DNA of 64,000 nt, from positions 4,112,088 through 4,176,087 of the forward strand of contig NZ_CP036268.1 of assembly GCF_007744515.1 (NCBI RefSeq), read 5' to 3'. The stretch comes from Stratiformator vulcanicus. Its GTDB lineage: Bacteria > Planctomycetota > Planctomycetia > Planctomycetales > Planctomycetaceae. A program made the position numbers and the translations under genes. The notes under the pieces were generated by a model. That model saw nothing but the letters and a program-made list of their open reading frames with translations. It had not been told where the DNA came from and made no database searches. Positions 1-64,000 of the stretch are shown here, in pieces. Positions within the stretch are counted from its first letter, which is position 1. Each line of letters begins with the position of its first letter.

Positions 1-109
1 TCCATTTTCCAAAGCGACCGGCTCGGATCGGGCCCCCCGCGTGCGGTCGCTCCACGCTGTTCGCGAACGCTGGTCGAATGCCGACTCGCACAACTCGGGA
101 AAGTGATTC

Positions 110-1516
110 ATGAACGTGTTTCGTTCTTTCATGCCGCTTGTCCTCGCGACCGCCGGGCTCGGTCTGACGGGCTGCGCCGCGACTCATTCCGCATCGCAGT
201 CGTCCGTCGTTCACGGATCGCCATACCTATGCCCGAAGTGCGGGCAGCGGCATTTTGCGTCTCACTCCGCCGAGGTTGCGTCGTCGGCCCAACGAAAGTC
301 GGTTGAGAGTCGGCCCGCGCCGCAACCCCATTTGCAGCAGTCACCGCCTGCGCCGCAATTGCGGTTGCCGCCAACCGCCCCGCCACCGGCATCTCCACTG
401 AAAAACTCATTCGACGCGGCTCTGCCGTCGGGTGGCGCGCCGTCGGTCGCCACGCCACAGTTGTTGCCCGCCGGTCAATCGAGCCGGCCAATGCCGTCGG
501 ACGGCGAAGTCGAAATGCAGTTGCGTCAACGCCTGTCGTACATTCGCAATGTAAGGCAAGCCGATCCTCGACGCACCGAGTTGCATTTGGTTGAAGCCGA
601 ATTGCTGCGTCGTCTCGGCGACACACGCGGCGAGCTCTTCGCCCTTCAGGCCGCCGTGCTGGCCAATCCTCGATCAGCGGACGTTCAAGCCAAAGCAGGC
701 CGGGGCTTCCTGCGGGCGGGCGACGAGCAACGGGGATTTGCAGCGTTGGGCCGATCGGTGCAGCTTGCGCCATACGACCCCCGCTACGCACACGGCTTGG
801 CGGCTGCGCACCTCTCGGCCGGATCACCCGATTCCGCGATCGTTGTGCTCGAAGCCGCCGCGGCGCGGACGCCCGACCCGTCGATTTCCGTCTCGCTGGG
901 GCGACTGTATGAAGCGCAGCGCGATTGGACCGCGGCCACGGGAGCCTATCGATCGGCATTGCACGGTCGGCCCGGCGACGTTCGGACGACGGTTCGACTG
1001 GCCGAGTGCCTCTACCACTCAGGCTCCTACGAACATGCCGTCCAACGCTATCAGCAGGCCGCGCAGGTCGACCGGCGTTGGCTGTCGTTCGCGGAATACT
1101 CCCGCTACGGCGATGCCGCGCTCCGCAGCGAACACCTTCAACTTGCCGGCGATGTATTCGACTACATGGCCGAGAACACGCCGCCGATGCGAGAGCTTGA
1201 GATATTGCGAGCGCTCGCGGCATTGAGACTTGGCGAATCCTCGCGGGCCGAGCGAATCGCCAGAACAGCCTTGACGCAATGGGAGAATGACGAGCAGCTA
1301 AGCCGCGTGCTCGAATTGTCAGGGGCGATCGAACTCACCGCCGCAACAGCCGATACTGTGGCCGAGAGCGATGAGTCCGAGTTCGTGCAAACCGCCGACT
1401 ATTCTGCACTTCCGCTTTGCAGACCGGTCGTCGAGCCCGATTCCGACGGATCGAACTCTTCATCCACTTCGTCTAGCAGTTCCGACGTATTGACGTCGAC
1501 CTCGCCGTCGAATTGA
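110..1516 (+). CDS. TPR-repeat lipoprotein
   Basis: Predicted exported lipoprotein of 468 residues. The N-terminus is a lipoprotein signal with lipobox LTGC and acylated Cys at residue 22. A CPKC pair lies at residues 41-44, followed by a Pro/Gln-rich linker (about 65-130) and helical tetratricopeptide-like repeats from about 135 to 400. The last 40 residues are Ser/Asp-rich low complexity. TPR lipoproteins usually scaffold envelope complexes; no enzymatic motif is visible. The final 118 bp overlap antisense with the end of the converging gene at 1399-1935. Identity of the partner proteins is unknown. Confidence 0.8.
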   Translation: MNVFRSFMPLVLATAGLGLTGCAATHSASQSSVVHGSPYLCPKCGQRHFASHSAEVASSAQRKSVESRPAPQPHLQQSPPAPQLRLPPTAPPPASPLKNSFDAALPSGGAPSVATPQLLPAGQSSRPMPSDGEVEMQLRQRLSYIRNVRQADPRRTELHLVEAELLRRLGDTRGELFALQAAVLANPRSADVQAKAGRGFLRAGDEQRGFAALGRSVQLAPYDPRYAHGLAAAHLSAGSPDSAIVVLEAAAARTPDPSISVSLGRLYEAQRDWTAATGAYRSALHGRPGDVRTTVRLAECLYHSGSYEHAVQRYQQAAQVDRRWLSFAEYSRYGDAALRSEHLQLAGDVFDYMAENTPPMRELEILRALAALRLGESSRAERIARTALTQWENDEQLSRVLELSGAIELTAATADTVAESDESEFVQTADYSALPLCRPVVEPDSDGSNSSSTSSSSSDVLTSTSPSN

Positions 1517-1935
1517 GGGACGCCGTCGGGGAAGAGGTCGTACTCGTCACCGTTGTCCAAAATCAATCGGCCACCCTGAATCTGCTCCTCCTGTGGCGCA
1601 TTCTGGTCGACTTCCATAATCACCTGACCGCCAGCCTTCGTGCCTTCGATATCAAAGATCAGTCGATTCTCGCCACCGAACGTATCGCCGTAGTTAAAGG
1701 AGAAACTGGTGACTTCGCCGACGTGTTCGGCGATCACCTCATTCTGCCGCATCTCCTCTTCGACGGCCTGCGACATCACGCCCATGATCGCGTAAAAGCC
1801 GCCGCCGCAGCAGATGATCAGACCGAGGGCACCGAGTCCCAAAATCCCGAGAATGATCCCGGCGATCAGGCAACCTTTGCCACCTTTTTTGCGGGGAAGA
1901 GGTTCGGGCTGGAACGTGTCTTCATCCATACTCAC
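1399..1935 (-). CDS. small single-pass membrane protein, possibly Coa1-like
   Basis: Protein of 178 residues. A short basic cytosolic N-terminus (RKKGGKG) precedes a Gly/Leu/Ile-rich membrane segment at about residues 21-53 that contains a Cys-Cys pair. An exported domain with beta-strand character follows, ending in an acidic Ser/Asp/Glu tail. The arrangement resembles small planctomycete proteins annotated as cytochrome-oxidase assembly protein 1-like; this is tentative. The start overlaps the stop of the upstream aminotransferase gene by 4 bp (ATGA), so the two are probably co-transcribed. Its tail overlaps the TPR lipoprotein gene on the other strand. Confidence 0.65.
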   Translation of the reverse strand: MSMDEDTFQPEPLPRKKGGKGCLIAGIILGILGLGALGLIICCGGGFYAIMGVMSQAVEEEMRQNEVIAEHVGEVTSFSFNYGDTFGGENRLIFDIEGTKAGGQVIMEVDQNAPQEEQIQGGRLILDNGDEYDLFPDGVPQFDGEVDVNTSELLDEVDEEFDPSESGSTTGLQSGSAE

Positions 1936-3143
1936 GGCGCTGTTCCCAGTCGATGGTCTTGGAGATGCTCTCCGAGGGCGACGGCCAAGCGGTCGATCTC
2001 GGGCCTATCGTTATACAGGTGGCACGAGACCCGAACAAACCGGCGTCCTCCCCAGTGAACAACCGGCACCTCGATCTTATCCTGCTCCCGCAGCGCGATC
2101 TGAAGCGGATCAGGTTTCCAGAAGCTGGCGTCCCGCTCGACCTCCGGCAGCGGCAGCGTGATCATTGACCCGAACATATCGTCATTGCCGTAGAGATTTG
2201 CGGGCAGACCGGTGACGTCCTGAATCCGTTGCCGCGCGTAACGTGCCAGCTGATGCGTTTCAGTGCGGAAACGGTCGACGCCATACTCTTCAAGGAATTC
2301 GATCGCCGCAGGCACCGCCAGAAACGCGGACGGATCGTGAGTGCCCCACCAGTGGAACTCGTCCTTCCACGACGCCTGCCCGCCACCAACGAGTCGACCA
2401 CCCCAACTCGCGATCAAAGGTTTGAAACCCTGTTGGTGCTTCCGCCGGACATAGAGGAACCCGGTCCCGAACGGCGCCGAGAGCCACTTGTGGCAACTGG
2501 CCGTATAGAAGTCGCAGTCGATCTTCCGCAGCGAGAGCGGCACCATCGCCGGAGCATGCGGACCGTCGACACAGACCTGGATGCCGCGTTCCCGGGCTCG
2601 CCGGCAAATTGCTTCGACCGGCAGGATCACCGCCGTGGGCGACGTGACATGGCTGACAACGATCAGCTTCGTCCGGTCGGACACGCGTTCAAACAATGAC
2701 TCGACAATCTCTGCGTCATCACCCAGCGTTCTCGGCAGCGATGCCACGACGATTCTTCCGCCGGTTTCATCGCAGTGCGATTGCCACATCCGCCGGACGG
2801 CACCGTACTCGTGGTTCGTGAGTAATACCTCGTCACCTGCTTCGAGGACCGTATTGCGCAGCACGATGTTCATCGCCACCGTCGCGTTGGGGACGAGAAT
2901 CAGATCGCGACCCTCGCATCCGACGAACTTCCCGAGCTTGTCGGCCGCGGCTTCGAGTTCGTTCTCGATTCGCCGCACGAAGAAGTCCATCGGTTGCGAT
3001 TCAAGCTCCCGGGTCCACCGCTCCCGCTCCGCCAGCACAGGCTCCGGCGAAGGCCCGAACGAACCGTGATTGAGGTAGGTCACTCCCTCACGAAGCCGCC
3101 ACTGATCCCGGATCGCTTTAGAACTCACAGAGGATGCGCTCAT
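1932..3143 (-). CDS. class V aminotransferase (isopenicillin N epimerase-like)
   Basis: PLP-dependent enzyme of 403 residues, normal length for the CsdA/isopenicillin-N-epimerase-like branch. The N-terminal LNHGSFG segment (24-30) is typical of this branch. The cofactor-binding region includes SHVTSPT (164-170) and the VDGPHAP segment (192-198), where the Asp should contact the pyridine nitrogen. The Schiff-base Lys is K219 in ASCHKW. The family covers epimerases, desulfurases and ergothioneine-type lyases, so the substrate cannot be named. First gene of a two-gene unit with the small membrane protein. Confidence 0.85.
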   Translation of the reverse strand: MSASSVSSKAIRDQWRLREGVTYLNHGSFGPSPEPVLAERERWTRELESQPMDFFVRRIENELEAAADKLGKFVGCEGRDLILVPNATVAMNIVLRNTVLEAGDEVLLTNHEYGAVRRMWQSHCDETGGRIVVASLPRTLGDDAEIVESLFERVSDRTKLIVVSHVTSPTAVILPVEAICRRARERGIQVCVDGPHAPAMVPLSLRKIDCDFYTASCHKWLSAPFGTGFLYVRRKHQQGFKPLIASWGGRLVGGGQASWKDEFHWWGTHDPSAFLAVPAAIEFLEEYGVDRFRTETHQLARYARQRIQDVTGLPANLYGNDDMFGSMITLPLPEVERDASFWKPDPLQIALREQDKIEVPVVHWGGRRFVRVSCHLYNDRPEIDRLAVALGEHLQDHRLGTAP

Positions 3144-3267
3144 GCTATCAATTCATCAGTTCATACAAGCCCAAGCCGCAAACCGTCGGGACACCCGCGA
3201 ATTCGATACTTAAATTGTCGAAAGATCAGAGAGCAGATATCAGAGCCACACATCGAAACCGTCAAGT

Positions 3268-3311
3268 GTCTCTCAACCCTCGTCTCTCAACTCTCAACCG
3301 CGAGCGCAGCT
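3268..3311. repeat. pyrimidine-rich short-word intergenic repeat
   Basis: Repetition of TCTCAAC-type words followed by a short palindromic GCGAGCGCAGCTCGC stretch between divergent genes. Similar low-complexity strings occur near 7.4, 8.05, 33.06, 57.5 and 57.85 kb in this window. Confidence 0.5.
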
Positions 3312-3392
3312 CGCCCCGCTAACCCTTGTCCCACCGACCCCAACCGCGAAGATAGTCTGCATTACCCACCATCGATCGAACACGAGGCTGAC

Positions 3393-4733
3393 ATGACACG
3401 GCGGATTGTAGCGGGATTCGGACTGATTCTCTCGGCACTCGTGTCGCCAATAGGCGGGGTCCCGGCCGCAGCCGATGACTGGCCCCAGTGGTTCGGCCCC
3501 AATCGCGACGGCATCTGGCGTGAAGCCGGTGTGTCGACCTCATTGCCCGACGACGCTTCCGGCGCCGCCTGGCGGGCACCGGTCAAGGCCGGTTACGCCG
3601 CACCCGCCGTCGCCGGGGGCCGGGTCTATCTGATGGATCGCACCACCGACCCGCTCGCCGTCACACCGGATAATCCGTTTCTCCGCGGCGACATCCCCGG
3701 CACCGAACGCGTCGTCTGCGTCGATGACGCCACCGGCGAAGAGCTGTGGGTCCATCAATACGATTGTGCCTATACGGTTTCCTATCCTCTCGGTCCGCGG
3801 GTGACGCCGACGATCTCGGGCGGCAGAGTTTATTCACTCGGGGCCGAAGGCGACTTTAAGTGTCTCGACGCTGAAACGGGCGAGGTCATCTGGGAGAAGG
3901 ATTTTAATGACGACTACCAAGCCGATACGCCGATGTGGGGGTTTTCTTCGCACCCGCTTGTCGACGGCAACAAAGTCATCACACACGTCGGCGGCGAAGG
4001 CTCCGCCGTCGTCGCATGGAATAAAAACACCGGTGAAGAACTGTGGCGCTCGCTCACCGTCCCCGAAATCGGATACGCCCCGCCGGTTATCTATGAAGCC
4101 GGTGGCGTGCGGCAACTCGTTTCCTTCCATGGCGGCGGCGTGAGCGGACTGAATCCCGAAACCGGCGAAGAGTACTGGACCGTTGAAATTGAAGTCCCCT
4201 TCGCGATGGCGATCGCGCTGCCGCAGAAGTCGGGCGACAAATTACTCGTCACGCCATATCAGCGGAACACGAAGCTGCTGCAATTCGCGGCCGATACGCC
4301 AACGGTGAAGACCGTTTGGACTTCGACCAATCGCACCGGCGTTCACCCGACGATCGCCACGGCCTATATCGTCGGTGATTACGTTTATGGCAACGGCCTC
4401 AACGGCTGGTTCCGCTGCTTTAAACTCGCGGATGGCGATCGCGTATGGGAAACACTCGAACCAACCACCGGTGATCGCCCCGAACGCTGGAGCACCGTCT
4501 TCCTCACGCCTCACGAACCGAGCGGCAAGTATTTTCTCTATAACGAACACTGCGAATTAATGACTGCCGAGCTGAGCCCGGAAGGTTACAAGGAGCTCGA
4601 CAGGGTTCAACTCTTAAAACCGACCGCCACCGCCGGCAACCGCGACCTGGTCTGGTCGCATCCCGCCTACGCGAACAAAAGTGTCTATGTACGGAATGAC
4701 GAGGAGCTGATTAAGGTTTCGCTGGCTGAGTAA
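3393..4733 (+). CDS. exported PQQ-like beta-propeller protein
   Basis: Start chosen at 3393 because it gives a clean signal peptide (MTRRIVAGFG..., cleavage after about residue 27); the reading frame is open upstream but that part is not protein-like. The 446-residue product starts its mature part with DWPQWFGPNRDG, characteristic of planctomycete PQQ-like proteins. Repeated blades such as DATGEELWVH, DAETGEVIWEKD and NKNTGEELWR mark a WD/PQQ-type propeller. These proteins are predicted to be periplasmic; most have no proven dehydrogenase activity, so a structural or binding role is as likely as catalysis. Confidence 0.85.
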   Translation: MTRRIVAGFGLILSALVSPIGGVPAAADDWPQWFGPNRDGIWREAGVSTSLPDDASGAAWRAPVKAGYAAPAVAGGRVYLMDRTTDPLAVTPDNPFLRGDIPGTERVVCVDDATGEELWVHQYDCAYTVSYPLGPRVTPTISGGRVYSLGAEGDFKCLDAETGEVIWEKDFNDDYQADTPMWGFSSHPLVDGNKVITHVGGEGSAVVAWNKNTGEELWRSLTVPEIGYAPPVIYEAGGVRQLVSFHGGGVSGLNPETGEEYWTVEIEVPFAMAIALPQKSGDKLLVTPYQRNTKLLQFAADTPTVKTVWTSTNRTGVHPTIATAYIVGDYVYGNGLNGWFRCFKLADGDRVWETLEPTTGDRPERWSTVFLTPHEPSGKYFLYNEHCELMTAELSPEGYKELDRVQLLKPTATAGNRDLVWSHPAYANKSVYVRNDEELIKVSLAE

Positions 4734-4826
4734 GCAAAGACAGCTCGGTTTACTCAGTCACCGTGAACGGCGATCGTTCTGTTTGAGATGAGGGTGAACT
4801 TTCTCACCGGCGAATCAGAAAGATGA

Positions 4827-6341
4827 ATGATGAAATCTCAAAACCGGTCAGGGTTATTAACATCGTTCTCACTGATCCTGCTCATCGCCCACGGCTTCGC
4901 GGCTGAGGGGGCGGACACTCTCACTCCTTTATTCGTCACTGTCGACATGAACGTCGGCGAGCGGCAGGCCGTCGAGTTGACTGACGGGACGAAAATCGAG
5001 ATCGAGTTGCTGTCGCTCGACGAGCGGCGAGACCGGATTAGTAATGCCGTCCGCAAAGCCACCGTAAAGGTAAGGCTCGATGATCAGGTAACCGAACTGA
5101 TCGCCGCTACCTATCACCTCCCGAAGACCGTCGGAGCGGCACAGGTCGATTGTGCGGTCACGCGTGGCTATCGATCCAACAGCCGAAATCGTTCATGGGG
5201 TCTTAAGAAAGACGCGAGATTGCGTTTGTGGCCGAAGAATTCGCCTTGGATTCGCGCCGAAACGTTTCGGTATCCCGTCGAGCAAAAGTGGTTCGCCAGC
5301 TTAACCCAGATGGCCAATGAGCCGACCTATGTCGATGCAGGCGAGTCGCCGCAGAGAAAAGAAGTTTATTATCACAGCGGCCTTGATATGGGCGGGGTCG
5401 AAGGAAAAGTGCCGGTCCACGCGGCGACTGACGGCATCGTGGTTTCTTCCGGTATTAATGTCATGAGAGAACACGAGCGGGGGACCCCGGTCTCGCCGCG
5501 GTATGACGTCGTCTATGTGCTCGATCAGCGTGGCTGGTACTACCGCTACAGCCACCTCAAGGAAATTAATGACGCGATCAAGCCGGGGCGGCGGGTCAAG
5601 ATCGGACAGCGAATCGGCACCCTCGGCAAGGAGGGCGGCAGCGGCGGCTGGTCGCACCTTCATTTTGAAATTAAATCGTGGCAACCGTCAGTGGAATGGG
5701 GCACCCAGGCCGGCTATGCGTTTCTCTGGGAGGCGTATCGCCGTCAATTTAATCCCTCGATCATTGCCGTCGCGCGACCACACCACTTCGTCACCGTGGG
5801 CGAAGATGTGACGCTCGACGGATCGAAGTCATGGTCGAAGTCGGACGGTCCGCTCTCTCATCAGTGGAATTTCCACGACGGCACATCGTCGACGGAATCA
5901 TCGGTCGTTCGAAAATACGAAACGCCGGGTAGTTACAGCGAGGTTCTTAAGGTCACCGACAAGGACGGCAGAGTCAGCTACGACTTTGCCGCCGTGCATG
6001 TCGTCGATCTCGACCGGCCGGAAGTCTTGCCGCCGACGGTGAATGCGGCATACTGGCCGACATTAGATATCAAGCCGGGCGATCCCGTCGAATTCGCGAT
6101 CCGCAGTTTTCGTAACAGCACGCCGGGCGAGATGATTAATTTTGGTGATGGAACCGACGTGGTTAAAGTCACCTCCGACGGTAACCGGGAGTCGCTGGCA
6201 CCCGATGGCTATGCAAGAACAACTCACCGCTATGAACGTCCCGGGGACTATCTGGTCCGTGTCGAAACCGTCAATGAACACGGTCTAAGAGCCATGACGC
6301 ACCTGCACGTGCGGGTCGAGTCGCCCGAAGACCTGAATTAG
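4827..6341 (+). CDS. M23-family metallopeptidase with PKD domain
   Basis: Exported protein of 504 residues with a signal peptide in the first 26. The middle (about 175-300) is an M23/LytM-like fold: YHSGLDMGG supplies the first His and Asp zinc ligands and WSHLHFEI the HxH pair. A PKD-type Ig domain follows at about 330-400 (SKSWSKSDGP, YETPGSYSEV) and a second beta domain with DFGDGT-like features ends the protein. M23 enzymes cut peptidoglycan cross-links, but many are attached to other matrices; planctomycete peptidoglycan is thin. Zinc ligands appear complete, so activity is plausible. Confidence 0.8.
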   Translation: MMKSQNRSGLLTSFSLILLIAHGFAAEGADTLTPLFVTVDMNVGERQAVELTDGTKIEIELLSLDERRDRISNAVRKATVKVRLDDQVTELIAATYHLPKTVGAAQVDCAVTRGYRSNSRNRSWGLKKDARLRLWPKNSPWIRAETFRYPVEQKWFASLTQMANEPTYVDAGESPQRKEVYYHSGLDMGGVEGKVPVHAATDGIVVSSGINVMREHERGTPVSPRYDVVYVLDQRGWYYRYSHLKEINDAIKPGRRVKIGQRIGTLGKEGGSGGWSHLHFEIKSWQPSVEWGTQAGYAFLWEAYRRQFNPSIIAVARPHHFVTVGEDVTLDGSKSWSKSDGPLSHQWNFHDGTSSTESSVVRKYETPGSYSEVLKVTDKDGRVSYDFAAVHVVDLDRPEVLPPTVNAAYWPTLDIKPGDPVEFAIRSFRNSTPGEMINFGDGTDVVKVTSDGNRESLAPDGYARTTHRYERPGDYLVRVETVNEHGLRAMTHLHVRVESPEDLN

Positions 6342-6364
6342 TGGATGGCCCGGACGCTACATGT

Positions 6365-6467
6365 CCGGGTAGCTTAGCGGCGAGAGGTCTTGGGGCGGTG
6401 TTGGAATTCTAGGCCGGCGACGTGATGCGGGGCACGTCCCGAGACCTCTTGCGGCTACGCCGCCCGG
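6365..6467. mobile_element. MITE-like element, copy 1
   Basis: About 26-bp imperfect terminal inverted repeats at 6365-6390 and 6442-6467 (CCGGGTAGC... and its mirrored end in GCCGCCCGG) enclose about 50 bp with no coding potential. The right arm is nearly identical, in reverse complement, to 57662-57684, where a second copy with its own inverted ends lies. Confidence 0.55.
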
Positions 6468-6577
6468 TTCTGTAGGAACCGGGCCACCCGTGAGTAAACG
6501 GAATTTCTAATACGAATATTCCATTCGCGGGACATCATCGGATATGATGGGACTAACGAACATCTCAGGAGTGTGAC

Positions 6578-6805
6578 ATGTCACGCATTACCATCGACCG
6601 CCCGGAACCAGACAAATTGACGCCTGACGGCAGCGTTGCCGAAGTGGTGGATCGTGAGGGCAAATTGCTCGGCTACTTCGTACCTGCGGGACGCGAAGAG
6701 AACCTCCAGCCACAAATCAGCGATGCAGCCTACGAAAGCCGAATCACGGATGGCGGAGGTCGGTCGATGCGTGACGCGATCGACGAACTTCGGGCGAAGT
6801 CGTAG
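6578..6805 (+). CDS. putative antitoxin of a ParE/RelE-type module
   Basis: Protein of 75 residues. The segment VVDREGKLLGYFVPAG (about 23-38) resembles antitoxins that precede ParE/RelE-like toxins in cyanobacteria and planctomycetes, and the C-terminal helix (SMRDAIDELRAKS) could wrap the toxin. A candidate Shine-Dalgarno (CTCAGGAGTG) lies just upstream. The stop codon overlaps the GTG start of the next gene by one base (TAGTG), strongly suggesting translational coupling. No clear DNA-binding fold is visible, so autoregulation is unproven. Confidence 0.6.
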   Translation: MSRITIDRPEPDKLTPDGSVAEVVDREGKLLGYFVPAGREENLQPQISDAAYESRITDGGGRSMRDAIDELRAKS

Positions 6806-7071
6806 TGAAGCATTTCGTCAATTTGCTCCCCGATGCCGAGCGAGAATTAACGGAAATCTGGTTGGCCGCGGACGATCGCGATGCGGTCACGGAGGCGGCG
6901 GATCGGATTGAGAAAGCCTTGGCACACGATCCGGCTTCGTTCGGAGAGTCGCGGGGCGACGGCAGTCGAATTTCATTTGCACCTCCGCTGGCCGTGCGCT
7001 TTTCTGTGATGGTCGACGATCGCCGTGTTGACTTGGGGCACTTTTGGCAGATTGCCGATCGCTCGCGCTAA
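6805..7071 (+). CDS. ParE/RelE-type toxin
   Basis: Protein of 88 residues starting with GTG. The pattern fits the ParE/RelE/plasmid-stabilisation fold: an N-terminal beta strand, the helix DAERELTEIWLAADD, a second helix ending AADRIEKALAHDP, FGESR, and the closing strands PPLAVRFSVMVDD and RRVDLGHFWQ. Such toxins either cleave ribosome-bound mRNA or inhibit gyrase; which one applies cannot be decided because the C-terminal catalytic residues are not distinctive. Coupled to the upstream antitoxin by a one-base overlap. Confidence 0.65.
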   Translation: MKHFVNLLPDAERELTEIWLAADDRDAVTEAADRIEKALAHDPASFGESRGDGSRISFAPPLAVRFSVMVDDRRVDLGHFWQIADRSR

Positions 7072-7072
7072 A

Positions 7073-7098
7073 TCCCTTGCTGGCGCTGCGGGCATGTT
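7073..7098 (+). repeat. REP-like unit, copy 1
   Basis: TCCCTTGCTGGCGCTGCGGG-type unit directly after the toxin stop codon. The same unit recurs at 36542-36567 and 45825-45850, and in diverged form as the inverted pair at 9345-9406 and the tandem pair at 45629-45700. Confidence 0.6.
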
Positions 7099-7260
7099 TT
7101 TCTTTTATTTTGTCGTGAACCGAATCGCCCTTTGGCCCGTCTTAAGTCGTGTTCCTGCCACGCGACCCCGAAACGAAGGAAAGAGCGATGAGTCAATCGA
7201 CGATCGATGCTGCCGTCGCCCTGTTTCGGGCGCACGCCGCCATGAATGAAGCGCGAGAGT

Positions 7261-7278
7261 GCCCCGAATACTCGGGGC
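7261..7278 (+). other. short perfect hairpin
   Basis: Seven-base-pair stem GCCCCGA/TCGGGGC with an ATAC loop, 43 bp before a strong terminator. It could be part of a small RNA spanning about 7190-7351, since an AAGGAAAG sequence and an ATG precede it, but neither a protein nor an RNA family is recognised. Confidence 0.35.
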
Positions 7279-7320
7279 AGCCGCGCGAAGGCCCCCGCCT
7301 GTGGAGTCCCGGTCATAATG

Positions 7321-7351
7321 AACCCGGTGCCCCCAAGGCATCGGGTTTTTT
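7321..7351 (+). terminator. intrinsic terminator
   Basis: Eleven-base-pair stem AACCCGGTGCC/GGCATCGGGTT with one G-T pair, a five-base loop and a run of six T. It ends whatever transcript crosses this region: the toxin-antitoxin mRNA or an independent small RNA. Confidence 0.75.
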
Positions 7352-7375
7352 CGTGGACGGAAATAGGCGGGAGGA

Positions 7376-7470
7376 GTCAAGAGACAGGAGTCAGAAGATA
7401 GGAGAGAATGGGCCCGGACTGCATGACCGGTATCAACCATCTCTCCTCGCTACTTGCTCCTAGCTCCTCC
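7376..7470. repeat. short-word intergenic repeat
   Basis: Purine-rich words of the GAGACAGGAGTCAGAAG type, then the pyrimidine-rich counterpart (CTCCTCGCTACTTGCTCCTAGC). A reverse-complement relative lies at 57832-57888. Confidence 0.45.
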
Positions 7471-7580
7471 TGAAATCGGGATTACCGTCGCCAGGCGTCC
7501 GGCGGCGCGCGGACCTCTTTAAAAGATCGGTGCCGCGTGTTCCGTGAACGGGTTCTGAACGACGTGACGATAGTCCGCCA

Positions 7581-7654
7581 CAGTGGTTAGCTCACTTGGA
7601 TAGAGCATCGGTCTTAGAAACCGAGTGTAGCGGGTTCGAATCCTGCACCACGCG
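7581..7654 (+). tRNA. tRNA-like fold, anticodon UAG, possibly a pseudogene
   Basis: Cloverleaf readable by eye: D arm GCTC/GAGC (7590-7593, 7603-7606), perfect 5-bp anticodon stem TCGGT/ACCGA with 7-base loop CTTAGAA (7613-7619, anticodon UAG at 7615-7617), 5-base variable loop, and T arm GCGGG/CCTGC with loop TTCGAAT (7630-7646). The acceptor stem pairs only at positions 3-7; the two outermost pairs mismatch. UAG would decode CUA (Leu), but tRNA-Leu carries a long variable arm, absent here. It may be an Arg-type tRNA derivative or remnant. Confidence 0.4.
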
Positions 7655-7713
7655 CGAGCTGATAACTCGCTGGACAACGAAGCCCCAAGGGAACGGTCGT
7701 TTGTGATTGGTCG

Positions 7714-7793
7714 GGGCGGGCGGTGTTGGTTGCGCTCTCGCGAACGCTGCCGCGGAAGCGGTCGCGGTTCGAGTCGCACCACGCCGCCCGCCC
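7714..7793 (+). ncRNA. second tRNA-like structured element
   Basis: A perfect 10-bp stem GGGCGGGCGG/CCGCCCGCCC closes an 80-nt element. Inside are three arms in tRNA order: a hairpin at 7727-7745, an anticodon-like arm GCTGC/GCGGT with 7-base loop CGCGGAA (7751-7757, would-be anticodon CGG for Pro, but position 33 is G), and a T-loop-like GGTTCGAGTC (7766-7775). It shares the 3' string GCACCACGC with the preceding tRNA-like fold. The T stem is poor, so a functional tRNA is unlikely. Confidence 0.3.
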
Positions 7794-7810
7794 GGCATGT
7801 CCGAGCGCCC

Positions 7811-7834
7811 TGCGGTCGGCGGATGCCGACCGCA
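7811..7834. other. perfect 10-bp hairpin
   Basis: TGCGGTCGGC and its reverse complement around a GGAT loop. No T-run follows, so it is not a standard terminator. Confidence 0.5.
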
Positions 7835-8142
7835 TTCGCCCGGCGTTAAAGCGGTTGGCAAGATTCATCGGTTCGGGGAGCACGCTCTCCGGCGACGTGA
7901 ATTTTTAAGATCGTGACGACGCTTGCGCGGATGCCGTCTTAAGTCGACCCCGCGTGACGAGATGTGATCGATCGCGACGACTGTTCCCGGAAGGCGATCA
8001 GAATGGCTAGAGGCGAGTGGCTAGAGCCAAGGCTCGCTGCGCTCGTGGTTGAGAGTTAAGACACCAGAGTTGAGAGAAAGGAGTAAGAAAGCTCCCCAAT
8101 CTCTCATCTTTAAACGATAAACCCTCCCGAAGGGAGAATGAC

Positions 8143-9243
8143 ATGTTCAAGTTGATTTATATTCCGGCTGACAAGGTCGGTTTGAAGTTCAAGGACGGTC
8201 GGTTCGATCGGTTGATCGAGGCGGGCACGCGATTCGTCTTCAATCCGCTGGGTCGGATTCAGGTGCGGGTCGCGGACCTGCGGGCTCCGCAGCTCTTCAG
8301 CGAGCGGCTCGACCAGATCGTGGCGAGCGGTGTGCTCGACGAGCGGGCGGTCGTGCTCGACCTCGCCGACCATGAGCGAGCGCTCGTCTGGATCGACGGC
8401 CGGTTCGCGAACGTCCTGCCGGCGGGTCTGTACGCCTTCTGGACCACGCATCGGAAGGTGCGGACCGAGGTCGTCGACACGCGGCAAGTCCGGTTCAACC
8501 ACCCGGAGATCAACGCGGTACTGCAGAGCCCCGGCGGTCGGGCGGCGCTGCAGGTCGTGATCGTCGAGCGGGAGGAGGCGGGCGTGCTGTTCGTGGATGG
8601 CGCATTCGTCGAGACGTTAAAGCCGGGCCGGTACACGTTCTGGAAGGACGCGGCACGGGTGAACGTCGTGCCGGTCGACCTGAAGGAAACGACGGTCGAC
8701 ATTGCCGGTCAGGACATCATGACGGCGGATAAGGTCACGCTGCGGCTCAACGCCCAGTTGACCTACCGGGTAACGGACGCCCGGGCCGCGGTCACGACGG
8801 TCGACGACATCGCGCAGACGCTCTACCGGGAGGCGCAGTTGGCGCTCCGGGCGATCGTCGGCGGACGAGATCTCGACGCGTTCCTGGCTGACAAGGAAGC
8901 GGTTGCCGCGGAAGCACTGCAGACGGTGCGGAAGCGGGCACAGACCTTCGGTGTGGAAGTCCTCGCCGCGGGTGTGCGGGACGTGATCCTGCCGGGAGAG
9001 ATGAAGGACCTGATGAACAAGGTCACGGAGGCCAAGAAGGCAGCCGAGGCTCAGCTCATCACCCGGCGGGAGGAGACGGCCGCGCTGCGAAGCCAGGCCA
9101 ACACGGCGAAGCTGCTGGCCGACAACCCAACGCTCATGCGGCTGCGGGAGTTGGAGGTCCTGGAGCAAATCGCCAGCAAGGCGAACCTGAACGTCGTTCT
9201 CGGCGAGCAGGGGCTGGCCGACCGGGTCATGAAGTTGCTGTGA
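8143..9243 (+). CDS. SPFH/band-7 domain protein (slipin type)
   Basis: Protein of 366 residues. The N-terminal third repeats a small beta motif (GRFDRLIEAGTRFVF, GRFANVLPAGLYAFW, GAFVETLKPGRYTFW), then a band-7 core (VTLRLNAQLTYRVTDARAAV) leads to the coiled helix with EVLAAGVRDVILPGEMKDLMNKVTEAKKAAEAQLI typical of slipins. No clear membrane anchor precedes it, unlike classic stomatins. SPFH proteins organise membrane microdomains and proteases. An AGGGAG ribosome site lies just upstream. Its codons are more uniformly GC-ending than those of its neighbours. A strong terminator follows directly. Confidence 0.8.
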   Translation: MFKLIYIPADKVGLKFKDGRFDRLIEAGTRFVFNPLGRIQVRVADLRAPQLFSERLDQIVASGVLDERAVVLDLADHERALVWIDGRFANVLPAGLYAFWTTHRKVRTEVVDTRQVRFNHPEINAVLQSPGGRAALQVVIVEREEAGVLFVDGAFVETLKPGRYTFWKDAARVNVVPVDLKETTVDIAGQDIMTADKVTLRLNAQLTYRVTDARAAVTTVDDIAQTLYREAQLALRAIVGGRDLDAFLADKEAVAAEALQTVRKRAQTFGVEVLAAGVRDVILPGEMKDLMNKVTEAKKAAEAQLITRREETAALRSQANTAKLLADNPTLMRLRELEVLEQIASKANLNVVLGEQGLADRVMKLL

Positions 9244-9247
9244 CGCT

Positions 9248-9280
9248 AGGCCCACGGGTTCCGACCCGTGGGCCTTATTT
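9248..9280 (+). terminator. intrinsic terminator after the slipin gene
   Basis: Perfect 12-bp stem AGGCCCACGGGT/ACCCGTGGGCCT with a TCCG loop, then TATTT. Confidence 0.8.
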
Positions 9281-9344
9281 CGTTGATGGCTTGATACGAC
9301 AATTTAACGATAAGAATTGGCAAACACGCAAAATTTAAAGATAT

Positions 9345-9406
9345 ACAAGCCCGACGCGCGAGCGAGGGACTCTTGGTGGGGTCCCTCGCTCGCGCGTCGG
9401 GCTTGT
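9345..9406. repeat. 26-bp perfect inverted repeat, REP-like doublet
   Basis: Arms 9345-9370 and 9381-9406 are exact reverse complements (outer end ACAAGCCCGACG) separated by 10 bases. The unit matches the family seen at 45629-45700. As RNA it would form a very stable hairpin in either direction. Confidence 0.75.
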
Positions 9407-9460
9407 GTAAGCGCTTCGTGCTTGTGTGAAATATTAATTCCTCGAATGATCCGTTACGGG

Positions 9461-9496
9461 TCTTGACGATGGTACGGTTTCGATCGATCGTCAAGA
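9461..9496. promoter_or_regulatory. operator-like palindrome upstream of the RND gene
   Basis: TCTTGACGAT (9461-9470) and ATCGTCAAGA (9487-9496) are a perfect 10-bp inverted repeat with a 16-base spacer, 83 bp before the GTG start of the next gene. The left arm contains TTGACG, which could be a -35 element. A dimeric regulator site is possible; no regulator is encoded alongside. Confidence 0.35.
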
Positions 9497-9578
9497 GACG
9501 TTGCGTCAACCGGTAGCGACCCGACGATACTTCTGGAGCGCACCCGATCCGCTGACCCTTTCTCCATAAGCCTCGCCC

Positions 9579-11855
9579 GTGACTGAGCAAGCCCTCCGTC
9601 GACGCTTAAAATTCACCTTTATCGGCATGTTATTATTGCTGCCGGTGGTCGGGTTCGGATCTCGTCAGGCGATTCATCACACGCGGATTCATCCGGAAGA
9701 ATGGCTGCCCGCATCCCATCCTGAGCGCGCCGAGTACCTAAATTTCACCGCGGAATTCGAAGGGCACGACGTCGTCCTGATTAGTTGGGACGGCTGCACA
9801 TGGGACGACCCCAAGCTCGCCGATCTTCAGTCAGCTTTTGATAAACCCGACGACCCCGAGCGCGCGAAGTACTTTGAAGAGATTATCGATCGGGCGGTCA
9901 GCGGATCTTCGTTGATGGACCGGTTGACCGCCGAGCCGCTTAATCTGGAACCGGATGAAGCAGCCGAGCGTCTTAAGGGCAGTTTCATCGGCCCCGACGG
10001 CAAGACGAGCTGTCAGCTTGTCGTACTCACACCGGAGGGGAACGAAGATCGGACGCCGTCAATCAATGCGATCATCGAAACGGCGGTCGAGGTCACCGGG
10101 CTGTCGCGTGAGGAACTCGTCCTCACCGGGCCGCCGTATTCGGGGAGCGTGATCGACGAAGAGAGCATCTTGAGCGTGCGGGTCTTCGGCGGACTGTCGA
10201 TTCTCGCGGCGTTTTTGTTATGCCGGGTGTGTGTCGGATCGTGGAAGCTCGCCGGAGTGATCGGCGGGGCGGCACTGTTCAGCCAATTCGTCGCGCTTTC
10301 AATCGTGCATTACAGCGGCATCTATATGGATGCCGTTCTAATGGCGTTACCGACGATGGTCTTCGTGCTGACGACCTCCGCAGGCATTCACCTCTCGAAT
10401 TACTACTTCGCGGCGGTGGCGGAAGGAGATCCCGAACCGGGGGTGACGGCCCTGCGACGCGGCTGGCGACCGGCGCTGCTGGCGACCCTCACAACCGCGA
10501 TCGGCCTATTCTCGCTGGCGATTAGTGAAGTCCAACCGGTGCGGGCGTTCGGAATTATTGGCGGAACCGGAATTATCATCGGGAGCCTCTTGGTTCTCGC
10601 ATTGCTACCCGGATTCTTAACGAGGGCGAAGATTAATGTCCGCGAGACGAAAGTCGGCGGTTGGCGTGACCGCTTTCTCGGCGGCATGGCCGATTGGGTC
10701 ATCGCGGCGGGCCCGGGCATCGCCCTGATGTGTCTGATCGCGATGGTCTGGTCGGGAATGGGGCTTGGGAGCTTGAAGACCGCCGGTGACATTCCCGCAT
10801 TATTCCGGCCCGATAGCGAGATCATGCGGGACTACCGCTGGTTCGAGAAGAACCTCGGCCCGACGATCCCGCTCGACGTGGTGATTCAGTTCGAGCCGGA
10901 CGACGAAATGTCTTACGCCCAGCAATTGCAGATTCTCGGGGCGGTGCAAGAGTCGCTCAATGGGATCGAGGGTGCCTCCGGTTTTGTTTCCGCCGCGACA
11001 TTCGCACCCGATTTAAGCGGCAGCGGGTTCTCGTTGCTCTCGCGCATGCGTCGGCTGAACCAGCGGCTCGACGAGGATACGTCGGAATATATTGACGAGC
11101 ATCTGCTCGTCGAGCAGGACGGCGTCAAACGCTGGCGAATCTCACTGCGGGCGTCCACATTTAATAACCGCGGTTATCGCGCCATTCTGGAGGAAATCCG
11201 GGACCGTACCGAAGCCGTTCTGGGCGAATGGGATGTCGTCGAACGCCCCGATCGGGCCGAGTACGCCGGCATGATGGCGATGATCCAGAAAGTCGAAGCG
11301 ACGATTCTAGTCGACCTGTTCTGGAGCTTTCTGACAGCGGTAATTCTCGTTTCGATCGTGTTGATGCTCGCGGTGCAAAACGTCTTTCGCGGGGCGATCG
11401 CCATGCTGCCCAATATGTTCCCCATCGTGCTGGTCTTCGGCACGATGGGCTGGTTCGACATCGCGATCGACATTGGCGCGATGATGACCGCAAGTATCGC
11501 GCTCGGAATCGCGATCGACGACACGATCCACCTGCTGTTCAAGTTTAAAAGCGGATTGCGTGACGGCGGCGAGGTAAACACGGTGCTGCGGCGGTCGATC
11601 GTCAGTTGCGGCATCCCGATGGTCATGACCACCGTCGTCTGCGGAATCGGATTCCTTCCGCTCGTACTGAGTGACTTTGTGCCGACGAACCGATTCGGAA
11701 TCTTAATGTGCGTGCTCTTGGTGACCGCCCTATTCGGCGATCTTGTGTTTCTACCGTCACTATTGGGGCGATGGTCCCGTCGAAAGCCGAAGCAAGACGA
11801 GCCGACTGATGCGGAATCCGAAACCAATTCGGCAGCCGAACCCGCTGCGTCATAG
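9579..11855 (+). CDS. MMPL/RND-superfamily membrane protein
   Basis: Protein of 758 residues with the RND arrangement in two halves: a membrane helix at about 14-30, an exported domain to about 195, then five or six helices (about 200-360) including FGIIGGTGIIIG. The second half repeats this, with ALGIAIDDTIHLLFKF (an acidic relay of the MMPL type) in the helical bundle. MMPL proteins move lipids or lipid-linked molecules across the inner membrane using proton flow. Start is GTG at 9579, giving a short basic N-terminus. No partner membrane-fusion protein is adjacent. Confidence 0.8.
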   Translation: MTEQALRRRLKFTFIGMLLLLPVVGFGSRQAIHHTRIHPEEWLPASHPERAEYLNFTAEFEGHDVVLISWDGCTWDDPKLADLQSAFDKPDDPERAKYFEEIIDRAVSGSSLMDRLTAEPLNLEPDEAAERLKGSFIGPDGKTSCQLVVLTPEGNEDRTPSINAIIETAVEVTGLSREELVLTGPPYSGSVIDEESILSVRVFGGLSILAAFLLCRVCVGSWKLAGVIGGAALFSQFVALSIVHYSGIYMDAVLMALPTMVFVLTTSAGIHLSNYYFAAVAEGDPEPGVTALRRGWRPALLATLTTAIGLFSLAISEVQPVRAFGIIGGTGIIIGSLLVLALLPGFLTRAKINVRETKVGGWRDRFLGGMADWVIAAGPGIALMCLIAMVWSGMGLGSLKTAGDIPALFRPDSEIMRDYRWFEKNLGPTIPLDVVIQFEPDDEMSYAQQLQILGAVQESLNGIEGASGFVSAATFAPDLSGSGFSLLSRMRRLNQRLDEDTSEYIDEHLLVEQDGVKRWRISLRASTFNNRGYRAILEEIRDRTEAVLGEWDVVERPDRAEYAGMMAMIQKVEATILVDLFWSFLTAVILVSIVLMLAVQNVFRGAIAMLPNMFPIVLVFGTMGWFDIAIDIGAMMTASIALGIAIDDTIHLLFKFKSGLRDGGEVNTVLRRSIVSCGIPMVMTTVVCGIGFLPLVLSDFVPTNRFGILMCVLLVTALFGDLVFLPSLLGRWSRRKPKQDEPTDAESETNSAAEPAAS

Positions 11856-11946
11856 CGGCGGACTGCCGTTCGAAAAGCGGACTCTTCCGATTTGCCGCTG
11901 TTCCGGTTCCAATCGAACGGACACGAGGTTCGATTGAGCAGGACGA

Positions 11947-13503
11947 ATGCGAATTTTGAGATGGTTGGTCGCTCTGCAACAGAAGCGATCCGCACTGATT
12001 GCGACAGCATTGATTCTCTTGGCCGCGATCTGCGGATGTGCCGAGTCCTCGTCGCCTCTCGTCGCGGCAGCGGAGCCGGCTGACAGTTCGGCAAAAGCTG
12101 CTCCGGCAGAAGTCTCTGACTCTTCGGAGACATTGAAGACTGGCACGGACGTTCCGGATCCGGATCGACCGGGTCTCGATTGGCCGCAGTTTCTCGGACC
12201 GCAGGGAACCGGCATTTCGAAGGAGCAGGGCAACCTTGCCGGGTTCGATCAAGACGGTCCCCCGGTCGCGTGGACGAAAGAGATTGGGGAAGGCTACAGC
12301 GCCCCCTCCATCCGCGGACGCCGCCTTGTTGTGCATCACCGAATTCGTAACGAAAACGTCATCGAGTGTCTCGACGCCGTGACGGGCGATTCACTGTGGC
12401 GGCACTTCGACCCGACGAACTTTCGCGACCCCTACGGCTACAGCGGCGGCCCGCGCTGCTCTCCGTTGCTGACCGACGAACTCTGTTACACGCTCGGCGC
12501 CGGCGGATTGCTGTCCTGCCTGGAACTTAAGACCGGAAACCCCGTTTGGCAGTTGCGATTGCCCGAAAAGTACGACCTGCCTGAAGCCTTTTTCGGAATC
12601 GGTTGCACGCCGATTCTGTTCAACGACCTGCTGATCGTACTTGTCGGCGGACAGCCCGATGACGGCGTCGTGGCGTTCGACTCGAAGACCGGCGAGGAGG
12701 TCTGGCACGCCGTCGGCAAACCGACGTGGGACGGCGCGGAAACGGAAAGCGGCCAGACATATCGCTGGACCGGTGAGGAGCAGGTCGTTGGCTATTCCTC
12801 ACCGATCGTGGCGAAAATTCACGGCGAATCCCATCTGCTCTGCCTAATGCGGCAAGGGCTGGTCTCACTTGACCCGAAGACCGGAAAGGAGCGATTCCAC
12901 TATTGGTTTCGCGCTCGCGTGCATCAGTCGGTCAACGCGGCCCGGCCGGTCGTGATTGGCGACCGCGTTCTGCTGTCTGCCGCGTATCGCACGGGAAGTG
13001 CCTTGCTCCAAGTGGCGAATGCTCAAGGTGAGCCGAACGAACTTGATAAAGACTCTTACAACGTCCTCTGGCGAGACCGTCGTAATTTACTCGCGCATTG
13101 GACGACACCGATCGCCGTGGGCAACTACGCTTACGGCTTCAGCGGGCGACACGAATCGGAGGGCGAACTGCGTTGCGTCGACCTTAAAACGGGTGACGTC
13201 GTCTGGAGCATCGACGGCAGTGAAGATGCCGCGGACGGTGGCGATGACTCCTATTCCTATTTCGGTCGCGGTTCGATGATTTACGTTGAGCCTGAAGATA
13301 AATGGATGATCCTCGGCGAGCGCGGGTTATTAACGCTCGCGACTTTATCGCAGGACGGTTACAAAGAACTGGCCCGCACGATGGCTCCCGGAATTTCTTA
13401 TCCTGCATGGGCCGCGCCGGTGCTCGCACGCGGCCGACTCTATTTAAGAGATAAAGACACCTTGCTGTGCCTGGATTTGAGAGTAGTAAAGGCGGGCGAA
13501 TGA
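11947..13503 (+). CDS. PQQ-like beta-propeller lipoprotein
   Basis: Exported protein of 518 residues. The N-terminus is basic and hydrophobic, ending LLAAICGCAES, which fits a lipoprotein signal with the second Cys as acceptor. A Ser/Ala/Glu-rich linker runs to about residue 75. The propeller begins DWPQFLGPQGTG and continues with blades CLDAVTGDSLWR, CLELKTGNPVWQL, AFDSKTGEEVWH and CVDLKTGDVVWS. Similar to the products at 3393 and 44203. The stop overlaps the next start (ATGA), so the two are co-translated. Function beyond the fold is unknown. Confidence 0.85.
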   Translation: MRILRWLVALQQKRSALIATALILLAAICGCAESSSPLVAAAEPADSSAKAAPAEVSDSSETLKTGTDVPDPDRPGLDWPQFLGPQGTGISKEQGNLAGFDQDGPPVAWTKEIGEGYSAPSIRGRRLVVHHRIRNENVIECLDAVTGDSLWRHFDPTNFRDPYGYSGGPRCSPLLTDELCYTLGAGGLLSCLELKTGNPVWQLRLPEKYDLPEAFFGIGCTPILFNDLLIVLVGGQPDDGVVAFDSKTGEEVWHAVGKPTWDGAETESGQTYRWTGEEQVVGYSSPIVAKIHGESHLLCLMRQGLVSLDPKTGKERFHYWFRARVHQSVNAARPVVIGDRVLLSAAYRTGSALLQVANAQGEPNELDKDSYNVLWRDRRNLLAHWTTPIAVGNYAYGFSGRHESEGELRCVDLKTGDVVWSIDGSEDAADGGDDSYSYFGRGSMIYVEPEDKWMILGERGLLTLATLSQDGYKELARTMAPGISYPAWAAPVLARGRLYLRDKDTLLCLDLRVVKAGE

Positions 13504-13877
13504 AGATCAGGTTGTTTGACCTTCGCATCGCGATCATGCTGGCGTGCGGTCCGTTGGCATTCGCGAGAGGTTATTTGCTGGCGAAGTGGGGTGTTTCGAT
13601 CGTTGACTACGTCTTCCTCGCCGCGACCGCCTCGCTGCTGGTCATGTGGATCATCCGCGACGCCCACACTCGCGGCGAAACCATTTCGCTCGGCACTCAG
13701 CAATTCTTATTTTTTCTCCACGTCATCGCCGTCCCCGTGTACTGGATTTGGCACCACGGCTGGCGGGGGCTGGGCGGCGTATTGCTGTTTGTCGCGTTGT
13801 ACTACGCATTTGGCATTGGTGGCGGCATCTCATATATGGTGATCGCAGAAGTCTCCGGGGCACCGGTCGCATTCTGA
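13500..13877 (+). CDS. small multi-pass membrane protein
   Basis: Protein of 125 residues with four hydrophobic segments (about 10-25, 30-50, 68-85, 92-118) separated by short polar turns such as RDAHTRGE. The start at 13500 overlaps the preceding stop by 4 bp, which decides this start over the longer frame. No family recognised. It may be a membrane partner of the propeller lipoprotein it is coupled to. Confidence 0.65.
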   Translation: MKIRLFDLRIAIMLACGPLAFARGYLLAKWGVSIVDYVFLAATASLLVMWIIRDAHTRGETISLGTQQFLFFLHVIAVPVYWIWHHGWRGLGGVLLFVALYYAFGIGGGISYMVIAEVSGAPVAF

Positions 13878-13935
13878 CTTGAGACTGTGAACCGAACTCC
13901 GTCTGCGATGGCGATTGCCGCAATGTGACAACCTC

Positions 13936-16086
13936 TTAATCGACTCCGGACTCAATACCGGTGTTCGATTCACCACTGTCGCCTCGGGATACGGCTCCGC
14001 CCAACAGGTTGCGGCTGAGGCCATCGTCAGCGGACAGCAGTTCTTCGACTGCGGCCTCGACATCTTCAATCAGAAGTGCATCGTCCGCACTTCGCTTGAT
14101 GCGAACTTGGCAAGCTCGCCGCATTAATTCTTTGATGAAGGATGCCGTCACACCCTCGGTGCGCGTCACAGCACAGTCAATCACTTCATCAGAGATATTC
14201 AGCCTCCCCGAATAGAGCCGGACCAGGCGACGCCGGCAATCGGCATCGGGCTTTGGAAATTCAATCGCTTGATCAATTCGTCCCGGACGCGATTTTAGTG
14301 CGTCTTCCAACACTTCGGGACGGTTCGTAGTCAACACAAACACAATCTCCGCTTCGGCCGTCAACCCGTCCATTTCGTTCAATAGCTTATTGAGCAACAC
14401 TTCCTGAAATGCGTGACCCGATTGGTCTCGATCGCGGGCAATCAAGTCGGCTTCTTCGATCACAACCAGTGACGGTGACAGCATCCGGGCCAGCGTCATG
14501 TAGTCCGAGAGCAAGCCAACCTGTTCGGCTGAAATAATTAAGGTCGTATGCCGGGGAAGGTGTGTGGCCAGGTAATGAATCGTGTGTGTCTTACCCGTTC
14601 CGGGAGGCCCGTGAAACAGCACTCCTTTTTTGCCGCTGAATCCCGCCTCCCGCAGCGCCGATCGGCTCTGGACGAACTCGACAATATTGCGATCGAGCTG
14701 CCGCAACGTCCGTTCGGGCAGAATGACGTCCTCACGTTCGGTCGGCCGAAGTCGATGCACCCGAATGCCGACGGCCTCACCGGTATAAGAGTCTTTCGAT
14801 TCCAGTGATATGATTTTCCCACGATAGCAGGTCGACTGATGGACGGCCTGCTTCAAGCAGTTTAAGAAATGATTTGCAGTTCGCTCGCCCTCTTCGGTCG
14901 GTGGCACCGCAATTTGCACTTTGACCTGAATTTCGCATCCATGTCGCGGAGGCGGAGTGATTAGCAGCACGAACGGCGTCGCGCCCTGACGAAAAAGATA
15001 TAACCCGCGACGCGGGCAGGAGACCGGCGTTTCTTCGCCGATATCAATATCTTCAAAGGACGCCGGAAACGTCGTGGCCGGATCGTACCGATCTTCTGAC
15101 ATTACATCAGTCAGCGTTATCGTTTCATGGGAATGTCGGGTCTTAACGTCTGTCAATTGGACGAGCTCGATATCACCAGTTGCGAATTGATCGATGCCTC
15201 GTTGCAAATCCGCTCGGACCCTTGGCGGAAACGCCCGGCTGTGAATGATCAGATCATCGACCTCGTGCGTATCGAAATGGCTTCGCAGCAATTGATGGGT
15301 CTGACGCTCGCGAGTCCGTCGTTTCCGACCGTTGCTACTTTCCAACAGGTGATAAAGGTCGTCGGCCAAAGCGCGCTCGGCTTGAGCATCCGTGAGTCGT
15401 CTGAGTCGCTCCATGAGGTCCGCTCGCAGCCGCCGCGCTGAATTGTCCGCCGGATCTAGCCGCAACGCCTCACCAATCGCAGCAACGGCTTCATCGAGAC
15501 GACCGGCCCGCGAACAAGTCTCCGCGAGATTTTTGAGATAGGTACTGCGATCGTCGCCGTGATCGGCAGCTCGCTGAAATTCGTCGGCGGCAAGGTCATG
15601 CAGGTTTAGGTCCAGATAAACGCGGGCACGGTTTTGGGCAAGCGTCTGGACTTCGTAATCCAACTCTTCGGCGACTATAAAGTCAGCGAGGGCCTCGTCG
15701 TGTCGCCCCAACTGCCCCCGCGTATAGCCGCGCCACAGATGCAGACCGCCGTTGGTCGCTTCACACGCAATGGCTTTCGACAAATCGGCCTCAGCTTCGT
15801 CGAAGAGGCCGAGCGATGAAAGAGCGATCCCGCGATCTCCATAGAGCGTCGCGTCGTCCGCTTGAATTTGAAGGCAGGTATTGAAGTCATCCAGCGCGGC
15901 CCGTCGCCGACCGAGGTTCATCAAGTATCGGCCGCGACAACGCAGGGCCGACGCGTTTTCGGGGTCGGTCGCCAAGAGCTCCGTCAGGACGGCGACGGCT
16001 TGGTCGTTCCGTCCGGCGTCGGCGAATGTTTCCGCACGCTCAAAGATCGTTTCGGGTCGGAGGACTTCGTCTTTGGTTTCGGGCAT
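13936..16086 (-). CDS. TPR-AAA+ ATPase
   Basis: Cytosolic protein of 716 residues. Residues 1-250 are TPR repeats (TIFERAETFADAGRNDQAV, ALRCRGRYLMNLGRRRAAL and similar). A middle region of about 200 residues has no recognised fold. The C-terminal AAA+ domain has Walker A GPPGTGKT (493-500), Walker B LVVIEEAD (540-547, Glu-Glu instead of Asp-Glu), sensor TTNRPE (586-591) and arginine-finger RPGRID (600-605). The domain resembles the FtsH/p97 group of remodelling ATPases. TPRs likely recruit substrates. It converges with the small membrane protein gene. Confidence 0.85.
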   Translation of the reverse strand: MPETKDEVLRPETIFERAETFADAGRNDQAVAVLTELLATDPENASALRCRGRYLMNLGRRRAALDDFNTCLQIQADDATLYGDRGIALSSLGLFDEAEADLSKAIACEATNGGLHLWRGYTRGQLGRHDEALADFIVAEELDYEVQTLAQNRARVYLDLNLHDLAADEFQRAADHGDDRSTYLKNLAETCSRAGRLDEAVAAIGEALRLDPADNSARRLRADLMERLRRLTDAQAERALADDLYHLLESSNGRKRRTRERQTHQLLRSHFDTHEVDDLIIHSRAFPPRVRADLQRGIDQFATGDIELVQLTDVKTRHSHETITLTDVMSEDRYDPATTFPASFEDIDIGEETPVSCPRRGLYLFRQGATPFVLLITPPPRHGCEIQVKVQIAVPPTEEGERTANHFLNCLKQAVHQSTCYRGKIISLESKDSYTGEAVGIRVHRLRPTEREDVILPERTLRQLDRNIVEFVQSRSALREAGFSGKKGVLFHGPPGTGKTHTIHYLATHLPRHTTLIISAEQVGLLSDYMTLARMLSPSLVVIEEADLIARDRDQSGHAFQEVLLNKLLNEMDGLTAEAEIVFVLTTNRPEVLEDALKSRPGRIDQAIEFPKPDADCRRRLVRLYSGRLNISDEVIDCAVTRTEGVTASFIKELMRRACQVRIKRSADDALLIEDVEAAVEELLSADDGLSRNLLGGAVSRGDSGESNTGIESGVD

Positions 16087-16222
16087 AAGCTGTCATCGAG
16101 CCGTGTTTGCCGGCGACGCGAAGAAGGGTCGCAATGCCGCTTTGGACACAGGAATCGTATTCAGGTTCGCCAATAAAGCACCGTCCCGCAACGCACATCC
16201 CACTCGCTAGGCCCGCACAGTT

Positions 16223-16249
16223 TTGACAGAGGCCCGCCCCTGTTACGAT
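16223..16249 (+). promoter_or_regulatory. candidate sigma-70 promoter of acs
   Basis: TTGACA (16223-16228), a 15-base spacer, and TACGAT (16244-16249) preceded by TGT (extended -10). About 114 bp before the acs start. The spacing is short of the ideal 17. Confidence 0.4.
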
Positions 16250-16363
16250 CCCATCCACATCGGTTGATCAATAGCAAATCCCAGGCGAGCCGGGAGCGTC
16301 AGCGACCGGAGTCCCGCGGGTTGTCCCCCGCTCCTCGCCAATCCGAATCTGTGAGCGCGTTCT

Positions 16364-18340
16364 ATGAGTACTTCCGAATCCCACGGCAACATCGAATCGC
16401 ACCTCCACGAAACCCGGCATTTTGCGCCACCTGAGGAATTCGCTCGTCAGGCGAATATCGGCAGTGAGGAGCAGTATCAGGCGATGTGCACGCGGGCGGC
16501 CGAGGATCCCGCGGGCTTCTGGGGAGAAATCGCGCTCGACAATCTGACGTGGTCGAAGCCGTTCGATTCGGCCATGCAGGGGGACATGCCCGACACAAAG
16601 TGGTTCGTCGGCGGCGAGATCAACGCCTCGGTCCAGTGCCTCGATCGGCACCTGACGACATGGCGGAAGAACAAAGCGGCGATCATCTGGGAAGGGGAAC
16701 CGGGCGACAAGCGGGTGCTGACCTATCAGGAATTGCACCGGCAGGTCTGCAAGTTTTCCAACGTGCTGAAGCAACTCGGGGTCGGCAAAGGCGACCGCGT
16801 GACGCTTTACATGCCGATGATCCCCGAACTGGCGATCGCGATGCTCGCCTGCGCCCGTGTCGGGGCGACCCACTCGATCATCTTTGGGGGATTCAGTGCC
16901 GACGCCGTCGCCGAGCGAAATAACGACGCGCAGGCGAAGCTGGTCATCACCGCCGACGGCGGCTGGCGACGCGGCTCGGAGATTCTGCTCAAGAAAGCTG
17001 TCGACGAAAGCTTGGACAAATCGCCGACCATCGAGAAGGTCGTGGTCGTCAAACGGATTAATTACCCGCACGTCAAAATGGTGCCCGACCGTGATTATTG
17101 GTGGCACGACTTAATGGAAGGCCAGCCGGGCGAATTCGAAGCCGAGCCGGTCGATAGCGAACATCCGCTGTTCATCCTCTATACATCCGGCTCGACTGGT
17201 AAACCTAAGGGCGTGCAGCATTCGACTGCCGGCTACATGCTCGGCGCGATGATGACCACCAAATGGACCTTCGATATTAAAGAAGAGGACACGTATTGGT
17301 GCACTGCCGACATCGGCTGGATCACGGGGCACAGCTACATCGTTTACGGACCGCTCGCCAATGGCGCGACGACCTTAATGTACGAGGGCGCCCCCAACTG
17401 GCCCGATGAAGGCCGCTTCTGGTCGATCGTTGAAGCTTATAAAGTTAACACGTTCTATACGGCTCCGACGGCGATCCGTGCCTTCATTAAATGGGGCGAT
17501 CAATGGCCGAAACAGCATGACCTGTCGAGCCTTCGCCTGCTCGGCACCGTGGGGGAGCCGATCAATCCGCAGGCGTGGATGTGGTACCACGAGGTCATCG
17601 GCGACGAAAAATGCCCGATCGTCGACACCTGGTGGCAGACCGAAACCGGCGGGCACATGCTCGCGCCGCTGCCGGGGATTCAAACAACGACACCGGGCAG
17701 TTGCACCCGCCCGCTGCCCGGCGTTGTGGCCGACGTCGTCGACGAACAGGGCAATTCGCTCGGCCCGAACGAAGGCGGGCTGCTCGTGATCAAACAGCCG
17801 TGGCCGCACATGCTGCGGACTTTGTGGAACGATCACGACCGATTCCTGGACACCTATTTCAGCAAGCTGCCGGGGATGTACTTCGCCGGTGACGGCGCAA
17901 GAAAAGACGAAGACGGCAACTTCTGGGTGATGGGGCGGGTCGACGACGTGCTCAACGTTTCCGGACACCGCCTCAGCACGATGGAAGTCGAAAGCGCGCT
18001 CGTCTCACACGACGACGTGGCCGAGGCCGCCGTGGTCGGCTTCCCGCACGAACTTAAAGGCGAGGGCATCTGCTGCTTCGTCACCTTAAAAGGCGATGCG
18101 GCCGCCCCGGCGGCGCTGGAAGACGAATTAAAGAAACACGTCCGCTCGCAGATCGGTGCGATCGCCACGCCCGATCAGATCCGCTTCACCGTCGCAGTGC
18201 CCAAGACCCGCAGTGGCAAAATCATGCGTCGTCTTCTCAGAGACATCGCCGCCGGCCGAGAAACCGTCGGCGACACGACCACGCTGGAAGATTACAGCGT
18301 GCTGATGAAACTACGCGGCGGAGAAGAGAAGGAAGGGTGA
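16364..18340 (+). CDS. acs: acetyl-CoA synthetase
   Basis: AMP-forming acetate:CoA ligase of 658 residues, the usual Acs length. It activates acetate to acetyl-AMP and then acetyl-CoA in the cytosol. Visible marks are the adenylate-forming motif [12 protein letters not shown] (about 270), [11 protein letters not shown] (about 425), [13 protein letters not shown] (about 506) and [15 protein letters not shown] near 618-632, whose Lys is the usual regulatory acetylation site. Weak hairpin GGGTGAGGT/ACCTCACCC overlaps the stop codon. Stands alone as a transcription unit. Confidence 0.95.
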
Positions 18341-18371
18341 GGTGCGAACCTCACCCCTGATCCGAGTTTTT
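18335..18371 (+). terminator. weak terminator of acs
   Basis: Nine-base-pair stem GGGTGAGGT/ACCTCACCC with a GCGA loop spanning the stop codon; five T follow only after 10 bases. Confidence 0.4.
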
Positions 18372-18440
18372 CGGCAGCGCTTCGTAGGAATTGGCAGGCG
18401 TTTTGCGTCTGAAAGCGGCCAAAGATGACAGAAATTTGTG

Positions 18441-18549
18441 CTAGAAGCGATTTCAATACCAGCCAGAGGCGCAAGCCGATGGCCGATCAACCAGCGATTT
18501 CCCCGACGGCTTGCGCCTTGTATGTTGGGCGATTTGATACCGCTTCTAG
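18441..18549. repeat. nested palindromic element
   Basis: Outer arms CTAGAAGCG (18441-18449) and CGCTTCTAG (18541-18549), with GGTATCAAATCG/CGATTTCAATACC-like extensions. Inner arms GGCGCAAGCCG and CGGCTTGCGCC. The right end overlaps the stop codon of the VWA gene, so it may also end transcription from both sides. Confidence 0.5.
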
Positions 18550-19808
18550 AATGCCGGTGTTTCGCTCTTAAATTGAATTCCCTTTTTGCCCGCTTGCTCC
18601 AGCGTATTGCGGTAGAGCTCGACATCAATCACCGGCGTTGCGTCTTTGCGCTTCGCCAGCTCTGACTCGATAAATTTCTGGCGTTTCTCACCGAGCTCGC
18701 GAATTCTCTTTCGAAGCTCTTTCCGCTTTTCATAGCGAACTTTTAACTCTTTCTCGAGTTGTTCCTTTGGCAGCTTGCGAAGGTCTTCCGGCAGCTGCTT
18801 CGCATCGATTTCTGAGAGTTTCAAGCCGTCTTCATTGAAGGCGTGTACGAGTTCGTTGGCCGCTCCGTTGAGGAAATTGCTTCCGCCGCTCACGTCGGAA
18901 TTAAACAGTGCCCGCCGCGCTGACAGGCGAGTCCATGCCTTCGAATCAAGCTTACTTTCAGCCGCCTGCTTCTTAATGCTCTTAATGCCGCTCATTTCAT
19001 TTCGCTCCGTCTGAGCGGCCAATTGCTCCGAGGTCCCGTAATACAGTCGAGTGCCATCCAGCTTTTCAGAGAGTTCGGAGATTTGCTTGTCGAAGGGTGT
19101 CGAAGAAACGACGTGCCCACCCGACTGGTCGATCTGCACGTAACGGCCTTCGCTGAGATCGGCGATCTCCTGCCAGATCGGCGTGGTCGTCGACATTTGG
19201 CCGCACTGAATCGTGTTAATGATCAGGTCACTGCGGACGGCCGCTTCGCAGGTCCGCTTGTAATGTGTATCGTCTTTATAATCGAGATGGGGCGGGGCGT
19301 CGCCGACGAGGTAGATGACCTTGTAAGTCGTCTCGTCATTGCTCCACTTCATGCTGCCGACCGCTTCGGACAGGGCCTGGTTGACGCTTTCGGGCGTGTC
19401 TCCGCCGCCGCCGGCCTGCAAGGCCATCAGGTTCGCGTACACCTCGTCGAGGTCATCGGTCAGCGGGGTGACCTTCGTCACGAATTCATCTCCCCGATCG
19501 CGATACCCGACGAGCCCCATTTTGATTTCAGGGGCCGGTCGCGCTTGCGCGAAGCTGTTGGCGATCGCCCAAATCTTTTCTTTCGCAGCCGCGATCAGGC
19601 CGCTCATGCTGCCGGTCGAATCAAGCACGAAGACCACTTCGATCCGAGGTCGCGGTTGCCGGGAAGCCTCGACCGGTGACCGCATCGCGTCGTCTGTTTG
19701 TGCATGGGCATGATCGGCGAGCGTCATGACCGCCGCAGCAATCACGGCTGCAACAGTCGCTGCCGCAAAAATCAGAGCGGAGCGGATTGCCGGTTGCGTT
19801 ACTCGCAT
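18546..19808 (-). CDS. exported von Willebrand factor A domain protein
   Basis: Start taken at 19808, where AAGGA lies 9-13 bases upstream and a signal peptide begins (MRVTQPAIRS..., cleavage near AHA|QT). The 420-residue product has a VWA domain from about residue 57: VVFVLDSTGSMSG supplies the MIDAS loop, with GGGGDTPESV and YLVGDAPPHLDY further on. The C-terminal third (about 280-420) is highly charged and helical (KRKELRKRIRELGEKR), likely coiled coil. VWA proteins bind partners through a metal ion. Function unknown; no MoxR ATPase nearby. Confidence 0.8.
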   Translation of the reverse strand: MRVTQPAIRSALIFAAATVAAVIAAAVMTLADHAHAQTDDAMRSPVEASRQPRPRIEVVFVLDSTGSMSGLIAAAKEKIWAIANSFAQARPAPEIKMGLVGYRDRGDEFVTKVTPLTDDLDEVYANLMALQAGGGGDTPESVNQALSEAVGSMKWSNDETTYKVIYLVGDAPPHLDYKDDTHYKRTCEAAVRSDLIINTIQCGQMSTTTPIWQEIADLSEGRYVQIDQSGGHVVSSTPFDKQISELSEKLDGTRLYYGTSEQLAAQTERNEMSGIKSIKKQAAESKLDSKAWTRLSARRALFNSDVSGGSNFLNGAANELVHAFNEDGLKLSEIDAKQLPEDLRKLPKEQLEKELKVRYEKRKELRKRIRELGEKRQKFIESELAKRKDATPVIDVELYRNTLEQAGKKGIQFKSETPAF

Positions 19809-20189
19809 GACTTGTCGTCCTTTGTGGGTCCCAGAACAAATAGTGCGTCTCGCAATAGACATCGCGGATGGTCGCATTCGTCACATTGGACGCGACGGAG
19901 CCAAATCCAGTTCCCTCCGATACGCCATATATCCCTGCGAATCGCCGCTTCGAAGACATCCGCAACCAAGACGGCTCGAAAGAGCTTCCCCGACTAGAGA
20001 CGGCGTCAATGCCGATATTACGGAGAAGTACCGAGTTCTAACGCAAGTACTTTCGCGGCTTCTGGATAAATCGTTGTTGATTTTTTTTCTCGGCTCCGGT
20101 AGTCTTTCTTCAACGGCGTGGCTAGGCGGCTGCACCTTTGGCAGTCGGGCCGACGCCGTTTTTTCTTTACTGATTGGAAGTAGACTGCA
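19809..20189. promoter_or_regulatory. divergent region and 5' leader of the cold shock gene
   Basis: 381 bp between the divergent VWA and csp genes, without a plausible protein gene. The csp-proximal end carries the large hairpin and T-run described separately. Confidence 0.4.
20112..20164 (+). terminator. terminator-like structure in the csp leader
   Basis: Outer stem AACGGCGT/ACGCCGTT, continuing GGC/GCC past a bulge, inner stem GGCTGC/GCAGTC, then six T. It ends 25 bases before the csp start codon. It is either the end of a small upstream RNA or an attenuator or temperature-sensitive leader of the csp mRNA. Confidence 0.6.
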
Positions 20190-20387
20190 ATGGCTGAAGG
20201 CACGATCAAGAAGCTGACTGACAAGGGATTTGGATTTATCGACACTGGGGGAGGCAAGGATTTGTTCTTCCACATGTCGAGCCTCGAAGGAGTTCGCTTC
20301 GAGGAGCTGTACGAAGGGCAAAGCGTTTCCTTCAATCAAGGCCAAGGGCCGAAGGGTCCGCGAGCTGAGAACGTCAAGCCTGTCTAA
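20190..20387 (+). CDS. cold shock family protein
   Basis: CspA-type OB-fold protein of 65 residues. It has both RNA-binding motifs in recognisable form: KGFGFID (RNP1-like, 12-18) and DLFFHMS (RNP2-like, 24-30; classic DVFVHFS). Binds single-stranded nucleic acids as an RNA chaperone. GGAAG lies about 10 bases before the ATG. An upstream terminator-like hairpin suggests leader control. A good terminator follows. Confidence 0.93.
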   Translation: MAEGTIKKLTDKGFGFIDTGGGKDLFFHMSSLEGVRFEELYEGQSVSFNQGQGPKGPRAENVKPV

Positions 20388-20403
20388 GACAGAACTTGTA
20401 TCG

Positions 20404-20437
20404 GGCCGGTGCGGGAACGGATCCTCACCGGCCTTTT
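20404..20437 (+). terminator. terminator of the cold shock gene
   Basis: Stem GGCCGGTG/CACCGGCC with a 14-base loop, then TTTT, 17 bp after the stop. Confidence 0.7.
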
Positions 20438-20532
20438 CGTTGCGCGTCGCGTGAAATCGACGCGGAAAATGTCGCGATTTCGCCGTCGGTCCCGAACGCA
20501 GGGGCGGACGGCCGTTTTGATGGGAGGTATGT

Positions 20533-20754
20533 ATGTTTCGATGCGATAAATGTGGCTCCGTGGCCCAGGCCGGCGAAGCTGCCCATAAGGTGATCGTTCA
20601 ACAACGCGAACGGGAATATGACGAGCGATCCAAGGAGGTCCCGACGGGACGTTCCGGTCGCCACCGAACCCGCGTCGAAGACCGCGGCGGAGCGGGCAAA
20701 GAGATCGTCCGTGAAATGACGATGTGTTCGAGCTGCGCTGTTGAGTACGAATAG
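20533..20754 (+). CDS. small zinc-ribbon protein
   Basis: Protein of 73 residues with CDKCG (4-8) at the N-terminus and CSSC (66-69) at the C-terminus, together a plausible four-Cys zinc site, separated by a charged Arg/Glu-rich stretch. GGGAGG lies upstream and a strong terminator downstream, so it is probably its own unit. No specific family recognised; small proteins of this form often bind RNA or ribosomes. Confidence 0.7.
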   Translation: MFRCDKCGSVAQAGEAAHKVIVQQREREYDERSKEVPTGRSGRHRTRVEDRGGAGKEIVREMTMCSSCAVEYE

Positions 20755-20782
20755 CAGCGGTCGGGTCATACGAATTGCTGAG

Positions 20783-20808
20783 GCGGCGTCTCCAGACGCC
20801 GCTTTTTT
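20783..20808 (+). terminator. terminator of the small zinc-ribbon gene
   Basis: GCGGCGTCT/AGACGCCGC around CC, followed by six T. Confidence 0.8.
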
Positions 20809-20917
20809 CTTGCGCCGATTCCATTCCGGACGTCGCTCCGATTATGCTCAAGCAGTCGTTGATGTATCGAAATGCCGGTCGCCGAAAGATCGCTGGAAGA
20901 ACCGAGGAGCTTGTGCC

Positions 20918-22279
20918 ATGAATCGCCGTCATTTTCTGGGTCACTCGGCCGCGGCCGCGACATCGATCAGCCTGCTGCAGGCCGGGGCCTACGCGGGTGA
21001 GCCATCAGAGCCTAAGAAAGTAGGCCTGATCGGCTGCGGCTGGTACGGCAAGAACGACCTGTTCCGGCTGCTTGAGGTCGAGGACGTCAACGTGATCGCC
21101 CTGTGTGACGTCGACTCGCAGATGCTCGCCGAGGCCGGAGATATGACGGCCGAGCGGCAAAAGTCGGGAGCCGTCCCTCAGCTCTACGGCGACTATCGCA
21201 AGATGCTCGCGGAGCACCAGTTCGACATCGTGCTGATCGGCACTCCCGACCATTGGCATGCCCTGAACATGATCGCTGCCGTCGAAGCGGGAGCCGACGT
21301 CTACTGCCAAAAGCCGATCAGCGTGGACATCGTCGAAGGACAGGCGATGGTGGATGCCGCTCGTCGGACAAACCGCGTCGTGCAGGTCGGAACGCAGCGA
21401 CGGAGTACTCCTCACCTCGTGGAAGCTCGCGACAAAGTCATTCAACCCGGCTTGCTCGGGAAGATCGGCTACGCGGAAATTTGCTGCTATTACCACATGG
21501 GGATGAAGAAGAACCCGGCTCCTACGCCGCCGCCGGAATCACTTGATTACGAAATGTGGACCGGCCCGGCTCCGATGAAGCCCTACATCCCCGGAACGCA
21601 TCCCGGGCAATGGCGATCGTTCCAGCAATACGGAAACGGGATCGTCGGAGACATGTGCATTCACATGCTCGACATGGTCCGCTGGATGTGCGATCTCGGC
21701 TGGCCCACGCAGGTCTCCTCCACGGGCGGGATCCTCGTCCGAACCGACTCGGCGGCGAACATCCCCGACACGCAAACGGCCACGTTCGAGTTCAATGAAT
21801 TTCCGGTCACGTGGACACATCGAACTTGGGGCCGCGCCCCCGATCCCGAATATCCCTGGGCGGCATTCCTCTACGGGGACAAAGGCACGCTCAAAGTCAG
21901 CGTGACGAAATGGGAATTCATCCCGTGGGGTAAAGGGCCCACGCTCAGTGGTGAGCCCGCACCTTGGGATCCGTCGAGAAACTCGCTTCAGAAAAATGAA
22001 AGTCGATTGGAAAAGCACGTCATCCGAGCCAATCAAGAACATCAGCGAGACTTTCTGCGGGCCATCGAAGACCGCTCCCGTCCCGTGGCCGATATCGAGC
22101 AGGGACACATTTCGACGGCCAGTTGCGTCCTCGCCAATATGTCACTCGAACTGGGACGCTCCCTCCGTTGGGACGCGGTGGCTGGGCAGGTCATTGGGGA
22201 TGATGAAGCCAACCGAAAACTGGCCCGTCCTTACCGCTCACCCTGGAAACACCCGACGCTGTCCGAGACGACATCGTAA
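20918..22279 (+). CDS. Tat-exported Gfo/Idh/MocA-family oxidoreductase
   Basis: Start at 20918 preceded by GAGGAGC and giving a twin-arginine signal (NRRHFLGHSAAAATS). The 453-residue enzyme has the Rossmann nucleotide fold (VGLIGCGWYGKND, about 38-50), DVDSQ, the family motif GTPDHWHALNMIAAVEAG (about 108-125) and QKPIS, the EKP-type catalytic Lys. Such proteins oxidise or epimerise sugars with bound NAD(P). Followed by DUF1080 and sulfatase genes on the same strand, suggesting a shared glycan-breakdown role. Confidence 0.9.
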   Translation: MNRRHFLGHSAAAATSISLLQAGAYAGEPSEPKKVGLIGCGWYGKNDLFRLLEVEDVNVIALCDVDSQMLAEAGDMTAERQKSGAVPQLYGDYRKMLAEHQFDIVLIGTPDHWHALNMIAAVEAGADVYCQKPISVDIVEGQAMVDAARRTNRVVQVGTQRRSTPHLVEARDKVIQPGLLGKIGYAEICCYYHMGMKKNPAPTPPPESLDYEMWTGPAPMKPYIPGTHPGQWRSFQQYGNGIVGDMCIHMLDMVRWMCDLGWPTQVSSTGGILVRTDSAANIPDTQTATFEFNEFPVTWTHRTWGRAPDPEYPWAAFLYGDKGTLKVSVTKWEFIPWGKGPTLSGEPAPWDPSRNSLQKNESRLEKHVIRANQEHQRDFLRAIEDRSRPVADIEQGHISTASCVLANMSLELGRSLRWDAVAGQVIGDDEANRKLARPYRSPWKHPTLSETTS

Positions 22280-22461
22280 ACCCCGGACGACGCCGCCCCG
22301 AACTTGCATTGGGTCGAACGCCGGGGCACACTGCTACCGGTCAACGGACGTTGATGCGTCAGGTACTGATCTGCGCACATTACCGGCGTACTCGTTGGCA
22401 GCGTCCCGCCCCAACCGTTTCACCCTCCAGAATTCAACATCGATCTTTAAGAAAGCATTTT

Positions 22462-23148
22462 ATGACTATTGCGAAAACCAGTGCGGTCGCGTTCGTCGCG
22501 ATGTTAGCTCTCGTCACGTCCGCGTCGGCCGGCGAGTGGACGTCGCTGTTCGATGGCGAGTCACTCGATGACTGGGCCCGCGAAGGCGGCACGGCGACTT
22601 ACCGCATCGAAGACGGGGCGATCGTCGGCAAGACGAAGCAGGGCAGTAAGAATACGTTTTTGTGCAAGGCGCCGTACTCTGATTTCGAGCTTCAATTCGA
22701 AGTCAAATGCGACAAGGGATTGAACTCCGGCGTGCAAATTCGCAGCCACGTCTACGAAGAAGATACGCCGCAGAAGTCGAACCCGAAGCGCGTTCGAAAA
22801 GCGGGCGAAGTCTATGGACCGCAGTGCGAAATCGGAGCCTACGGCCGCGGCGGAGACAGCGTGAACGGCAATTTTTGGGACGAAGGACGGCGGACGAAAT
22901 GGCTGTGCGATGTTGATGAAGAAAATCCGGAAGTCTCCGGCGCTTATAAGGCCGGCGAATGGAACACTTATCGCATCGTTGCCAAGGGCGATCATTACCA
23001 GTCATTCGTCAATGGCGTAAAGATCGCGGACTTCAACGATGACATGGACGAATCAGGATTAATCGGCCTGCAGGTGCACAGCATTGGCAAGAATCAGGGG
23101 CCTTACGAAGTCCGCTGGCGGAACATCAAAATTAAAGAACTCGATTAA
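22462..23148 (+). CDS. exported DUF1080 (3-keto-disaccharide hydrolase-like) protein
   Basis: 228 residues with a signal peptide cleaved near SASA|GEW. WTSLFDGESLDDW is the classic opening of DUF1080, followed by YRIEDGAIVGKT, LQFEVKCDKGLNSGVQIRS and GLQVHSIGKNQGPYEVRWRNIKIKEL. The fold is a concanavalin-like beta sandwich. Some members hydrolyse 3-keto-glycosides, which fits the oxidoreductase upstream. Start chosen for the signal peptide. Confidence 0.88.
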   Translation: MTIAKTSAVAFVAMLALVTSASAGEWTSLFDGESLDDWAREGGTATYRIEDGAIVGKTKQGSKNTFLCKAPYSDFELQFEVKCDKGLNSGVQIRSHVYEEDTPQKSNPKRVRKAGEVYGPQCEIGAYGRGGDSVNGNFWDEGRRTKWLCDVDEENPEVSGAYKAGEWNTYRIVAKGDHYQSFVNGVKIADFNDDMDESGLIGLQVHSIGKNQGPYEVRWRNIKIKELD

Positions 23149-23231
23149 TGTGCCGACCCCCCGGTCGCGAGGACGGGGATTTGATTCTTTAAGAAGCGCA
23201 TTCAAAATCAGTTAATTACGGAATTCGATAT

Positions 23232-24713
23232 ATGACCCGCCCCCTGCCAGTCGCGGTCGTTTTGCTTTTCGCTCCGCTGTTAGTCGCTTTGACTAGGGGC
23301 GACGCGATGGCCACTGAGAAGCCGAATGTGCTTTTTATCGCGATCGATGACCAGAATGACTGGATCGGTTGTCTCGGCGGCCACCCTCTCGCAAAGACTC
23401 CGAACATCGACCAATTGGCGGAGCGGGGGACCGTTTTTACGAACGCTCACTGCCAGGCCCCGCTGTGTAATCCGTCGCGGACGAGCCTCATGACCAGCCG
23501 GCGTCCTTCGTCGACCGGCATTTATGGTCTCGCTCCATGGTTCCGGAACGTCGACGAATTAAAGGACATCGTCTCGCTCCCACAGTATCTCAGGGAGTAC
23601 GGCTATAAGACTTATTCGGCGGGCAAAATTTATCACGGGGGTTACGGACGAAAGTCGAAAGATGATGAGTTCGACGTACTTGGTCCGCCGGTGAAGATCG
23701 TTCGTCCCAAAAAGAAGTTCGTGAAAACGCCGCAAAACCATGCACTGATGGACTGGGGCAAGTTTCCGCCTACCGATGAAGAGACGGGAGAATGGCAAAC
23801 GGCAAGCTGGGCCGTCGAACAACTAGAGAGTGACCTGCCCGAGCCGTTCTTTCTTTCGTTCGGGCACTTTCTGCCGCACGTGCCTTGCTACGCCCCGCCG
23901 AAGTGGCACGACCTATATCCGGATGATGATTCGGTGCGGCCGGAAATTTTATTTAATGATCGATCCGATACGCCGCGGTCTTCGTGGTTTATTCACTGGG
24001 AACTGCCCGAGCCGCGGCTCAAATTTCTGCTCGATGAAAATGAGTGGACCAACCTGTGCCGGTCCTATCTCGCCTGCGTCAGCTTCGTCGATTCGCAGAT
24101 CGGTCGCGTCCTGACGGCACTGAACGAAAGCGGTCGCGCGGATAACACGATTATCGTGCTTTGGTCGGATCACGGTTATCACCTTGGTGAAAAGGAGATT
24201 TCCGGCAAGAACACGCTGTGGGATGATAGCACGAGAGTTCCGCTGATCTTCGCCGGGCCGGGCGTGACGTCGGGGCAGACCTGCGTCGAGCCGGCCGAGC
24301 TGCTCGATATTTACCCCACGCTCGTCGATCTGTGCGGACTCCCTCCGAACGGCAATCTGGAAGGGGTCAGCCTTTCTCCGCAGCTTCAGGATGCCTCTGT
24401 ACCAACCGGCCGCCCGGCAATCACGACTCATAACCAGGGCAACCACGGCATCCGCACGAAAGACTGGCGTTACATTCGCTATGTGGATGGTGCGGAGGAA
24501 CTCTACGACATGCAGGCCGATCCGAAGGAATGGACCAACCTGGCCGACAATTCAGAGTACGAGAGCGTCCTCACCAAGATGCGAGCACACCTGCCGGAAA
24601 AGGATGTCCGCCCCGCTCCCGGTAGCCGCCATCGCGTGCTGATCTACGAAGATGGCGTCCCCAATTGGCAGGGGGAAGACATCTCGGCGGACGACCCGAT
24701 TCCGCAATTTTGA
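23232..24713 (+). CDS. sulfatase (iduronate-2-sulfatase-like)
   Basis: Exported protein of 493 residues with a signal peptide of about 27. KPNVLFIAIDDQNDW provides metal-binding Asp residues; PLCNPSRTSLMTSRRPSSTG is the sulfatase signature in which Cys is converted to formylglycine (CxPxR). SAGKIYHG and IIVLWSDHGYHLGEK (about 303-317) complete the active site. Type I sulfatases remove sulfate from glycans; planctomycetes carry many. Third in the Gfo/Idh-DUF1080-sulfatase row. Confidence 0.9.
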   Translation: MTRPLPVAVVLLFAPLLVALTRGDAMATEKPNVLFIAIDDQNDWIGCLGGHPLAKTPNIDQLAERGTVFTNAHCQAPLCNPSRTSLMTSRRPSSTGIYGLAPWFRNVDELKDIVSLPQYLREYGYKTYSAGKIYHGGYGRKSKDDEFDVLGPPVKIVRPKKKFVKTPQNHALMDWGKFPPTDEETGEWQTASWAVEQLESDLPEPFFLSFGHFLPHVPCYAPPKWHDLYPDDDSVRPEILFNDRSDTPRSSWFIHWELPEPRLKFLLDENEWTNLCRSYLACVSFVDSQIGRVLTALNESGRADNTIIVLWSDHGYHLGEKEISGKNTLWDDSTRVPLIFAGPGVTSGQTCVEPAELLDIYPTLVDLCGLPPNGNLEGVSLSPQLQDASVPTGRPAITTHNQGNHGIRTKDWRYIRYVDGAEELYDMQADPKEWTNLADNSEYESVLTKMRAHLPEKDVRPAPGSRHRVLIYEDGVPNWQGEDISADDPIPQF

Positions 24714-24933
24714 GGCGTCAGTCTCATCAAATGCACACCGGATGCTATCCGCCTCGCACGGCCGTCCGATTGACCGGCGCGGGGGTCTGACTTACCGTAT
24801 TTGCAGCACGGACGCCGACCGGTTTCCTAGATTGACTCGAAAGCGTGAGTCTTCGCCGGACGGTCTGCTCAGACCGCAATGCCCGTCGTCGCGACTTATC
24901 AAAGCGCGAAGGCGGCGATGAGACTTCCCCCCC

Positions 24934-27600
24934 ATGTTTTTTCATTCGCTGGGCCGCCTCGTTTCTCGCTCGTGGGCCGTGCTACCGGTCCTATGGGTGG
25001 CTCTACTTTGCTCGCTCTACATCATCGCGCCGCCGTTTCAAAGCGTTGTTGAAGACGGCGAATTTGATTTTCTGCCGGAGTCATCGCCGAGCCTCGTCGC
25101 CGAAGAGGCCTTCAACTCGGCGTTTTCATCGGAATTCGCTCGCAGTTCAATCGCGGTCGTCGTCCGACGCAAAGGCGTAGATGATGAGGGTCAGCCTCAA
25201 GAATTGACCACCGCCGAGGACCTCACCGAGCGCCCGGAACTTGCCGATTACACATTTATCGACAACGTCCTGATTCCACGAATTCGCGAGTTGGTGATCT
25301 CGCGTGGGTGGATGGCCCCGGCCGGCGAAGAGGAACAGACAGCGTCAGATGGTGACGCTCAGCTCGCCGCAGTCGAAGAGACGATCGAGACCGACATTCC
25401 GACAGTCGTGACCGACATCGGCGAATCGCCGGACGGAAGTATCAACCCGATCGTCGCCAATATTCGAACGTATCAAGACAGCGGTTTAGGCGAACTGCTC
25501 CAGAGTCAGGACGGCTCGGCCGCACTGATCGTCCTCAATCTTGAAACCGAGTATCAGGAGAAGGTTAATCAGCCGCTGATCAATGCGCTGGCCGAACTCG
25601 TTGACCCGGCCACCGGCGATCTGCGGGCCGAAGGCAAGATTCCGCCGGGGCTCGAAATTTACCTCTCAGGACCGGCCGTCGTCGGAAACGACCTGCGACA
25701 AGCCGCACAGGACAGCGCTCGCGCGACCGACTCGGCGACCGCGATCTTGGTCATCGGCCTGCTTCTAATCATCTACCGCGCCCCGCTGCTGGCGATTATC
25801 CCGCTGCTCACCGTGTTCGTTGCCGTCAAGACGTCACTGCTCCTACTGGCCCTGGCGGCCCAAGCCGGATGGGTCGACCTGTTTAACGGAATCAAAATCT
25901 ATGTCAGCGTCGTGATGTATGGCGCAGGCATCGACTACTGCATGTTTCTGATGGCCCGATATCGGGAAGAACTGGAGGAAGGGGGCGACTTCGGCAGCGC
26001 GATTGGTGCCGCAATCGGAAATGTGGGGCCGGCCCTCGCCGCCAGCGCCGGAACGACGATGGTCGGCCTGGGCATGATGTACTTCGCCCAATTCGGAAAG
26101 TTCAGTGAGGCCGGAGTCGCCATGTCGTTCAGCCTCGGCGTCGTGCTGATCGGAACGCTCACGCTGACGCCGGCGCTGCTGCGAATGTTCGGCCGCTACG
26201 CATTTTGGCCACATGTCCCGCGCGAACGCATCACGCGGGCCGCAAATTGGCTCTCGCCGACAAATATAATTTCGCGACTGCTCGAACGCTCTCAGCTTCG
26301 CAAAGCGTGGAGTGTTGCCGCGGATCGGATCGCCGCCGCGCCGTTGAAGTGGCTGGTCGTCACGATTGCGGTCATGACTCCCTTCGCCGCGGTCGGAGTT
26401 GCGTGGCACGACTGGCTGACCTACGGGCTCCTGTCGGAATTGCCGCCGTCGGAGATCAGCGTTCGAGGGGCGGAGGCCGTTTCCGACCACTTCCCGGCGG
26501 GATACGCGACCCCGACGACCTTGCTGATTTCACAGCCCGAAAACCCCGACATCGACTTTTCTGACCCCGAAGGCGCAGCGGTCATCGACGAACTGACCGA
26601 CTCTATTTGGCAGCGTCGCGAAGAGTTGGGCATTTCTGATTTGCGAACCGTGACAGCCCCGCTCGGCGTTGAGCGGTTGGAAGGGCTCAACGCCTTTCAA
26701 CGAAGGGCTGCGATTCTGCGTGCGCAGCGGTTCTCAGACTATTACGTCGGTTCGGTCGATTCGGAACAGGCCTACGCGACGCGGATCGACCTCATTTTTG
26801 AAGACGATCCGTTCTCGCGAGACAGCATCCGCAAGATCGAGGAATTACGGCAGTTGGTCCCCGAGATTCTGCCGGAGTCGCTGACCGACTCGCAGATTCA
26901 CTTTCTCGGCGCGACGGCCAGTATTCGCGATCTGCGTGAAGTCACGGCCCAGGATCAAGTCTTGATCGATCTGCTCGTGCTGGCGGGGGTCTTCACCGTT
27001 CTCGTCATTCTGCTCCGCAACGCGGCGATCTCGGCGTTCCTGATCACCACGGTTTTCTTCAGCTATCTGGTGACCTTCGGTGTGACCTTCTGCGTGTTTG
27101 CCGCCCTCACGCCTGACTTCGTCGGGCTGGACTGGAAGGTGCCGGTCTTTCTGTTCGTGATCCTCGTGGCGGTCGGCGAAGACTACAACATCTACCTGGT
27201 CACCCGAGTCGAAGAAGAACAACAACGCCACGGACCCGTTGCGGGCGTTACCAGCGCTTTGGCGAAGACCGGCGGGATCATCTCCGGCTGCGGCATGATT
27301 ATGGCCGGGACGTTTTCCTCACTGATGTTCGGCTCGCTCAGCGGCATGATTCAGCTCGGCTTCGCCTTAGCCTTCGGCGTGTTGCTCGACACGTTCGTGG
27401 TGCGACCAATCATCGTTCCCGCTTACTTGGTGATGTTGAATCGGGGTGACTTCGGATCGTTGGGACCATGGCTCGGGGCGTTCCAGCCGAAAGCCGACGG
27501 TTCGGACGACGTGGGAGTCGATCTGCCCGAAAGTGAATCGAATGCCTCACCGATCGATGACACCGAACAGTCCGTGGAGAAACGCTCCAAGGCGTCCTGA
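24934..27600 (+). CDS. MMPL/RND-superfamily transporter
   Basis: Protein of 888 residues, longer than the relative at 9579. An N-terminal helix (about 14-32) leads to a large exported domain up to about 255, then a helical bundle with VVMYGAGIDYCMFLMARYREELEEGGD (MMPL proton-relay region, about 326-351). The second half repeats: helix at about 470, exported domain, then VAVGEDYNIYLVTRVEEE (about 745-762). The tail is acidic and cytosolic. Likely moves lipids such as hopanoids or other hydrophobic molecules. Start codon has no clear ribosome site. Confidence 0.8.
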   Translation: MFFHSLGRLVSRSWAVLPVLWVALLCSLYIIAPPFQSVVEDGEFDFLPESSPSLVAEEAFNSAFSSEFARSSIAVVVRRKGVDDEGQPQELTTAEDLTERPELADYTFIDNVLIPRIRELVISRGWMAPAGEEEQTASDGDAQLAAVEETIETDIPTVVTDIGESPDGSINPIVANIRTYQDSGLGELLQSQDGSAALIVLNLETEYQEKVNQPLINALAELVDPATGDLRAEGKIPPGLEIYLSGPAVVGNDLRQAAQDSARATDSATAILVIGLLLIIYRAPLLAIIPLLTVFVAVKTSLLLLALAAQAGWVDLFNGIKIYVSVVMYGAGIDYCMFLMARYREELEEGGDFGSAIGAAIGNVGPALAASAGTTMVGLGMMYFAQFGKFSEAGVAMSFSLGVVLIGTLTLTPALLRMFGRYAFWPHVPRERITRAANWLSPTNIISRLLERSQLRKAWSVAADRIAAAPLKWLVVTIAVMTPFAAVGVAWHDWLTYGLLSELPPSEISVRGAEAVSDHFPAGYATPTTLLISQPENPDIDFSDPEGAAVIDELTDSIWQRREELGISDLRTVTAPLGVERLEGLNAFQRRAAILRAQRFSDYYVGSVDSEQAYATRIDLIFEDDPFSRDSIRKIEELRQLVPEILPESLTDSQIHFLGATASIRDLREVTAQDQVLIDLLVLAGVFTVLVILLRNAAISAFLITTVFFSYLVTFGVTFCVFAALTPDFVGLDWKVPVFLFVILVAVGEDYNIYLVTRVEEEQQRHGPVAGVTSALAKTGGIISGCGMIMAGTFSSLMFGSLSGMIQLGFALAFGVLLDTFVVRPIIVPAYLVMLNRGDFGSLGPWLGAFQPKADGSDDVGVDLPESESNASPIDDTEQSVEKRSKAS

Positions 27601-27684
27601 TGCGCGCCAAGCGGCTTAGACCAGAGAAGGTGAGCGGCTTCCCCAACCAAAGCACCGGGCAGGGCACGTCCCCCCGAAACCAGA

Positions 27685-28347
27685 TTACGGCGAAACCAGG
27701 CCTTCGCGAATAGCGAACCGCGCCAGCTCAACCCGGTCGTGAATGTTGAGCTTCGACATGATGCGGTATTTGTGGCTGTCGACACTTTTCTCGGACAGGT
27801 GCAGTCCCCGGGCAACTTCTTTGACGCTCTGTCCGTGGGCGAGCAACCGAAGCACTTCGAGTTGGCGATTCGTCAGTGACGCCAATTGGGACGGCGACCG
27901 CATCTGCCAAGCCCGCCGCATCGGGTCGAATGAGAGCCGGTTGCGGATCTCCGGCGAGAAGTACTGCTCCCCGCCCACGACAGACGTGACGGCGTCAGTC
28001 AGCGAGCCGATCGATTCATTGGTCAGCACAAATCCCGAGGTCTTCAGCCGCAACGCCTGATCGAGAACAATGTCAGGCGAGGCATCGCCGAAAAGAATAA
28101 TTTGCGACCGCGGGCTGGAGCTCTTGATCTGCCCGACGACCGTAAAGGCATCGGGGCGGGAATCGGCAGTGCCGAGAAGAACCGCATCGGGCTGATGCTC
28201 GGTCGCAAGCTCGACCGACCGCTCGTTCTCCGTCGTCGTGGCGACCACGGAGCAACGGGCATCAAGGTTCAGCACTCGTTCCAGAAGTTCGACGATCAAT
28301 CGGTGCGGATCACAGATCAGAATGCGACACTGCTGCGTTGAAATCAT
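27685..28347 (-). CDS. NarL-type response regulator with degenerate receiver
   Basis: Start taken at 28347 (220 residues). Residues 1-120 are a receiver fold: CDPHR (12-16) retains one acidic residue, but the phosphoacceptor position in DAVLLGT is Gly59, and the switch Lys is replaced (GFVLTN, Thr109). A LuxR helix-turn-helix follows at about 155-212 (LTNRQLEVLRLLAHGQSVKEVARGLHLSEKSVDSH). It probably regulates genes without classical phosphorylation. Lies divergent from the CheX/CheY/HDOD group. Confidence 0.85.
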   Translation of the reverse strand: MISTQQCRILICDPHRLIVELLERVLNLDARCSVVATTTENERSVELATEHQPDAVLLGTADSRPDAFTVVGQIKSSSPRSQIILFGDASPDIVLDQALRLKTSGFVLTNESIGSLTDAVTSVVGGEQYFSPEIRNRLSFDPMRRAWQMRSPSQLASLTNRQLEVLRLLAHGQSVKEVARGLHLSEKSVDSHKYRIMSKLNIHDRVELARFAIREGLVSP

Positions 28348-28766
28348 GTTGGTGCCCCGCGATGAGAGAATGTGGGCAGTACGACGCGGGCAGGAGCGCA
28401 TGGAATTGCAAAGAGGTGACGCTCATCGATCGTTCCTGGCCGTTCGCGTCCGGGCGAGATGGGAGGTTGGCCCGGGACGTATCAGATGTTGCTTATTCTT
28501 ACGAGACGACTGACTGTTGAATAGGTGAAATACCCCATTTTTGACGAGCAGCCGAATTTCGCGGATGTCCGGCGGGGCGGAATTTCTGTCGCATCCTCTC
28601 CAACCGTCACATCGCCTATTGCCGGGCCGTAAAGATCGGGCCCCTGACTCGGGAATACGGGATCGCCGCCGCATCGTCCGATTTTGCGGACTAGGCTGCG
28701 ATGTCGCATGTTGGAAACGTCAGCCGCTTGCGACCATTTCCTTTGCGCTGTTCAAGGACGCCCGAT
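28348..28766. promoter_or_regulatory. divergent intergenic region
   Basis: 419 bp between the response regulator and cheX-like gene. No coding potential or strong palindrome seen; it must hold both promoters. Confidence 0.35.
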
Positions 28767-29264
28767 ATGCCTGCGACGCTTCAAGAGCAGTCGACCGCCA
28801 CCGCCGAATTTATCAACCCGGTCCTCGGCGCTGCGCACTCGGTCTTCGAAATGATGGTGGGCTGCGTACCGCGGCGGAAGTCACTTTCGATTCGCGATAC
28901 CACGTCCGCGCCTTACGACGTCAGCGCGATCATCGGAGTGACCGGCAAACGCGTCGGGACGATCGTGATGAGCCTGTCAGAGCCGGCGGCGATCGCGGTA
29001 CTGGAGCGGATGACCGGCAACCGTGCAGAGCGCGTCGACCCTGACGTATGCGATGCGGTCGGCGAACTGACCAACATGATCGCCGGAGCGGCTAAAGCAA
29101 AACTGGCGGAACTCGAACTGTCGATCAGCATCCCGAACATCGTCTCCGGTCCCGCTCACACCGTTCACTATCCCGCGCGGGTGCAGCCGATCGCGATCGA
29201 ATTTGAGTCGGAAATCGGACCATTCTGTATCGATGTCGGATGTCAATTCTTGGACCGATCGTGA
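28767..29264 (+). CDS. CheX-family protein
   Basis: Start at 28767 behind AAGGA; 165 residues. The order of elements fits CheX: FINPVLGAAHSVFEMMVGC at the N-terminus, IIGVTGKRVGTIVMSLSE, the helix CDAVGELTNMIAGAAKAKL, which carries the E-x2-N motif of CheC/CheX phosphatases (GELTNMI), and a final strand. CheX dephosphorylates CheY-P; a CheY-like gene follows 79 bp downstream, the natural substrate. Confidence 0.85.
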   Translation: MPATLQEQSTATAEFINPVLGAAHSVFEMMVGCVPRRKSLSIRDTTSAPYDVSAIIGVTGKRVGTIVMSLSEPAAIAVLERMTGNRAERVDPDVCDAVGELTNMIAGAAKAKLAELELSISIPNIVSGPAHTVHYPARVQPIAIEFESEIGPFCIDVGCQFLDRS

Positions 29265-29343
29265 CGAACCTGTTAACCGCACACACCGCCTGAGCCGCTC
29301 AGCCGCCGACCACATTGCCACAGAAAGTCACTTGGGAAGAACA

Positions 29344-29712
29344 ATGAAAGTTCTCGTTGTCGATGACTCTCACACGATGCGAATCATCCAAAAACGGTGC
29401 CTGAATTCGTTGGGCGTTGAAGACATCACCGATGCGGCTGATGGCCGTGAAGCCCTTGAATACTTCGCCTCCGGGGAGTTCGACATCGTACTCAGCGACT
29501 GGAACATGCCGGTAATGGACGGCCTGACGCTCCTTACTGAAATCAGGAAGAGAGATAAGGACGTGCCCGTAATTATGATCACAACCGAGGCCGAACGGTC
29601 GCGGGTCGTCTCCGCAATTCAGGCTGGCGTTTCCGACTATATCGTCAAACCGTTTACGCCCGACGCGATGAAGGAAAAGCTCGAACGATGGTGCGGCATC
29701 AAAAAGGATTAA
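29344..29712 (+). CDS. CheY-like response regulator
   Basis: Stand-alone receiver of 122 residues. All phosphorylation residues are present: VVDDS acidic pair, SDWNMPVMDG with acceptor Asp, MITTEAE with Thr, and IVKPF with Lys. The AGVSDYIVKPF segment is typical of CheY. Start at 29344 gives the normal N-terminus MKVLVVDD. Probably dephosphorylated by the CheX product upstream and coupled to the HDOD-GGDEF gene. Confidence 0.92.
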   Translation: MKVLVVDDSHTMRIIQKRCLNSLGVEDITDAADGREALEYFASGEFDIVLSDWNMPVMDGLTLLTEIRKRDKDVPVIMITTEAERSRVVSAIQAGVSDYIVKPFTPDAMKEKLERWCGIKKD

Positions 29713-29828
29713 CTCACAGAAAGTCGGCGCGTTGAGCCCATCACCGACTGCGATCGCATTACTCTTTTAAACAGCTGACCCCCCTCTCAATTCTCTTCTG
29801 AAACTGCCGACTCCGGCAGCCTGGTCCC

Positions 29829-31772
29829 ATGGTCGATCCCCAAAAAATTTGGTCCTCCTCTCAACTCCCCACCTTGCCGGCGGTCGCCGTCCGCCTGCTG
29901 GACCTCTCTAAAAATCCCGACGCGGAGGTCAATGATTTCATCGAGATCATTAGAACCGACCCGGCGATCTCCGCAAAAATTCTGAAGGCGACAAACTCGT
30001 CTTATTTCGGCTTCCAATCCAACGTCACAACGATCGACCGTGCCGTCCCGTTGTTGGGAACGACGGTTGTCACGTCGCTGGCTTTAAGCTTTTCGCTGGT
30101 CGAAGCCGCGATGACCACCGGCCCGATGGTCGAGCACTATCGCGACTACTGGATGCAATCGGTCATTCAGGCCGCGACCGCGGAACTGCTTGCCACGAAA
30201 ACTCCCGGCAGCCTCGGCAGCGAATTCTTTTTGGCCGGGCTGCTCTGCGACCTCGGCCGTCTCGCGATGCTCAAGACAGTGCCCGACGAGAGCCGCCAGG
30301 CGATTGAAACGGCGCGGGAACGCGGCCTCGACCTGTTCGCCACCGAGAACGAAATGGTCGGCGTCAATCACGTCGAAGTCGGCCTAAAGCTAATGGAAAG
30401 CTGGACGCTGCCGCCGGCGACGATTCTCGCTGCCCGCCATCACCATGACCCGCTCGAGCTGATTCAGCAGCATGAGTCCGCAAACGATTCCGATCTCATT
30501 CATGCCACAGCCGTTGCCTCATCGGTCGGAGACTACTTCTGCGGAGCCAACAAAGGTCAGGCACTCGATAGATTAAGAGTCCTCACAGCGGCTTTCTACG
30601 ATCTCGACGAGACGGAACTCGAAGCTTTTCTCAGCGAGGCTAAAGAGAAGATCGACTCCGTCGGCGAACTATTCGCGCTCAACACCGAAGGACTCGGCGA
30701 CCCGCACGAATTAATGGCCCAGGCGAGCGAGCATCTCACGCAACTGGCACTCCGGCAACAAGCCGCCGCGGCCGAAGCCGTGGCTCGACAGCAGAAACTC
30801 GAAGAGCAAACCCGGCTGCTGGAATCTAAAAATAAGGAGCTCACCCAACAGGCCATTCGCGACCCGCTGACAAAGCTCTATAATCGCGCGTTCTTCGATG
30901 AGTCGCTGCAACGGGAACTCGATCGATGCGCACGGGCCGCAGCCACGATCGGAGTCATGTTCACCGACATTGACAAATTTAAGGTGCTCAATGACACGTA
31001 CGGCCATCAGTTCGGGGATCAGGTTCTGAAGCAGGCCGCCGGCTTGCTCGGCGGTTCCATCCGAAAGTCGGACGTGCTCGCCAGGTACGGCGGCGAAGAA
31101 TTCGTGGTTCTTGTCGCCGCACCGACCGAAAAAGGAATCGCCAAAGTCGCTGAACGAATTCGGGCAGCCATGGAAGCGGCGAAGTTTGTCTTTGAAGGCG
31201 AAGACGTTCCGGTCACGATTAGCGTAGGAGCCGCGTTAGCCATTCCGCAACGCGACACCGCAGAACTCGCCGAAAAGCTGATCTCCGAAGCCGATGAAGC
31301 CATGTACGACTCGAAAAAGAACGGCCGCAACCAATGCCACGTTCGAGTCTTGCTATCTGATGCCGAACGGGTTTTGATGCAGAAAACGACCGCCCGACGC
31401 TTCAGCCGCTGGCTCGTCAATCGGGGCGTGTTCGACATCCCGACCGTCAGCAAAGCGCTCGTCAACTTTGAATGCCCGCACGTCAAAATCGGTGACCTGG
31501 CCGTTCGCCGCACGGTGCTTAATTCGATGGAGGTCGACCAGATTCTTGAGCAGCAGCAATCGAGCGGAAAGAGATTCGGCGAAATTGCCATGCAACTCGA
31601 ACTGCTGACCGAAGACCAAGTGGCCGACCTCCTCGCATGGCAGTCGGAGTGTCCGCAAACACTGGCGGTGGAATTGGTTAAGAAGGGCTTGCTGGAGAGG
31701 CAGGCCGCTACGATGTTGCTCAAGACCTATATTGCCGAGGCTCCCGCCCCGCGCGAAAATGCCATGGCATAA
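29829..31772 (+). CDS. HDOD-GGDEF diguanylate cyclase with C-terminal MshEN-like repeat
   Basis: Protein of 647 residues. HDOD domain at about 10-215 (LPTLPAVAVRLLDLS, RTDPAISAKILKATNSSYFG). A helical linker (300-345) leads to a GGDEF domain: TDIDKFKVLNDTYGHQFGD, inhibitory site RKSD (412-415) exactly five residues before the catalytic GGEEF (421-425), so an active, product-inhibited c-di-GMP synthase is expected. Residues about 520-640 have FGEIAMQLELLTEDQVADLL, resembling GSPII-E N-terminal/MshEN repeats, some of which bind c-di-GMP. Last gene of the signalling row. Confidence 0.9.
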   Translation: MVDPQKIWSSSQLPTLPAVAVRLLDLSKNPDAEVNDFIEIIRTDPAISAKILKATNSSYFGFQSNVTTIDRAVPLLGTTVVTSLALSFSLVEAAMTTGPMVEHYRDYWMQSVIQAATAELLATKTPGSLGSEFFLAGLLCDLGRLAMLKTVPDESRQAIETARERGLDLFATENEMVGVNHVEVGLKLMESWTLPPATILAARHHHDPLELIQQHESANDSDLIHATAVASSVGDYFCGANKGQALDRLRVLTAAFYDLDETELEAFLSEAKEKIDSVGELFALNTEGLGDPHELMAQASEHLTQLALRQQAAAAEAVARQQKLEEQTRLLESKNKELTQQAIRDPLTKLYNRAFFDESLQRELDRCARAAATIGVMFTDIDKFKVLNDTYGHQFGDQVLKQAAGLLGGSIRKSDVLARYGGEEFVVLVAAPTEKGIAKVAERIRAAMEAAKFVFEGEDVPVTISVGAALAIPQRDTAELAEKLISEADEAMYDSKKNGRNQCHVRVLLSDAERVLMQKTTARRFSRWLVNRGVFDIPTVSKALVNFECPHVKIGDLAVRRTVLNSMEVDQILEQQQSSGKRFGEIAMQLELLTEDQVADLLAWQSECPQTLAVELVKKGLLERQAATMLLKTYIAEAPAPRENAMA

Positions 31773-31849
31773 TACCTTCTTTAACGGAGTGGTGGTCGAC
31801 GCGTTGTGAGTTAGCTCTCCGTAACGGATCAGCCACGACCGCTTACCAT

Positions 31850-32632
31850 TTAAGCGATATGCGTAATCGTGCCGCCGTAGTAGACCGAACTACCGGCCTC
31901 ATTCTCTAAGGTAATCCCGCCGCCGTCATCCACGCCCCGGCACAGACCGTAAGTCACGCGATCGCCTGATGAGAGCCCGACGGTTCGCCCCGTGAGCGCG
32001 CAGTGCGCCGCGTAACGCTTTCGAGGGAAGGCCCGGCTGTCGCGATAGTCGCCGAGTTCCGATTCCAATCGAATTAAGATTTCGATTAAGTGTTCGCTAG
32101 GGTCGACACTTTGATCCGCGATGTCATTAAGGGAAATCGCCCGATCGCGAATCTCGACGGACGCGTTTCGAAAGTCAACGCCCACATTAATTCCGATTCC
32201 AATCACAAGGAAGGGAATTGCGCCTGCACGCTCAATCTCGACGAGTATGCCACAGACTTTCTTCCGATTAATTAAGACATCATTGGGCCATTTCAGTTGA
32301 ACGCAAACGTCACCCAGTTTTGAGGAAATCGCGTCGCGAACGGCCAATCCGGTGATTAATGACACGAGTGGAAGTTCCGCCGTCTCCAACTTAAAATCAG
32401 CCGGATCGATCACGACCGAAAACGTCAGTGATCCGCTGCCAGCGACCCATCGATTTGCCCCTCGACCGCGCCCGGCTGTCTGACGAGTCGCGAATACGAG
32501 GACGGGAGTGCTGACTTCTCCCGCCGAGATCAACGACTTCGCACGGTCGTTCGTCGAATCGAGCGACTCGTGGGCATCGATCACCGCGACCATCGTCTCG
32601 GTCGCAATCCGCGACTTCAGTTCGGGTGTCAT
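31850..32632 (-). CDS. birA: biotin--[acetyl-CoA-carboxylase] ligase
   Basis: 260 residues, single-domain (no N-terminal repressor helix-turn-helix), so a ligase only. SLDSTNDRAK, the biotinyl-AMP loop GRGRGANRW (about 54-62), LKWPNDVLINRKKVCGILVE and VIGIGINVG are all canonical. It attaches biotin to carboxyl-carrier domains; pyruvate carboxylase at 60.3 kb is one substrate in the window. A small coiled-coil gene lies 34 bp upstream on the same strand. Confidence 0.92.
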   Translation of the reverse strand: MTPELKSRIATETMVAVIDAHESLDSTNDRAKSLISAGEVSTPVLVFATRQTAGRGRGANRWVAGSGSLTFSVVIDPADFKLETAELPLVSLITGLAVRDAISSKLGDVCVQLKWPNDVLINRKKVCGILVEIERAGAIPFLVIGIGINVGVDFRNASVEIRDRAISLNDIADQSVDPSEHLIEILIRLESELGDYRDSRAFPRKRYAAHCALTGRTVGLSSGDRVTYGLCRGVDDGGGITLENEAGSSVYYGGTITHIA

Positions 32633-32666
32633 AGCGGAATTCTCGCCGAAGTCGCCGGGCGACGGG

Positions 32667-32837
32667 TCATTTCACCTGGAGCTTTTCCACTTCCGTGTGC
32701 AACGCCTGAAGTTCCTTTTCCAGCCGGGTCACTTCGGCCGGATCGTCCGTCTGTCGTTTGGCGGCACCGAGAAGTTGTTCGGTCCGTTGAATCTTCCCCC
32801 GCAGCACGGCGAGTTGCTTCTTCGATTTCTTATCCAT
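32667..32837 (-). CDS. 56-residue coiled-coil protein
   Basis: Short gene. Starts MDKKSKKQLAVLRGKIQ and ends with a charged heptad-like helix (EVTRLEKELQALHTEVEKLQ). GAGGGG lies 3-8 bases before the ATG, a good ribosome site. Thirty-four bp upstream of birA on the same strand, so probably in one transcript. Protein-like composition with a basic head and an amphipathic tail suggests a real small gene; I have an impression of similar small proteins in planctomycetes but cannot confirm it. Role unknown. Confidence 0.7.
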   Translation of the reverse strand: MDKKSKKQLAVLRGKIQRTEQLLGAAKRQTDDPAEVTRLEKELQALHTEVEKLQVK

Positions 32838-33047
32838 ATTCCCCTCGAGGTGATGTTTCTGCGGAACCCGCCATTCTATTCACCCGCAGGTGCTGCGCGA
32901 ATTCAGACACACCCTCAGACGCCAAGAATTCCGACCGATCACTCCGTCCTACGTGACACGGAGCGCAAGCGACAACACCTCCAATCGCCAACCCACTGCA
33001 AAACAAGGGAGGCAAAAGAGATCATTCAGGCCACGAACTATTACACA

Positions 33048-33093
33048 ACTTCACCAACCTGCTCTCGACTCTAGACACTCGACTCTAGACTCA
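33048..33093. repeat. CTCTAGACT short-word repeat
   Basis: ACTCTAGACACTCGACTCTAGACTC-like tandem words after CAACCTGCTCTCG; related in style to 3268-3311 and 57826-57888. Confidence 0.5.
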
Positions 33094-33116
33094 AAAAAGC
33101 CGGACGCGTCCGGGCA
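33094..33116 (-). terminator. minus-strand intrinsic terminator
   Basis: CCGGACGCGTCCGG palindrome followed on the minus strand by six T. It would end a transcript coming from 33.1-33.3 kb. Confidence 0.6.
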
Positions 33117-33117
33117 T

Positions 33118-33311
33118 CATGCCGCGGCATCATCCGCCGCATGGGAAATGCGCAGCCAGTCGGCCGCACCCACCGGCGGGTTGAAAAGAGGCGGTGCACC
33201 GTTTTCCTCTACCTGATGGGAGATGGTTGCGCGGATTTTGGCGTGGCACTGAGTTGCGAAAGATAGGGTGTGGCCCGGCGAGAAGCTGATCGGGAACAGA
33301 TGCCGCTCATA
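33118..33311 (-). pseudogene. possible frameshifted gene remnant
   Basis: On the minus strand one frame (open from 33311, no ATG/GTG/TTG start) reads ISHQVEENGAPPLF, then a shift near 33180 gives PPVGAADWLRISHAADDAAA and a stop at 33118, 2 bp before the terminator. This looks like an end-of-gene with a one-base indel and lost start, but could be chance. Confidence 0.2.
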
Positions 33312-33479
33312 CTACATCATCGGTGAAAAAATGGTACAAGGGCTCAGAGATAGCTACGGGTTGTTGAACCGGCTCTGGGTCGACGATTCGAAGCAGCCGA
33401 GCGAGATACCGACATTCCGTCAGAAGTAATAGATCGAGCCAACCAACTAACGTCGGCATCATTTGAAACAGACCGAACA

Positions 33480-35216
33480 ATGCGACTAAGAGTGATTGCA
33501 ACAGACTATGACGGCACGATTGCCATAGACGGCGTACTTAATCCGAGCGTTCGTGAGGCGATCGGGAATGCACGCAAAAGTGGAGTGTTGGTGGTCATCG
33601 TAACCGGGCGGATTCTCTCGGAACTTCGGGACGTAGCCGGCTGTCTGGATTTCGTCGATGGCGTCGTTGCCGAAAACGGAGCCGTGGTTGCTTTCCCGAA
33701 TGGCCATGTCACCGTTCTCGGTGCAGGACCGCCGTTGGCTCTCATTACGAAACTGACCGAACGGGGAATTGATTTTAAAGTTGGTCGATGTGTGGTCGAA
33801 ATGGATGCCGAGTTCGCCGATGTGGCGATATCGCTTATTCGCGAAATGCAGTTGCCGTTGGCCATCACTTTTAACCGTGGACGAATGATGTTGCTGCCGC
33901 CCTCGATCAGCAAGTCGGGCGGGCTGCGTCAATTGCTCGACACGCTCAACGTGTCAGTTCACAACGCCATCGGCATCGGTGACGCCGAGAATGATCATGA
34001 GCTGCTTTCCTGCTGTGATCATGGCGTGGCAGTCTCGTGGGGGTCGGCACGATTGAAAGAGTCGGCCGATTTTGTCCTCGAAGGCGACGGCGTCGAAGCT
34101 GTCGCCGACTATATCGCAGGAGTATCAACTGAAATCCGATTGCCTCGTGCGGCGTCGATCCATCATAAGGTGGTGCTGGAAGAGGTCGGCGGCCAACCTC
34201 CGTTTGAAGTGTCGATTCGTGGTCGCAATGTCCTCGTCGCCGGAGACACAAAAAGCGGCAAGTCGTGGCTGGCGGGGCTGCTCATTGAGCAGCAAATTCT
34301 GAAAACATATACCGTGTGTGTGTTTGACCCCGAAGGCGACTATAGCAGTCTCGCTTCGCTGCCGAACACGGTTTCACTCGGCGGCGGCCACATGTTGCCG
34401 CATGACAACGACCTCAAGATTTTATTGCAACAAAGACTCAGCGTTGTTTTAGATCTGTCGCATCTTGAGCACCATCAGAAGAGAGAATACATTTGTCATC
34501 ATTTACCGTTGGTCGCGAATCATCGCCGTAACTACGGTTACCCGCATCGGATTGTTCTGGATGAATGCCATTATTTTCTCCGCAGTCCGCGTGATAATGA
34601 ATTGCTCGACTTTCAACTCGATGGCTACACACTGGTCACGTATCACCCCTCAGAATTGCCAGCCGCGATCTTAAATTCAGTCGAAGTCGTGGCGGCCACG
34701 CGACTGACCGAAAGTGCGGAAGTTGATGTTTTGCGCGACCTATTTGATGCCAAGAGCGACGAATACATCGACTCTCACGACTGGTACGAGCAGCTGGCCA
34801 ACCTCGGGATTAATGAATCGGCGCTGCTTCCGCCGACCGACGAGGCCGAAGGGCGCCTTCGCCGCTTTATCGTCGCGCCCCGCTTGACCGATCATGTCCG
34901 GCACCGCAGTAAGTACTTCGACATGCCCGTCGCGAAAGAGCACGAGTTTGTGTTCACCACGAACGGACAAGCTTTCGGGGAATCGGCTGCCACACTCCGG
35001 GAACTGACGATGGCCGCCAAACGAGTCACAGCAGACGTGTTATCCAATCATAGCCGACATCACGATTTTTCACGCTGGATTATCAACCTGTTTTGCGACC
35101 GTGAACTTGCCAACAACGTTCGCAAAATTGAATCGACAATGAACCTCGATGGGGATGTCGACCGCTTTCTCACAGAATTGCGTGACGCCGTGCAACAACG
35201 ATATGAAAGCGATTGA
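33480..35216 (+). CDS. HAD-IIB phosphatase fused to HerA-like P-loop ATPase
   Basis: Two enzymes in one 578-residue chain. Residues 1-215 are a Cof-type HAD: motif I DYDGT (9-13, nucleophile D9 and D11), VTGR (41-44), Lys145, and motif IV GIGDAENDHEL (165-175). After a short linker a DUF87/HerA-like ATPase follows: Walker A GDTKSGKSW (255-263), VFDPEGDY (281-288), Walker B RIVLDE (357-362), then about 200 residues with no recognised fold. HAD-IIB enzymes dephosphorylate sugar phosphates; HerA-like ATPases move DNA or act in defence and conjugation. What joins them here is unknown. Confidence 0.8.
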   Translation: MRLRVIATDYDGTIAIDGVLNPSVREAIGNARKSGVLVVIVTGRILSELRDVAGCLDFVDGVVAENGAVVAFPNGHVTVLGAGPPLALITKLTERGIDFKVGRCVVEMDAEFADVAISLIREMQLPLAITFNRGRMMLLPPSISKSGGLRQLLDTLNVSVHNAIGIGDAENDHELLSCCDHGVAVSWGSARLKESADFVLEGDGVEAVADYIAGVSTEIRLPRAASIHHKVVLEEVGGQPPFEVSIRGRNVLVAGDTKSGKSWLAGLLIEQQILKTYTVCVFDPEGDYSSLASLPNTVSLGGGHMLPHDNDLKILLQQRLSVVLDLSHLEHHQKREYICHHLPLVANHRRNYGYPHRIVLDECHYFLRSPRDNELLDFQLDGYTLVTYHPSELPAAILNSVEVVAATRLTESAEVDVLRDLFDAKSDEYIDSHDWYEQLANLGINESALLPPTDEAEGRLRRFIVAPRLTDHVRHRSKYFDMPVAKEHEFVFTTNGQAFGESAATLRELTMAAKRVTADVLSNHSRHHDFSRWIINLFCDRELANNVRKIESTMNLDGDVDRFLTELRDAVQQRYESD

Positions 35217-35290
35217 GTTAAGGCACCCCCTCGGAACGAATTTTGGAGTGCGACGGGTGGCCGGGGTCAAAGGTGTATTGATTCAAACGG

Positions 35291-35325
35291 CGGGTAGCCC
35301 GGAGGTTACACCTCCGGGCTACCCG
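35291..35325. repeat. 16-bp perfect palindrome, possible bidirectional terminator
   Basis: Arms CGGGTAGCCCGGAGGT and ACCTCCGGGCTACCCG around TAC, 75 bp after the fusion gene and 21 bp from the end of the converging oxidase. The same ACCTCCGGGCTAC unit appears at 57470 and 57819. Likely stops both transcripts. Confidence 0.65.
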
Positions 35326-35345
35326 TTTATATATAAGCGCAAGCA

Positions 35346-36467
35346 TCATATCCGCTCCTCCACACCCAAAAACCCTATCGGCTGCTCCGTCTCACCATCA
35401 ATCGCCAAGTCCGCCAGCACCTCGCCGAGGACACTCGCAAACTTAAACCCGTGGCCGGACAGGCCGGCGGCGAAGGCGACTTGGGGGTGTTCGGGGTGGC
35501 GGTCGACGTAGAAGCGGCCATCGGGGCTCATGGTGTAGAAGCAGGTGGCGTGGCGCGTTGGCTGCGGATCGGCGGCGGGGAGGAACTGCCGGGCGAATTC
35601 GGCGAGCGGTTCGGCGTCGCGTTCGAGCAGCGCGGGGTCGATGTCTTCGGGTCGGTCGACGGGGTCGCCGCCGGTGTGTTCGGAAAGCTTAATTGTGGCA
35701 CCGTCGAGCGACGGGAACCCATAATAGTCACCGCGGGGCCGGACATAATAAAAGACGGGGCCGGCGTCGTACGCATCGCCCGTCTTCGGCAGCCAGAGTA
35801 GCGTCTTCCGCAAGATTTTAAGATTGAAGCCGAGGTCGCTGATGAGATCAGTCGCCCATCCGCCGGCCGTGATGACCAATCGTGCCGCCTCATATTCGCT
35901 TCGCTCGGTCCGCACGCGGACTCCATTGTCGGTCGGCTCCCAATCGATGACCGCCGTCTCGAATTGTGACTCCGCCCCGTTCTGCCGGGCGCGTTCCAGA
36001 TGGGAGCGGATGCAGTCTTCGACCCGCAGATAACCGGCCCCCGGTTCATAGACGATGCTGTCGGCTTCGTCGAATTCAAAATTCGGAAAACGACGGCGTG
36101 CCTCGGGAGGACTGAGTTGTTCGAGTTTCAGTTTATGTTCGCCGGCAGAGCGGAGACATCCTTGGACGCACGGTCCGTCGGCCGGTCCGGCGATAAATAA
36201 GCCGCAGGCTTCGAGCAGTGACCGACCGGTGTCACATTCGAGTTCACGCCATAACTTTTCAGCCCGTTCAAGCAGCGGGACATAATTGGTGTGTTCGAAA
36301 TAGGCTTTTCGCGTGGCTCTCGTTTCGCCATGAGAACTGCCACGGTCATGGACGGTCCGGAACTGTTCAATGCCCAGCACCCGCTGCCCTCTCCGTGCAA
36401 GATGATCGAGCGCCGCGCTGCCGACCCCGCCTAAACCAAGGACGATGCAGTCATAGGTGACGGACAT
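35346..36467 (-). CDS. solA: N-methyl-L-tryptophan/sarcosine oxidase-like flavoprotein
   Basis: 373 residues, the size of monomeric sarcosine oxidase and SolA. FAD-binding Rossmann motif CIVLGLGGVGSAALDHLARRG (about 6-26) followed by GIEQF; SSHGETRATRKAYFEH is the signature downstream of the flavin site in this family; HGFKFASVLGEVLADLA near the end covers the covalent flavin region, but the usual Cys is not obvious to me. Oxidises N-methyl amino acids to formaldehyde, H2O2 and the amino acid. Exact substrate uncertain. Confidence 0.85.
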   Translation of the reverse strand: MSVTYDCIVLGLGGVGSAALDHLARRGQRVLGIEQFRTVHDRGSSHGETRATRKAYFEHTNYVPLLERAEKLWRELECDTGRSLLEACGLFIAGPADGPCVQGCLRSAGEHKLKLEQLSPPEARRRFPNFEFDEADSIVYEPGAGYLRVEDCIRSHLERARQNGAESQFETAVIDWEPTDNGVRVRTERSEYEAARLVITAGGWATDLISDLGFNLKILRKTLLWLPKTGDAYDAGPVFYYVRPRGDYYGFPSLDGATIKLSEHTGGDPVDRPEDIDPALLERDAEPLAEFARQFLPAADPQPTRHATCFYTMSPDGRFYVDRHPEHPQVAFAAGLSGHGFKFASVLGEVLADLAIDGETEQPIGFLGVEERI

Positions 36468-36541
36468 GGCGCGATCCCTTAGGGCGGGCTGTGCCCGCCG
36501 AGGTGTGTGGCTCTTGATGGATTCAGAAGTCGAAAATCGGG

Positions 36542-36567
36542 TCCCTTGCTTGCGCTGCGGGCTTGTT
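36542..36567 (+). repeat. REP-like unit
   Basis: TCCCTTGCTTGCGCTGCGGG unit between two minus-strand genes; same family as 7073-7098 and 45825-45850. A GGGCGGGCTGTGCCCGCC hairpin lies just before it, near 36482. Confidence 0.6.
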
Positions 36568-36580
36568 TGGGGGAACGAAA

Positions 36581-37867
36581 TTAATTGCGGTTTGGTTCAA
36601 TGGATTCGAGCAATTTGCTCAGGCGATCATAGGCGGTCTTGGCGGCGGGATCAGACAGGTCGGCGGGAGATTCGTTCGGCAGATTGCGGCAGTCGACGAA
36701 TTGATTGCTTTGGCGATGTAGTCGCCACTCGCCGTCGAACAGGCAGAAGTCGCCTTTGATGCCGCCGGTGATGAAATCTCGCTCAGTTCCTGGACTGCTG
36801 GCGAGCCAGTCGGCAAAACTTTGGCCGTCAAGAGCGGCATCGCTTCTAATGCTGACATCCGCCAGTTCCGCAATCGTCGGATAGTAATCGGCCAAATCGA
36901 CGAGTCGATCGACGACTTTTCCCGCGTGCGCCTTGCGGGGGCATTGCACGATCAGCGGGACATGCATTCCGCCGCAGTCGAGATCGCGTTTACCGCCGAG
37001 CACCGGGCCGGCTTTGGTTTGGCGGGGCCGATTCAGATCGGTGCCGTTGTCACCGATGAAGATCACATAGGTGTTGTCTTCAATCCCTAATTCCGGAACC
37101 GCCGACCGAATGCGTCCGACGAGCTTGTCCATATAGGTGATCATATTGCCGAGAGACTTCTTGCGGCCCGCTGCGCGATCATCTGGCGTCTCCACAAGCG
37201 GCAGGTGAGGCAGGAACATGTTGTGGTGCATATAGAACGGCTTGCCCGCCTCGTTCGCCGACTTCATGCGGTCGATGACGTAATCGGCGAGCCTATCGGG
37301 TCCGAAATCCTGCTCCGTCGATTTAATAATCTCGCCGTTGCGATTCAGGCAGGGCTTCCAATAACGGATTGTCTTCCTGCCCTTCTGCCAGATTTGCCAC
37401 AGGCACCAGTCATCGAACCCGGCCGTCCGCGGGTGATCCGGGTGAAACTCCAATGTGGCCAGTTGCCACTTTCCGGCGACCGACGTTTCATACCCGGTTT
37501 CGCGAAGTTCATGGGCGATCGTGCGGAAGCGTTTCTTAAAGTCGACCATCTTTCGCGTGCCCAGATGCACCGGCAGCACGGCGTCGTAACCGTGGCGGTT
37601 GGTGTATTGGCCGGTAAGTAACGTCATTCGCGACGGCGTGCAGACCGGGCTCGTATAGGCCCGGCTGAAGCGAACGCCCTCGGCCGCCATCCGGTCGAGT
37701 TCCGGGGTTTCGAATTCCAAGCCGCCGTAACAGCCGAGCGTCTCCGCCCCGAGATCATCGGCAAACAGCAGCACGAAGTTGGGGCGGTCGTCGGCGATCG
37801 ACAGGTGACTAGCGCTGACCGCCAGCAGGATTGAAAAGAAGAGTCGGAACCGGCTCATCGTTGACAT
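36581..37867 (-). CDS. sulfatase (arylsulfatase A-like)
   Basis: 428 residues with a signal peptide of about 25. RPNFVLLFADDLGAETLGCYGG gives the metal-binding Asp pair; SPVCTPSRMTLLTGQYTNRHGY is the formylglycine signature CTPSR (about 76-80); VAGKWQLATL and YVIFIGDNGTDLN complete the active site. The start at 37867 has AGGAAAGC immediately upstream, better than the ATG nine bases later. Likely acts on exported sulfated glycans or other sulfate esters. Divergent from the ABC transporter genes. Confidence 0.9.
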   Translation of the reverse strand: MSTMSRFRLFFSILLAVSASHLSIADDRPNFVLLFADDLGAETLGCYGGLEFETPELDRMAAEGVRFSRAYTSPVCTPSRMTLLTGQYTNRHGYDAVLPVHLGTRKMVDFKKRFRTIAHELRETGYETSVAGKWQLATLEFHPDHPRTAGFDDWCLWQIWQKGRKTIRYWKPCLNRNGEIIKSTEQDFGPDRLADYVIDRMKSANEAGKPFYMHHNMFLPHLPLVETPDDRAAGRKKSLGNMITYMDKLVGRIRSAVPELGIEDNTYVIFIGDNGTDLNRPRQTKAGPVLGGKRDLDCGGMHVPLIVQCPRKAHAGKVVDRLVDLADYYPTIAELADVSIRSDAALDGQSFADWLASSPGTERDFITGGIKGDFCLFDGEWRLHRQSNQFVDCRNLPNESPADLSDPAAKTAYDRLSKLLESIEPNRN

Positions 37868-38060
37868 GCTTTCCTCGTGTGACTGTGCTCTGCGTCAGAC
37901 TCGCACGACATCGCGCGGAAGTCGAGCGAGTCGGCGTGCGAGATTTTCCACCGAACCTCGTCCATTGATCCCGTGTCACCGACGCGTGCGGAGAGGACTT
38001 GGCGGGCCGGCGCGATTATGGTGTTACTCGATACCTCATTCAGTTACGGCAGTATCGCCC

Positions 38061-38990
38061 TTGCAAACGACGACTCCCACACTCTCCGTTCGCGATCTCC
38101 GCAAGACGTTCGGCGATGTCACCGCTGTCGATGGCATCGATTGGGAAGCCCGGCCGGGTGAGTGCTTCGGGCTTTTAGGGCCGAACGGAGCCGGGAAGAC
38201 GACCACGATCGAGATTTGCGAAGGGCTCACGAAGCCCGACAGCGGTACGGTCGAGCTATTCGGTGAGACGTGGATCGCGAACACGGGTCAACTGCATCAG
38301 CGGATCGGCGTGCAGCTTCAGGAGACCCAGTTCTCTGAACGGCTGACCGTCGAGGAGACAATCCGGCTGTTTCGTAGCTTCTATCGCGAGGGCCGTTCGG
38401 TCGAGGATTTGCTCGCGGTTGTCGAACTGACCGAAAAACGAAATGCCCGCGTTGCGACGCTTTCTGGCGGACAAAAACAACGGGTGGCGATGGCCTGTGC
38501 TCTGGTGGGGAACCCCGACCTGCTGTTCCTCGATGAACCGACGACCGGACTCGATCCGCAGGCCCGCCGACAGTTGTGGGAACTGGTTGAGCAGTTCAAA
38601 CACGAGGGCCGGACGGTCATTCTCACCACGCACTACATGGACGAAGCCGAGCGGCTGTGCGACCGCATCGCGATCATGGATCGCGGCAAGATCATTGCTG
38701 ATGGAACACCGAAGCAGCTCATCGATTCCCTCGGAGCGGCCCACATCGTTGAGTTTTCGCCATCGATCGCTGTGCAAGAGGAGCGCTTCCAAACGCTCCC
38801 CGGCGTCCACGACGTGGCCGGCGAAGACGGTCGCTATCGGCTGACGGTTGATCAATTGCACGTGGCCGTTCCGGCGGTGTTCGAGGCACTCGCGGCGGAG
38901 GGCATCGAACTGAATGAACTGACAACGCACTCGGCGACGCTCGAGGACCTGTTCGTGCATCTGACCGGAAGGCACCTGCGTGATGAGTAA
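38061..38990 (+). CDS. ABC transporter ATP-binding protein (ABC-2 type)
   Basis: Start is uncertain: TTG at 38061 gives a 309-residue protein beginning just before the conserved domain (LSVRDLRKTFGDVTAV); the only in-frame ATG is 65 codons earlier and lies in the divergent sulfatase promoter. Walker A GPNGAGKTTT, signature LSGGQKQRVAMA, Walker B LLFLDEPTTGLD and switch HYMDEAERLCD are complete. Drug or polymer export type (CcmA). Pairs with the permease 210 bp downstream; the gap carries a MITE-like insertion. Confidence 0.88.
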   Translation: MQTTTPTLSVRDLRKTFGDVTAVDGIDWEARPGECFGLLGPNGAGKTTTIEICEGLTKPDSGTVELFGETWIANTGQLHQRIGVQLQETQFSERLTVEETIRLFRSFYREGRSVEDLLAVVELTEKRNARVATLSGGQKQRVAMACALVGNPDLLFLDEPTTGLDPQARRQLWELVEQFKHEGRTVILTTHYMDEAERLCDRIAIMDRGKIIADGTPKQLIDSLGAAHIVEFSPSIAVQEERFQTLPGVHDVAGEDGRYRLTVDQLHVAVPAVFEALAAEGIELNELTTHSATLEDLFVHLTGRHLRDE

Positions 38991-39004
38991 AGCTTCCGCG
39001 CATC

Positions 39005-39181
39005 GGGTGGCTGGGGACGAGCGCGACGGGTATCCGGCTCCGTTAAACTCGTGCTGCTGTCTTGAACCATGCAGTCGCTCGCCCCCAGCGAGCGTGGAGC
39101 ACTCTTGCGAGTTCAGTGAGGAGTCACGGAGCTCGGACACCACATTGCTGGGGGCGGCATCCCTGCCGTCCCCAGCCACCC
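39005..39181. mobile_element. MITE-like insertion between ABC genes
   Basis: Perfect 15-bp terminal inverted repeats GGGTGGCTGGGGACG (39005-39019) and CGTCCCCAGCCACCC (39167-39181) bound 177 bp that is not protein-like, between the ATPase and permease genes of one transporter. Confidence 0.6.
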
Positions 39182-39200
39182 GTCTTAAGGTGTTTGACTA

Positions 39201-40289
39201 ATGGCAGGAAGCGAACGCATTCAAAGCGATGACCTCCCGTCTGAGCCTGCGCGGCCGGCTAAAGGCATCAACTTCGATTCGCTGGGGCAATTGACGCTCT
39301 GCCGGATTCGGGAGTTTTACCGAGAACCAGAAATCATCTTTTGGATGGTCATTTTTCCGATCCTGATGGCGGGGGGGCTCGGGCTGGCTTTTCGAAGTCA
39401 GCCGCAGGACGCCGTGCAGGTCGCCACGACCGACGAAGCCATCGCTCGAAAGCTCTCCGATCAGGCGAGCGTTGACGTCGAGCTACTCGATTCAGATGCG
39501 GCAAACCGAGCATTGGCGACGGGGAAGGTGCTCGTAGTCGTTTCGCCAGATAATGACGGGGTCTCCTATCGCTTTGACGATACGAATCCCGAAGCGCGAG
39601 TCGCGCGACTCATCCTCGACAACGCCCTGCAGCAGGCGTCGGGACGCAGCGACGTTCTCGCGACCTCCGAGGACTTCGTCCGCGAGCCGGGGAGCCGGTA
39701 TATCGATTTTCTGATCCCCGGCCTGTTGGGTCTGAACATCATGGGGGGCAGCATCTGGGGCATCGGCTTCACGATCGTCGATACCCGCCGGCGAAAGCTA
39801 CTCAAACGGCTCGTCGCCAGTCCGATGCCACGCTGGCAATACCTATTGTCGTTCCTAATCAGCCGGCTGGTGCTGCTGGTGATCGAGGTCGGTGTGGTGA
39901 TTGCCTTCGCAACGTTGGTATTCGGCGTACCAATGCGGGGACCGATCTGGGAGTTTGTCCTCTTGTGCGTGCTCGGCTCGTTCAGCTTCAGTGCCTTGGG
40001 CATTCTGATCGCCGCGCGGCCGCGAACCATCGAAGCGGTCTCCGGGGTGATGAACTTCGTGATGCTGCCGATGTGGATTTGCTCGGGCGTGTTCTTCTCG
40101 CCGGAGCGGTTTCCCGAGGTCGTCCTGCCGCTGATCCGGCTGCTGCCACTCACCGCGGTGATCGATGCTCTGCGGGCGAACATGCTGCGGGGCGAATCGC
40201 TGCTCGGCATGGAATGGCAACTGGCCGTGATGGTCGGCTGGCTGGTCCTCTGCTTTCCGCTGGCGCTGTGGTTATTCCGCTGGAAGTGA
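39201..40289 (+). CDS. ABC-2 type transporter permease
   Basis: 362 residues. One helix at about 43-60, an exported domain to about 165, then five helices (about 168-360) with YIDFLIPGLLGLNIMGG and the motif RRRKLLKRLVASPM typical of ABC-2 (ABC2_membrane_3-like) permeases. Works with the upstream ATPase as an exporter; substrate unknown. An insertion element between the two genes may weaken coupling. Confidence 0.88.
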   Translation: MAGSERIQSDDLPSEPARPAKGINFDSLGQLTLCRIREFYREPEIIFWMVIFPILMAGGLGLAFRSQPQDAVQVATTDEAIARKLSDQASVDVELLDSDAANRALATGKVLVVVSPDNDGVSYRFDDTNPEARVARLILDNALQQASGRSDVLATSEDFVREPGSRYIDFLIPGLLGLNIMGGSIWGIGFTIVDTRRRKLLKRLVASPMPRWQYLLSFLISRLVLLVIEVGVVIAFATLVFGVPMRGPIWEFVLLCVLGSFSFSALGILIAARPRTIEAVSGVMNFVMLPMWICSGVFFSPERFPEVVLPLIRLLPLTAVIDALRANMLRGESLLGMEWQLAVMVGWLVLCFPLALWLFRWK

Positions 40290-40424
40290 CGTAAAGCTGA
40301 TAAATTCCAGTGTTTAAGGCCGTTCGAGGTTCGGTATCGGCGGCCGAAATGGTAGAATCAGGGCCGATGCGCTCATCGCCGTTGACGAGGTATTCGCGTT
40401 TTCTTGATCAGGTTGAGGTCGACC

Positions 40425-40808
40425 ATGCCCGGCTCGACGACTATTGACGAAACTCCAGTTGAGGAACCGATCGTCCGTCCGAAGGACTCACGCCCCGAGA
40501 CCCGAGAGAAGGCGGACAAGCGTCCCCAGAAGAAGAAGGCACCCCGGTATGCCGTGATCGTCCAAAACGACGATCATCACACGTTCCCGTATGTGACAGC
40601 GGTGCTGCGAAAAATCTGCGGCCATCCCCTCCCGAAGGCCGAAGAATTGACGATGCAGATTCACGTCAAAGGCCAAGCCCTCGTCTGGAGCGGCTCCCTC
40701 GAGGTCGCCGAGCTCAAACGGGATCAGATCCGAGGGTTCGGCCCGGATGTGTTCGCTTCGAAGACCGTCACGTTCCCGTTGGGGGTGCGGATCGAAAAAC
40801 TACCGTGA
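40425..40808 (+). CDS. clpS: ATP-dependent Clp protease adaptor ClpS
   Basis: 127 residues. The first 45 are charged and disordered; then the ClpS core with YAVIVQNDDHHTFPYVTAVLRKICG, where Asp-Asp and following residues form the N-degron pocket region. The usual DD-x-T-P-M is DDHHTFPYV, a variant common in planctomycetes as far as I recall. Start at 40425 has GAGG upstream. It delivers N-end rule substrates to ClpAP; no clpA is adjacent. Confidence 0.88.
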   Translation: MPGSTTIDETPVEEPIVRPKDSRPETREKADKRPQKKKAPRYAVIVQNDDHHTFPYVTAVLRKICGHPLPKAEELTMQIHVKGQALVWSGSLEVAELKRDQIRGFGPDVFASKTVTFPLGVRIEKLP

Positions 40809-41029
40809 GGTCGGAACGAGATATCGTTCTGCCGGCGCTAGCCCGCCTCAGCGATACGCGTCGGCGTGACGAGGCCGAGACCGCCCTGATTTTCAAGCGA
40901 TGTCGCCTGCGATCATCGTTCGATTCGGGTTTCACGGTTGCTTCCGGCCCGACGAGACCTTTCAATCAAGGCCTGCTGATCCGTCGGTTGATCAGCAATT
41001 TCTGCCAAGTTGAATTTGGTCGGCTATCT

Positions 41030-41779
41030 ATGACGCTCAATCTGTTTCTCGTTCCCGCTTTTCTTTTGGCAGGAGTGTCGTCCCTGCAAGCCGCGGACGA
41101 AGCCTCCGCGTTGCAGGCTCTCAAGGACCTCAACCCGAAAAAGTTTGAGGTGGAGAACAATGATGCCGGGCAGGTGACGTCGATTCGCATCGACGGTTGC
41201 CGCGACCTGACCGATGAGCACCTCCGCCATTTCGCCGCGTTCCCGGAACTGCGCGAGCTGAAAATTTCTCACGCGACGAAGTTCGACGGCTCGGGCGCCC
41301 GCTACCTGACCGATCTGCAGCATCTCGAAAGCCTTCAAGTCGGGGGCACCCGTTTCTCAAACGAGGGATTGCAGTTTCTTTCCAGTCATCCGAACCTGCA
41401 GGCACTGCAATTGCGGCACGCCGGTGTAACCGATGACGGCATGACGTACGCGGCCCAGATGCCCAATCTTAAGGAGATTCTTGTCAGCCCGAAATTCACG
41501 AAGAAGATTGCGGACGCCGGCGTTCGCAAACTGGCACAGTCGAAAACGCTGGAAGACCTGACCGTCGAGCAGACTTTTTTGACTTATGAGGGAAGCCTGT
41601 CCGCTTATAAGAATCATCCGAGTCTTAAGACCGTCTATCTTCGCGATGTCTTGATCGGCGAGTCCGACATCGAAAAATTGAAGGCCGATCATCCGAACGC
41701 GAACATTCGCGTGAAAGTTCTGGACGACAAGACGCGGCCTCGTTATCAAAAAGCGATCGACAAGCATTGGAAGAATTAA
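41030..41779 (+). CDS. exported leucine-rich-repeat-like protein
   Basis: 249 residues with signal peptide (MTLNLFLVPAFLLAGVSS, cleavage near LQA|AD). Short LRR-like repeats follow: LTDEHLRHFAAFPELRELKIS, LTDLQHLESLQVGGT, FLSSHPNLQALQLRHAGVTDDGMTYAAQMPNLKEI, typical of planctomycete LRR proteins. Ends with a basic stretch. Start selected because of the signal peptide; the frame is open back to clpS. Binding role presumed. Confidence 0.75.
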   Translation: MTLNLFLVPAFLLAGVSSLQAADEASALQALKDLNPKKFEVENNDAGQVTSIRIDGCRDLTDEHLRHFAAFPELRELKISHATKFDGSGARYLTDLQHLESLQVGGTRFSNEGLQFLSSHPNLQALQLRHAGVTDDGMTYAAQMPNLKEILVSPKFTKKIADAGVRKLAQSKTLEDLTVEQTFLTYEGSLSAYKNHPSLKTVYLRDVLIGESDIEKLKADHPNANIRVKVLDDKTRPRYQKAIDKHWKN

Positions 41780-41855
41780 GTCCAACGTTCGCACAGCCGT
41801 CGTTTCAAAAATCCCAGCGCCGCGGCCCCGCCGCGCTTTAGTCAGGCAGCTTACC

Positions 41856-43808
41856 ATGAGAATCGCTTCCGTCTTTACCACTTGTGCCATCGGTCTGTGC
41901 ACGCTTTCCGCTTCAGCCATGGCTGATTCGGCCGTCAGCAGCCCGCTTAATGAATTAAGCGAGGTCGAACGACTTTCCGGCTGGAAACTCCTATTCGACG
42001 GCCAGACGACGGAAGGCTGGCGCAATTACCGCCGCGATACGATCAGCAAAGGATGGAAGGTCAAAGACGGCTTACTTGCGAGGGAGGGGTTATTTGCCGG
42101 GGACATTATCACTGAAGAAAAATACGGCGAATTCGAGCTATCACTCGAATTCCGTATTTCAACCGGCGGAAACAGCGGCGTGATGTTCCGCGTCACCGAA
42201 GAGGCTCCTCAGCCTTGGCACACCGGGCCTGAAGTGCAGATTCTCGATAATGCGAAGGGTCACGACCCGCAGAAGACGGGTTGGCTCTATCAGCTTTATC
42301 AACCGAAGAAGCCCAATTGGAGAATTAAGATTGAGAAAGCGGCGGGCCTCGAGCCGGAGCCGACGCTCGATACGGCACGACCGGCGGGCGAGTGGAATCA
42401 TCTTGTCATCCGCGTGACGGACAACGAGTCTCGGGTCTACTTAAACGGCGTCTCTTATTATCGATTTCAAATCGGCAGCGACGATTGGAACAAGCGGGTC
42501 GCGAAGAGCAAGTTCTCAAAGTACGCCGGTTTCGGCAAAGCGGAAGAAGGTCATATCTGCCTGCAGGATCATGGCAACGACGTCGCCTTCCGAAACATTA
42601 AGATTCGAGACCTCTCTCGAACGCCGCCCGACCCCCAGCACGGCAAGCTGGCCGTCGGTGTCGAACCTGCCTTTCCCAATCTGAATTTCGCGGACTGGGA
42701 GGGGGTCGACGAAAACGGAAAAATTGAAATTATGCGGCCCCTCGTGATGACCGCGGCAGCGTCTGAGTCGGAGCGGCTCTATGTCGCCACGCAGCGCGGC
42801 GTCATCCATACCTTTAAGAATGACCCCGACGCACGGCAAACAGATATATTTTTTGATATTGAAGATCAGGTGAAGCCGTTCTACGGCTCCGGCGCGAACG
42901 AAGAAGGCCTCTTAGGACTCGCTTTCCATCCTGACTACCCGACCGACCCGCGGTTCTTCGTTTATTATACGAAGCGGGTTAGCGAGCCGACGTCGATTGT
43001 GTCGAGTTTCCGAGTCTCCGCCGACAACCCTTTAAGAGCGGACCCGAAATCTGAACAGGTCTTAATGACGATCGACGAGCCGTTTCAAAATCATAACGGG
43101 GGTTCGATCGAATTCGGCCCGGACGGATTCCTCTATATCGGCTTGGGCGACGGCGGCAGCGCGAACGATCCCCAGGGCAACGGGCAGAACCTCTCCACGC
43201 TGCTTGGATCGATCCTGCGAATCGACGTCGACTCGACATCCGCTGATCAGCCTTACGGGATTCCGGCCGACAATCCATTCGTTGAGCAGACCGATGCCCG
43301 GCCGGAAATCTTCGCGTACGGCTTTCGGAATCCTTGGCGTATCGGTTTCGACCCAAAAACCGGCGACCTGTGGGCAGCCGACGTCGGGCAGGACTACTAT
43401 GAAGAGATCGATGTCGTGCGGGCCGGCGGGAATTACGGATGGAACGTTCGCGAAGGCGCCCATCCGTTCGGCGCGGACGGCGAGCCGGCCAAGCCTGAGT
43501 ACATTGACCCCGTTTGGGAGTACGATCACACCGCCGGCAAGTCGATTACGGGGGGCTACGTCTTCCGCTCCGACCGCGTGCCGGAACTCGACGGGCGATA
43601 TCTGTACGCCGACTACGTCACCGGCAAGCTCTGGGCCCTCGATTACGATCCGAACAGCGGCACCGTTCGCTCGAATGATCGAATCCCGACGAAGAACATG
43701 CCGGTCCTCGCGTTCGGGCAACTTCCCGGCGGCGAAGTCCTGTTCGCGATCCCGACCGCCGGCGGGCAAGGCATCTACCGTTTCGTTTCAAAGCAGACCG
43801 ACGAGTAG
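41856..43808 (+). CDS. DUF1080 / glucose-sorbosone dehydrogenase fusion
   Basis: Exported protein of 650 residues with a signal peptide of about 23. Residues about 40-250 are DUF1080 (GWKLLFDGQTTEGWRNY, FRISTGGNSGVMFRV, HICLQDHGNDVAFRNIKIRDL). Residues about 285-645 are a GSDH/sorbosone dehydrogenase-type propeller (NEEGLLGLAFHPDY, NHNGGSIEFGPDGFLYIGLGDGG, YGFRNPWRIGFD). No heme CxxCH is present. The first half binds or hydrolyses sugar derivatives, the second would oxidise a sugar using PQQ, so the fusion may process one polysaccharide product. Confidence 0.85.
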   Translation: MRIASVFTTCAIGLCTLSASAMADSAVSSPLNELSEVERLSGWKLLFDGQTTEGWRNYRRDTISKGWKVKDGLLAREGLFAGDIITEEKYGEFELSLEFRISTGGNSGVMFRVTEEAPQPWHTGPEVQILDNAKGHDPQKTGWLYQLYQPKKPNWRIKIEKAAGLEPEPTLDTARPAGEWNHLVIRVTDNESRVYLNGVSYYRFQIGSDDWNKRVAKSKFSKYAGFGKAEEGHICLQDHGNDVAFRNIKIRDLSRTPPDPQHGKLAVGVEPAFPNLNFADWEGVDENGKIEIMRPLVMTAAASESERLYVATQRGVIHTFKNDPDARQTDIFFDIEDQVKPFYGSGANEEGLLGLAFHPDYPTDPRFFVYYTKRVSEPTSIVSSFRVSADNPLRADPKSEQVLMTIDEPFQNHNGGSIEFGPDGFLYIGLGDGGSANDPQGNGQNLSTLLGSILRIDVDSTSADQPYGIPADNPFVEQTDARPEIFAYGFRNPWRIGFDPKTGDLWAADVGQDYYEEIDVVRAGGNYGWNVREGAHPFGADGEPAKPEYIDPVWEYDHTAGKSITGGYVFRSDRVPELDGRYLYADYVTGKLWALDYDPNSGTVRSNDRIPTKNMPVLAFGQLPGGEVLFAIPTAGGQGIYRFVSKQTDE

Positions 43809-43850
43809 GTACGCCGGCATTTGCGCCATCGGGACCGCGCGGTCGTCAGT

Positions 43851-44108
43851 TCATGAGGCAGCGTGCTGCTGGCGCTCGTTATAGATGCGGGCCAGATCGG
43901 TCTTCGTCAACAAGATGATCCGTGTGAAGCCGGTGTGGGCTCGCTCGTAGCGAATCTGGCTCGCCTGCTCGGGCGAGCCGTGTGCGACGTCGACCAGCCA
44001 GGCGCGATCGTCCTCGGTCAATTCATCGGCTATTTCATCGGCGAACTCGGTTCGCGTTTCCACAACGAGGGAGTCGAGTCGACTGTCAAAACGATTCATT
44101 GCGGCCAC
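43851..44108 (-). CDS. small hypothetical protein
   Basis: 85 residues, mostly charged and helical (DSLVVETRTEFADEIADELTEDDRAWLVDVAH). Start GTG at 44108 has GGAGAAG about 6 bases upstream; an ATG three codons later is the alternative. No family recognised and no obvious partner. Confidence 0.5.
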   Translation of the reverse strand: MAAMNRFDSRLDSLVVETRTEFADEIADELTEDDRAWLVDVAHGSPEQASQIRYERAHTGFTRIILLTKTDLARIYNERQQHAAS

Positions 44109-44202
44109 GGCATCTTCTCCAGAAGTTCATCTTCATCGCTTAGCTTACAGTTGTAACCAGTCTATCGTTCGCAGGCTTCGCCCCAAATCGGTCCCGCCAG
44201 AA

Positions 44203-45615
44203 ATGCTTCGACTTGTCTTCGCCCTTGTTTGCCTGACACTAATTGCCGGTTGCAGCGGGACATCAACAGGCGGAAGTGAATCGGGTTCGGCAACGGCGGA
44301 GCAGTCGCAGCCATATCGCAGCGTCAACTGGCCCCACTGGCGCGGCCCCGAACGGGACGGTAGCACAACAGAGGAGGGCTGGAACCCTCGGCGGCTCGAA
44401 GAGCAGGACGCGGTCGCGTGGCGACGACAGATCGGCGTCGGTTACTCGTCGGTCACCGTCTTCGACGGCTCGGTCTATGCCACCGGACACATCGCCTCGC
44501 CCGAGAAGCAATCTTCGCAAGAGGACAAAGACGAGTCGAAGACCGACTCACCGGCCGAAGAGGCCACACCCGAAAGATCCGAGGGCAATGACGATGCCCA
44601 CGCCGGGCACACCGAACCGCCTCAGCCGGATGGCACCGAAGTTCTCGCGCGTCTCGACATCAAGACAGGCGAGCCGGTCTGGACTTTCGAATTTGCCGCC
44701 GCCCGATTGGACGACTCACATCACTTCGGCGGCCCGGCTGCCTCACCCGTTATTGCCGCGGGCCGCGTCTACGTGCACAGCAAAGACGGCCAACTGTTTT
44801 GTCTCGACCTCGCATCGGGTGAGGAAGTCTGGTCCGTTCGGCTGTCCGATCTGACCGGGGCGAGCGTACCGCTGTGGGGTAGTGCGAGTTCGCCCGTTGT
44901 CACGCAGGGAAAGGTGATCGTCGAATCGGGCGGGCTGATCGCGCTCGATGCCGACTCCGGTGATCTCATCTGGCAAAGCACGTCGCGGGAAGGGGGCTAT
45001 GCCACGCCGACGCCCTTCGAATACGGCGGGCAGCAATATCTGGCCCACTTCTCAACCGATGGCGTGCTCGTCGCCCGGCTCGACGACGGCACGGAGATCG
45101 ATACCGCCACCTTCGATACAGCATTCGACAACCCTACGACGACCCCGATCGTTTCCGAAGGTCGCATCTACTGCTCCGCCAGCAACGGTCGGGGCGGAAG
45201 GAGCTTCGTGTTCGACGGCCAGACACTGACGAAGTCGTGGTGGAATCCCAGCATCTCCAACCACTTCAATTCCTGCGTGCTGCAGGACGGCGTGCTCTAC
45301 GGCTTCGATGGCCACTCCGCCTTCCCGCGCAATGTCGAACTCGTCTGCATGAATTTCCAAGACGGCGAGGAGCGTTGGAAACAGCGCGGCCTCGGCCTCG
45401 GCTCACTGATCATCGCGGACGATAAACTTGTGATGCTCGGTGACACCGGCACCCTCACCATCGCCCACGTCAATCCCGACAAGTACGAGCCGATCGCTGA
45501 GGCGAAGATTCTTGAAGGCCAATGCTGGGCCTCCCCCGTCCTCTCGCACGGTCGGGTTTTCTGCCGCAACAGCGAAGGCGAACTCGCCTGCATTGACCTC
45601 CGCCCCCGAAAGTAA
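44203..45615 (+). CDS. PQQ-like beta-propeller lipoprotein
   Basis: 470 residues with lipoprotein signal (LIAGC, acylated Cys about residue 17). The mature part opens NWPHWRGPERDGSTTEEGW. An insertion of about 45 acidic residues (about 105-150) splits the first blade. Blades RLDIKTGEPVWTF, CLDLASGEEVWSV, ALDADSGDLIWQ confirm the PQQ-like fold. Similar to the products at 3393 and 11947, which are other members of this protein type. Substrate or cofactor unproven. Confidence 0.85.
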   Translation: MLRLVFALVCLTLIAGCSGTSTGGSESGSATAEQSQPYRSVNWPHWRGPERDGSTTEEGWNPRRLEEQDAVAWRRQIGVGYSSVTVFDGSVYATGHIASPEKQSSQEDKDESKTDSPAEEATPERSEGNDDAHAGHTEPPQPDGTEVLARLDIKTGEPVWTFEFAAARLDDSHHFGGPAASPVIAAGRVYVHSKDGQLFCLDLASGEEVWSVRLSDLTGASVPLWGSASSPVVTQGKVIVESGGLIALDADSGDLIWQSTSREGGYATPTPFEYGGQQYLAHFSTDGVLVARLDDGTEIDTATFDTAFDNPTTTPIVSEGRIYCSASNGRGGRSFVFDGQTLTKSWWNPSISNHFNSCVLQDGVLYGFDGHSAFPRNVELVCMNFQDGEERWKQRGLGLGSLIIADDKLVMLGDTGTLTIAHVNPDKYEPIAEAKILEGQCWASPVLSHGRVFCRNSEGELACIDLRPRK

Positions 45616-45628
45616 CCCGCCGCGTTAC

Positions 45629-45700
45629 ACTAGCCCGACGCGCAAGTGAGCGATTTCGCCCCCCAAAACTAGCCCGACGCGCAAGCGAGGGATTTCGCCC
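45629..45700. repeat. tandem pair of 33-bp repeats
   Basis: ACTAGCCCGACGCGCAAG units start at 45629 and 45668 (period 39). The core AGCCCGACGCGC equals the arm of the 26-bp inverted repeat at 9345-9406. Only two units, so not a CRISPR array. Confidence 0.6.
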
Positions 45701-45824
45701 AAAGAATTCAAACGAAGCGTTATGTAAATACGATATTCGACCGTATTCGTTGTCGCAAAGGGAACGCGAGTCCCGCGAGCATTCTGAAGCAATGTCGCAG
45801 AATATAGGGGAGCGGGCGATTGCG

Positions 45825-45850
45825 TCCCTTGCTGGCGCTGCGGGCTTGTG
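45825..45850 (+). repeat. REP-like unit
   Basis: TCCCTTGCTGGCGCTGCGGG again, flanked by GGGCGATTG and CAATCGCCC inverted arms that could fold to a terminator for the converging gene. Confidence 0.6.
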
Positions 45851-45887
45851 GGCGTTTTTCATCAATCGCCCGAAAGCACTTTGCCTA

Positions 45888-46943
45888 TCACGCCTCGACC
45901 GGCTCCAACCGCTCCGCCGCCTTAAGCAGCAACTCTTCCGTCTGCTCCCAACCGAGGCAACCGTCGGTGATACTCACACCGTAATCGAGGCCTTCCGGCC
46001 CGCCGCCCAAGCTCTGCTTGCCCTCGTTGAGATTGCTCTCCAGCATCATGCCGATGACGCCGTCCGCCCCGTCAATCCGCTGCGATAAGACCGACTCGAA
46101 CACCTCGGGCTGTCGGCGATAATCCTTGCTGCTGTTGGCGTGGCTGCAGTCGATCAAGAAGCGCGCGGGCAGATCGGCCTTAGTCAAAAGACGCGTCGCC
46201 TCGGCGACATGCTCGGGACTGTAATTGGGGCCGCCGTTGCCACCGCGGAGGATCAAGTGCCCCCAAGGGTTGCCGTTCGTGTGAATCACGCAGGTCTTGC
46301 CGTGGGGATCGATCCCCAGAAAACTATGCGGTTCCTTCGCGGCGAGCATCGCGTTGAGGGCCGTCTGCACGCTGCCATCCGTGCCGTTCTTGTAGCCGAC
46401 CGGCATTGAGAGGCCGCTCGCCATCTGCCGGTGCGTGGGGCTTTCGGTCGTGCGGGCGCCGATTGACGCGAGCGTGATCAGGTCGGCGATGTACTGCGGC
46501 GTGATCGGCTCGAGCATCTCGGTCGCGGCGGGCAGTCCGAGTTTGTTGATCTCCGTCAGAATGCCGCGAGCCAGCTTCAACCCTTCGCTGACGGCGAACG
46601 TGTCGTTGAGGTGCGGGTCGTTAATCAGCCCCTTCCACCCCACCGTCGTCCGCGGCTTCTCGAAGTAAACCCGCATTACCACGAGCATCCGCTCGGCGAC
46701 CTTGTCCGACAGGCCTTTGAGCCGCCGGGCATATTCGAGCGCGAGGTCCCGATTGTGGATCGAGCAGGGCCCCACCACGACAAGCAGGCGGGAGTCTTCT
46801 CCCGCCAGAATCTGACGCACCGCCTCCCGCCCCGCCGTTGTGGTTTGCAGAACGTCCTCAGTCGCCGGCACCTCCGAAAGCAGGTCGTGCGGCGCGATCA
46901 GCGGCTCATAGCCGCGAATATGCAGGTCGGCAGTCGATTTCAT
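45888..46943 (-). CDS. 3-deoxy-7-phosphoheptulonate (DAHP) synthase, class I
   Basis: Start at 46943 gives 351 residues, the size of E. coli AroG/F/H; an ATG at 47096 would add a Ser/Pro-rich extension unlike the family. VVVGPCSIHN (cofactor and PEP region), RVYFEKPRTTVGWKG, GARTTESPTHRQMASGLSMPVGYKNGTDG and HANSSKDYRRQPEV are conserved. First step of aromatic amino acid synthesis from PEP and erythrose-4-phosphate. Feedback type (Phe, Tyr, Trp) cannot be told. Follows a membrane protein gene on the same strand. Confidence 0.93.
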   Translation of the reverse strand: MKSTADLHIRGYEPLIAPHDLLSEVPATEDVLQTTTAGREAVRQILAGEDSRLLVVVGPCSIHNRDLALEYARRLKGLSDKVAERMLVVMRVYFEKPRTTVGWKGLINDPHLNDTFAVSEGLKLARGILTEINKLGLPAATEMLEPITPQYIADLITLASIGARTTESPTHRQMASGLSMPVGYKNGTDGSVQTALNAMLAAKEPHSFLGIDPHGKTCVIHTNGNPWGHLILRGGNGGPNYSPEHVAEATRLLTKADLPARFLIDCSHANSSKDYRRQPEVFESVLSQRIDGADGVIGMMLESNLNEGKQSLGGGPEGLDYGVSITDGCLGWEQTEELLLKAAERLEPVEA

Positions 46944-47111
46944 CACATCAGGCGGGTCGGAAGAAAGATCAGCGTCAGGGAGTGTACCGATCCAGCCGGG
47001 AGGAGGAAATGATCGTCCCCCCAACCCGTTCGACGACTCACCGTTTAGCCGCGACCGCCCGGAAGCGGGCTTCAGCGAACGATCGCTGCCATCCATCACA
47101 CCGACTTCCAA

Positions 47112-47777
47112 TTACTCAACCTGTCGCGCAGCACGCTCTCGAAGTTGCCGCTTCAGTTCCCACGCGAGCGGAATCGAGATCAAGACGAAGACGATCCCCA
47201 ACATGACAATCGACAGGGCAAACATCACAAACACTGGTATCGGGATCGATTGAACACCCGGAATTCCAAATTGAGCGATAAACAGCGCCGATAGATTGAA
47301 AGATGCCAAGGCACCAAAGAACATCATTTGAAACGCAATCTTGATCGTCGACAGCCATTTCTCCGTAGTCGTTCGATAGCTAGGCTGGATCAATCGGCCG
47401 CCACAAAATCCGAATAAAAAACCCCAGAGGCCAAACAGAACGGCGAGATATGGAATAGTAGCCGGTATTCCCTCTGGGCCGAGAGTCGGAGCACCAAAAA
47501 TTGACACAATGTTAGTGAGCCCGCATGCACCCGCACCAAGCAACGCAGCCAATGCAATGCGAAGGGCGGCATTCTCCAACATTCGCAAGAATGGAAGGAT
47601 TAGCGAAGGCAATAAGACGAACCCGACAACGCACAAACCGAGTCGAGGATCCAGTTGGTGCAGGCCAGTCGATCGCAACATGCCGAAGATGAAGCCGCAA
47701 AGCCCGGCGAGCAACGTCCCACCGAAGGCAGCGAGGGTCATCACGATGTAGGGTCGCAGGCCCGGTTGTTGTGCCAT
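47112..47777 (-). CDS. multi-pass membrane protein
   Basis: 221 residues with five or six hydrophobic segments (about 10-35, 43-62, 68-92, 106-124, 142-172, 177-205) and a basic C-terminus (KRQLRERAARQVE). No family recognised. Lies upstream of DAHP synthase on the same strand, but the roles are not obviously linked. Confidence 0.6.
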   Translation of the reverse strand: MAQQPGLRPYIVMTLAAFGGTLLAGLCGFIFGMLRSTGLHQLDPRLGLCVVGFVLLPSLILPFLRMLENAALRIALAALLGAGACGLTNIVSIFGAPTLGPEGIPATIPYLAVLFGLWGFLFGFCGGRLIQPSYRTTTEKWLSTIKIAFQMMFFGALASFNLSALFIAQFGIPGVQSIPIPVFVMFALSIVMLGIVFVLISIPLAWELKRQLRERAARQVE

Positions 47778-47831
47778 CGGTTGATTAACTTTGATTGCAA
47801 TCTCGTCGGCGATTCGTCCGAGTGAGCCACG

Positions 47832-48293
47832 CTACTTTTCGTAATATATGGACATTGACGGTCGGAGTTTTCGAAGGCGCTCAACGCCGGCGGGCGTCAT
47901 TGATGTCCCGACTAAGCCGAGATCGTCGATTGCTTGAACTTTCACCAGCGCTGGCACCGCTTCATCGCTAATGTGGGGCGTTTCAATAATGACACCTAGC
48001 GAATTTTTCTCGGGGAGCTGATTTAATGCGAGAAGCTCTTTGACGTTCGCATCCGACAACTCTGAATTGGAATCGAACGTTAGGACATACGCAATATGCC
48101 GATTGAGCGGAATCGGTTGGCGCAAAATCGACACACCGAGCGGTAGCAGCGGATCGAAAGCCGGTCTCGCTTCACGCCAACGCTGCGTGTCGACGAGTCG
48201 GACCGCGATCAAGAATCCACTGACGGCGATCACCGGTATCAGCAGCACGGTTGTAGTGATCGCTACGATACGCACGTTGGTATTGGGCGTCAC
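47832..48293 (-). CDS. exported or anchored LRR-like small protein
   Basis: 153 residues. A hydrophobic segment at 9-31 anchors or exports it; the rest has two LRR-like units (SDANVKELLALNQLPEKNSLGVIIETPHISDEAVPALVKVQAIDDLGLVGTSMTPAGVERLRKL). The start overlaps the upstream stop by 4 bp, so it is co-translated with the protein at 48290-48982. Role unknown. Confidence 0.6.
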   Translation of the reverse strand: MTPNTNVRIVAITTTVLLIPVIAVSGFLIAVRLVDTQRWREARPAFDPLLPLGVSILRQPIPLNRHIAYVLTFDSNSELSDANVKELLALNQLPEKNSLGVIIETPHISDEAVPALVKVQAIDDLGLVGTSMTPAGVERLRKLRPSMSIYYEK

Positions 48294-48982
48294 CGCAGCG
48301 CCCTCACCCGCAGCGCCTTAAATTTCAGCAGCTTTACTCCGTATTGATTTTTAAACGAACCGAGGACGATGTCTCCTTCGGCGTAGCCGTCGAGTTCGTG
48401 CTCGCGGAGCACGACGGTTTCACCGATGCGGAGGGAGAGCTTGCCGTCCTTAACAATAATCCACATCGGCTGATCGCCACGGGGGCGGAACGAGTCGCTG
48501 TGTGTCTTAACGCCGAACTTGTCAGCCCGGCCGCCTCGGAGCGGATAGGTTCGCCAGTAATCGTTCTGCCGAAGGGAACTGTGTGAGAGGACGTGGCCCG
48601 CCTCGCCATCCGAGCCCATCATTAAGAACCAGCCGCCGGTGCCGTCGAAATTGGCGACGGCTTCGAGTGAGAAGTCCTCCGCTCGTCCGAGCTTGACCGC
48701 GGCGGCCTCACCGGATGTCTGTTGAAAAACACGTCCGCTTAAACCCCACTCGCCGTCCGCTTTATATTCGCCGATCACGTTCGGGTCGTTGTTCGGTCCG
48801 ACGAATTTAAAGTCGGTCAACGATTCGAACGGCGACTGCCCCGGCTTCTGGCCGGCGGGCGGGGCGATGACGGTCCAGCGTCGCTCCAATTGCAACGGGT
48901 CGGGATCCGCCGCACCGGCCATCGGCAGCGCTGACACCAAGCCAAGTACCATAAAAAGTAGAATCGCGGCGGGCCGCTTCAT
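48290..48982 (-). CDS. exported jelly-roll (DUF1080-like) protein
   Basis: 230 residues with a signal peptide cleaved near AGA|AD. Segments GEWGLSGRVFQQ, DFSLEAVANFDGTGGWFLMMGSDGEAG and IGETVVLREHELDGYAEGDIVLGSFKNQYGVKLLKFKALRVR have the length and order of a DUF1080/concanavalin-like sandwich. Lies between two overlapping neighbours, so it is part of a three-gene unit. Confidence 0.65.
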   Translation of the reverse strand: MKRPAAILLFMVLGLVSALPMAGAADPDPLQLERRWTVIAPPAGQKPGQSPFESLTDFKFVGPNNDPNVIGEYKADGEWGLSGRVFQQTSGEAAAVKLGRAEDFSLEAVANFDGTGGWFLMMGSDGEAGHVLSHSSLRQNDYWRTYPLRGGRADKFGVKTHSDSFRPRGDQPMWIIVKDGKLSLRIGETVVLREHELDGYAEGDIVLGSFKNQYGVKLLKFKALRVRALR

Positions 48983-49458
48983 GTTCGCACCTCATCAGTT
49001 TCTTCCGGCGGATTGGCTTTCGCCTCGGCAGCCGCGGCACCATCGGCGAGGTCTTTGGCAATCAGTCGTTTCATCGTGCCCGACATCAAAACGCCGATCG
49101 GGGAAAACAGCTTCGCGAAAAAAGTTTGTGCCTGCGTCGAGACGGTCGACGTCGCGCGCGACCCTCCGCCGTCTTCGGCGAACTCGAACTCGCACAAATA
49201 CTCAGCCCCGCAACTGTACGACCGCAAGACATACCGCCGGGGCCGATCGAATTCGATCACTTCGAATTCTTCGGTCGCCTCTTTGCCGAACATCGTACGG
49301 GTCTCGCGAAACTTCGTCCCGACGCCGACCGGCTGGTCCGTCAACATCTCAAGCCGTTCGATCGCCTCGATGTATTCCGGGGAATTCTCGAAGTCACTGA
49401 ACGTCTCAAAAGTGACGTCCGCCGGGGCGTTGACGAAGCGGTCGAGGGTGAATTTCAT
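48979..49458 (-). CDS. START-like (SRPBCC family) protein
   Basis: 159 residues from the ATG at 49458 (a GTG/ATG four codons earlier is possible). FVNAPADVTFETFSDFENSPEYIEAIERLEML, VGTKFRETRTMFGKEATEEFEVIEFDRP and the terminal helix FFAKLFSPIGVLMSGTMKRLIAKDLADGAA fit the SRPBCC (polyketide cyclase-like) hydrophobic pocket. Overlaps the next gene by 4 bp. Ligand unknown. Confidence 0.75.
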   Translation of the reverse strand: MKFTLDRFVNAPADVTFETFSDFENSPEYIEAIERLEMLTDQPVGVGTKFRETRTMFGKEATEEFEVIEFDRPRRYVLRSYSCGAEYLCEFEFAEDGGGSRATSTVSTQAQTFFAKLFSPIGVLMSGTMKRLIAKDLADGAAAAEAKANPPEETDEVRT

Positions 49459-49526
49459 GGGGTTGCACACTTATATAAAGTAAATGAAGATCGAATCGTA
49501 GATAGACTTCGTCATTGAAGTTTATT

Positions 49527-50033
49527 TTAGTAGCCGACGAGTAATATTCCCTTGAGCGGCAACTGGAGGCGTTGGCTCGTGTACATTGTGTCGAAAAATC
49601 TTTCAACTGACTCAAAGTCTCTGTTCGAGCCGTACCAATTGCAGACGGCGATGGACAGAAACTCAACATCGTGCATCATGCAGGCTTGAAACAGGTCTTT
49701 TAAGAATTGATTGTTGACAACGCCGCGTCCAGCCTCAACCTCAATGACATAACCCTCCTTTTCGTGATAGGCGTCAGCATGAAATGACTTCTCTGGTTTT
49801 CCGTTTCGCCCAAAAAGAACGGGGACAGCGATTCTCTCCGAGGCCTTCTTTCCAGACTCAACCGTGAAGCCGACTTGCTCTAAGCCCGGCCGTAGCATTG
49901 CGAGCACTTCGTTACTGGACTTCCCAGAAACCCCTGACTCAATTGCGGTTTCCACATCTTCGAATACTTTCACAACTTGAAGCGACAGACTCGTCGGCTG
50001 GTCTGACTTAGGATAATATATCCAATTGATCAT
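49527..50033 (-). CDS. unrecognised protein with possible PD-(D/E)XK-like core
   Basis: 168 residues. FHADAYHEKEGYVIEVEAGRGVVNN (about 87-111) resembles a PD-(D/E)xK-type core: Asp in HADAY, then E-x-E instead of D/E-x-K on the next strand. The helix FLKDLFQACMMHDVEFLSIAV follows. Base and codon use look more AT-rich than the ilvD-like neighbour, hinting at recent acquisition. It could be a nuclease, perhaps inactive, or another fold. It follows ilvD by 15 bp on the same strand. Confidence 0.55.
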   Translation of the reverse strand: MINWIYYPKSDQPTSLSLQVVKVFEDVETAIESGVSGKSSNEVLAMLRPGLEQVGFTVESGKKASERIAVPVLFGRNGKPEKSFHADAYHEKEGYVIEVEAGRGVVNNQFLKDLFQACMMHDVEFLSIAVCNWYGSNRDFESVERFFDTMYTSQRLQLPLKGILLVGY

Positions 50034-50048
50034 TTGATCCGCCCTATG

Positions 50049-51743
50049 TCAAAAGTGCTTTAAAAACATCGCAACACACCCCACATCCGCCTGTCCGACC
50101 GTCGCTGCGAATTGCTTCAGATACGTCGGGGCATCGCTGCCAAATTCCGGTGGCGACCATCGCTGTTGTCGTGCCGCTAAGTCTTCCGCATTGACCTCAA
50201 GCTCGACCGTCCCTTTCACTACATCGAACGTGATCGCATCGCCGTCTTCGATTAATGCGATCGGCCCACCCACGAGGGCTTCCGGGGCACAGTGAACGCC
50301 GATCGCACCGTGGCTGACTCCGCTGACACGGGCATCCGAAATTAATGCGACTTTGCCGTCGAGTTCTTTCGTAGAAAGGGCCGATGTCGCCACCAGCACC
50401 TCCGGCATTGCGGCGGCTTTCGGGCCGAGATAACGCAGGATGACAATCGTGCCGGGCGTGATCCTCTTCGCCTTAGCCGCTTCGACGATATCGCGCGGCT
50501 CGCTGAAACAAAGAGCCCGGCCGCGAAAGTGCGGGTCCTCCATGCTGCTGACCTTAAAAACAATGCCGTCCGGTGCGAGATTACCGAAGCAAATCGCGAT
50601 GTCGGCTCGCTCCTTAAACGGTTGATCGATCGGTGCGATCAGGTCCTGATCAACCGGCACATCGACGATGTCGGCCAGATTCTCAGCGAGTGTCTGCCCG
50701 GTGACGGTCAGGCAATCGCCGTCGAGCAGTCCGGCTTTTAAGAAGTGCTTTAAGAGCAGGGGCGTTCCACCCAGTTTTTGGAGGTCGGCCATCGTCCTCA
50801 CGCCCCGTGGAGCGAATGAGCATAGCACGGGTGTCTCGCGGCAAATCGCCTGCACGTCTCTTAAGGTGAAATCAACCTCGGCCTCTCGCGCCAGCGCGAG
50901 TAGGTGCAGCACGCCGTTGGAACTCCCTCCCGCCGCTGCGATGGTTCGCATCGCATTCGCGAACGCGGGTTTCGTCAAGATATCGCGCGGCCGGATATTT
51001 CGTTCGAGCAGCGTTCTAATGTAACCGCCGACGTGGCGACATTCGTCGCGCTTGTCTTGATCGACGGCCAAGTGCGATGAGCTATAAGGCGGCATCAGAC
51101 CGATCGCCTCCATTGCGAGGCCCCACGTATTGAACGATGCCGCAATGCCGCATCCGCCGGGGCCGGGGCAGGATGTCTTTAAAATTTCATCCGCCTCCGC
51201 CTCTTCCATAGTCCCCGCGGCGACCGCGGCCTGACTGTCATAGACGTCGAGAATTGAAGTATCCCGACCGTTGTGGCACCCCGGCTTGATACTTCCGCCT
51301 GAGACGAGCAGCCCGGGGTAGTTCGTGCGGGCCAGTGCCATCGCAAAACCCGGGCCGTTTTTGTCGCAATGGTGCAGCCCGATGAGGGCGTCGTAGCAAT
51401 GGGCGGTCGTGACCATCTCAGCCGAGTCGGCGATAACATTGCGGCTGACCAGACTCGCGCGGCCTCCCGCGTGACCCTGCGTGATGTTGTCGCTGACCCC
51501 CGGCGTGCCGAACGGAAAGCCGATCAGCCCGGCCTCGCCGCAGCCCTCGGCGATCAGCTTACCCAGTTCATACGCGTGGACATTGCACAGGTTCCCGTCG
51601 AGCAGCGGGACGCCGATCCCCACCTGCGGCCGATCGAAATCGGAATCGTCGAGTCCCAGGCCGTAATAGAACGCGGTGACCCCTTTTTGCCACCCGCGCG
51701 TGAGTTGTCGGCTGTTCCAGTTCAGTGGCGGTTCTGCGGGCAT
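50049..51743 (-). CDS. ilvD: IlvD/Edd-family dehydratase, dihydroxy-acid dehydratase-like
   Basis: 564 residues, standard length. Three Cys expected to hold the iron-sulfur cluster are in place: C53 in NLCNVH, C126 in HHCDKNGPG and the CPGPGGCG motif near 195. LVSGGSIKPG and AAGGSSNGVLHLLALAREA are canonical. Dihydroxy-acid dehydratase makes the keto acids of valine and isoleucine; sugar-acid dehydratases share these motifs, so the substrate call is not certain. No other ilv genes are adjacent. Divergent from shikimate kinase. Confidence 0.82.
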   Translation of the reverse strand: MPAEPPLNWNSRQLTRGWQKGVTAFYYGLGLDDSDFDRPQVGIGVPLLDGNLCNVHAYELGKLIAEGCGEAGLIGFPFGTPGVSDNITQGHAGGRASLVSRNVIADSAEMVTTAHCYDALIGLHHCDKNGPGFAMALARTNYPGLLVSGGSIKPGCHNGRDTSILDVYDSQAAVAAGTMEEAEADEILKTSCPGPGGCGIAASFNTWGLAMEAIGLMPPYSSSHLAVDQDKRDECRHVGGYIRTLLERNIRPRDILTKPAFANAMRTIAAAGGSSNGVLHLLALAREAEVDFTLRDVQAICRETPVLCSFAPRGVRTMADLQKLGGTPLLLKHFLKAGLLDGDCLTVTGQTLAENLADIVDVPVDQDLIAPIDQPFKERADIAICFGNLAPDGIVFKVSSMEDPHFRGRALCFSEPRDIVEAAKAKRITPGTIVILRYLGPKAAAMPEVLVATSALSTKELDGKVALISDARVSGVSHGAIGVHCAPEALVGGPIALIEDGDAITFDVVKGTVELEVNAEDLAARQQRWSPPEFGSDAPTYLKQFAATVGQADVGCVAMFLKHF

Positions 51744-51873
51744 GATTTACGGTATGTTGAAGCAAATGAGCGGGAAGGGCGGCGGCAAGTTGACCTCGTC
51801 CGCCCCGAACGATTACAAGCCGAATCTGCACGTAGTGAAAGTCGACGCTCCCCGATTCTTCTCGAAACCGCCA

Positions 51874-52392
51874 ATGAATGACGGTCGACCCGACAATGTG
51901 AGCCTGATCGGTATGCCCGGCTCGGGAAAGAGCACGGTCGGCCGCCCCCTCGCGGCGCGGCTGGGCTATCGATTCGTCGACACCGATGAGGTCATGGAAA
52001 CCGGCGAAGGCATGCGGCTGAGCGAGATCATGGCCGCCCATTCACCGGCCGGATTCCTCGAAATCGAAGAGAATTATCTGCTGTCGCTGTCCGGCCCGCA
52101 CGACGTGTTCTCGACCGGCGGTAGCGTCGTCTACCTCGACCGCGGCATGGCTCACCTGAAATCGCTCGGCCCGGTCATCTATCTCGACGTCCCGCTCGAC
52201 GTGCTCAACCAACGACTCAGCGATCTCGAAGCCAGAGGCGTGGTCATCGCCCCCGGCAAATCGGTCGCCGACCTCGAAGCCGAACGCCGCCCCCTTTACG
52301 AGAAATGGGCCGACCTGACGATCCAATGCGGAGATCACCCGCCGGGCTGGGTCGCCGCTGAGATCGTGGGGTTGTTGGATGGGCGTATTTAA
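51874..52392 (+). CDS. aroK: shikimate kinase
   Basis: Start chosen at 51874 (172 residues, family size); an ATG at 51742 would add 44 non-homologous residues and abut the divergent ilvD start. P-loop SLIGMPGSGKSTVGRPLAARLG, shikimate-binding FVDTDEVME, TGGSVVYLD (usual TGGG) and E-x-x-R-x-PLYEKWA of the lid and C-terminus are present. Phosphorylates shikimate in the aromatic pathway that DAHP synthase (45.9 kb) opens. Confidence 0.85.
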   Translation: MNDGRPDNVSLIGMPGSGKSTVGRPLAARLGYRFVDTDEVMETGEGMRLSEIMAAHSPAGFLEIEENYLLSLSGPHDVFSTGGSVVYLDRGMAHLKSLGPVIYLDVPLDVLNQRLSDLEARGVVIAPGKSVADLEAERRPLYEKWADLTIQCGDHPPGWVAAEIVGLLDGRI

Positions 52393-52574
52393 AATTTGAA
52401 ATGTGCCTGATCGGTTGCGGGTTGGTCCAACGGGATCCTTTGACTCTGAATAAAGCCGCCACTGAATTTCGAATCCGAATTTACTGATGCGACTTGACAG
52501 TCTAAGTTTTCATGCAGGATACTTGTGTGCCCTCCTCGACTTCCTGCCGTTGACCCAATTAAGGGGCACGATAG

Positions 52575-55142
52575 ATGGTTTGCAGCAGAGCCCACCGCGC
52601 CGTCGTAACTGCTGCGATTGGCTTAATTGCCTTTGTCGCGTCCGGCGAGTTGCTCGCCGGGGAAATGACGCGTCAACAACTGAGTTTCTTTGAATCGAAA
52701 ATCCGCCCGGCTTTATTGAAGCACTGCGCCGATTGTCATTCGTCGGAGACGGAGACACTCGAAGGCAACTTTTCGATTGACACACGGGCCGCGGTGCGCT
52801 CCGGAGGTGATTCCGGAGCGGCCGTCGTTCCGGGGAAGCCCGACCAGAGTCTGCTGCTCGACGCGATAGCTTACGATGGGCTGTTCTACGATATGCCTCC
52901 CAGCGGCAAGCTGCCTGATGCGGTCATCGCCGATTTCCGCAAGTGGATTGAAATGGGTGCCCCCGACCCGCGGGACGGTGAGGCGAAAACGAAGTCGGGC
53001 GGGATCGACCTCGAAGCAGGCCGGAAGTTCTGGGCGTTTCAGCCGGTTGACCGGCCCACCACCCCTGACGTCGACGCGGAGGACTGGCCGCTCGACGAGA
53101 TCGATCGCTTCATCCTTGCGAAGCAGGAGGCCGCGGGGCTCACGCCGGTGGCCGATGCGGACCGCCGAACTTGGCTGCGGCGGGTGACGCTCGATCTGAC
53201 GGGCCTGACGCCGACGATCCCGGAGATCGAATCGTTCCTCCAAGACGAGAGCCCGCAAGCTTTCGATTGCGTCGTGGATCGCCTCCTGGCTTCGCAACAG
53301 TTCGGGGAGCGGTGGGGGCGGCATTGGCTCGATCTGGCCCGATACGCCGACTCGACCGGCACGGCACGATACATCGTCCTTGACGAAGCTTGGCGGTATC
53401 GCGACTACGTCATCGAGTCGTTCAACGACGACAAGCCTTATGACCAATTCGTCCGTGAGCAGATCGCCGGAGACATCCTGCCGAGTGATTCGACGGAACA
53501 GGGTGCCGAGCAGATCGTGGCGACCGGATTTCTGGCACTGGGGGCTTGGCCCGTTATCGCGAATGACATGAATCAACTGCGGGCCGACATCATCGATTTC
53601 CAAGTCGACAAGACCGGGCGGGCGATGATGGGCCTGACCCTCGGGTGTGCCCGCTGCCACGATCACAAATTCGATCCGATCCCGCAGGACGACTATTACG
53701 GCATTGCCGGGATTCTCAACAATACGATGACGTCCTCGGGCCGCATCGGAGCGACGTTCTTCTCCGAATGGATCGAACGCCAACTCCCCGAGACACCGCA
53801 GCAAGCCGCCGAACGTGAAAGTCGGGAAAAGGATTTCCAGCGTCAGCTCGGTGAACTGGAAAACCGCCGGTCGTCCCTCAAGGCAGAGCAGAAACGACTG
53901 GGAGCGCTTCGTCAGCAGCTTGAAAGCGGTGGGCCGGTCGAAGCCCCGCGATTCGGCCTCCCCATGACTGTCGCTCGCATCGCGCAACGACAGGCGGTGA
54001 TCGGCGCCGAAATAAGCCGTATCAATGATGACCATCGCTATCTCCGGGAGACCCATTCCGAACCGGGGCCGCCGCGGGCGGTCGTGGTCCAGGACCGCTC
54101 CCCGTCAGAGATCGGCGACATGCAGATCACGGTGCGAGGAAACGCCCATCAACTCGGGAAGGCGGTACCGCGGGGGCTCATCACGGTCGCCTTGCAGAAC
54201 GATCCGCCACAGATGCCGTCGACAAGCAGCGGACGCCTCGAATTGGCCGACTTCATCGCCTCACCGGACAACCCGCTGACGGCTCGGGTGATGGTCAATC
54301 GCATCTGGCATCACCTGATGGGCCGGGGGATCGTCGCTTCCGTTGATAATTTCGGTCTGAACGGTGATCGACCGACGCATCCGGAGCTGCTGGATTACCT
54401 GGCCGCGGAGTTCGTCGCCAACGATTGGTCCGTCAAATCGATCGTCCGGCAGGTCGCGCTCTCACGAACCTACCGCCTCAGCGCTGCCCCCGATGCCGCA
54501 GGTCTTGCCGTCGATCCGGATAACAAACTGCGTTGGCGGATGGACCGACGTCGGCTCGACGTCGACGCCATGCGGGATTCGATCTTGCAGATCAGCGGCC
54601 GACTCGACCCGACCTATCTCGGCAAGACTGCGATGACGCCGTACAACAAGATCAGCAGCCGAGCGGGCAATCGGAGGGATCAGATCAGTACCGCCGACGC
54701 CGAACCCAGCGAACGCATTCTGCGTCGCCGGACAGTCTACCTGCCTCTTTACCGTCGCGGCTTCCGGGGCGAAATGGAGATGTTGCCGGTGTTTGACTTC
54801 CCCGAATTGGGGATGGTCGTCGGCGATCGCAGTGAGACGATTGTCCCGACCCAGGCCCTGTACCTCCTGAACGGCCCCTTCATTCTCAAGCAGGCCCGCG
54901 CGACGGCGGAGACTCTTCTGAAGGACCGGTCCACCGTTAAGGAAAGAGTCGACACGCTCTACCAGGAAGCTTACGGCCGTCCTGCCACCGAAGAAGAAGT
55001 GGGCGACGCAAGAGACTTCCTGACGGAGCTTGCGACCTCCCTCGAGAATGCTGGTCGATTATCGGAGGAGGCCCGTCGCATCGCTTGGGCACGCCTCTGC
55101 CAGACGGTCTTCGCCAGCAACGAGTTCCTGTTCCGTGGCTAG
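52575..55142 (+). CDS. cytochrome-c-like DUF1549/DUF1553 (PSD1) protein
   Basis: Exported protein of 855 residues with a signal peptide of about 29. Heme site CADCH (51-55) with downstream Met residues, then DUF1549 ([50 protein letters not shown]) and a second CxxCH in [12 protein letters not shown] (about 357). A coiled-coil stretch (about 415-460) leads to DUF1553. Such genes are a planctomycete hallmark, always next to a DUF1501 gene as here, 47 bp downstream. Probably an exported redox or enzyme complex; substrate unknown. Confidence 0.93.
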
Positions 55143-55189
55143 CACTCCCTCCCGAGCTGTTTGAGCAACCCCCATTTCGAGTTCCCGCC

Positions 55190-56617
55190 ATGCTCTGCCG
55201 TCATCGCCAAAACCTGTCGACGCGTCGTGAATGGTTGAAGACCGCCTCCTGCGGCTTCGGCGGGCTGGCCCTCGCCGGCCTGTTGGGACAGGAGCAGGCC
55301 AGCGGCGGCGCATCGGCTCACCCGCTGGCCGAGAAGCAGCCGCACTTCACACCAAAGGCGAAGCGAATCGTCTTCATCTTTCTGCAGGGCGGACCGTCGC
55401 AGGTCGACCTGTTCGACTACAAACCGGAACTTGTGAAACGGCACGGGGAGCAACCGCCGTTTGCGGCTGATTCGCGGTTTAAGCAGGTCGGGATGCAGAA
55501 TACAAAGCTGCTGAAGCCCGTCACCAAGCTCAACCGCGTCGGCGAATCGGGCATGTGGATGTCGGAACAACTGCCCTATCTCGCGAAGCAGGCCGACAAG
55601 CTCTGCATGCTGAAGGCGTGCGAAACTGACACGCCGGCACATCCGACCGCGGTGCAGCAGATTCACACCGGCTCGCCCACGTTGGTGCGACCTTCCGCGG
55701 GAGCATGGATCAATTACGGCCTCGGTACCGAGAATCAAAATCTGCCCGGGTTCGTTACGATTCATCCGACCTCGGAGCAGGGCGGACCGCGCAACTACGG
55801 CGGCGCTTTCCTGCCGGCGGCCTATCAGGGCACGCCGGTCTTCGACGGAAAGATCGAGCACCTCGAAAGCCGCGGGTTACCTGCCGGGCTGCAGCAGCGG
55901 CAACTCGACTATCTGCTCAAGATGAATCGCGATCATCTCGGCTCTGCCGGTGGCGACGACGGGCTCGACGCGATGATCCGCTCGTACGAACTCGCCTTCC
56001 GCATGCAGGCCGAGGCGCCGGAGGTGCTTGATATTTCCAACGAATCGCAGGCGACGAAAAAGTTGTACGGCGTCGGCGAGAAAGGCACCGATGAGATGGG
56101 GCAGCGGATGCTCCTCGCCCGCCGGATGGTGGAAGCCGGTGTGCGGTTCGTGCAGGTAACCGATGCCGGTTGGGACCACCACGGCCGAATCGCTAAACAA
56201 CTCCCGCAAAACTGCTACGGCATCGACCGGCCGATCGCCGGGTTCTTACAAGATCTGGAATCACGCGGGCTGCTGGAAGATACGCTCGTCTTGTGTTCCG
56301 GCGAGTTCGGCCGCACGCCGTTCGACCAAGACCTCTCCGGCGGCAAAGCGCCACCGAACAACTATGGTCGAGGGCACCACTCGCTGGCTTACGCCTGCTT
56401 CTTCGCGGGCGGCGGCGTGAAAGGCGACATGTCGTACGGCGTCACCGACGACTTCGGCTACCGCGGCGTCGCCGAGAAGGTCCACCTGCACGACATTCAC
56501 GCCACGATGCTGCATCAGCTAGGTCTTGACCATGAGCGACTGACCTATCGCTACGCGGGGCGGGACTTCCGCCTAACTGACGTCTATGGCCGGGTAATTA
56601 AAGAAATTCTGGCTTGA
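55190..56617 (+). CDS. DUF1501 Tat-exported protein
   Basis: 475 residues from the ATG at 55190. Twin-arginine signal TRREWLKTASCGFGGLALAGLL, then the sulfatase-like alkaline-phosphatase fold of DUF1501: FIFLQGGPSQVDLFDYKP, GMWMSEQLPYLAKQADKLCML, WDHHGRIAKQLPQNC, LVLCSGEFGRTPF and GRGHHSLAYACFFAGGGVKGD. Forms an operon with the DUF1549/1553 gene. Function of the pair is unknown. Confidence 0.93.
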   Translation: MLCRHRQNLSTRREWLKTASCGFGGLALAGLLGQEQASGGASAHPLAEKQPHFTPKAKRIVFIFLQGGPSQVDLFDYKPELVKRHGEQPPFAADSRFKQVGMQNTKLLKPVTKLNRVGESGMWMSEQLPYLAKQADKLCMLKACETDTPAHPTAVQQIHTGSPTLVRPSAGAWINYGLGTENQNLPGFVTIHPTSEQGGPRNYGGAFLPAAYQGTPVFDGKIEHLESRGLPAGLQQRQLDYLLKMNRDHLGSAGGDDGLDAMIRSYELAFRMQAEAPEVLDISNESQATKKLYGVGEKGTDEMGQRMLLARRMVEAGVRFVQVTDAGWDHHGRIAKQLPQNCYGIDRPIAGFLQDLESRGLLEDTLVLCSGEFGRTPFDQDLSGGKAPPNNYGRGHHSLAYACFFAGGGVKGDMSYGVTDDFGYRGVAEKVHLHDIHATMLHQLGLDHERLTYRYAGRDFRLTDVYGRVIKEILA

Positions 56618-56626
56618 GAGCCCGAC

Positions 56627-56738
56627 GGGTGGCATGGCCACGGGACGTGGCCATGAGGGAGGGTTAGCCACGCAGTATCCGGGCTGCCAGACCATGGCTC
56701 CTCAACACACATGCCCACGTCCCGTGGGCGTGCCACCC
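56627..56738. mobile_element. palindromic MITE-like element
   Basis: 29-bp terminal inverted repeats with four mismatches: 56627-56655 (GGGTGGCATGGCCACGGGAC...) and 56710-56738 (...GTCCCGTGGGCGTGCCACCC). About 54 bp of non-coding DNA lies between. It starts 10 bp after the DUF1501 stop and may also terminate it. Confidence 0.6.
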
Positions 56739-56819
56739 TGCCTGTCCACACGCGATAGCCGGAATAAAAGGGGTCTTGGTCTTAGCCATTCAGCACCGGC
56801 GAAAGTCATCGCCATTCTT

Positions 56820-56909
56820 CTAATCAAGTTCTTTCAGACGTTCTCGATATCGTTTGATCTCGACTTTTCCACGGGCTTTTTCCTCGGGGGTTTCGTGGTA
56901 ATCCATCAT
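56820..56909 (-). CDS. 29-residue in-frame continuation or short ORF
   Basis: Begins MMDYHETPEEKARGKVE and is highly charged. It is in the same frame as the gene at 56925-57260, separated only by TAA and five further codons. It is either a tiny gene or the severed C-terminus of that protein after a nonsense change. Confidence 0.35.
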   Translation of the reverse strand: MMDYHETPEEKARGKVEIKRYRERLKELD

Positions 56910-56924
56910 TTCAAGTTCAACATT

Positions 56925-57260
56925 TTAGTAGTCGGTGTAAAAACATCTCAAGAGTGCGAGTTTTAGTTCTGCATCGTTGCTGGCCCGGATGTGGCTCACC
57001 AAAGCGACATATTTTCTTTGGGTATCGAGTGATCGCTCGACACTCTCCTTCTCCCAGACCGAGTAAGTGTCTCCATCCCGAGCGGTTAAGTTTCCATTGT
57101 TCTCGACTCCTTTGGCCTTAGTGTTTTCCAATTCCCTAATTGCTTCGCGCCTTTCTGCGAGGTCTTCGTCGAGCATTGAGTTCAGTTTATCCATACTCGG
57201 CGCGGCACCGAGCGGGAAGCAAATACTGATCAACGGGAAAAGTCGATAACGCGTTGACAT
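56925..57260 (-). CDS. exported hypothetical protein, possibly truncated
   Basis: 111 residues. Start at 57260 has AGGGA six bases upstream and gives a signal-like N-terminus (MSTRYRLFPLISICFPLGAAPS). The rest is charged and helical (LDEDLAERREAIRELENTK, SVERSLDTQRKYVAL). The stop TAA is followed in frame by more protein-like sequence (to 56820), so the gene may have lost its last 34 codons. No family recognised; more AT-rich than its neighbours. Confidence 0.5.
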   Translation of the reverse strand: MSTRYRLFPLISICFPLGAAPSMDKLNSMLDEDLAERREAIRELENTKAKGVENNGNLTARDGDTYSVWEKESVERSLDTQRKYVALVSHIRASNDAELKLALLRCFYTDY

Positions 57261-57540
57261 GAAGTCCCTCGGGAGCGTGGAGCGGTATTGGTTCACGATG
57301 ACGAACAGCAGACCGACCTTTAATCATCCATCGGCGCGTTCGCTTGTTCAAGGGATTGCTCGCGTCTTCCCCAAGAACAGCCAAACAATTCAGATCAAGA
57401 CCGAATGGCAAGCTTTTCCGCCGCCTTCGTTCTTCTTTCTTCACGCAGGTGGTAGGGAAGTCACACCTCCGGGCTACTCGCTTTTATCTTCTGTCTCCTG
57501 TCTCCCTTTCACACCGGTGGGCATAGCCCGGCCTACACGA

Positions 57541-57642
57541 AGCGGCAGCCGGGATTTTGTGACCTACCGTTGCTCGGTTATCCTCGCTGCCACTCTGCGC
57601 TGATTGAATCTCCATGAAATGATCCAATTATGCTGCGCGGGT
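57541..57642 (+). pseudogene. decayed duplicate of the 5' end of the zinc-ribbon gene
   Basis: This stretch matches 57925-58016 along about 100 bp, including CGGCAGCCGGGATT, GTGACCTA, GTTGCTCGGTT and a start region: ATGAAATGATCCAATTATGC against ATGAACTGTTCCAATTGTGC in the intact gene. The third codon is now TGA and the second Cys codon is TAT (Tyr), so the copy is dead. It then runs into the MITE-like copy at 57662. Confidence 0.6.
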
Positions 57643-57661
57643 AGGCCGGACGTAACCACCT

Positions 57662-57810
57662 CCGGGCGGCGAAGCCGCAAGAGGTTTGGTGTGGAGTTTC
57701 GTCGGCCAAGGAAACCCCGAAATTCGATTCGCGGCGGCTCCCGACGATCTGTCAGCCGACGTTGTTCATTGAGAACTCGACCTGCAACCTCTTGTCGCTA
57801 GGCGACCCGG
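57662..57810. mobile_element. MITE-like element, copy 2
   Basis: Terminal inverted repeats CCGGGCGGCGAAGCCGC... (57662-57687) and ...GTCGCTAGGCGACCCGG (57786-57810). The left arm matches 6445-6467 in reverse complement with one difference. Internal sequence differs from copy 1. Confidence 0.55.
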
Positions 57811-57825
57811 AGGTGTGACCTCCGG

Positions 57826-57888
57826 GCTACCAACTTCCAACTTCTGTCTTCTAAGTACTGTCTTCTAGCTCCTGTCTCCCGCTTCCAG
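57826..57888. repeat. pyrimidine short-word repeat
   Basis: CTTCTGTCTTCTAAGTACTGTCTTCTAGCTCCTGTCTCC-like words. Its reverse complement resembles 7376-7409. Confidence 0.45.
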
Positions 57889-57988
57889 CGGCGGGCACAG
57901 CCCGCACTACATTGGGCGGCAGCCGGGATTTCGTGACCTATAGTTGCTCGGTTCCCCTTCGCTATCGATTCGCGCCGACCTGAATATT

Positions 57989-58477
57989 ATGAACTGTTCC
58001 AATTGTGCTGCGCCGCTGGAATATCGCTCGGAAATCAATGGATTTGAGTGCCGGTTTTGCGGGTCGCTCCAGTTTACGGGGTCGCTCGAAGACGGTCCGG
58101 ACGGGATCGTTCCGCTCGGCGCTGCGACCGACTACAACTGCCCACGAGGTTGCGGCACGTTGTCGTGCGGTTCGATTGATGAAATTAAAATTGTTTATTG
58201 CGAGGAATGCCGGGGCATCGGGTGTGATCGCGCCGCCTTCGCGCATCTTGTGCAGTCCCGGCGGGCGGCGTGGTCGGGCGGTGATACGATTCCGTCACCA
58301 ATCGATCGAGACAGCCTCAGCGAGAGACGACCCTGCCCGCGGTGCGCCCTGACAATGGAGGTGCATCCCTATCACGGCCCCGGCAACGCGGTGATCGATT
58401 CGTGCGGACGCTGCGACCTTGTCTGGCTCGATAGCGGAGAGGTGTCGGCGATCGAGCGGGCGCCGGGTCGGCGCTAA
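57989..58477 (+). CDS. multi-zinc-ribbon protein (zf-TFIIB-like)
   Basis: 162 residues from the ATG at 57989. Cys pairs at 3/6 and 21/24 (CSNC, CRFC), then CPRGC, CEEC, CPRC and CGRC near the C-terminus with the VWLDSGEV segment typical of zf-TFIIB-type ribbons. All Cys pairs needed for two or three zinc sites are present. Role is unknown; a nonsense-broken copy of its 5' end and leader lies 384 bp upstream. Its stop overlaps the end of the converging RluA-type gene. Confidence 0.75.
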   Translation: MNCSNCAAPLEYRSEINGFECRFCGSLQFTGSLEDGPDGIVPLGAATDYNCPRGCGTLSCGSIDEIKIVYCEECRGIGCDRAAFAHLVQSRRAAWSGGDTIPSPIDRDSLSERRPCPRCALTMEVHPYHGPGNAVIDSCGRCDLVWLDSGEVSAIERAPGRR

Positions 58478-59193
58478 AGATTTGTTGGCCCCGTGAAACC
58501 GTCGGCTGCGGCGACGGCATGTTCAAGCAGCATTTTAGGGACCGTGCCGGACCATTCGTCCGGCGGTGGCGTCGCGATCGTCAACGGTTCCTTCCGCGTC
58601 GGATGTTCGATGGTCAACGCGAGCGCATGCAGCGCTATCCAATGACCGAGTTCTGTCTTAGAGCCGTACTTCACGTCCCCCAGGATCGGCCAGCCGCGGG
58701 AAGCAAGTTGCACCCTGATTTGGTGCGAGCGACCGGTTTGCGGTTCGATCTCAAGTAAACTGTGGCTGCCCGCTGTCGCCACGACGCGGTAAGTCAATGC
58801 CGCCGACTTCGCCCCCGGTGCATTCGGCGAGACCGTTGAAACGAAGTTGCGTCCCGGATCTTTCCACAGGTGATCTCGCAGCACCGCCGAGGCGGAGGCG
58901 GGGACACCGCTGACGCAAGCGTAATATATTTTGCGGACCGTCCGCTCGCGGAACTGACTGCTGACCCGCCCGGCCGCCTTGCTGGTTCGAGCAAACAGGA
59001 CGACCCCAGACACAGGACGATCTAAGCGATGAAGCACGCCTAAAAATGCCGTCCCGGGCTTTTGATATTTCTCGACGAGATAATCAACGACATCGTCATA
59101 GAGACTTCGGTCGCGTGTCTGGTCCCCGACGGTCAGCAAGCCCGCCGGCTTTCGACAGCCAATGAGGTGATTGTCTTCAAAGAGGGCGATCAA
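58474..59193 (-). CDS. RluA-family pseudouridine synthase
   Basis: 239 residues without an S4 domain, like RluC/D minimal or TruC-type members. HRLDRPVSGVVLFARTSKAAGR carries the catalytic Asp58; EIEPQTGRSHQIRVQLASRGWPILGDVKYG is the second conserved block. Converts uridine to pseudouridine in rRNA or tRNA; the target site cannot be predicted. Ends 4 bp inside the converging zinc-ribbon gene. Confidence 0.9.
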   Translation of the reverse strand: MIALFEDNHLIGCRKPAGLLTVGDQTRDRSLYDDVVDYLVEKYQKPGTAFLGVLHRLDRPVSGVVLFARTSKAAGRVSSQFRERTVRKIYYACVSGVPASASAVLRDHLWKDPGRNFVSTVSPNAPGAKSAALTYRVVATAGSHSLLEIEPQTGRSHQIRVQLASRGWPILGDVKYGSKTELGHWIALHALALTIEHPTRKEPLTIATPPPDEWSGTVPKMLLEHAVAAADGFTGPTNL

Positions 59194-59229
59194 TGAATCG
59201 CAGTCATCAGCCGAATTAACAAGACGGAA

Positions 59230-60027
59230 TCATCTGTACTCAAGAAGTCGATCGATCTTACGACCAAACGCGAACGAGGCGTAGGAGAGTCGTTCCTTGG
59301 AACGCCGAATCAGCTTTTGTGGATCGTTCCCGGTCGTCGTCACCTGCATTGCCTCGGTCGCCGAACGCAAGGCATCCAAGATAAAGTAGCCGGGATCAAA
59401 GACTTGAGAGTGATAGACATCGGCGGCGATTCGGTCGCGACGGTCGACGAACTCAGACCTGAGACTTGCCCATTCCGGTGAATCAATTCCAACCGCCGCC
59501 GCCTGCTCCATCTCATCTAGCAGGATCACGGTTTGCTCATACGCCGAGCGATTGCTGGAGCGTCGATATTGGATCAGCGACCCCCAACCGGCAGCAGAGA
59601 GCGAGATGACAGCAACCGAGACCAGCAAGAACTGGACCGACCGGCGCTTCAATATCGGCTTACGAGCCCTCTCAGCCGGACCGTCGAAATCGCCTTCCGT
59701 GACACCATCGAAGAGTTCGTCGGCCGCCGAGCTGGCCTGCACGGTTTTTTTCCGCCTGGCGGCAAGTCGCTGTCGTTTCTTCTTCGCGGCATTGCGTTCC
59801 GCTTCTAAGGCAGCAGCCTTGGCATCTTCCTCGCGCCGTCGATCTCGATCCGTAAAATGCGAGGAAAACCGGGGCACCCGCTGGACGGCCAGCCACAGAT
59901 CGGATTCCCGATCGCGCACGCGATCACCCGGTCCGAGTTTGCCTGAGAAGATCAGTCGATCGATCTCGTCAGAGTCGATCGGCCCGATCTGCCCTCCGTG
60001 GAATTGATAGTACCACTTGGTCGACAT
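59230..60027 (-). CDS. DUF4339 (GYF_2) membrane protein
   Basis: 265 residues. KWYYQFHGGQIGPIDSDEIDRLIFSGKLGPGDRVRDR (4-40) is a GYF_2 domain, then a Lys/Arg/Ala-rich coiled stretch (65-98), a membrane helix at about 130-148 and an exported helical C-terminus. Common in planctomycetes; probably a scaffold across the membrane that binds proline-rich partners inside. Thirty-six bp upstream of the RluA-type gene on the same strand. Confidence 0.8.
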   Translation of the reverse strand: MSTKWYYQFHGGQIGPIDSDEIDRLIFSGKLGPGDRVRDRESDLWLAVQRVPRFSSHFTDRDRRREEDAKAAALEAERNAAKKKRQRLAARRKKTVQASSAADELFDGVTEGDFDGPAERARKPILKRRSVQFLLVSVAVISLSAAGWGSLIQYRRSSNRSAYEQTVILLDEMEQAAAVGIDSPEWASLRSEFVDRRDRIAADVYHSQVFDPGYFILDALRSATEAMQVTTTGNDPQKLIRRSKERLSYASFAFGRKIDRLLEYR

Positions 60028-60328
60028 AGGAGGCAGGAATCGAATTGCGTCGGTTGGTGGGCTGGAAAGTATACCGATCCGGACGCAGACGAAAACGTAC
60101 TTTGTCCCAGAACCTCGACCGAAAAACGATTATGAATTCTGTGTTAACACAAAGCTTCCATTCGCGATCGTGGATTCGTTGTTGAAACTCTCGTCGATTG
60201 GCACAATTTCGCGTGAAAGGAAATGCGTAAGGCTTTGTGACCGTGTTCGGTGTTTCTGTTTGTCGGGTCCCGATACGATCATGCAAACTGTCCCGCCAAT
60301 CGAAGACAAGCCATCAATTTGAACGCCA
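60028..60328. promoter_or_regulatory. divergent promoter region of pyc
   Basis: 301 bp between the DUF4339 gene and pyc, A/T-richer than the surroundings around 60110-60160 (GAAAAACGATTATGAATTCTGTGTTAACAC). No clear -35/-10 pair or riboswitch seen. Confidence 0.35.
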
Positions 60329-63300
60329 ATGCCTGACCGCCCGATCAAGAAGCTTCTGGTCGCCAATCGTGGCGAGATCGCCATCCGTATCTTCCGGACA
60401 GCCACAGAGTTGGGGCTCCGCACCGTTGCGATTTACGCGCACGAAGACCGCTTTGCGCTGCACCGCTTCAAAGCCGACGAGGCCTACGATGTCGGTCGGA
60501 CTGGCGAGCCGCTGCGGGCCTACCTCGACATCCCCGCGATCATCGCCATCGCCAAAGAGTACGGGGTCGACGGCATCCACCCGGGATACGGCTTCCTCTC
60601 TGAGAACACGCAATTCGCGCAAGCATGTGCCGATGCCGGGATCACGTTCGTCGGTCCTTCTCCAAAAATTCTTGACTCACTCGGCGACAAGACTGCCGCG
60701 CGAGAGATCGCCAAGCAGTGCAATGTCCCGGTCCTCGAGGGCACGCCGGCCATTACCGACGCGAAAGCAGCCGCCGAAGCTGCCGCAAAACTCAGCTACC
60801 CGGTGATGCTCAAAGCCGCCCACGGCGGGGGTGGGCGGGGGATGCGAATCGTCCGCGATGAAGAAAGCCTCGAGGGCGAGTTTCAATCAGCCCAGCGCGA
60901 ATCGCAGCAGGCCTTCGGCTCGCCCGACATCTTCATTGAGAAGTTCATCGAACGGGCCCGCCACATTGAGGTGCAAATTCTCGGTGACGAATTCGGCAGC
61001 CTCGTGCATCTCCACGAGCGCGACTGCTCCGTCCAACGTCGGCACCAGAAGGTGATCGAAATCGCCCCGGCTCCAAATCTGGACGACGGCGTCCGGCAGG
61101 GCCTGTTCGAAGCCGCCCTCGCCATCGGCAACCACGTCGGCTATTCGTGCGCCGGGACCGTCGAATTCCTCGTTGATGATGATACCGGCGAATTCTACTT
61201 CATTGAGGTCAACCCCCGGGTCCAGGTCGAGCACACCGTCACCGAGGAAGTCACCGGCTACGATATCGTTAAGTCACAGATCCTCGTCGCGCAGGGCCGT
61301 AAGCTCGATGATCCCGATATCGGCCTCGGTGATCAAAGCGTGATTAAGCCGATCGGGTTCGCGCTGCAGTGCCGCGTCACAACGGAAGACCCCGCCAACA
61401 ACTTCATGCCCGACTACGGTCGCGTCAGCCACTACCGCTCCGCCGCGGGGATGGGCATTCGCCTTGATGCCGGCAGCGCCTTCTCCGGCGCAGTCGTCAA
61501 TCCTTATTACGATTCGCTGTTGGTGAAGGTGACCGCACGTGGCCGCAGGTTCATCGATTCCGTCCATAAGATTACCCGCACGCTGCAAGAGTTCCGCATC
61601 CGCGGCGTGAAGTCGAACATTCCGTTTCTCTTAAAGGTTCTCGCGCACCCGACATTTCGCGACGGCAAATGCACGACGCGATTTATAGACGAAACGCCCG
61701 AGTTGTTCGTGTTCCCCGAACGACGGGACCGCGCGACGAAAGTTCTGACATTCCTCGGCGAGACGATCGTCAACGGCAACGAATTGGTGAAGGGTCGACC
61801 CGGCCCGAAGCGCCGCGAACCGGCTCACGTTCCGGAGTACGACACCCATCAGCCGATTCCATCCGGCTCGAAAGACAAGCTGAAAGAACTCGGCCCCGCG
61901 AAATTTGCCGAATGGATTAAGGATCAGAAACAGCTCTTAATTACCGACACGACGTTTCGCGATGCCCACCAGTCGCTGCTGGCGACGCGGATGCGTACGG
62001 TCGACATGCTCAACATCGCCGAGGCGTATTCCCGACTGCTGCCGAATCTCTTTTCGATCGAAATGTGGGGCGGGGCGACGTTCGACGTCAGCATGAGATT
62101 CTTAAAAGAGTCGCCGTGGCAGCGGCTGGCCGACTTCCGCGAGAAGTGCCCGAATATTTTAACGCAGATGCTGCTGCGAGCCTCGAACGCCGTCGGTTAC
62201 ACGAACTACCCGGACAACATCGTCAAGGAGTTCTGCAAGGAAGCTTCCGACTGCGGGATGGATATTTTCCGCATCTTCGACGCCCTGAACTGGCTCGACA
62301 ATATGAAAGTCGCGATGGAGGCGGTGCTGGAAACCGACTCCCTCTGTGAAGCCTCCATCTGCTACACCGGCGACATCAGCGATCCCAAGCGGACGAAATA
62401 TGACCTGAAGTATTACGTCAACTTGGCCAAAGAGTTGGAAAACATGGGAGCCCACATCCTCGCCATTAAAGATATGGCGGGGCTCTGCAAACCGGAGGCG
62501 GCCCGAACGTTGGTCAAGGCGCTTAAGGACGAGATCGGCATTCCGATCCACTTCCACACGCATGACACCGCCGGGATTCAAGCGGCCGCGATTCTTAACG
62601 GGGCAGGAGTCGATCTCGATATCGCCGACGCGGCCATGGCTCCGCTCTCCGGCGGCACCGCGCAGGTTAATCTAAATACGATCGCAACGTCTCTGCAGAA
62701 CACGCCCCGCGATACCGGCCTCAACTCCGACTCGCTCGACGCTATCGCCGAGTATTGGCGAAACGTCCGGGAATTCTATACGCCGTTTGAAACCGATGTG
62801 CTGCCGGCGACGGGCGATCTCTACGACCATGAGATGCCGGGCGGGCAATACACGAACCTGTTCATGCAGGCTCGCTCCCTCGGCCTCGCCGATCGTTGGC
62901 CCGAAATCTGCCACACCTACGGCGAAGTCAATCGCATGTTCGGCGACATCGTGAAGGTGACCCCGACATCCAAAGCGGTCGGCGATATGGCCCTGTTCAT
63001 GGTCTCCGGCGACCTCGCGAAGGAGGACATCTTAAACCCCGAGCGGGACCTGGCTTACCCTCAAAGCGTGATCGATCTCATCGGCGGCGCGATGGGCCAG
63101 CCGCCCGGGGGCTTCCCGCAGGAAATTAAGGATCGTGTCCTCGCCGGTCGGGAGGAATTTACCGAACGCCCCGGCAAAACGCTGCCCCCCGCCGACTTCG
63201 CCGCCGCGCGGGCCGATCTCACGCAGCAACTCGGCCACGAACCGAGCGATCGCGAGGTCCTCTCGCATCTGCTCTATACGAAGGTGTTTAAGGACTTCGC

Positions 63301-63775
63301 CGCGCATCAGGCCAAGTACAGCGACGTCAGCGGCTTGCCGACGCCGAACTTCTTCTACGGTCTAGAGCCGGGCGAGGAGATTGCGTTCGATATCGAAGAA
63401 GGCAAGCGGCTGTTTATTAAGTTCCTCGCCGTGGGCAACCCTCATCCCGACGGCACCCGCACCGTGTTCTTTGAATTAAACGGCCAACCCCGTGACGTCA
63501 CGGTTGTCGACAAAAGCCTCGAACCCGAAACCGCCGCCGCGGTGAAGGCCGACCCGAGTAACCCCAACCACATCGCCGCCGGCATGCCCGGCATGGTGGT
63601 CACCGTCGCCATCCAACCGGGCGACAGCGTTAAGAAGGGCCAAAAGCTCCTCACGCTCGAAGCCATGAAAATGGAATCGACCGTCAACGCCGAGCAGGAA
63701 GGCAAAATCGCCGACGTGCTGGTGACAGCGGGCCGACAAGTCGAGACTGGGGATTTGCTGGTGGTGATGGAATAG
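60329..63775 (+). CDS. pyc: pyruvate carboxylase
   Basis: 1148 residues, the normal length for the single-chain enzyme. Biotin carboxylase domain about 1-460 (LLVANRGEIAIRIFRTA, HGGGGRGMRIV, FIEVNPRVQVEHTVTEEVTG); carboxyltransferase domain about 535-820 opening TDTTFRDAHQSLLATRMRT; C-terminal biotin carrier with EAMKMES (biotinylated Lys about 1112). Makes oxaloacetate from pyruvate, bicarbonate and ATP. Biotin is attached by the ligase at 31850. Confidence 0.96.
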   Translation: MPDRPIKKLLVANRGEIAIRIFRTATELGLRTVAIYAHEDRFALHRFKADEAYDVGRTGEPLRAYLDIPAIIAIAKEYGVDGIHPGYGFLSENTQFAQACADAGITFVGPSPKILDSLGDKTAAREIAKQCNVPVLEGTPAITDAKAAAEAAAKLSYPVMLKAAHGGGGRGMRIVRDEESLEGEFQSAQRESQQAFGSPDIFIEKFIERARHIEVQILGDEFGSLVHLHERDCSVQRRHQKVIEIAPAPNLDDGVRQGLFEAALAIGNHVGYSCAGTVEFLVDDDTGEFYFIEVNPRVQVEHTVTEEVTGYDIVKSQILVAQGRKLDDPDIGLGDQSVIKPIGFALQCRVTTEDPANNFMPDYGRVSHYRSAAGMGIRLDAGSAFSGAVVNPYYDSLLVKVTARGRRFIDSVHKITRTLQEFRIRGVKSNIPFLLKVLAHPTFRDGKCTTRFIDETPELFVFPERRDRATKVLTFLGETIVNGNELVKGRPGPKRREPAHVPEYDTHQPIPSGSKDKLKELGPAKFAEWIKDQKQLLITDTTFRDAHQSLLATRMRTVDMLNIAEAYSRLLPNLFSIEMWGGATFDVSMRFLKESPWQRLADFREKCPNILTQMLLRASNAVGYTNYPDNIVKEFCKEASDCGMDIFRIFDALNWLDNMKVAMEAVLETDSLCEASICYTGDISDPKRTKYDLKYYVNLAKELENMGAHILAIKDMAGLCKPEAARTLVKALKDEIGIPIHFHTHDTAGIQAAAILNGAGVDLDIADAAMAPLSGGTAQVNLNTIATSLQNTPRDTGLNSDSLDAIAEYWRNVREFYTPFETDVLPATGDLYDHEMPGGQYTNLFMQARSLGLADRWPEICHTYGEVNRMFGDIVKVTPTSKAVGDMALFMVSGDLAKEDILNPERDLAYPQSVIDLIGGAMGQPPGGFPQEIKDRVLAGREEFTERPGKTLPPADFAAARADLTQQLGHEPSDREVLSHLLYTKVFKDFAAHQAKYSDVSGLPTPNFFYGLEPGEEIAFDIEEGKRLFIKFLAVGNPHPDGTRTVFFELNGQPRDVTVVDKSLEPETAAAVKADPSNPNHIAAGMPGMVVTVAIQPGDSVKKGQKLLTLEAMKMESTVNAEQEGKIADVLVTAGRQVETGDLLVVME

Positions 63776-63847
63776 GTCAGCAAGAACCGAAAGCGATATT
63801 CCTCAGCTCATCTGGATAGTCGAACCTAATTGCATTTGATTACGGCC

Positions 63848-64000
63848 ATGAAATTCTTGCGAGGAATATTTCGGGTCACCCAAAAAAATAAATCGCTTTC
63901 CGTCCCACTTCTGGAGGATCTGTTTTTTAGAGATCCGTCACAACCACGCATTAATCTTCAGGCAAAATCCGTAAGGGAATCGATCGCAGCATTAGACAGC
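63848..64000 (+). CDS. partial gene running off the window end
   Basis: ATG at 63848 opens a frame that stays open to the last base (51 codons), beginning MKFLRGIFRVTQKN and rich in Lys, Arg and Leu. No stop is seen. No family can be named from the fragment; the surrounding DNA is more AT-rich than pyc. It could also be a chance frame. Confidence 0.35.
   Translation, partial: MKFLRGIFRVTQKNKSLSVPLLEDLFFRDPSQPRINLQAKSVRESIAALDS

Follow-up and report, generated by a model that had tools for sequence, protein, structure and literature searches.

Described HAD-IIB phosphatases such as PH1421 (PDB 1wr8), YidA and SupH/YbiV stand alone, and HAD-IIB enzymes of known substrate act on small molecules. 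Trehalose-6-phosphate phosphatases have a related fold within the same group. P-loop kinase and HAD domains can also share one chain, as in T4 polynucleotide kinase. The ATPases of the HerA/FtsK clade, which include archaeal HerA, Sir2-HerA, DUF4297-HerA, VirB4 and FtsK, have in common a core fold, Walker A and B motifs and a strand bearing the DxxGD/EY motif; to our knowledge, the clade includes no kinase and no ATPase whose role is purely one of metabolism or signalling. By one published definition, the clade carries an arginine finger that immediately precedes strand 4 and a glutamine that ends strand 4 and serves as sensor-1 (PMC10853773), and an excerpt on Deinococcus HerA places the trans-acting Arg513 after the Walker B residues D487/E488 (PMC9960219). 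A further comparator is OrfY of Thermoproteus tenax (PDB 4cso), a DUF5752 protein that was deposited under the depositors' label "transcription factor". Like standalone DUF5752 proteins, it consists of two repeats and has neither a HAD nor an ATPase domain. How Sulfolobus (PMC7688234) and T. tenax (PMC3634074) make trehalose is the subject of two papers, whose accessible portions contain nothing on OrfY.

Here we describe a gene of Stratiformator vulcanicus, located in a stretch of 64,000 nucleotides (the window), whose product joins a HAD-IIB phosphatase, a predicted HerA-fold ATPase and a DUF5752-like tail in a single chain.

Results

The gene is a single open reading frame with an ATG start and a TGA stop and occurs in one copy in its own genome (Table 1). 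Its product passed the curated Pfam cut-offs for both Hydrolase_3 (6.8e-26) and DUF87 (9.1e-8), in agreement with the initial annotation, which had read a HAD phosphatase and a P-loop ATPase in one chain. Colinear relatives aligned over the full length in both a 19-sequence and a 67-sequence alignment, and residues D9, D11, T13, D172, G255, G260, K261, D283, E285, E362, R474, H475, F490, F492 and W533 were invariant in 67 of 67 aligned members. Because relatives run from end to end and D9, D11, G260, K261, D283, E285 and E362 are identical in all 67, the fusion frame is neither chance nor a chimera; a unique fusion or an annotation accident is ruled out by its conservation, and the phosphatase-ATPase fusion is a real single protein. 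An AlphaFold2 model of the full chain had a mean pLDDT of 93.6 and a pTM of 0.87. Every motif that had been quoted for the protein was found (Table 1; VFDPEGDY lies at residues 281-288), and with catalytic residues kept across the 67 members both sites appear intact at the level of motifs.

Table 1. Coordinates in the window of the fusion gene and its parts
Feature	Position	Strand	Basis
Whole gene, 578 aa: HAD-IIB phosphatase, HerA-fold ATPase, DUF5752-like tail	33480..35216	+	ORF, Pfam, alignments, model
HAD-IIB phosphatase domain, ~residues 1-215	33480..34124	+	Hydrolase_3, TIGR01484, Foldseek
HAD motif I DYDGT (9-13; putative nucleophile D9, D11)	33504..33518	+	D9, D11, T13 in 67/67
HAD motif III lysine K145	33912..33914	+	K in 66/67, R in 1/67
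HAD motif IV GDAEND (167-172)	33978..33995	+	D168 in 65/67, D172 in 67/67
ATPase core, predicted HerA/FtsK fold, ~residues 224-480	34149..34919	+	VIA Z on model
Walker A GDTKSGKS (255-262)	34242..34265	+	G255, G260, K261 in 67/67
DPEGDY (283-288), position of HerA DxxGD/EY	34326..34343	+	D283, E285 in 67/67; aligns with HerA DPHGDY
Walker B RIVLDE (357-362)	34548..34565	+	D361 in 65/67 (E in 2), E362 in 67/67
RHRSKY (474-479), conserved ATPase/tail junction	34899..34916	+	R474, H475 in 67/67; K478 in 61; Y479 in 66
DUF5752/OrfY-like tail, ~residues 490-578	34947..35213	+	hhalign, PDB 4cso profile match, PF19027 in some members

When the product was scored against NCBIfam models, it passed the HAD-SF-IIB model TIGR01484 (66.8 bits against a cut-off of 41.8) and fell below both the Cof model TIGR00099 (73.3 bits against 137) and the phosphoglycolate phosphatase model. 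The first description as a Cof-type HAD thus stands at the level of HAD-IIB, but its subfamily label was too precise. The best PDB match of the full model in Foldseek was the HAD protein PH1421 (1wr8_B, E 3.6e-16), and trehalose-6-phosphatases were also among the fold matches; profile and fold comparisons place the domain near known sugar or phosphoglycolate phosphatases. The Trehalose_PPase family (PF02358) gave no Pfam match in the window protein and was matched weakly by one of 67 members (1.8e-4). Fold, catalytic motifs and the HAD-IIB cut-off are shared with PH1421, YidA and SupH/YbiV, whereas the window protein adds the ATPase and the tail. As in the HAD family at large, D9 of motif I would be the nucleophile.

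For the middle part, a second model spanning residues 218-578 (pLDDT 92.1) returned HerA proteins in both Foldseek and VIA, with VIA Z scores of 24.0 to 8xav_A (rmsd 3.0, 242 aligned) and 23.7 to 4d2i_A (rmsd 3.0, 237 aligned). Structure prediction thus bears out the P-loop fold that had been proposed for this region. The HerA-aligned range covers positions 7-263 of this model, which extends the core to about residue 480, and the tail first given as 200 unrecognised residues shrinks to some 90-100. The marks of the clade are largely missing. GRK, as in the EGRKFG arginine finger, occurs between Walker B and strand 4 (residues 361-387) in none of 67 members, and GR in four; GRK is found at other positions in 18 of the 67, never preceded by E or D. 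HMMER alignments opened a gap opposite EGRKF in three HerA chains, while a fourth, YjgR, aligned without such a gap. The sensor-1 glutamine is absent at residues 387-390 except in one of 67 members (L063). Nor is there room for an N-terminal HAS barrel, as the HAD domain fills residues 1-215 and only about 39 residues remain before Walker A; aligned HerA chains begin at residue 110-117 in several of the top structural rows. Another arginine (R349 or R474) might substitute for the finger. Judged by these residues, the domain would not be a standard ring motor, and the earlier reading as a DNA-translocase-type ATPase is weakened.

The tail was compared with DUF5752 by profile methods. An hhalign comparison of 28 tails with 14 standalone DUF5752 proteins gave 97.7% (E 2.3e-12), and the family profile matched both repeats of 4cso, at 3.9e-13 with the ATPase-plus-tail profile and 3.6e-11 with the full profile; the C-terminal 118 residues of the window protein alone reached only 0.02. 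Eight of the 67 members matched PF19027 at E 1e-3 or below, and the window protein gave no match up to E 1. On the strength of these profiles, the C-terminal ~90 amino acids are homologous to one of the two OrfY repeats and form a DUF5752-like module.

DUF5752, standalone or otherwise, passed its cut-off in 17 of the 199 planctomycete genomes, and the genome of the window was not among them. Flanking reading frames were scanned at 11 of the 14 strongest standalone loci (L106, L110 and L115 were left out), and in 10 of these 11 planctomycete loci a GT20, trehalose-phosphatase or TreT gene adjoined the DUF5752 gene or lay near it. GT20 was seen in six loci (L105, L107, L109, L111, L112, L113) and TreT in eight (L102, L104, L105, L107, L108, L109, L112, L114), and L105 also holds a Trehalose_PPase gene; in L103, the sole flanking reading frame scanned matched no family. 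DUF5752 may therefore be part of trehalose-synthesis complexes. In another planctomycete, a PPDK_N (pyruvate phosphate dikinase ATP-binding) domain is fused to DUF5752 (L118:3-1961).

Relatives of the fusion are widespread, and the initial impression that it is unusual did not hold. Within Planctomycetota, 12 of 294 sampled genomes matched at E 1e-30 or better, its own genome counted. In a sample of relatives, 9 of 40 genomes gave a match (own included), three of which (G348, G352, G358) were matched over the HAD part only. HAD-only reading frames 37-38% identical to the HAD part occur in planctomycetes of the same class (L185:6500-7276, L186:7540-8229, L187:8332-9423). Among plasmid records, 14 matched, and in 11 of these the match spanned 80% or more of the query: Sinorhizobium (4), Aminobacter (2), Synechococcus, Paraburkholderia, Caballeronia, Agrobacterium and Nonomuraea. 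Species genomes yielded at least 415 relatives at E 1e-3, some perhaps of the HAD part only; the best 80 of these loci were kept, and most match nearly the whole query (L047 and L086 are among the exceptions). In database records, relatives are labelled, for example, "HAD-IIB family hydrolase".

A tree was built from 67 members, which fall into 13 phylum-level groups (Acidobacteriota, Actinomycetota, Pseudomonadota, Planctomycetota, Myxococcota, Cyanobacteriota, Chloroflexota, Methylomirabilota, Rokubacteria, Nitrospirota, Melainabacteria, Verrucomicrobiota and Gemmatimonadota), with three rows unassigned. Since this quick tree required 27 changes of phylum label where 12 would suffice, the fusion gene may have moved between phyla. 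Two copies per genome were seen twice, once in tandem (L049:1275-2990 and 3129-4838) and once in G106 (L008 and L013). N-terminal extensions in L005/L045 and L054 held no Pfam domain over the cut-off and may be read-through, and that of L063, which matched none of the other sequences compared, may resemble a segment of sensor kinases and is given no weight here.

The gene is flanked in the window by a BirA-type ligase gene on one side and an FAD oxidoreductase gene on the other, with a sulfatase beyond, and the earlier statement that no partner nuclease or system gene flanks it is correct. At 1.7-4.8 kb upstream there are genes for CheX, a receiver protein and an HDOD-GGDEF protein. In the genome of the closest relative (G024, 71% identical), the same strand encodes, in order, a histidine kinase, an NtrC-type sigma-54 regulator, a 138-residue protein (u139), a GreA/Rnk-like protein, a protein that from its sequence may be hibernation-factor-like, a universal stress protein, a membrane-like protein, the fusion protein and a Dps-like ferritin, with two short opposite-strand reading frames before the ferritin gene. 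The putative hibernation factor and the membrane-like protein had no Pfam match. A second relative (L022, 68% identical) shows GreA-like, histidine kinase and regulator genes, a weak u139 match and then the fusion gene. The window gene stands outside the stress cluster that contains its closest relatives. In its own genome, u139 had no match in a search with little power to exclude one, and the regulator had ten listed relatives of 34-44% identity. In L053 (1450-6401), a PAS/GAF histidine kinase gene overlaps, at ATGA, one reading frame that encodes receiver, HAD, DUF87 and DUF5752 domains; a phmmer search with this receiver found no second receiver fusion among 79 members whose start was examined.

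No partner common to the family emerged from neighbour clustering or from a Pfam tally of the 118 nearest neighbours (120 chosen reading frames minus L031:6416-9841 and L055:6713-9793, set aside for their size). CBS proteins were commonest (4), followed by GT4-type, MFS and response regulator proteins (3 each), and no nuclease or other effector was among the 25 commonest of at least 160 families.

To compare neighbours with background, 36 loci were set against 53 control regions from those genomes and records, within 10 kb; the control stretches were hand-picked by contig number and coordinate rather than drawn at random, and 13 were under 10 kb. L167 was left out, as a GT20 gene had already been seen on its contig. 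One set of queries was 11 families from L188, a locus outside the test set whose near relative L022 lies inside it. With p values uncorrected for the 11 families, universal stress protein (5/36 loci versus 0/53 controls, p 0.009), histidine kinase (12/36 versus 6/53, p 0.012) and NtrC-type regulator genes (10/36 versus 5/53, p 0.025) were more frequent near the fusion. There was no enrichment of Dps-like, u139 or GreA-like genes (1/36 versus 0/53 each), of hibernation-factor-like, membrane and sigma genes (0 versus 0), or of u315 and Kef-like genes (0 versus 1).

Another set, of 15 families, was picked after inspection of the loci, with source loci excluded and counts uncorrected for the number of families. 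CBS and P-type ATPase (5/35 versus 0/53 each), histidine kinase (12/35 versus 5/53), response regulator (10/35 versus 5/53) and universal stress protein genes (5/34 versus 1/53) were more frequent. GT20 and amylo-alpha-1,6-glucosidase (0/35 versus 0/53 each) and TreT genes (0/36 versus 1/53) were not enriched, and neither were PRC (0 versus 0), hemerythrin and phosphoketolase (0 versus 1 each), GT4 (2/35 versus 1/53), acyl-CoA synthetase (2/35 versus 0/53), alcohol dehydrogenase (2/35 versus 1/53) or ABC ATPase (9/36 versus 7/53). The enrichment of two-component and stress genes near the family is modest.

Discussion

What we infer for the activity, gating, substrate and stress role of the fusion protein is, with a probability of about 0.4, a soluble, nucleotide-gated phosphatase under stress control. 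The HAD-IIB domain, in which the catalytic residues are kept, would dephosphorylate a small metabolite, with sugar phosphates as the most likely substrates; the trehalose context of standalone DUF5752 genes points in the same direction. The HerA-fold domain would bind ATP or ADP and serve the HAD domain as a slow sensor of energy or as an assembly switch, not as a motor on DNA, a role that its conserved ATP-site residues, its predicted fold and its missing finger and sensor-1 glutamine would suit. The tail, as kin of the standalone genes of trehalose loci, would be a module for docking or for a ligand. The protein may be used or expressed in connection with stress, and two-component signalling genes are often close by: both closest relatives (G024 and L022) sit beside a histidine kinase and an NtrC-type regulator gene. 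Against this count the lack of a family-wide neighbour, the hibernation-factor-like and Dps-like genes, seen at 0 and 1 of 36 loci and not enriched, the equal lack of enrichment of GT20, TreT and amylo-alpha-1,6-glucosidase genes, the uncorrected p values and the chance that another arginine replaces the finger. Of the regulatory, transport or defence roles first suggested, a regulatory one fits best, whereas defence is weakened by the missing motor marks and the lack of a common neighbour; an energy- or signal-controlled stress phosphatase is more likely than a defence protein.

The protein could instead be an output of two-component or stress signalling, in which the HAD domain would act on a phosphoprotein or signal metabolite and not in bulk metabolism, with the ATPase and tail placing it on a partner. 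Such a role would account for the kinase gene that overlaps the receiver-HAD-DUF87-DUF5752 frame of L053, for the kinase/NtrC pair clustered with the two closest relatives and for the higher frequency of both gene types than in control stretches. We consider it unlikely, since a receiver fusion was seen in 1 of 79 members (by phmmer with one receiver query), HAD-IIB relatives of known substrate act on small molecules, and the enrichment is modest and uncorrected.

It is less probable still that the protein is devoted to dephosphorylating trehalose-6-phosphate or a related disaccharide phosphate, with its tail anchoring it in a synthase complex. The own genome has no GT20 match, no TreT match and a separate S6PP-family gene, and a dedicated trehalose role in this genome is therefore unlikely. 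Across genomes or records that carry the fusion, GT20 passed its cut-off in no more than 21 of 37, and for TreT the count was 9 of 34, and the single member matching Trehalose_PPase did so weakly. This proposal draws on the standalone DUF5752 genes among GT20 and TreT genes, with Trehalose_PPase as well in L105, on the trehalose-6-phosphatases among the fold matches and on Aminobacter, where GT4, amylo-alpha-1,6-glucosidase and trehalose-6-phosphate synthase genes lie beside the fusion gene.

A kinase-phosphatase switch, with the P-loop domain phosphorylating the molecule or partner that the HAD domain dephosphorylates, has a precedent of architecture in T4 polynucleotide kinase and would explain why both active sites are kept together across members. 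One member matches APS_kinase (5.3e-4) and the family profile matches CysC (4rfv, 2.5e-4), but these matches are weak and lie around the P-loop, and the fold is that of HerA/FtsK, a clade with no kinase that we know of; we regard this switch as quite improbable.

Least probable is a role as a HerA-type ATPase linked to DNA or to defence against phages, for which the HAD domain would be the effector and to which the best fold matches (HerA proteins, several from defence complexes) and PADLOC matches to HerA (5.9e-6) and mad8 (8.8e-6; 2.2e-13 in L016, the homologue from Synechococcus sp. PCC 7502) had pointed: the best PADLOC stretches are centred on the P-loop, the clade's finger, sensor-1 glutamine and HAS barrel are missing or nearly so, and no nuclease or effector adjoins the window gene or was seen among the commonest neighbour families, so that both translocase and defence readings are weakened and a defence role is unlikely. 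The comparison with Mad8, a MADS defence protein, was by this one profile; it gave the best PADLOC match of L016 over residues 234-299, around the P-loop, and at 314 positions the profile cannot span the three parts.

Returning to a nucleotide-gated phosphatase, we offer a broader version more tentatively, as doubtful on present evidence: an ex-motor ATPase of HerA/FtsK fold that would sense energy and gate the metabolite phosphatase to which it is fused, with DUF5752 for docking, as a general stress device in many phyla. If the ATPase does gate the phosphatase, a DNA-motor fold would have been reused as an energy sensor, and the protein would offer a first assay for the DUF5752 family. Although the protein has three domains, two strictly conserved active sites and a range of many phyla, database records name it for its first domain only. 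The domains themselves are known. We did not find described their widespread combination, in which the HerA-fold domain is without the motor marks of its clade, and the literature searched, which held few subscription papers, yielded no paper on the fusion, its tail or parts, or DUF5752; the fusion is thus widespread, but no known function for it was found there. The P-loop soil phosphatases Pho10 and Pho14D were rejected as counterparts, their nearest kin being a mismatch-repair ATPase and a tyrosine phosphatase, respectively, in the available part of the source (PMC6355987), and the accessible parts of PMC5715905 and PMC12839542 held nothing decisive.

The sequence around the gene has some features of its own. 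About 850 bases (32633-33479) separate the BirA-type gene from the fusion gene and contain only short overlapping reading frames, and no Rfam family was matched in 32600-35400 at E 0.1. Some 75 bases past the stop codon lies a perfect 15-base inverted repeat with a 3-base loop (35292-35324). The exact hairpin occurs once in the genome, and one of its arms has three looser matches at 57466-57832.
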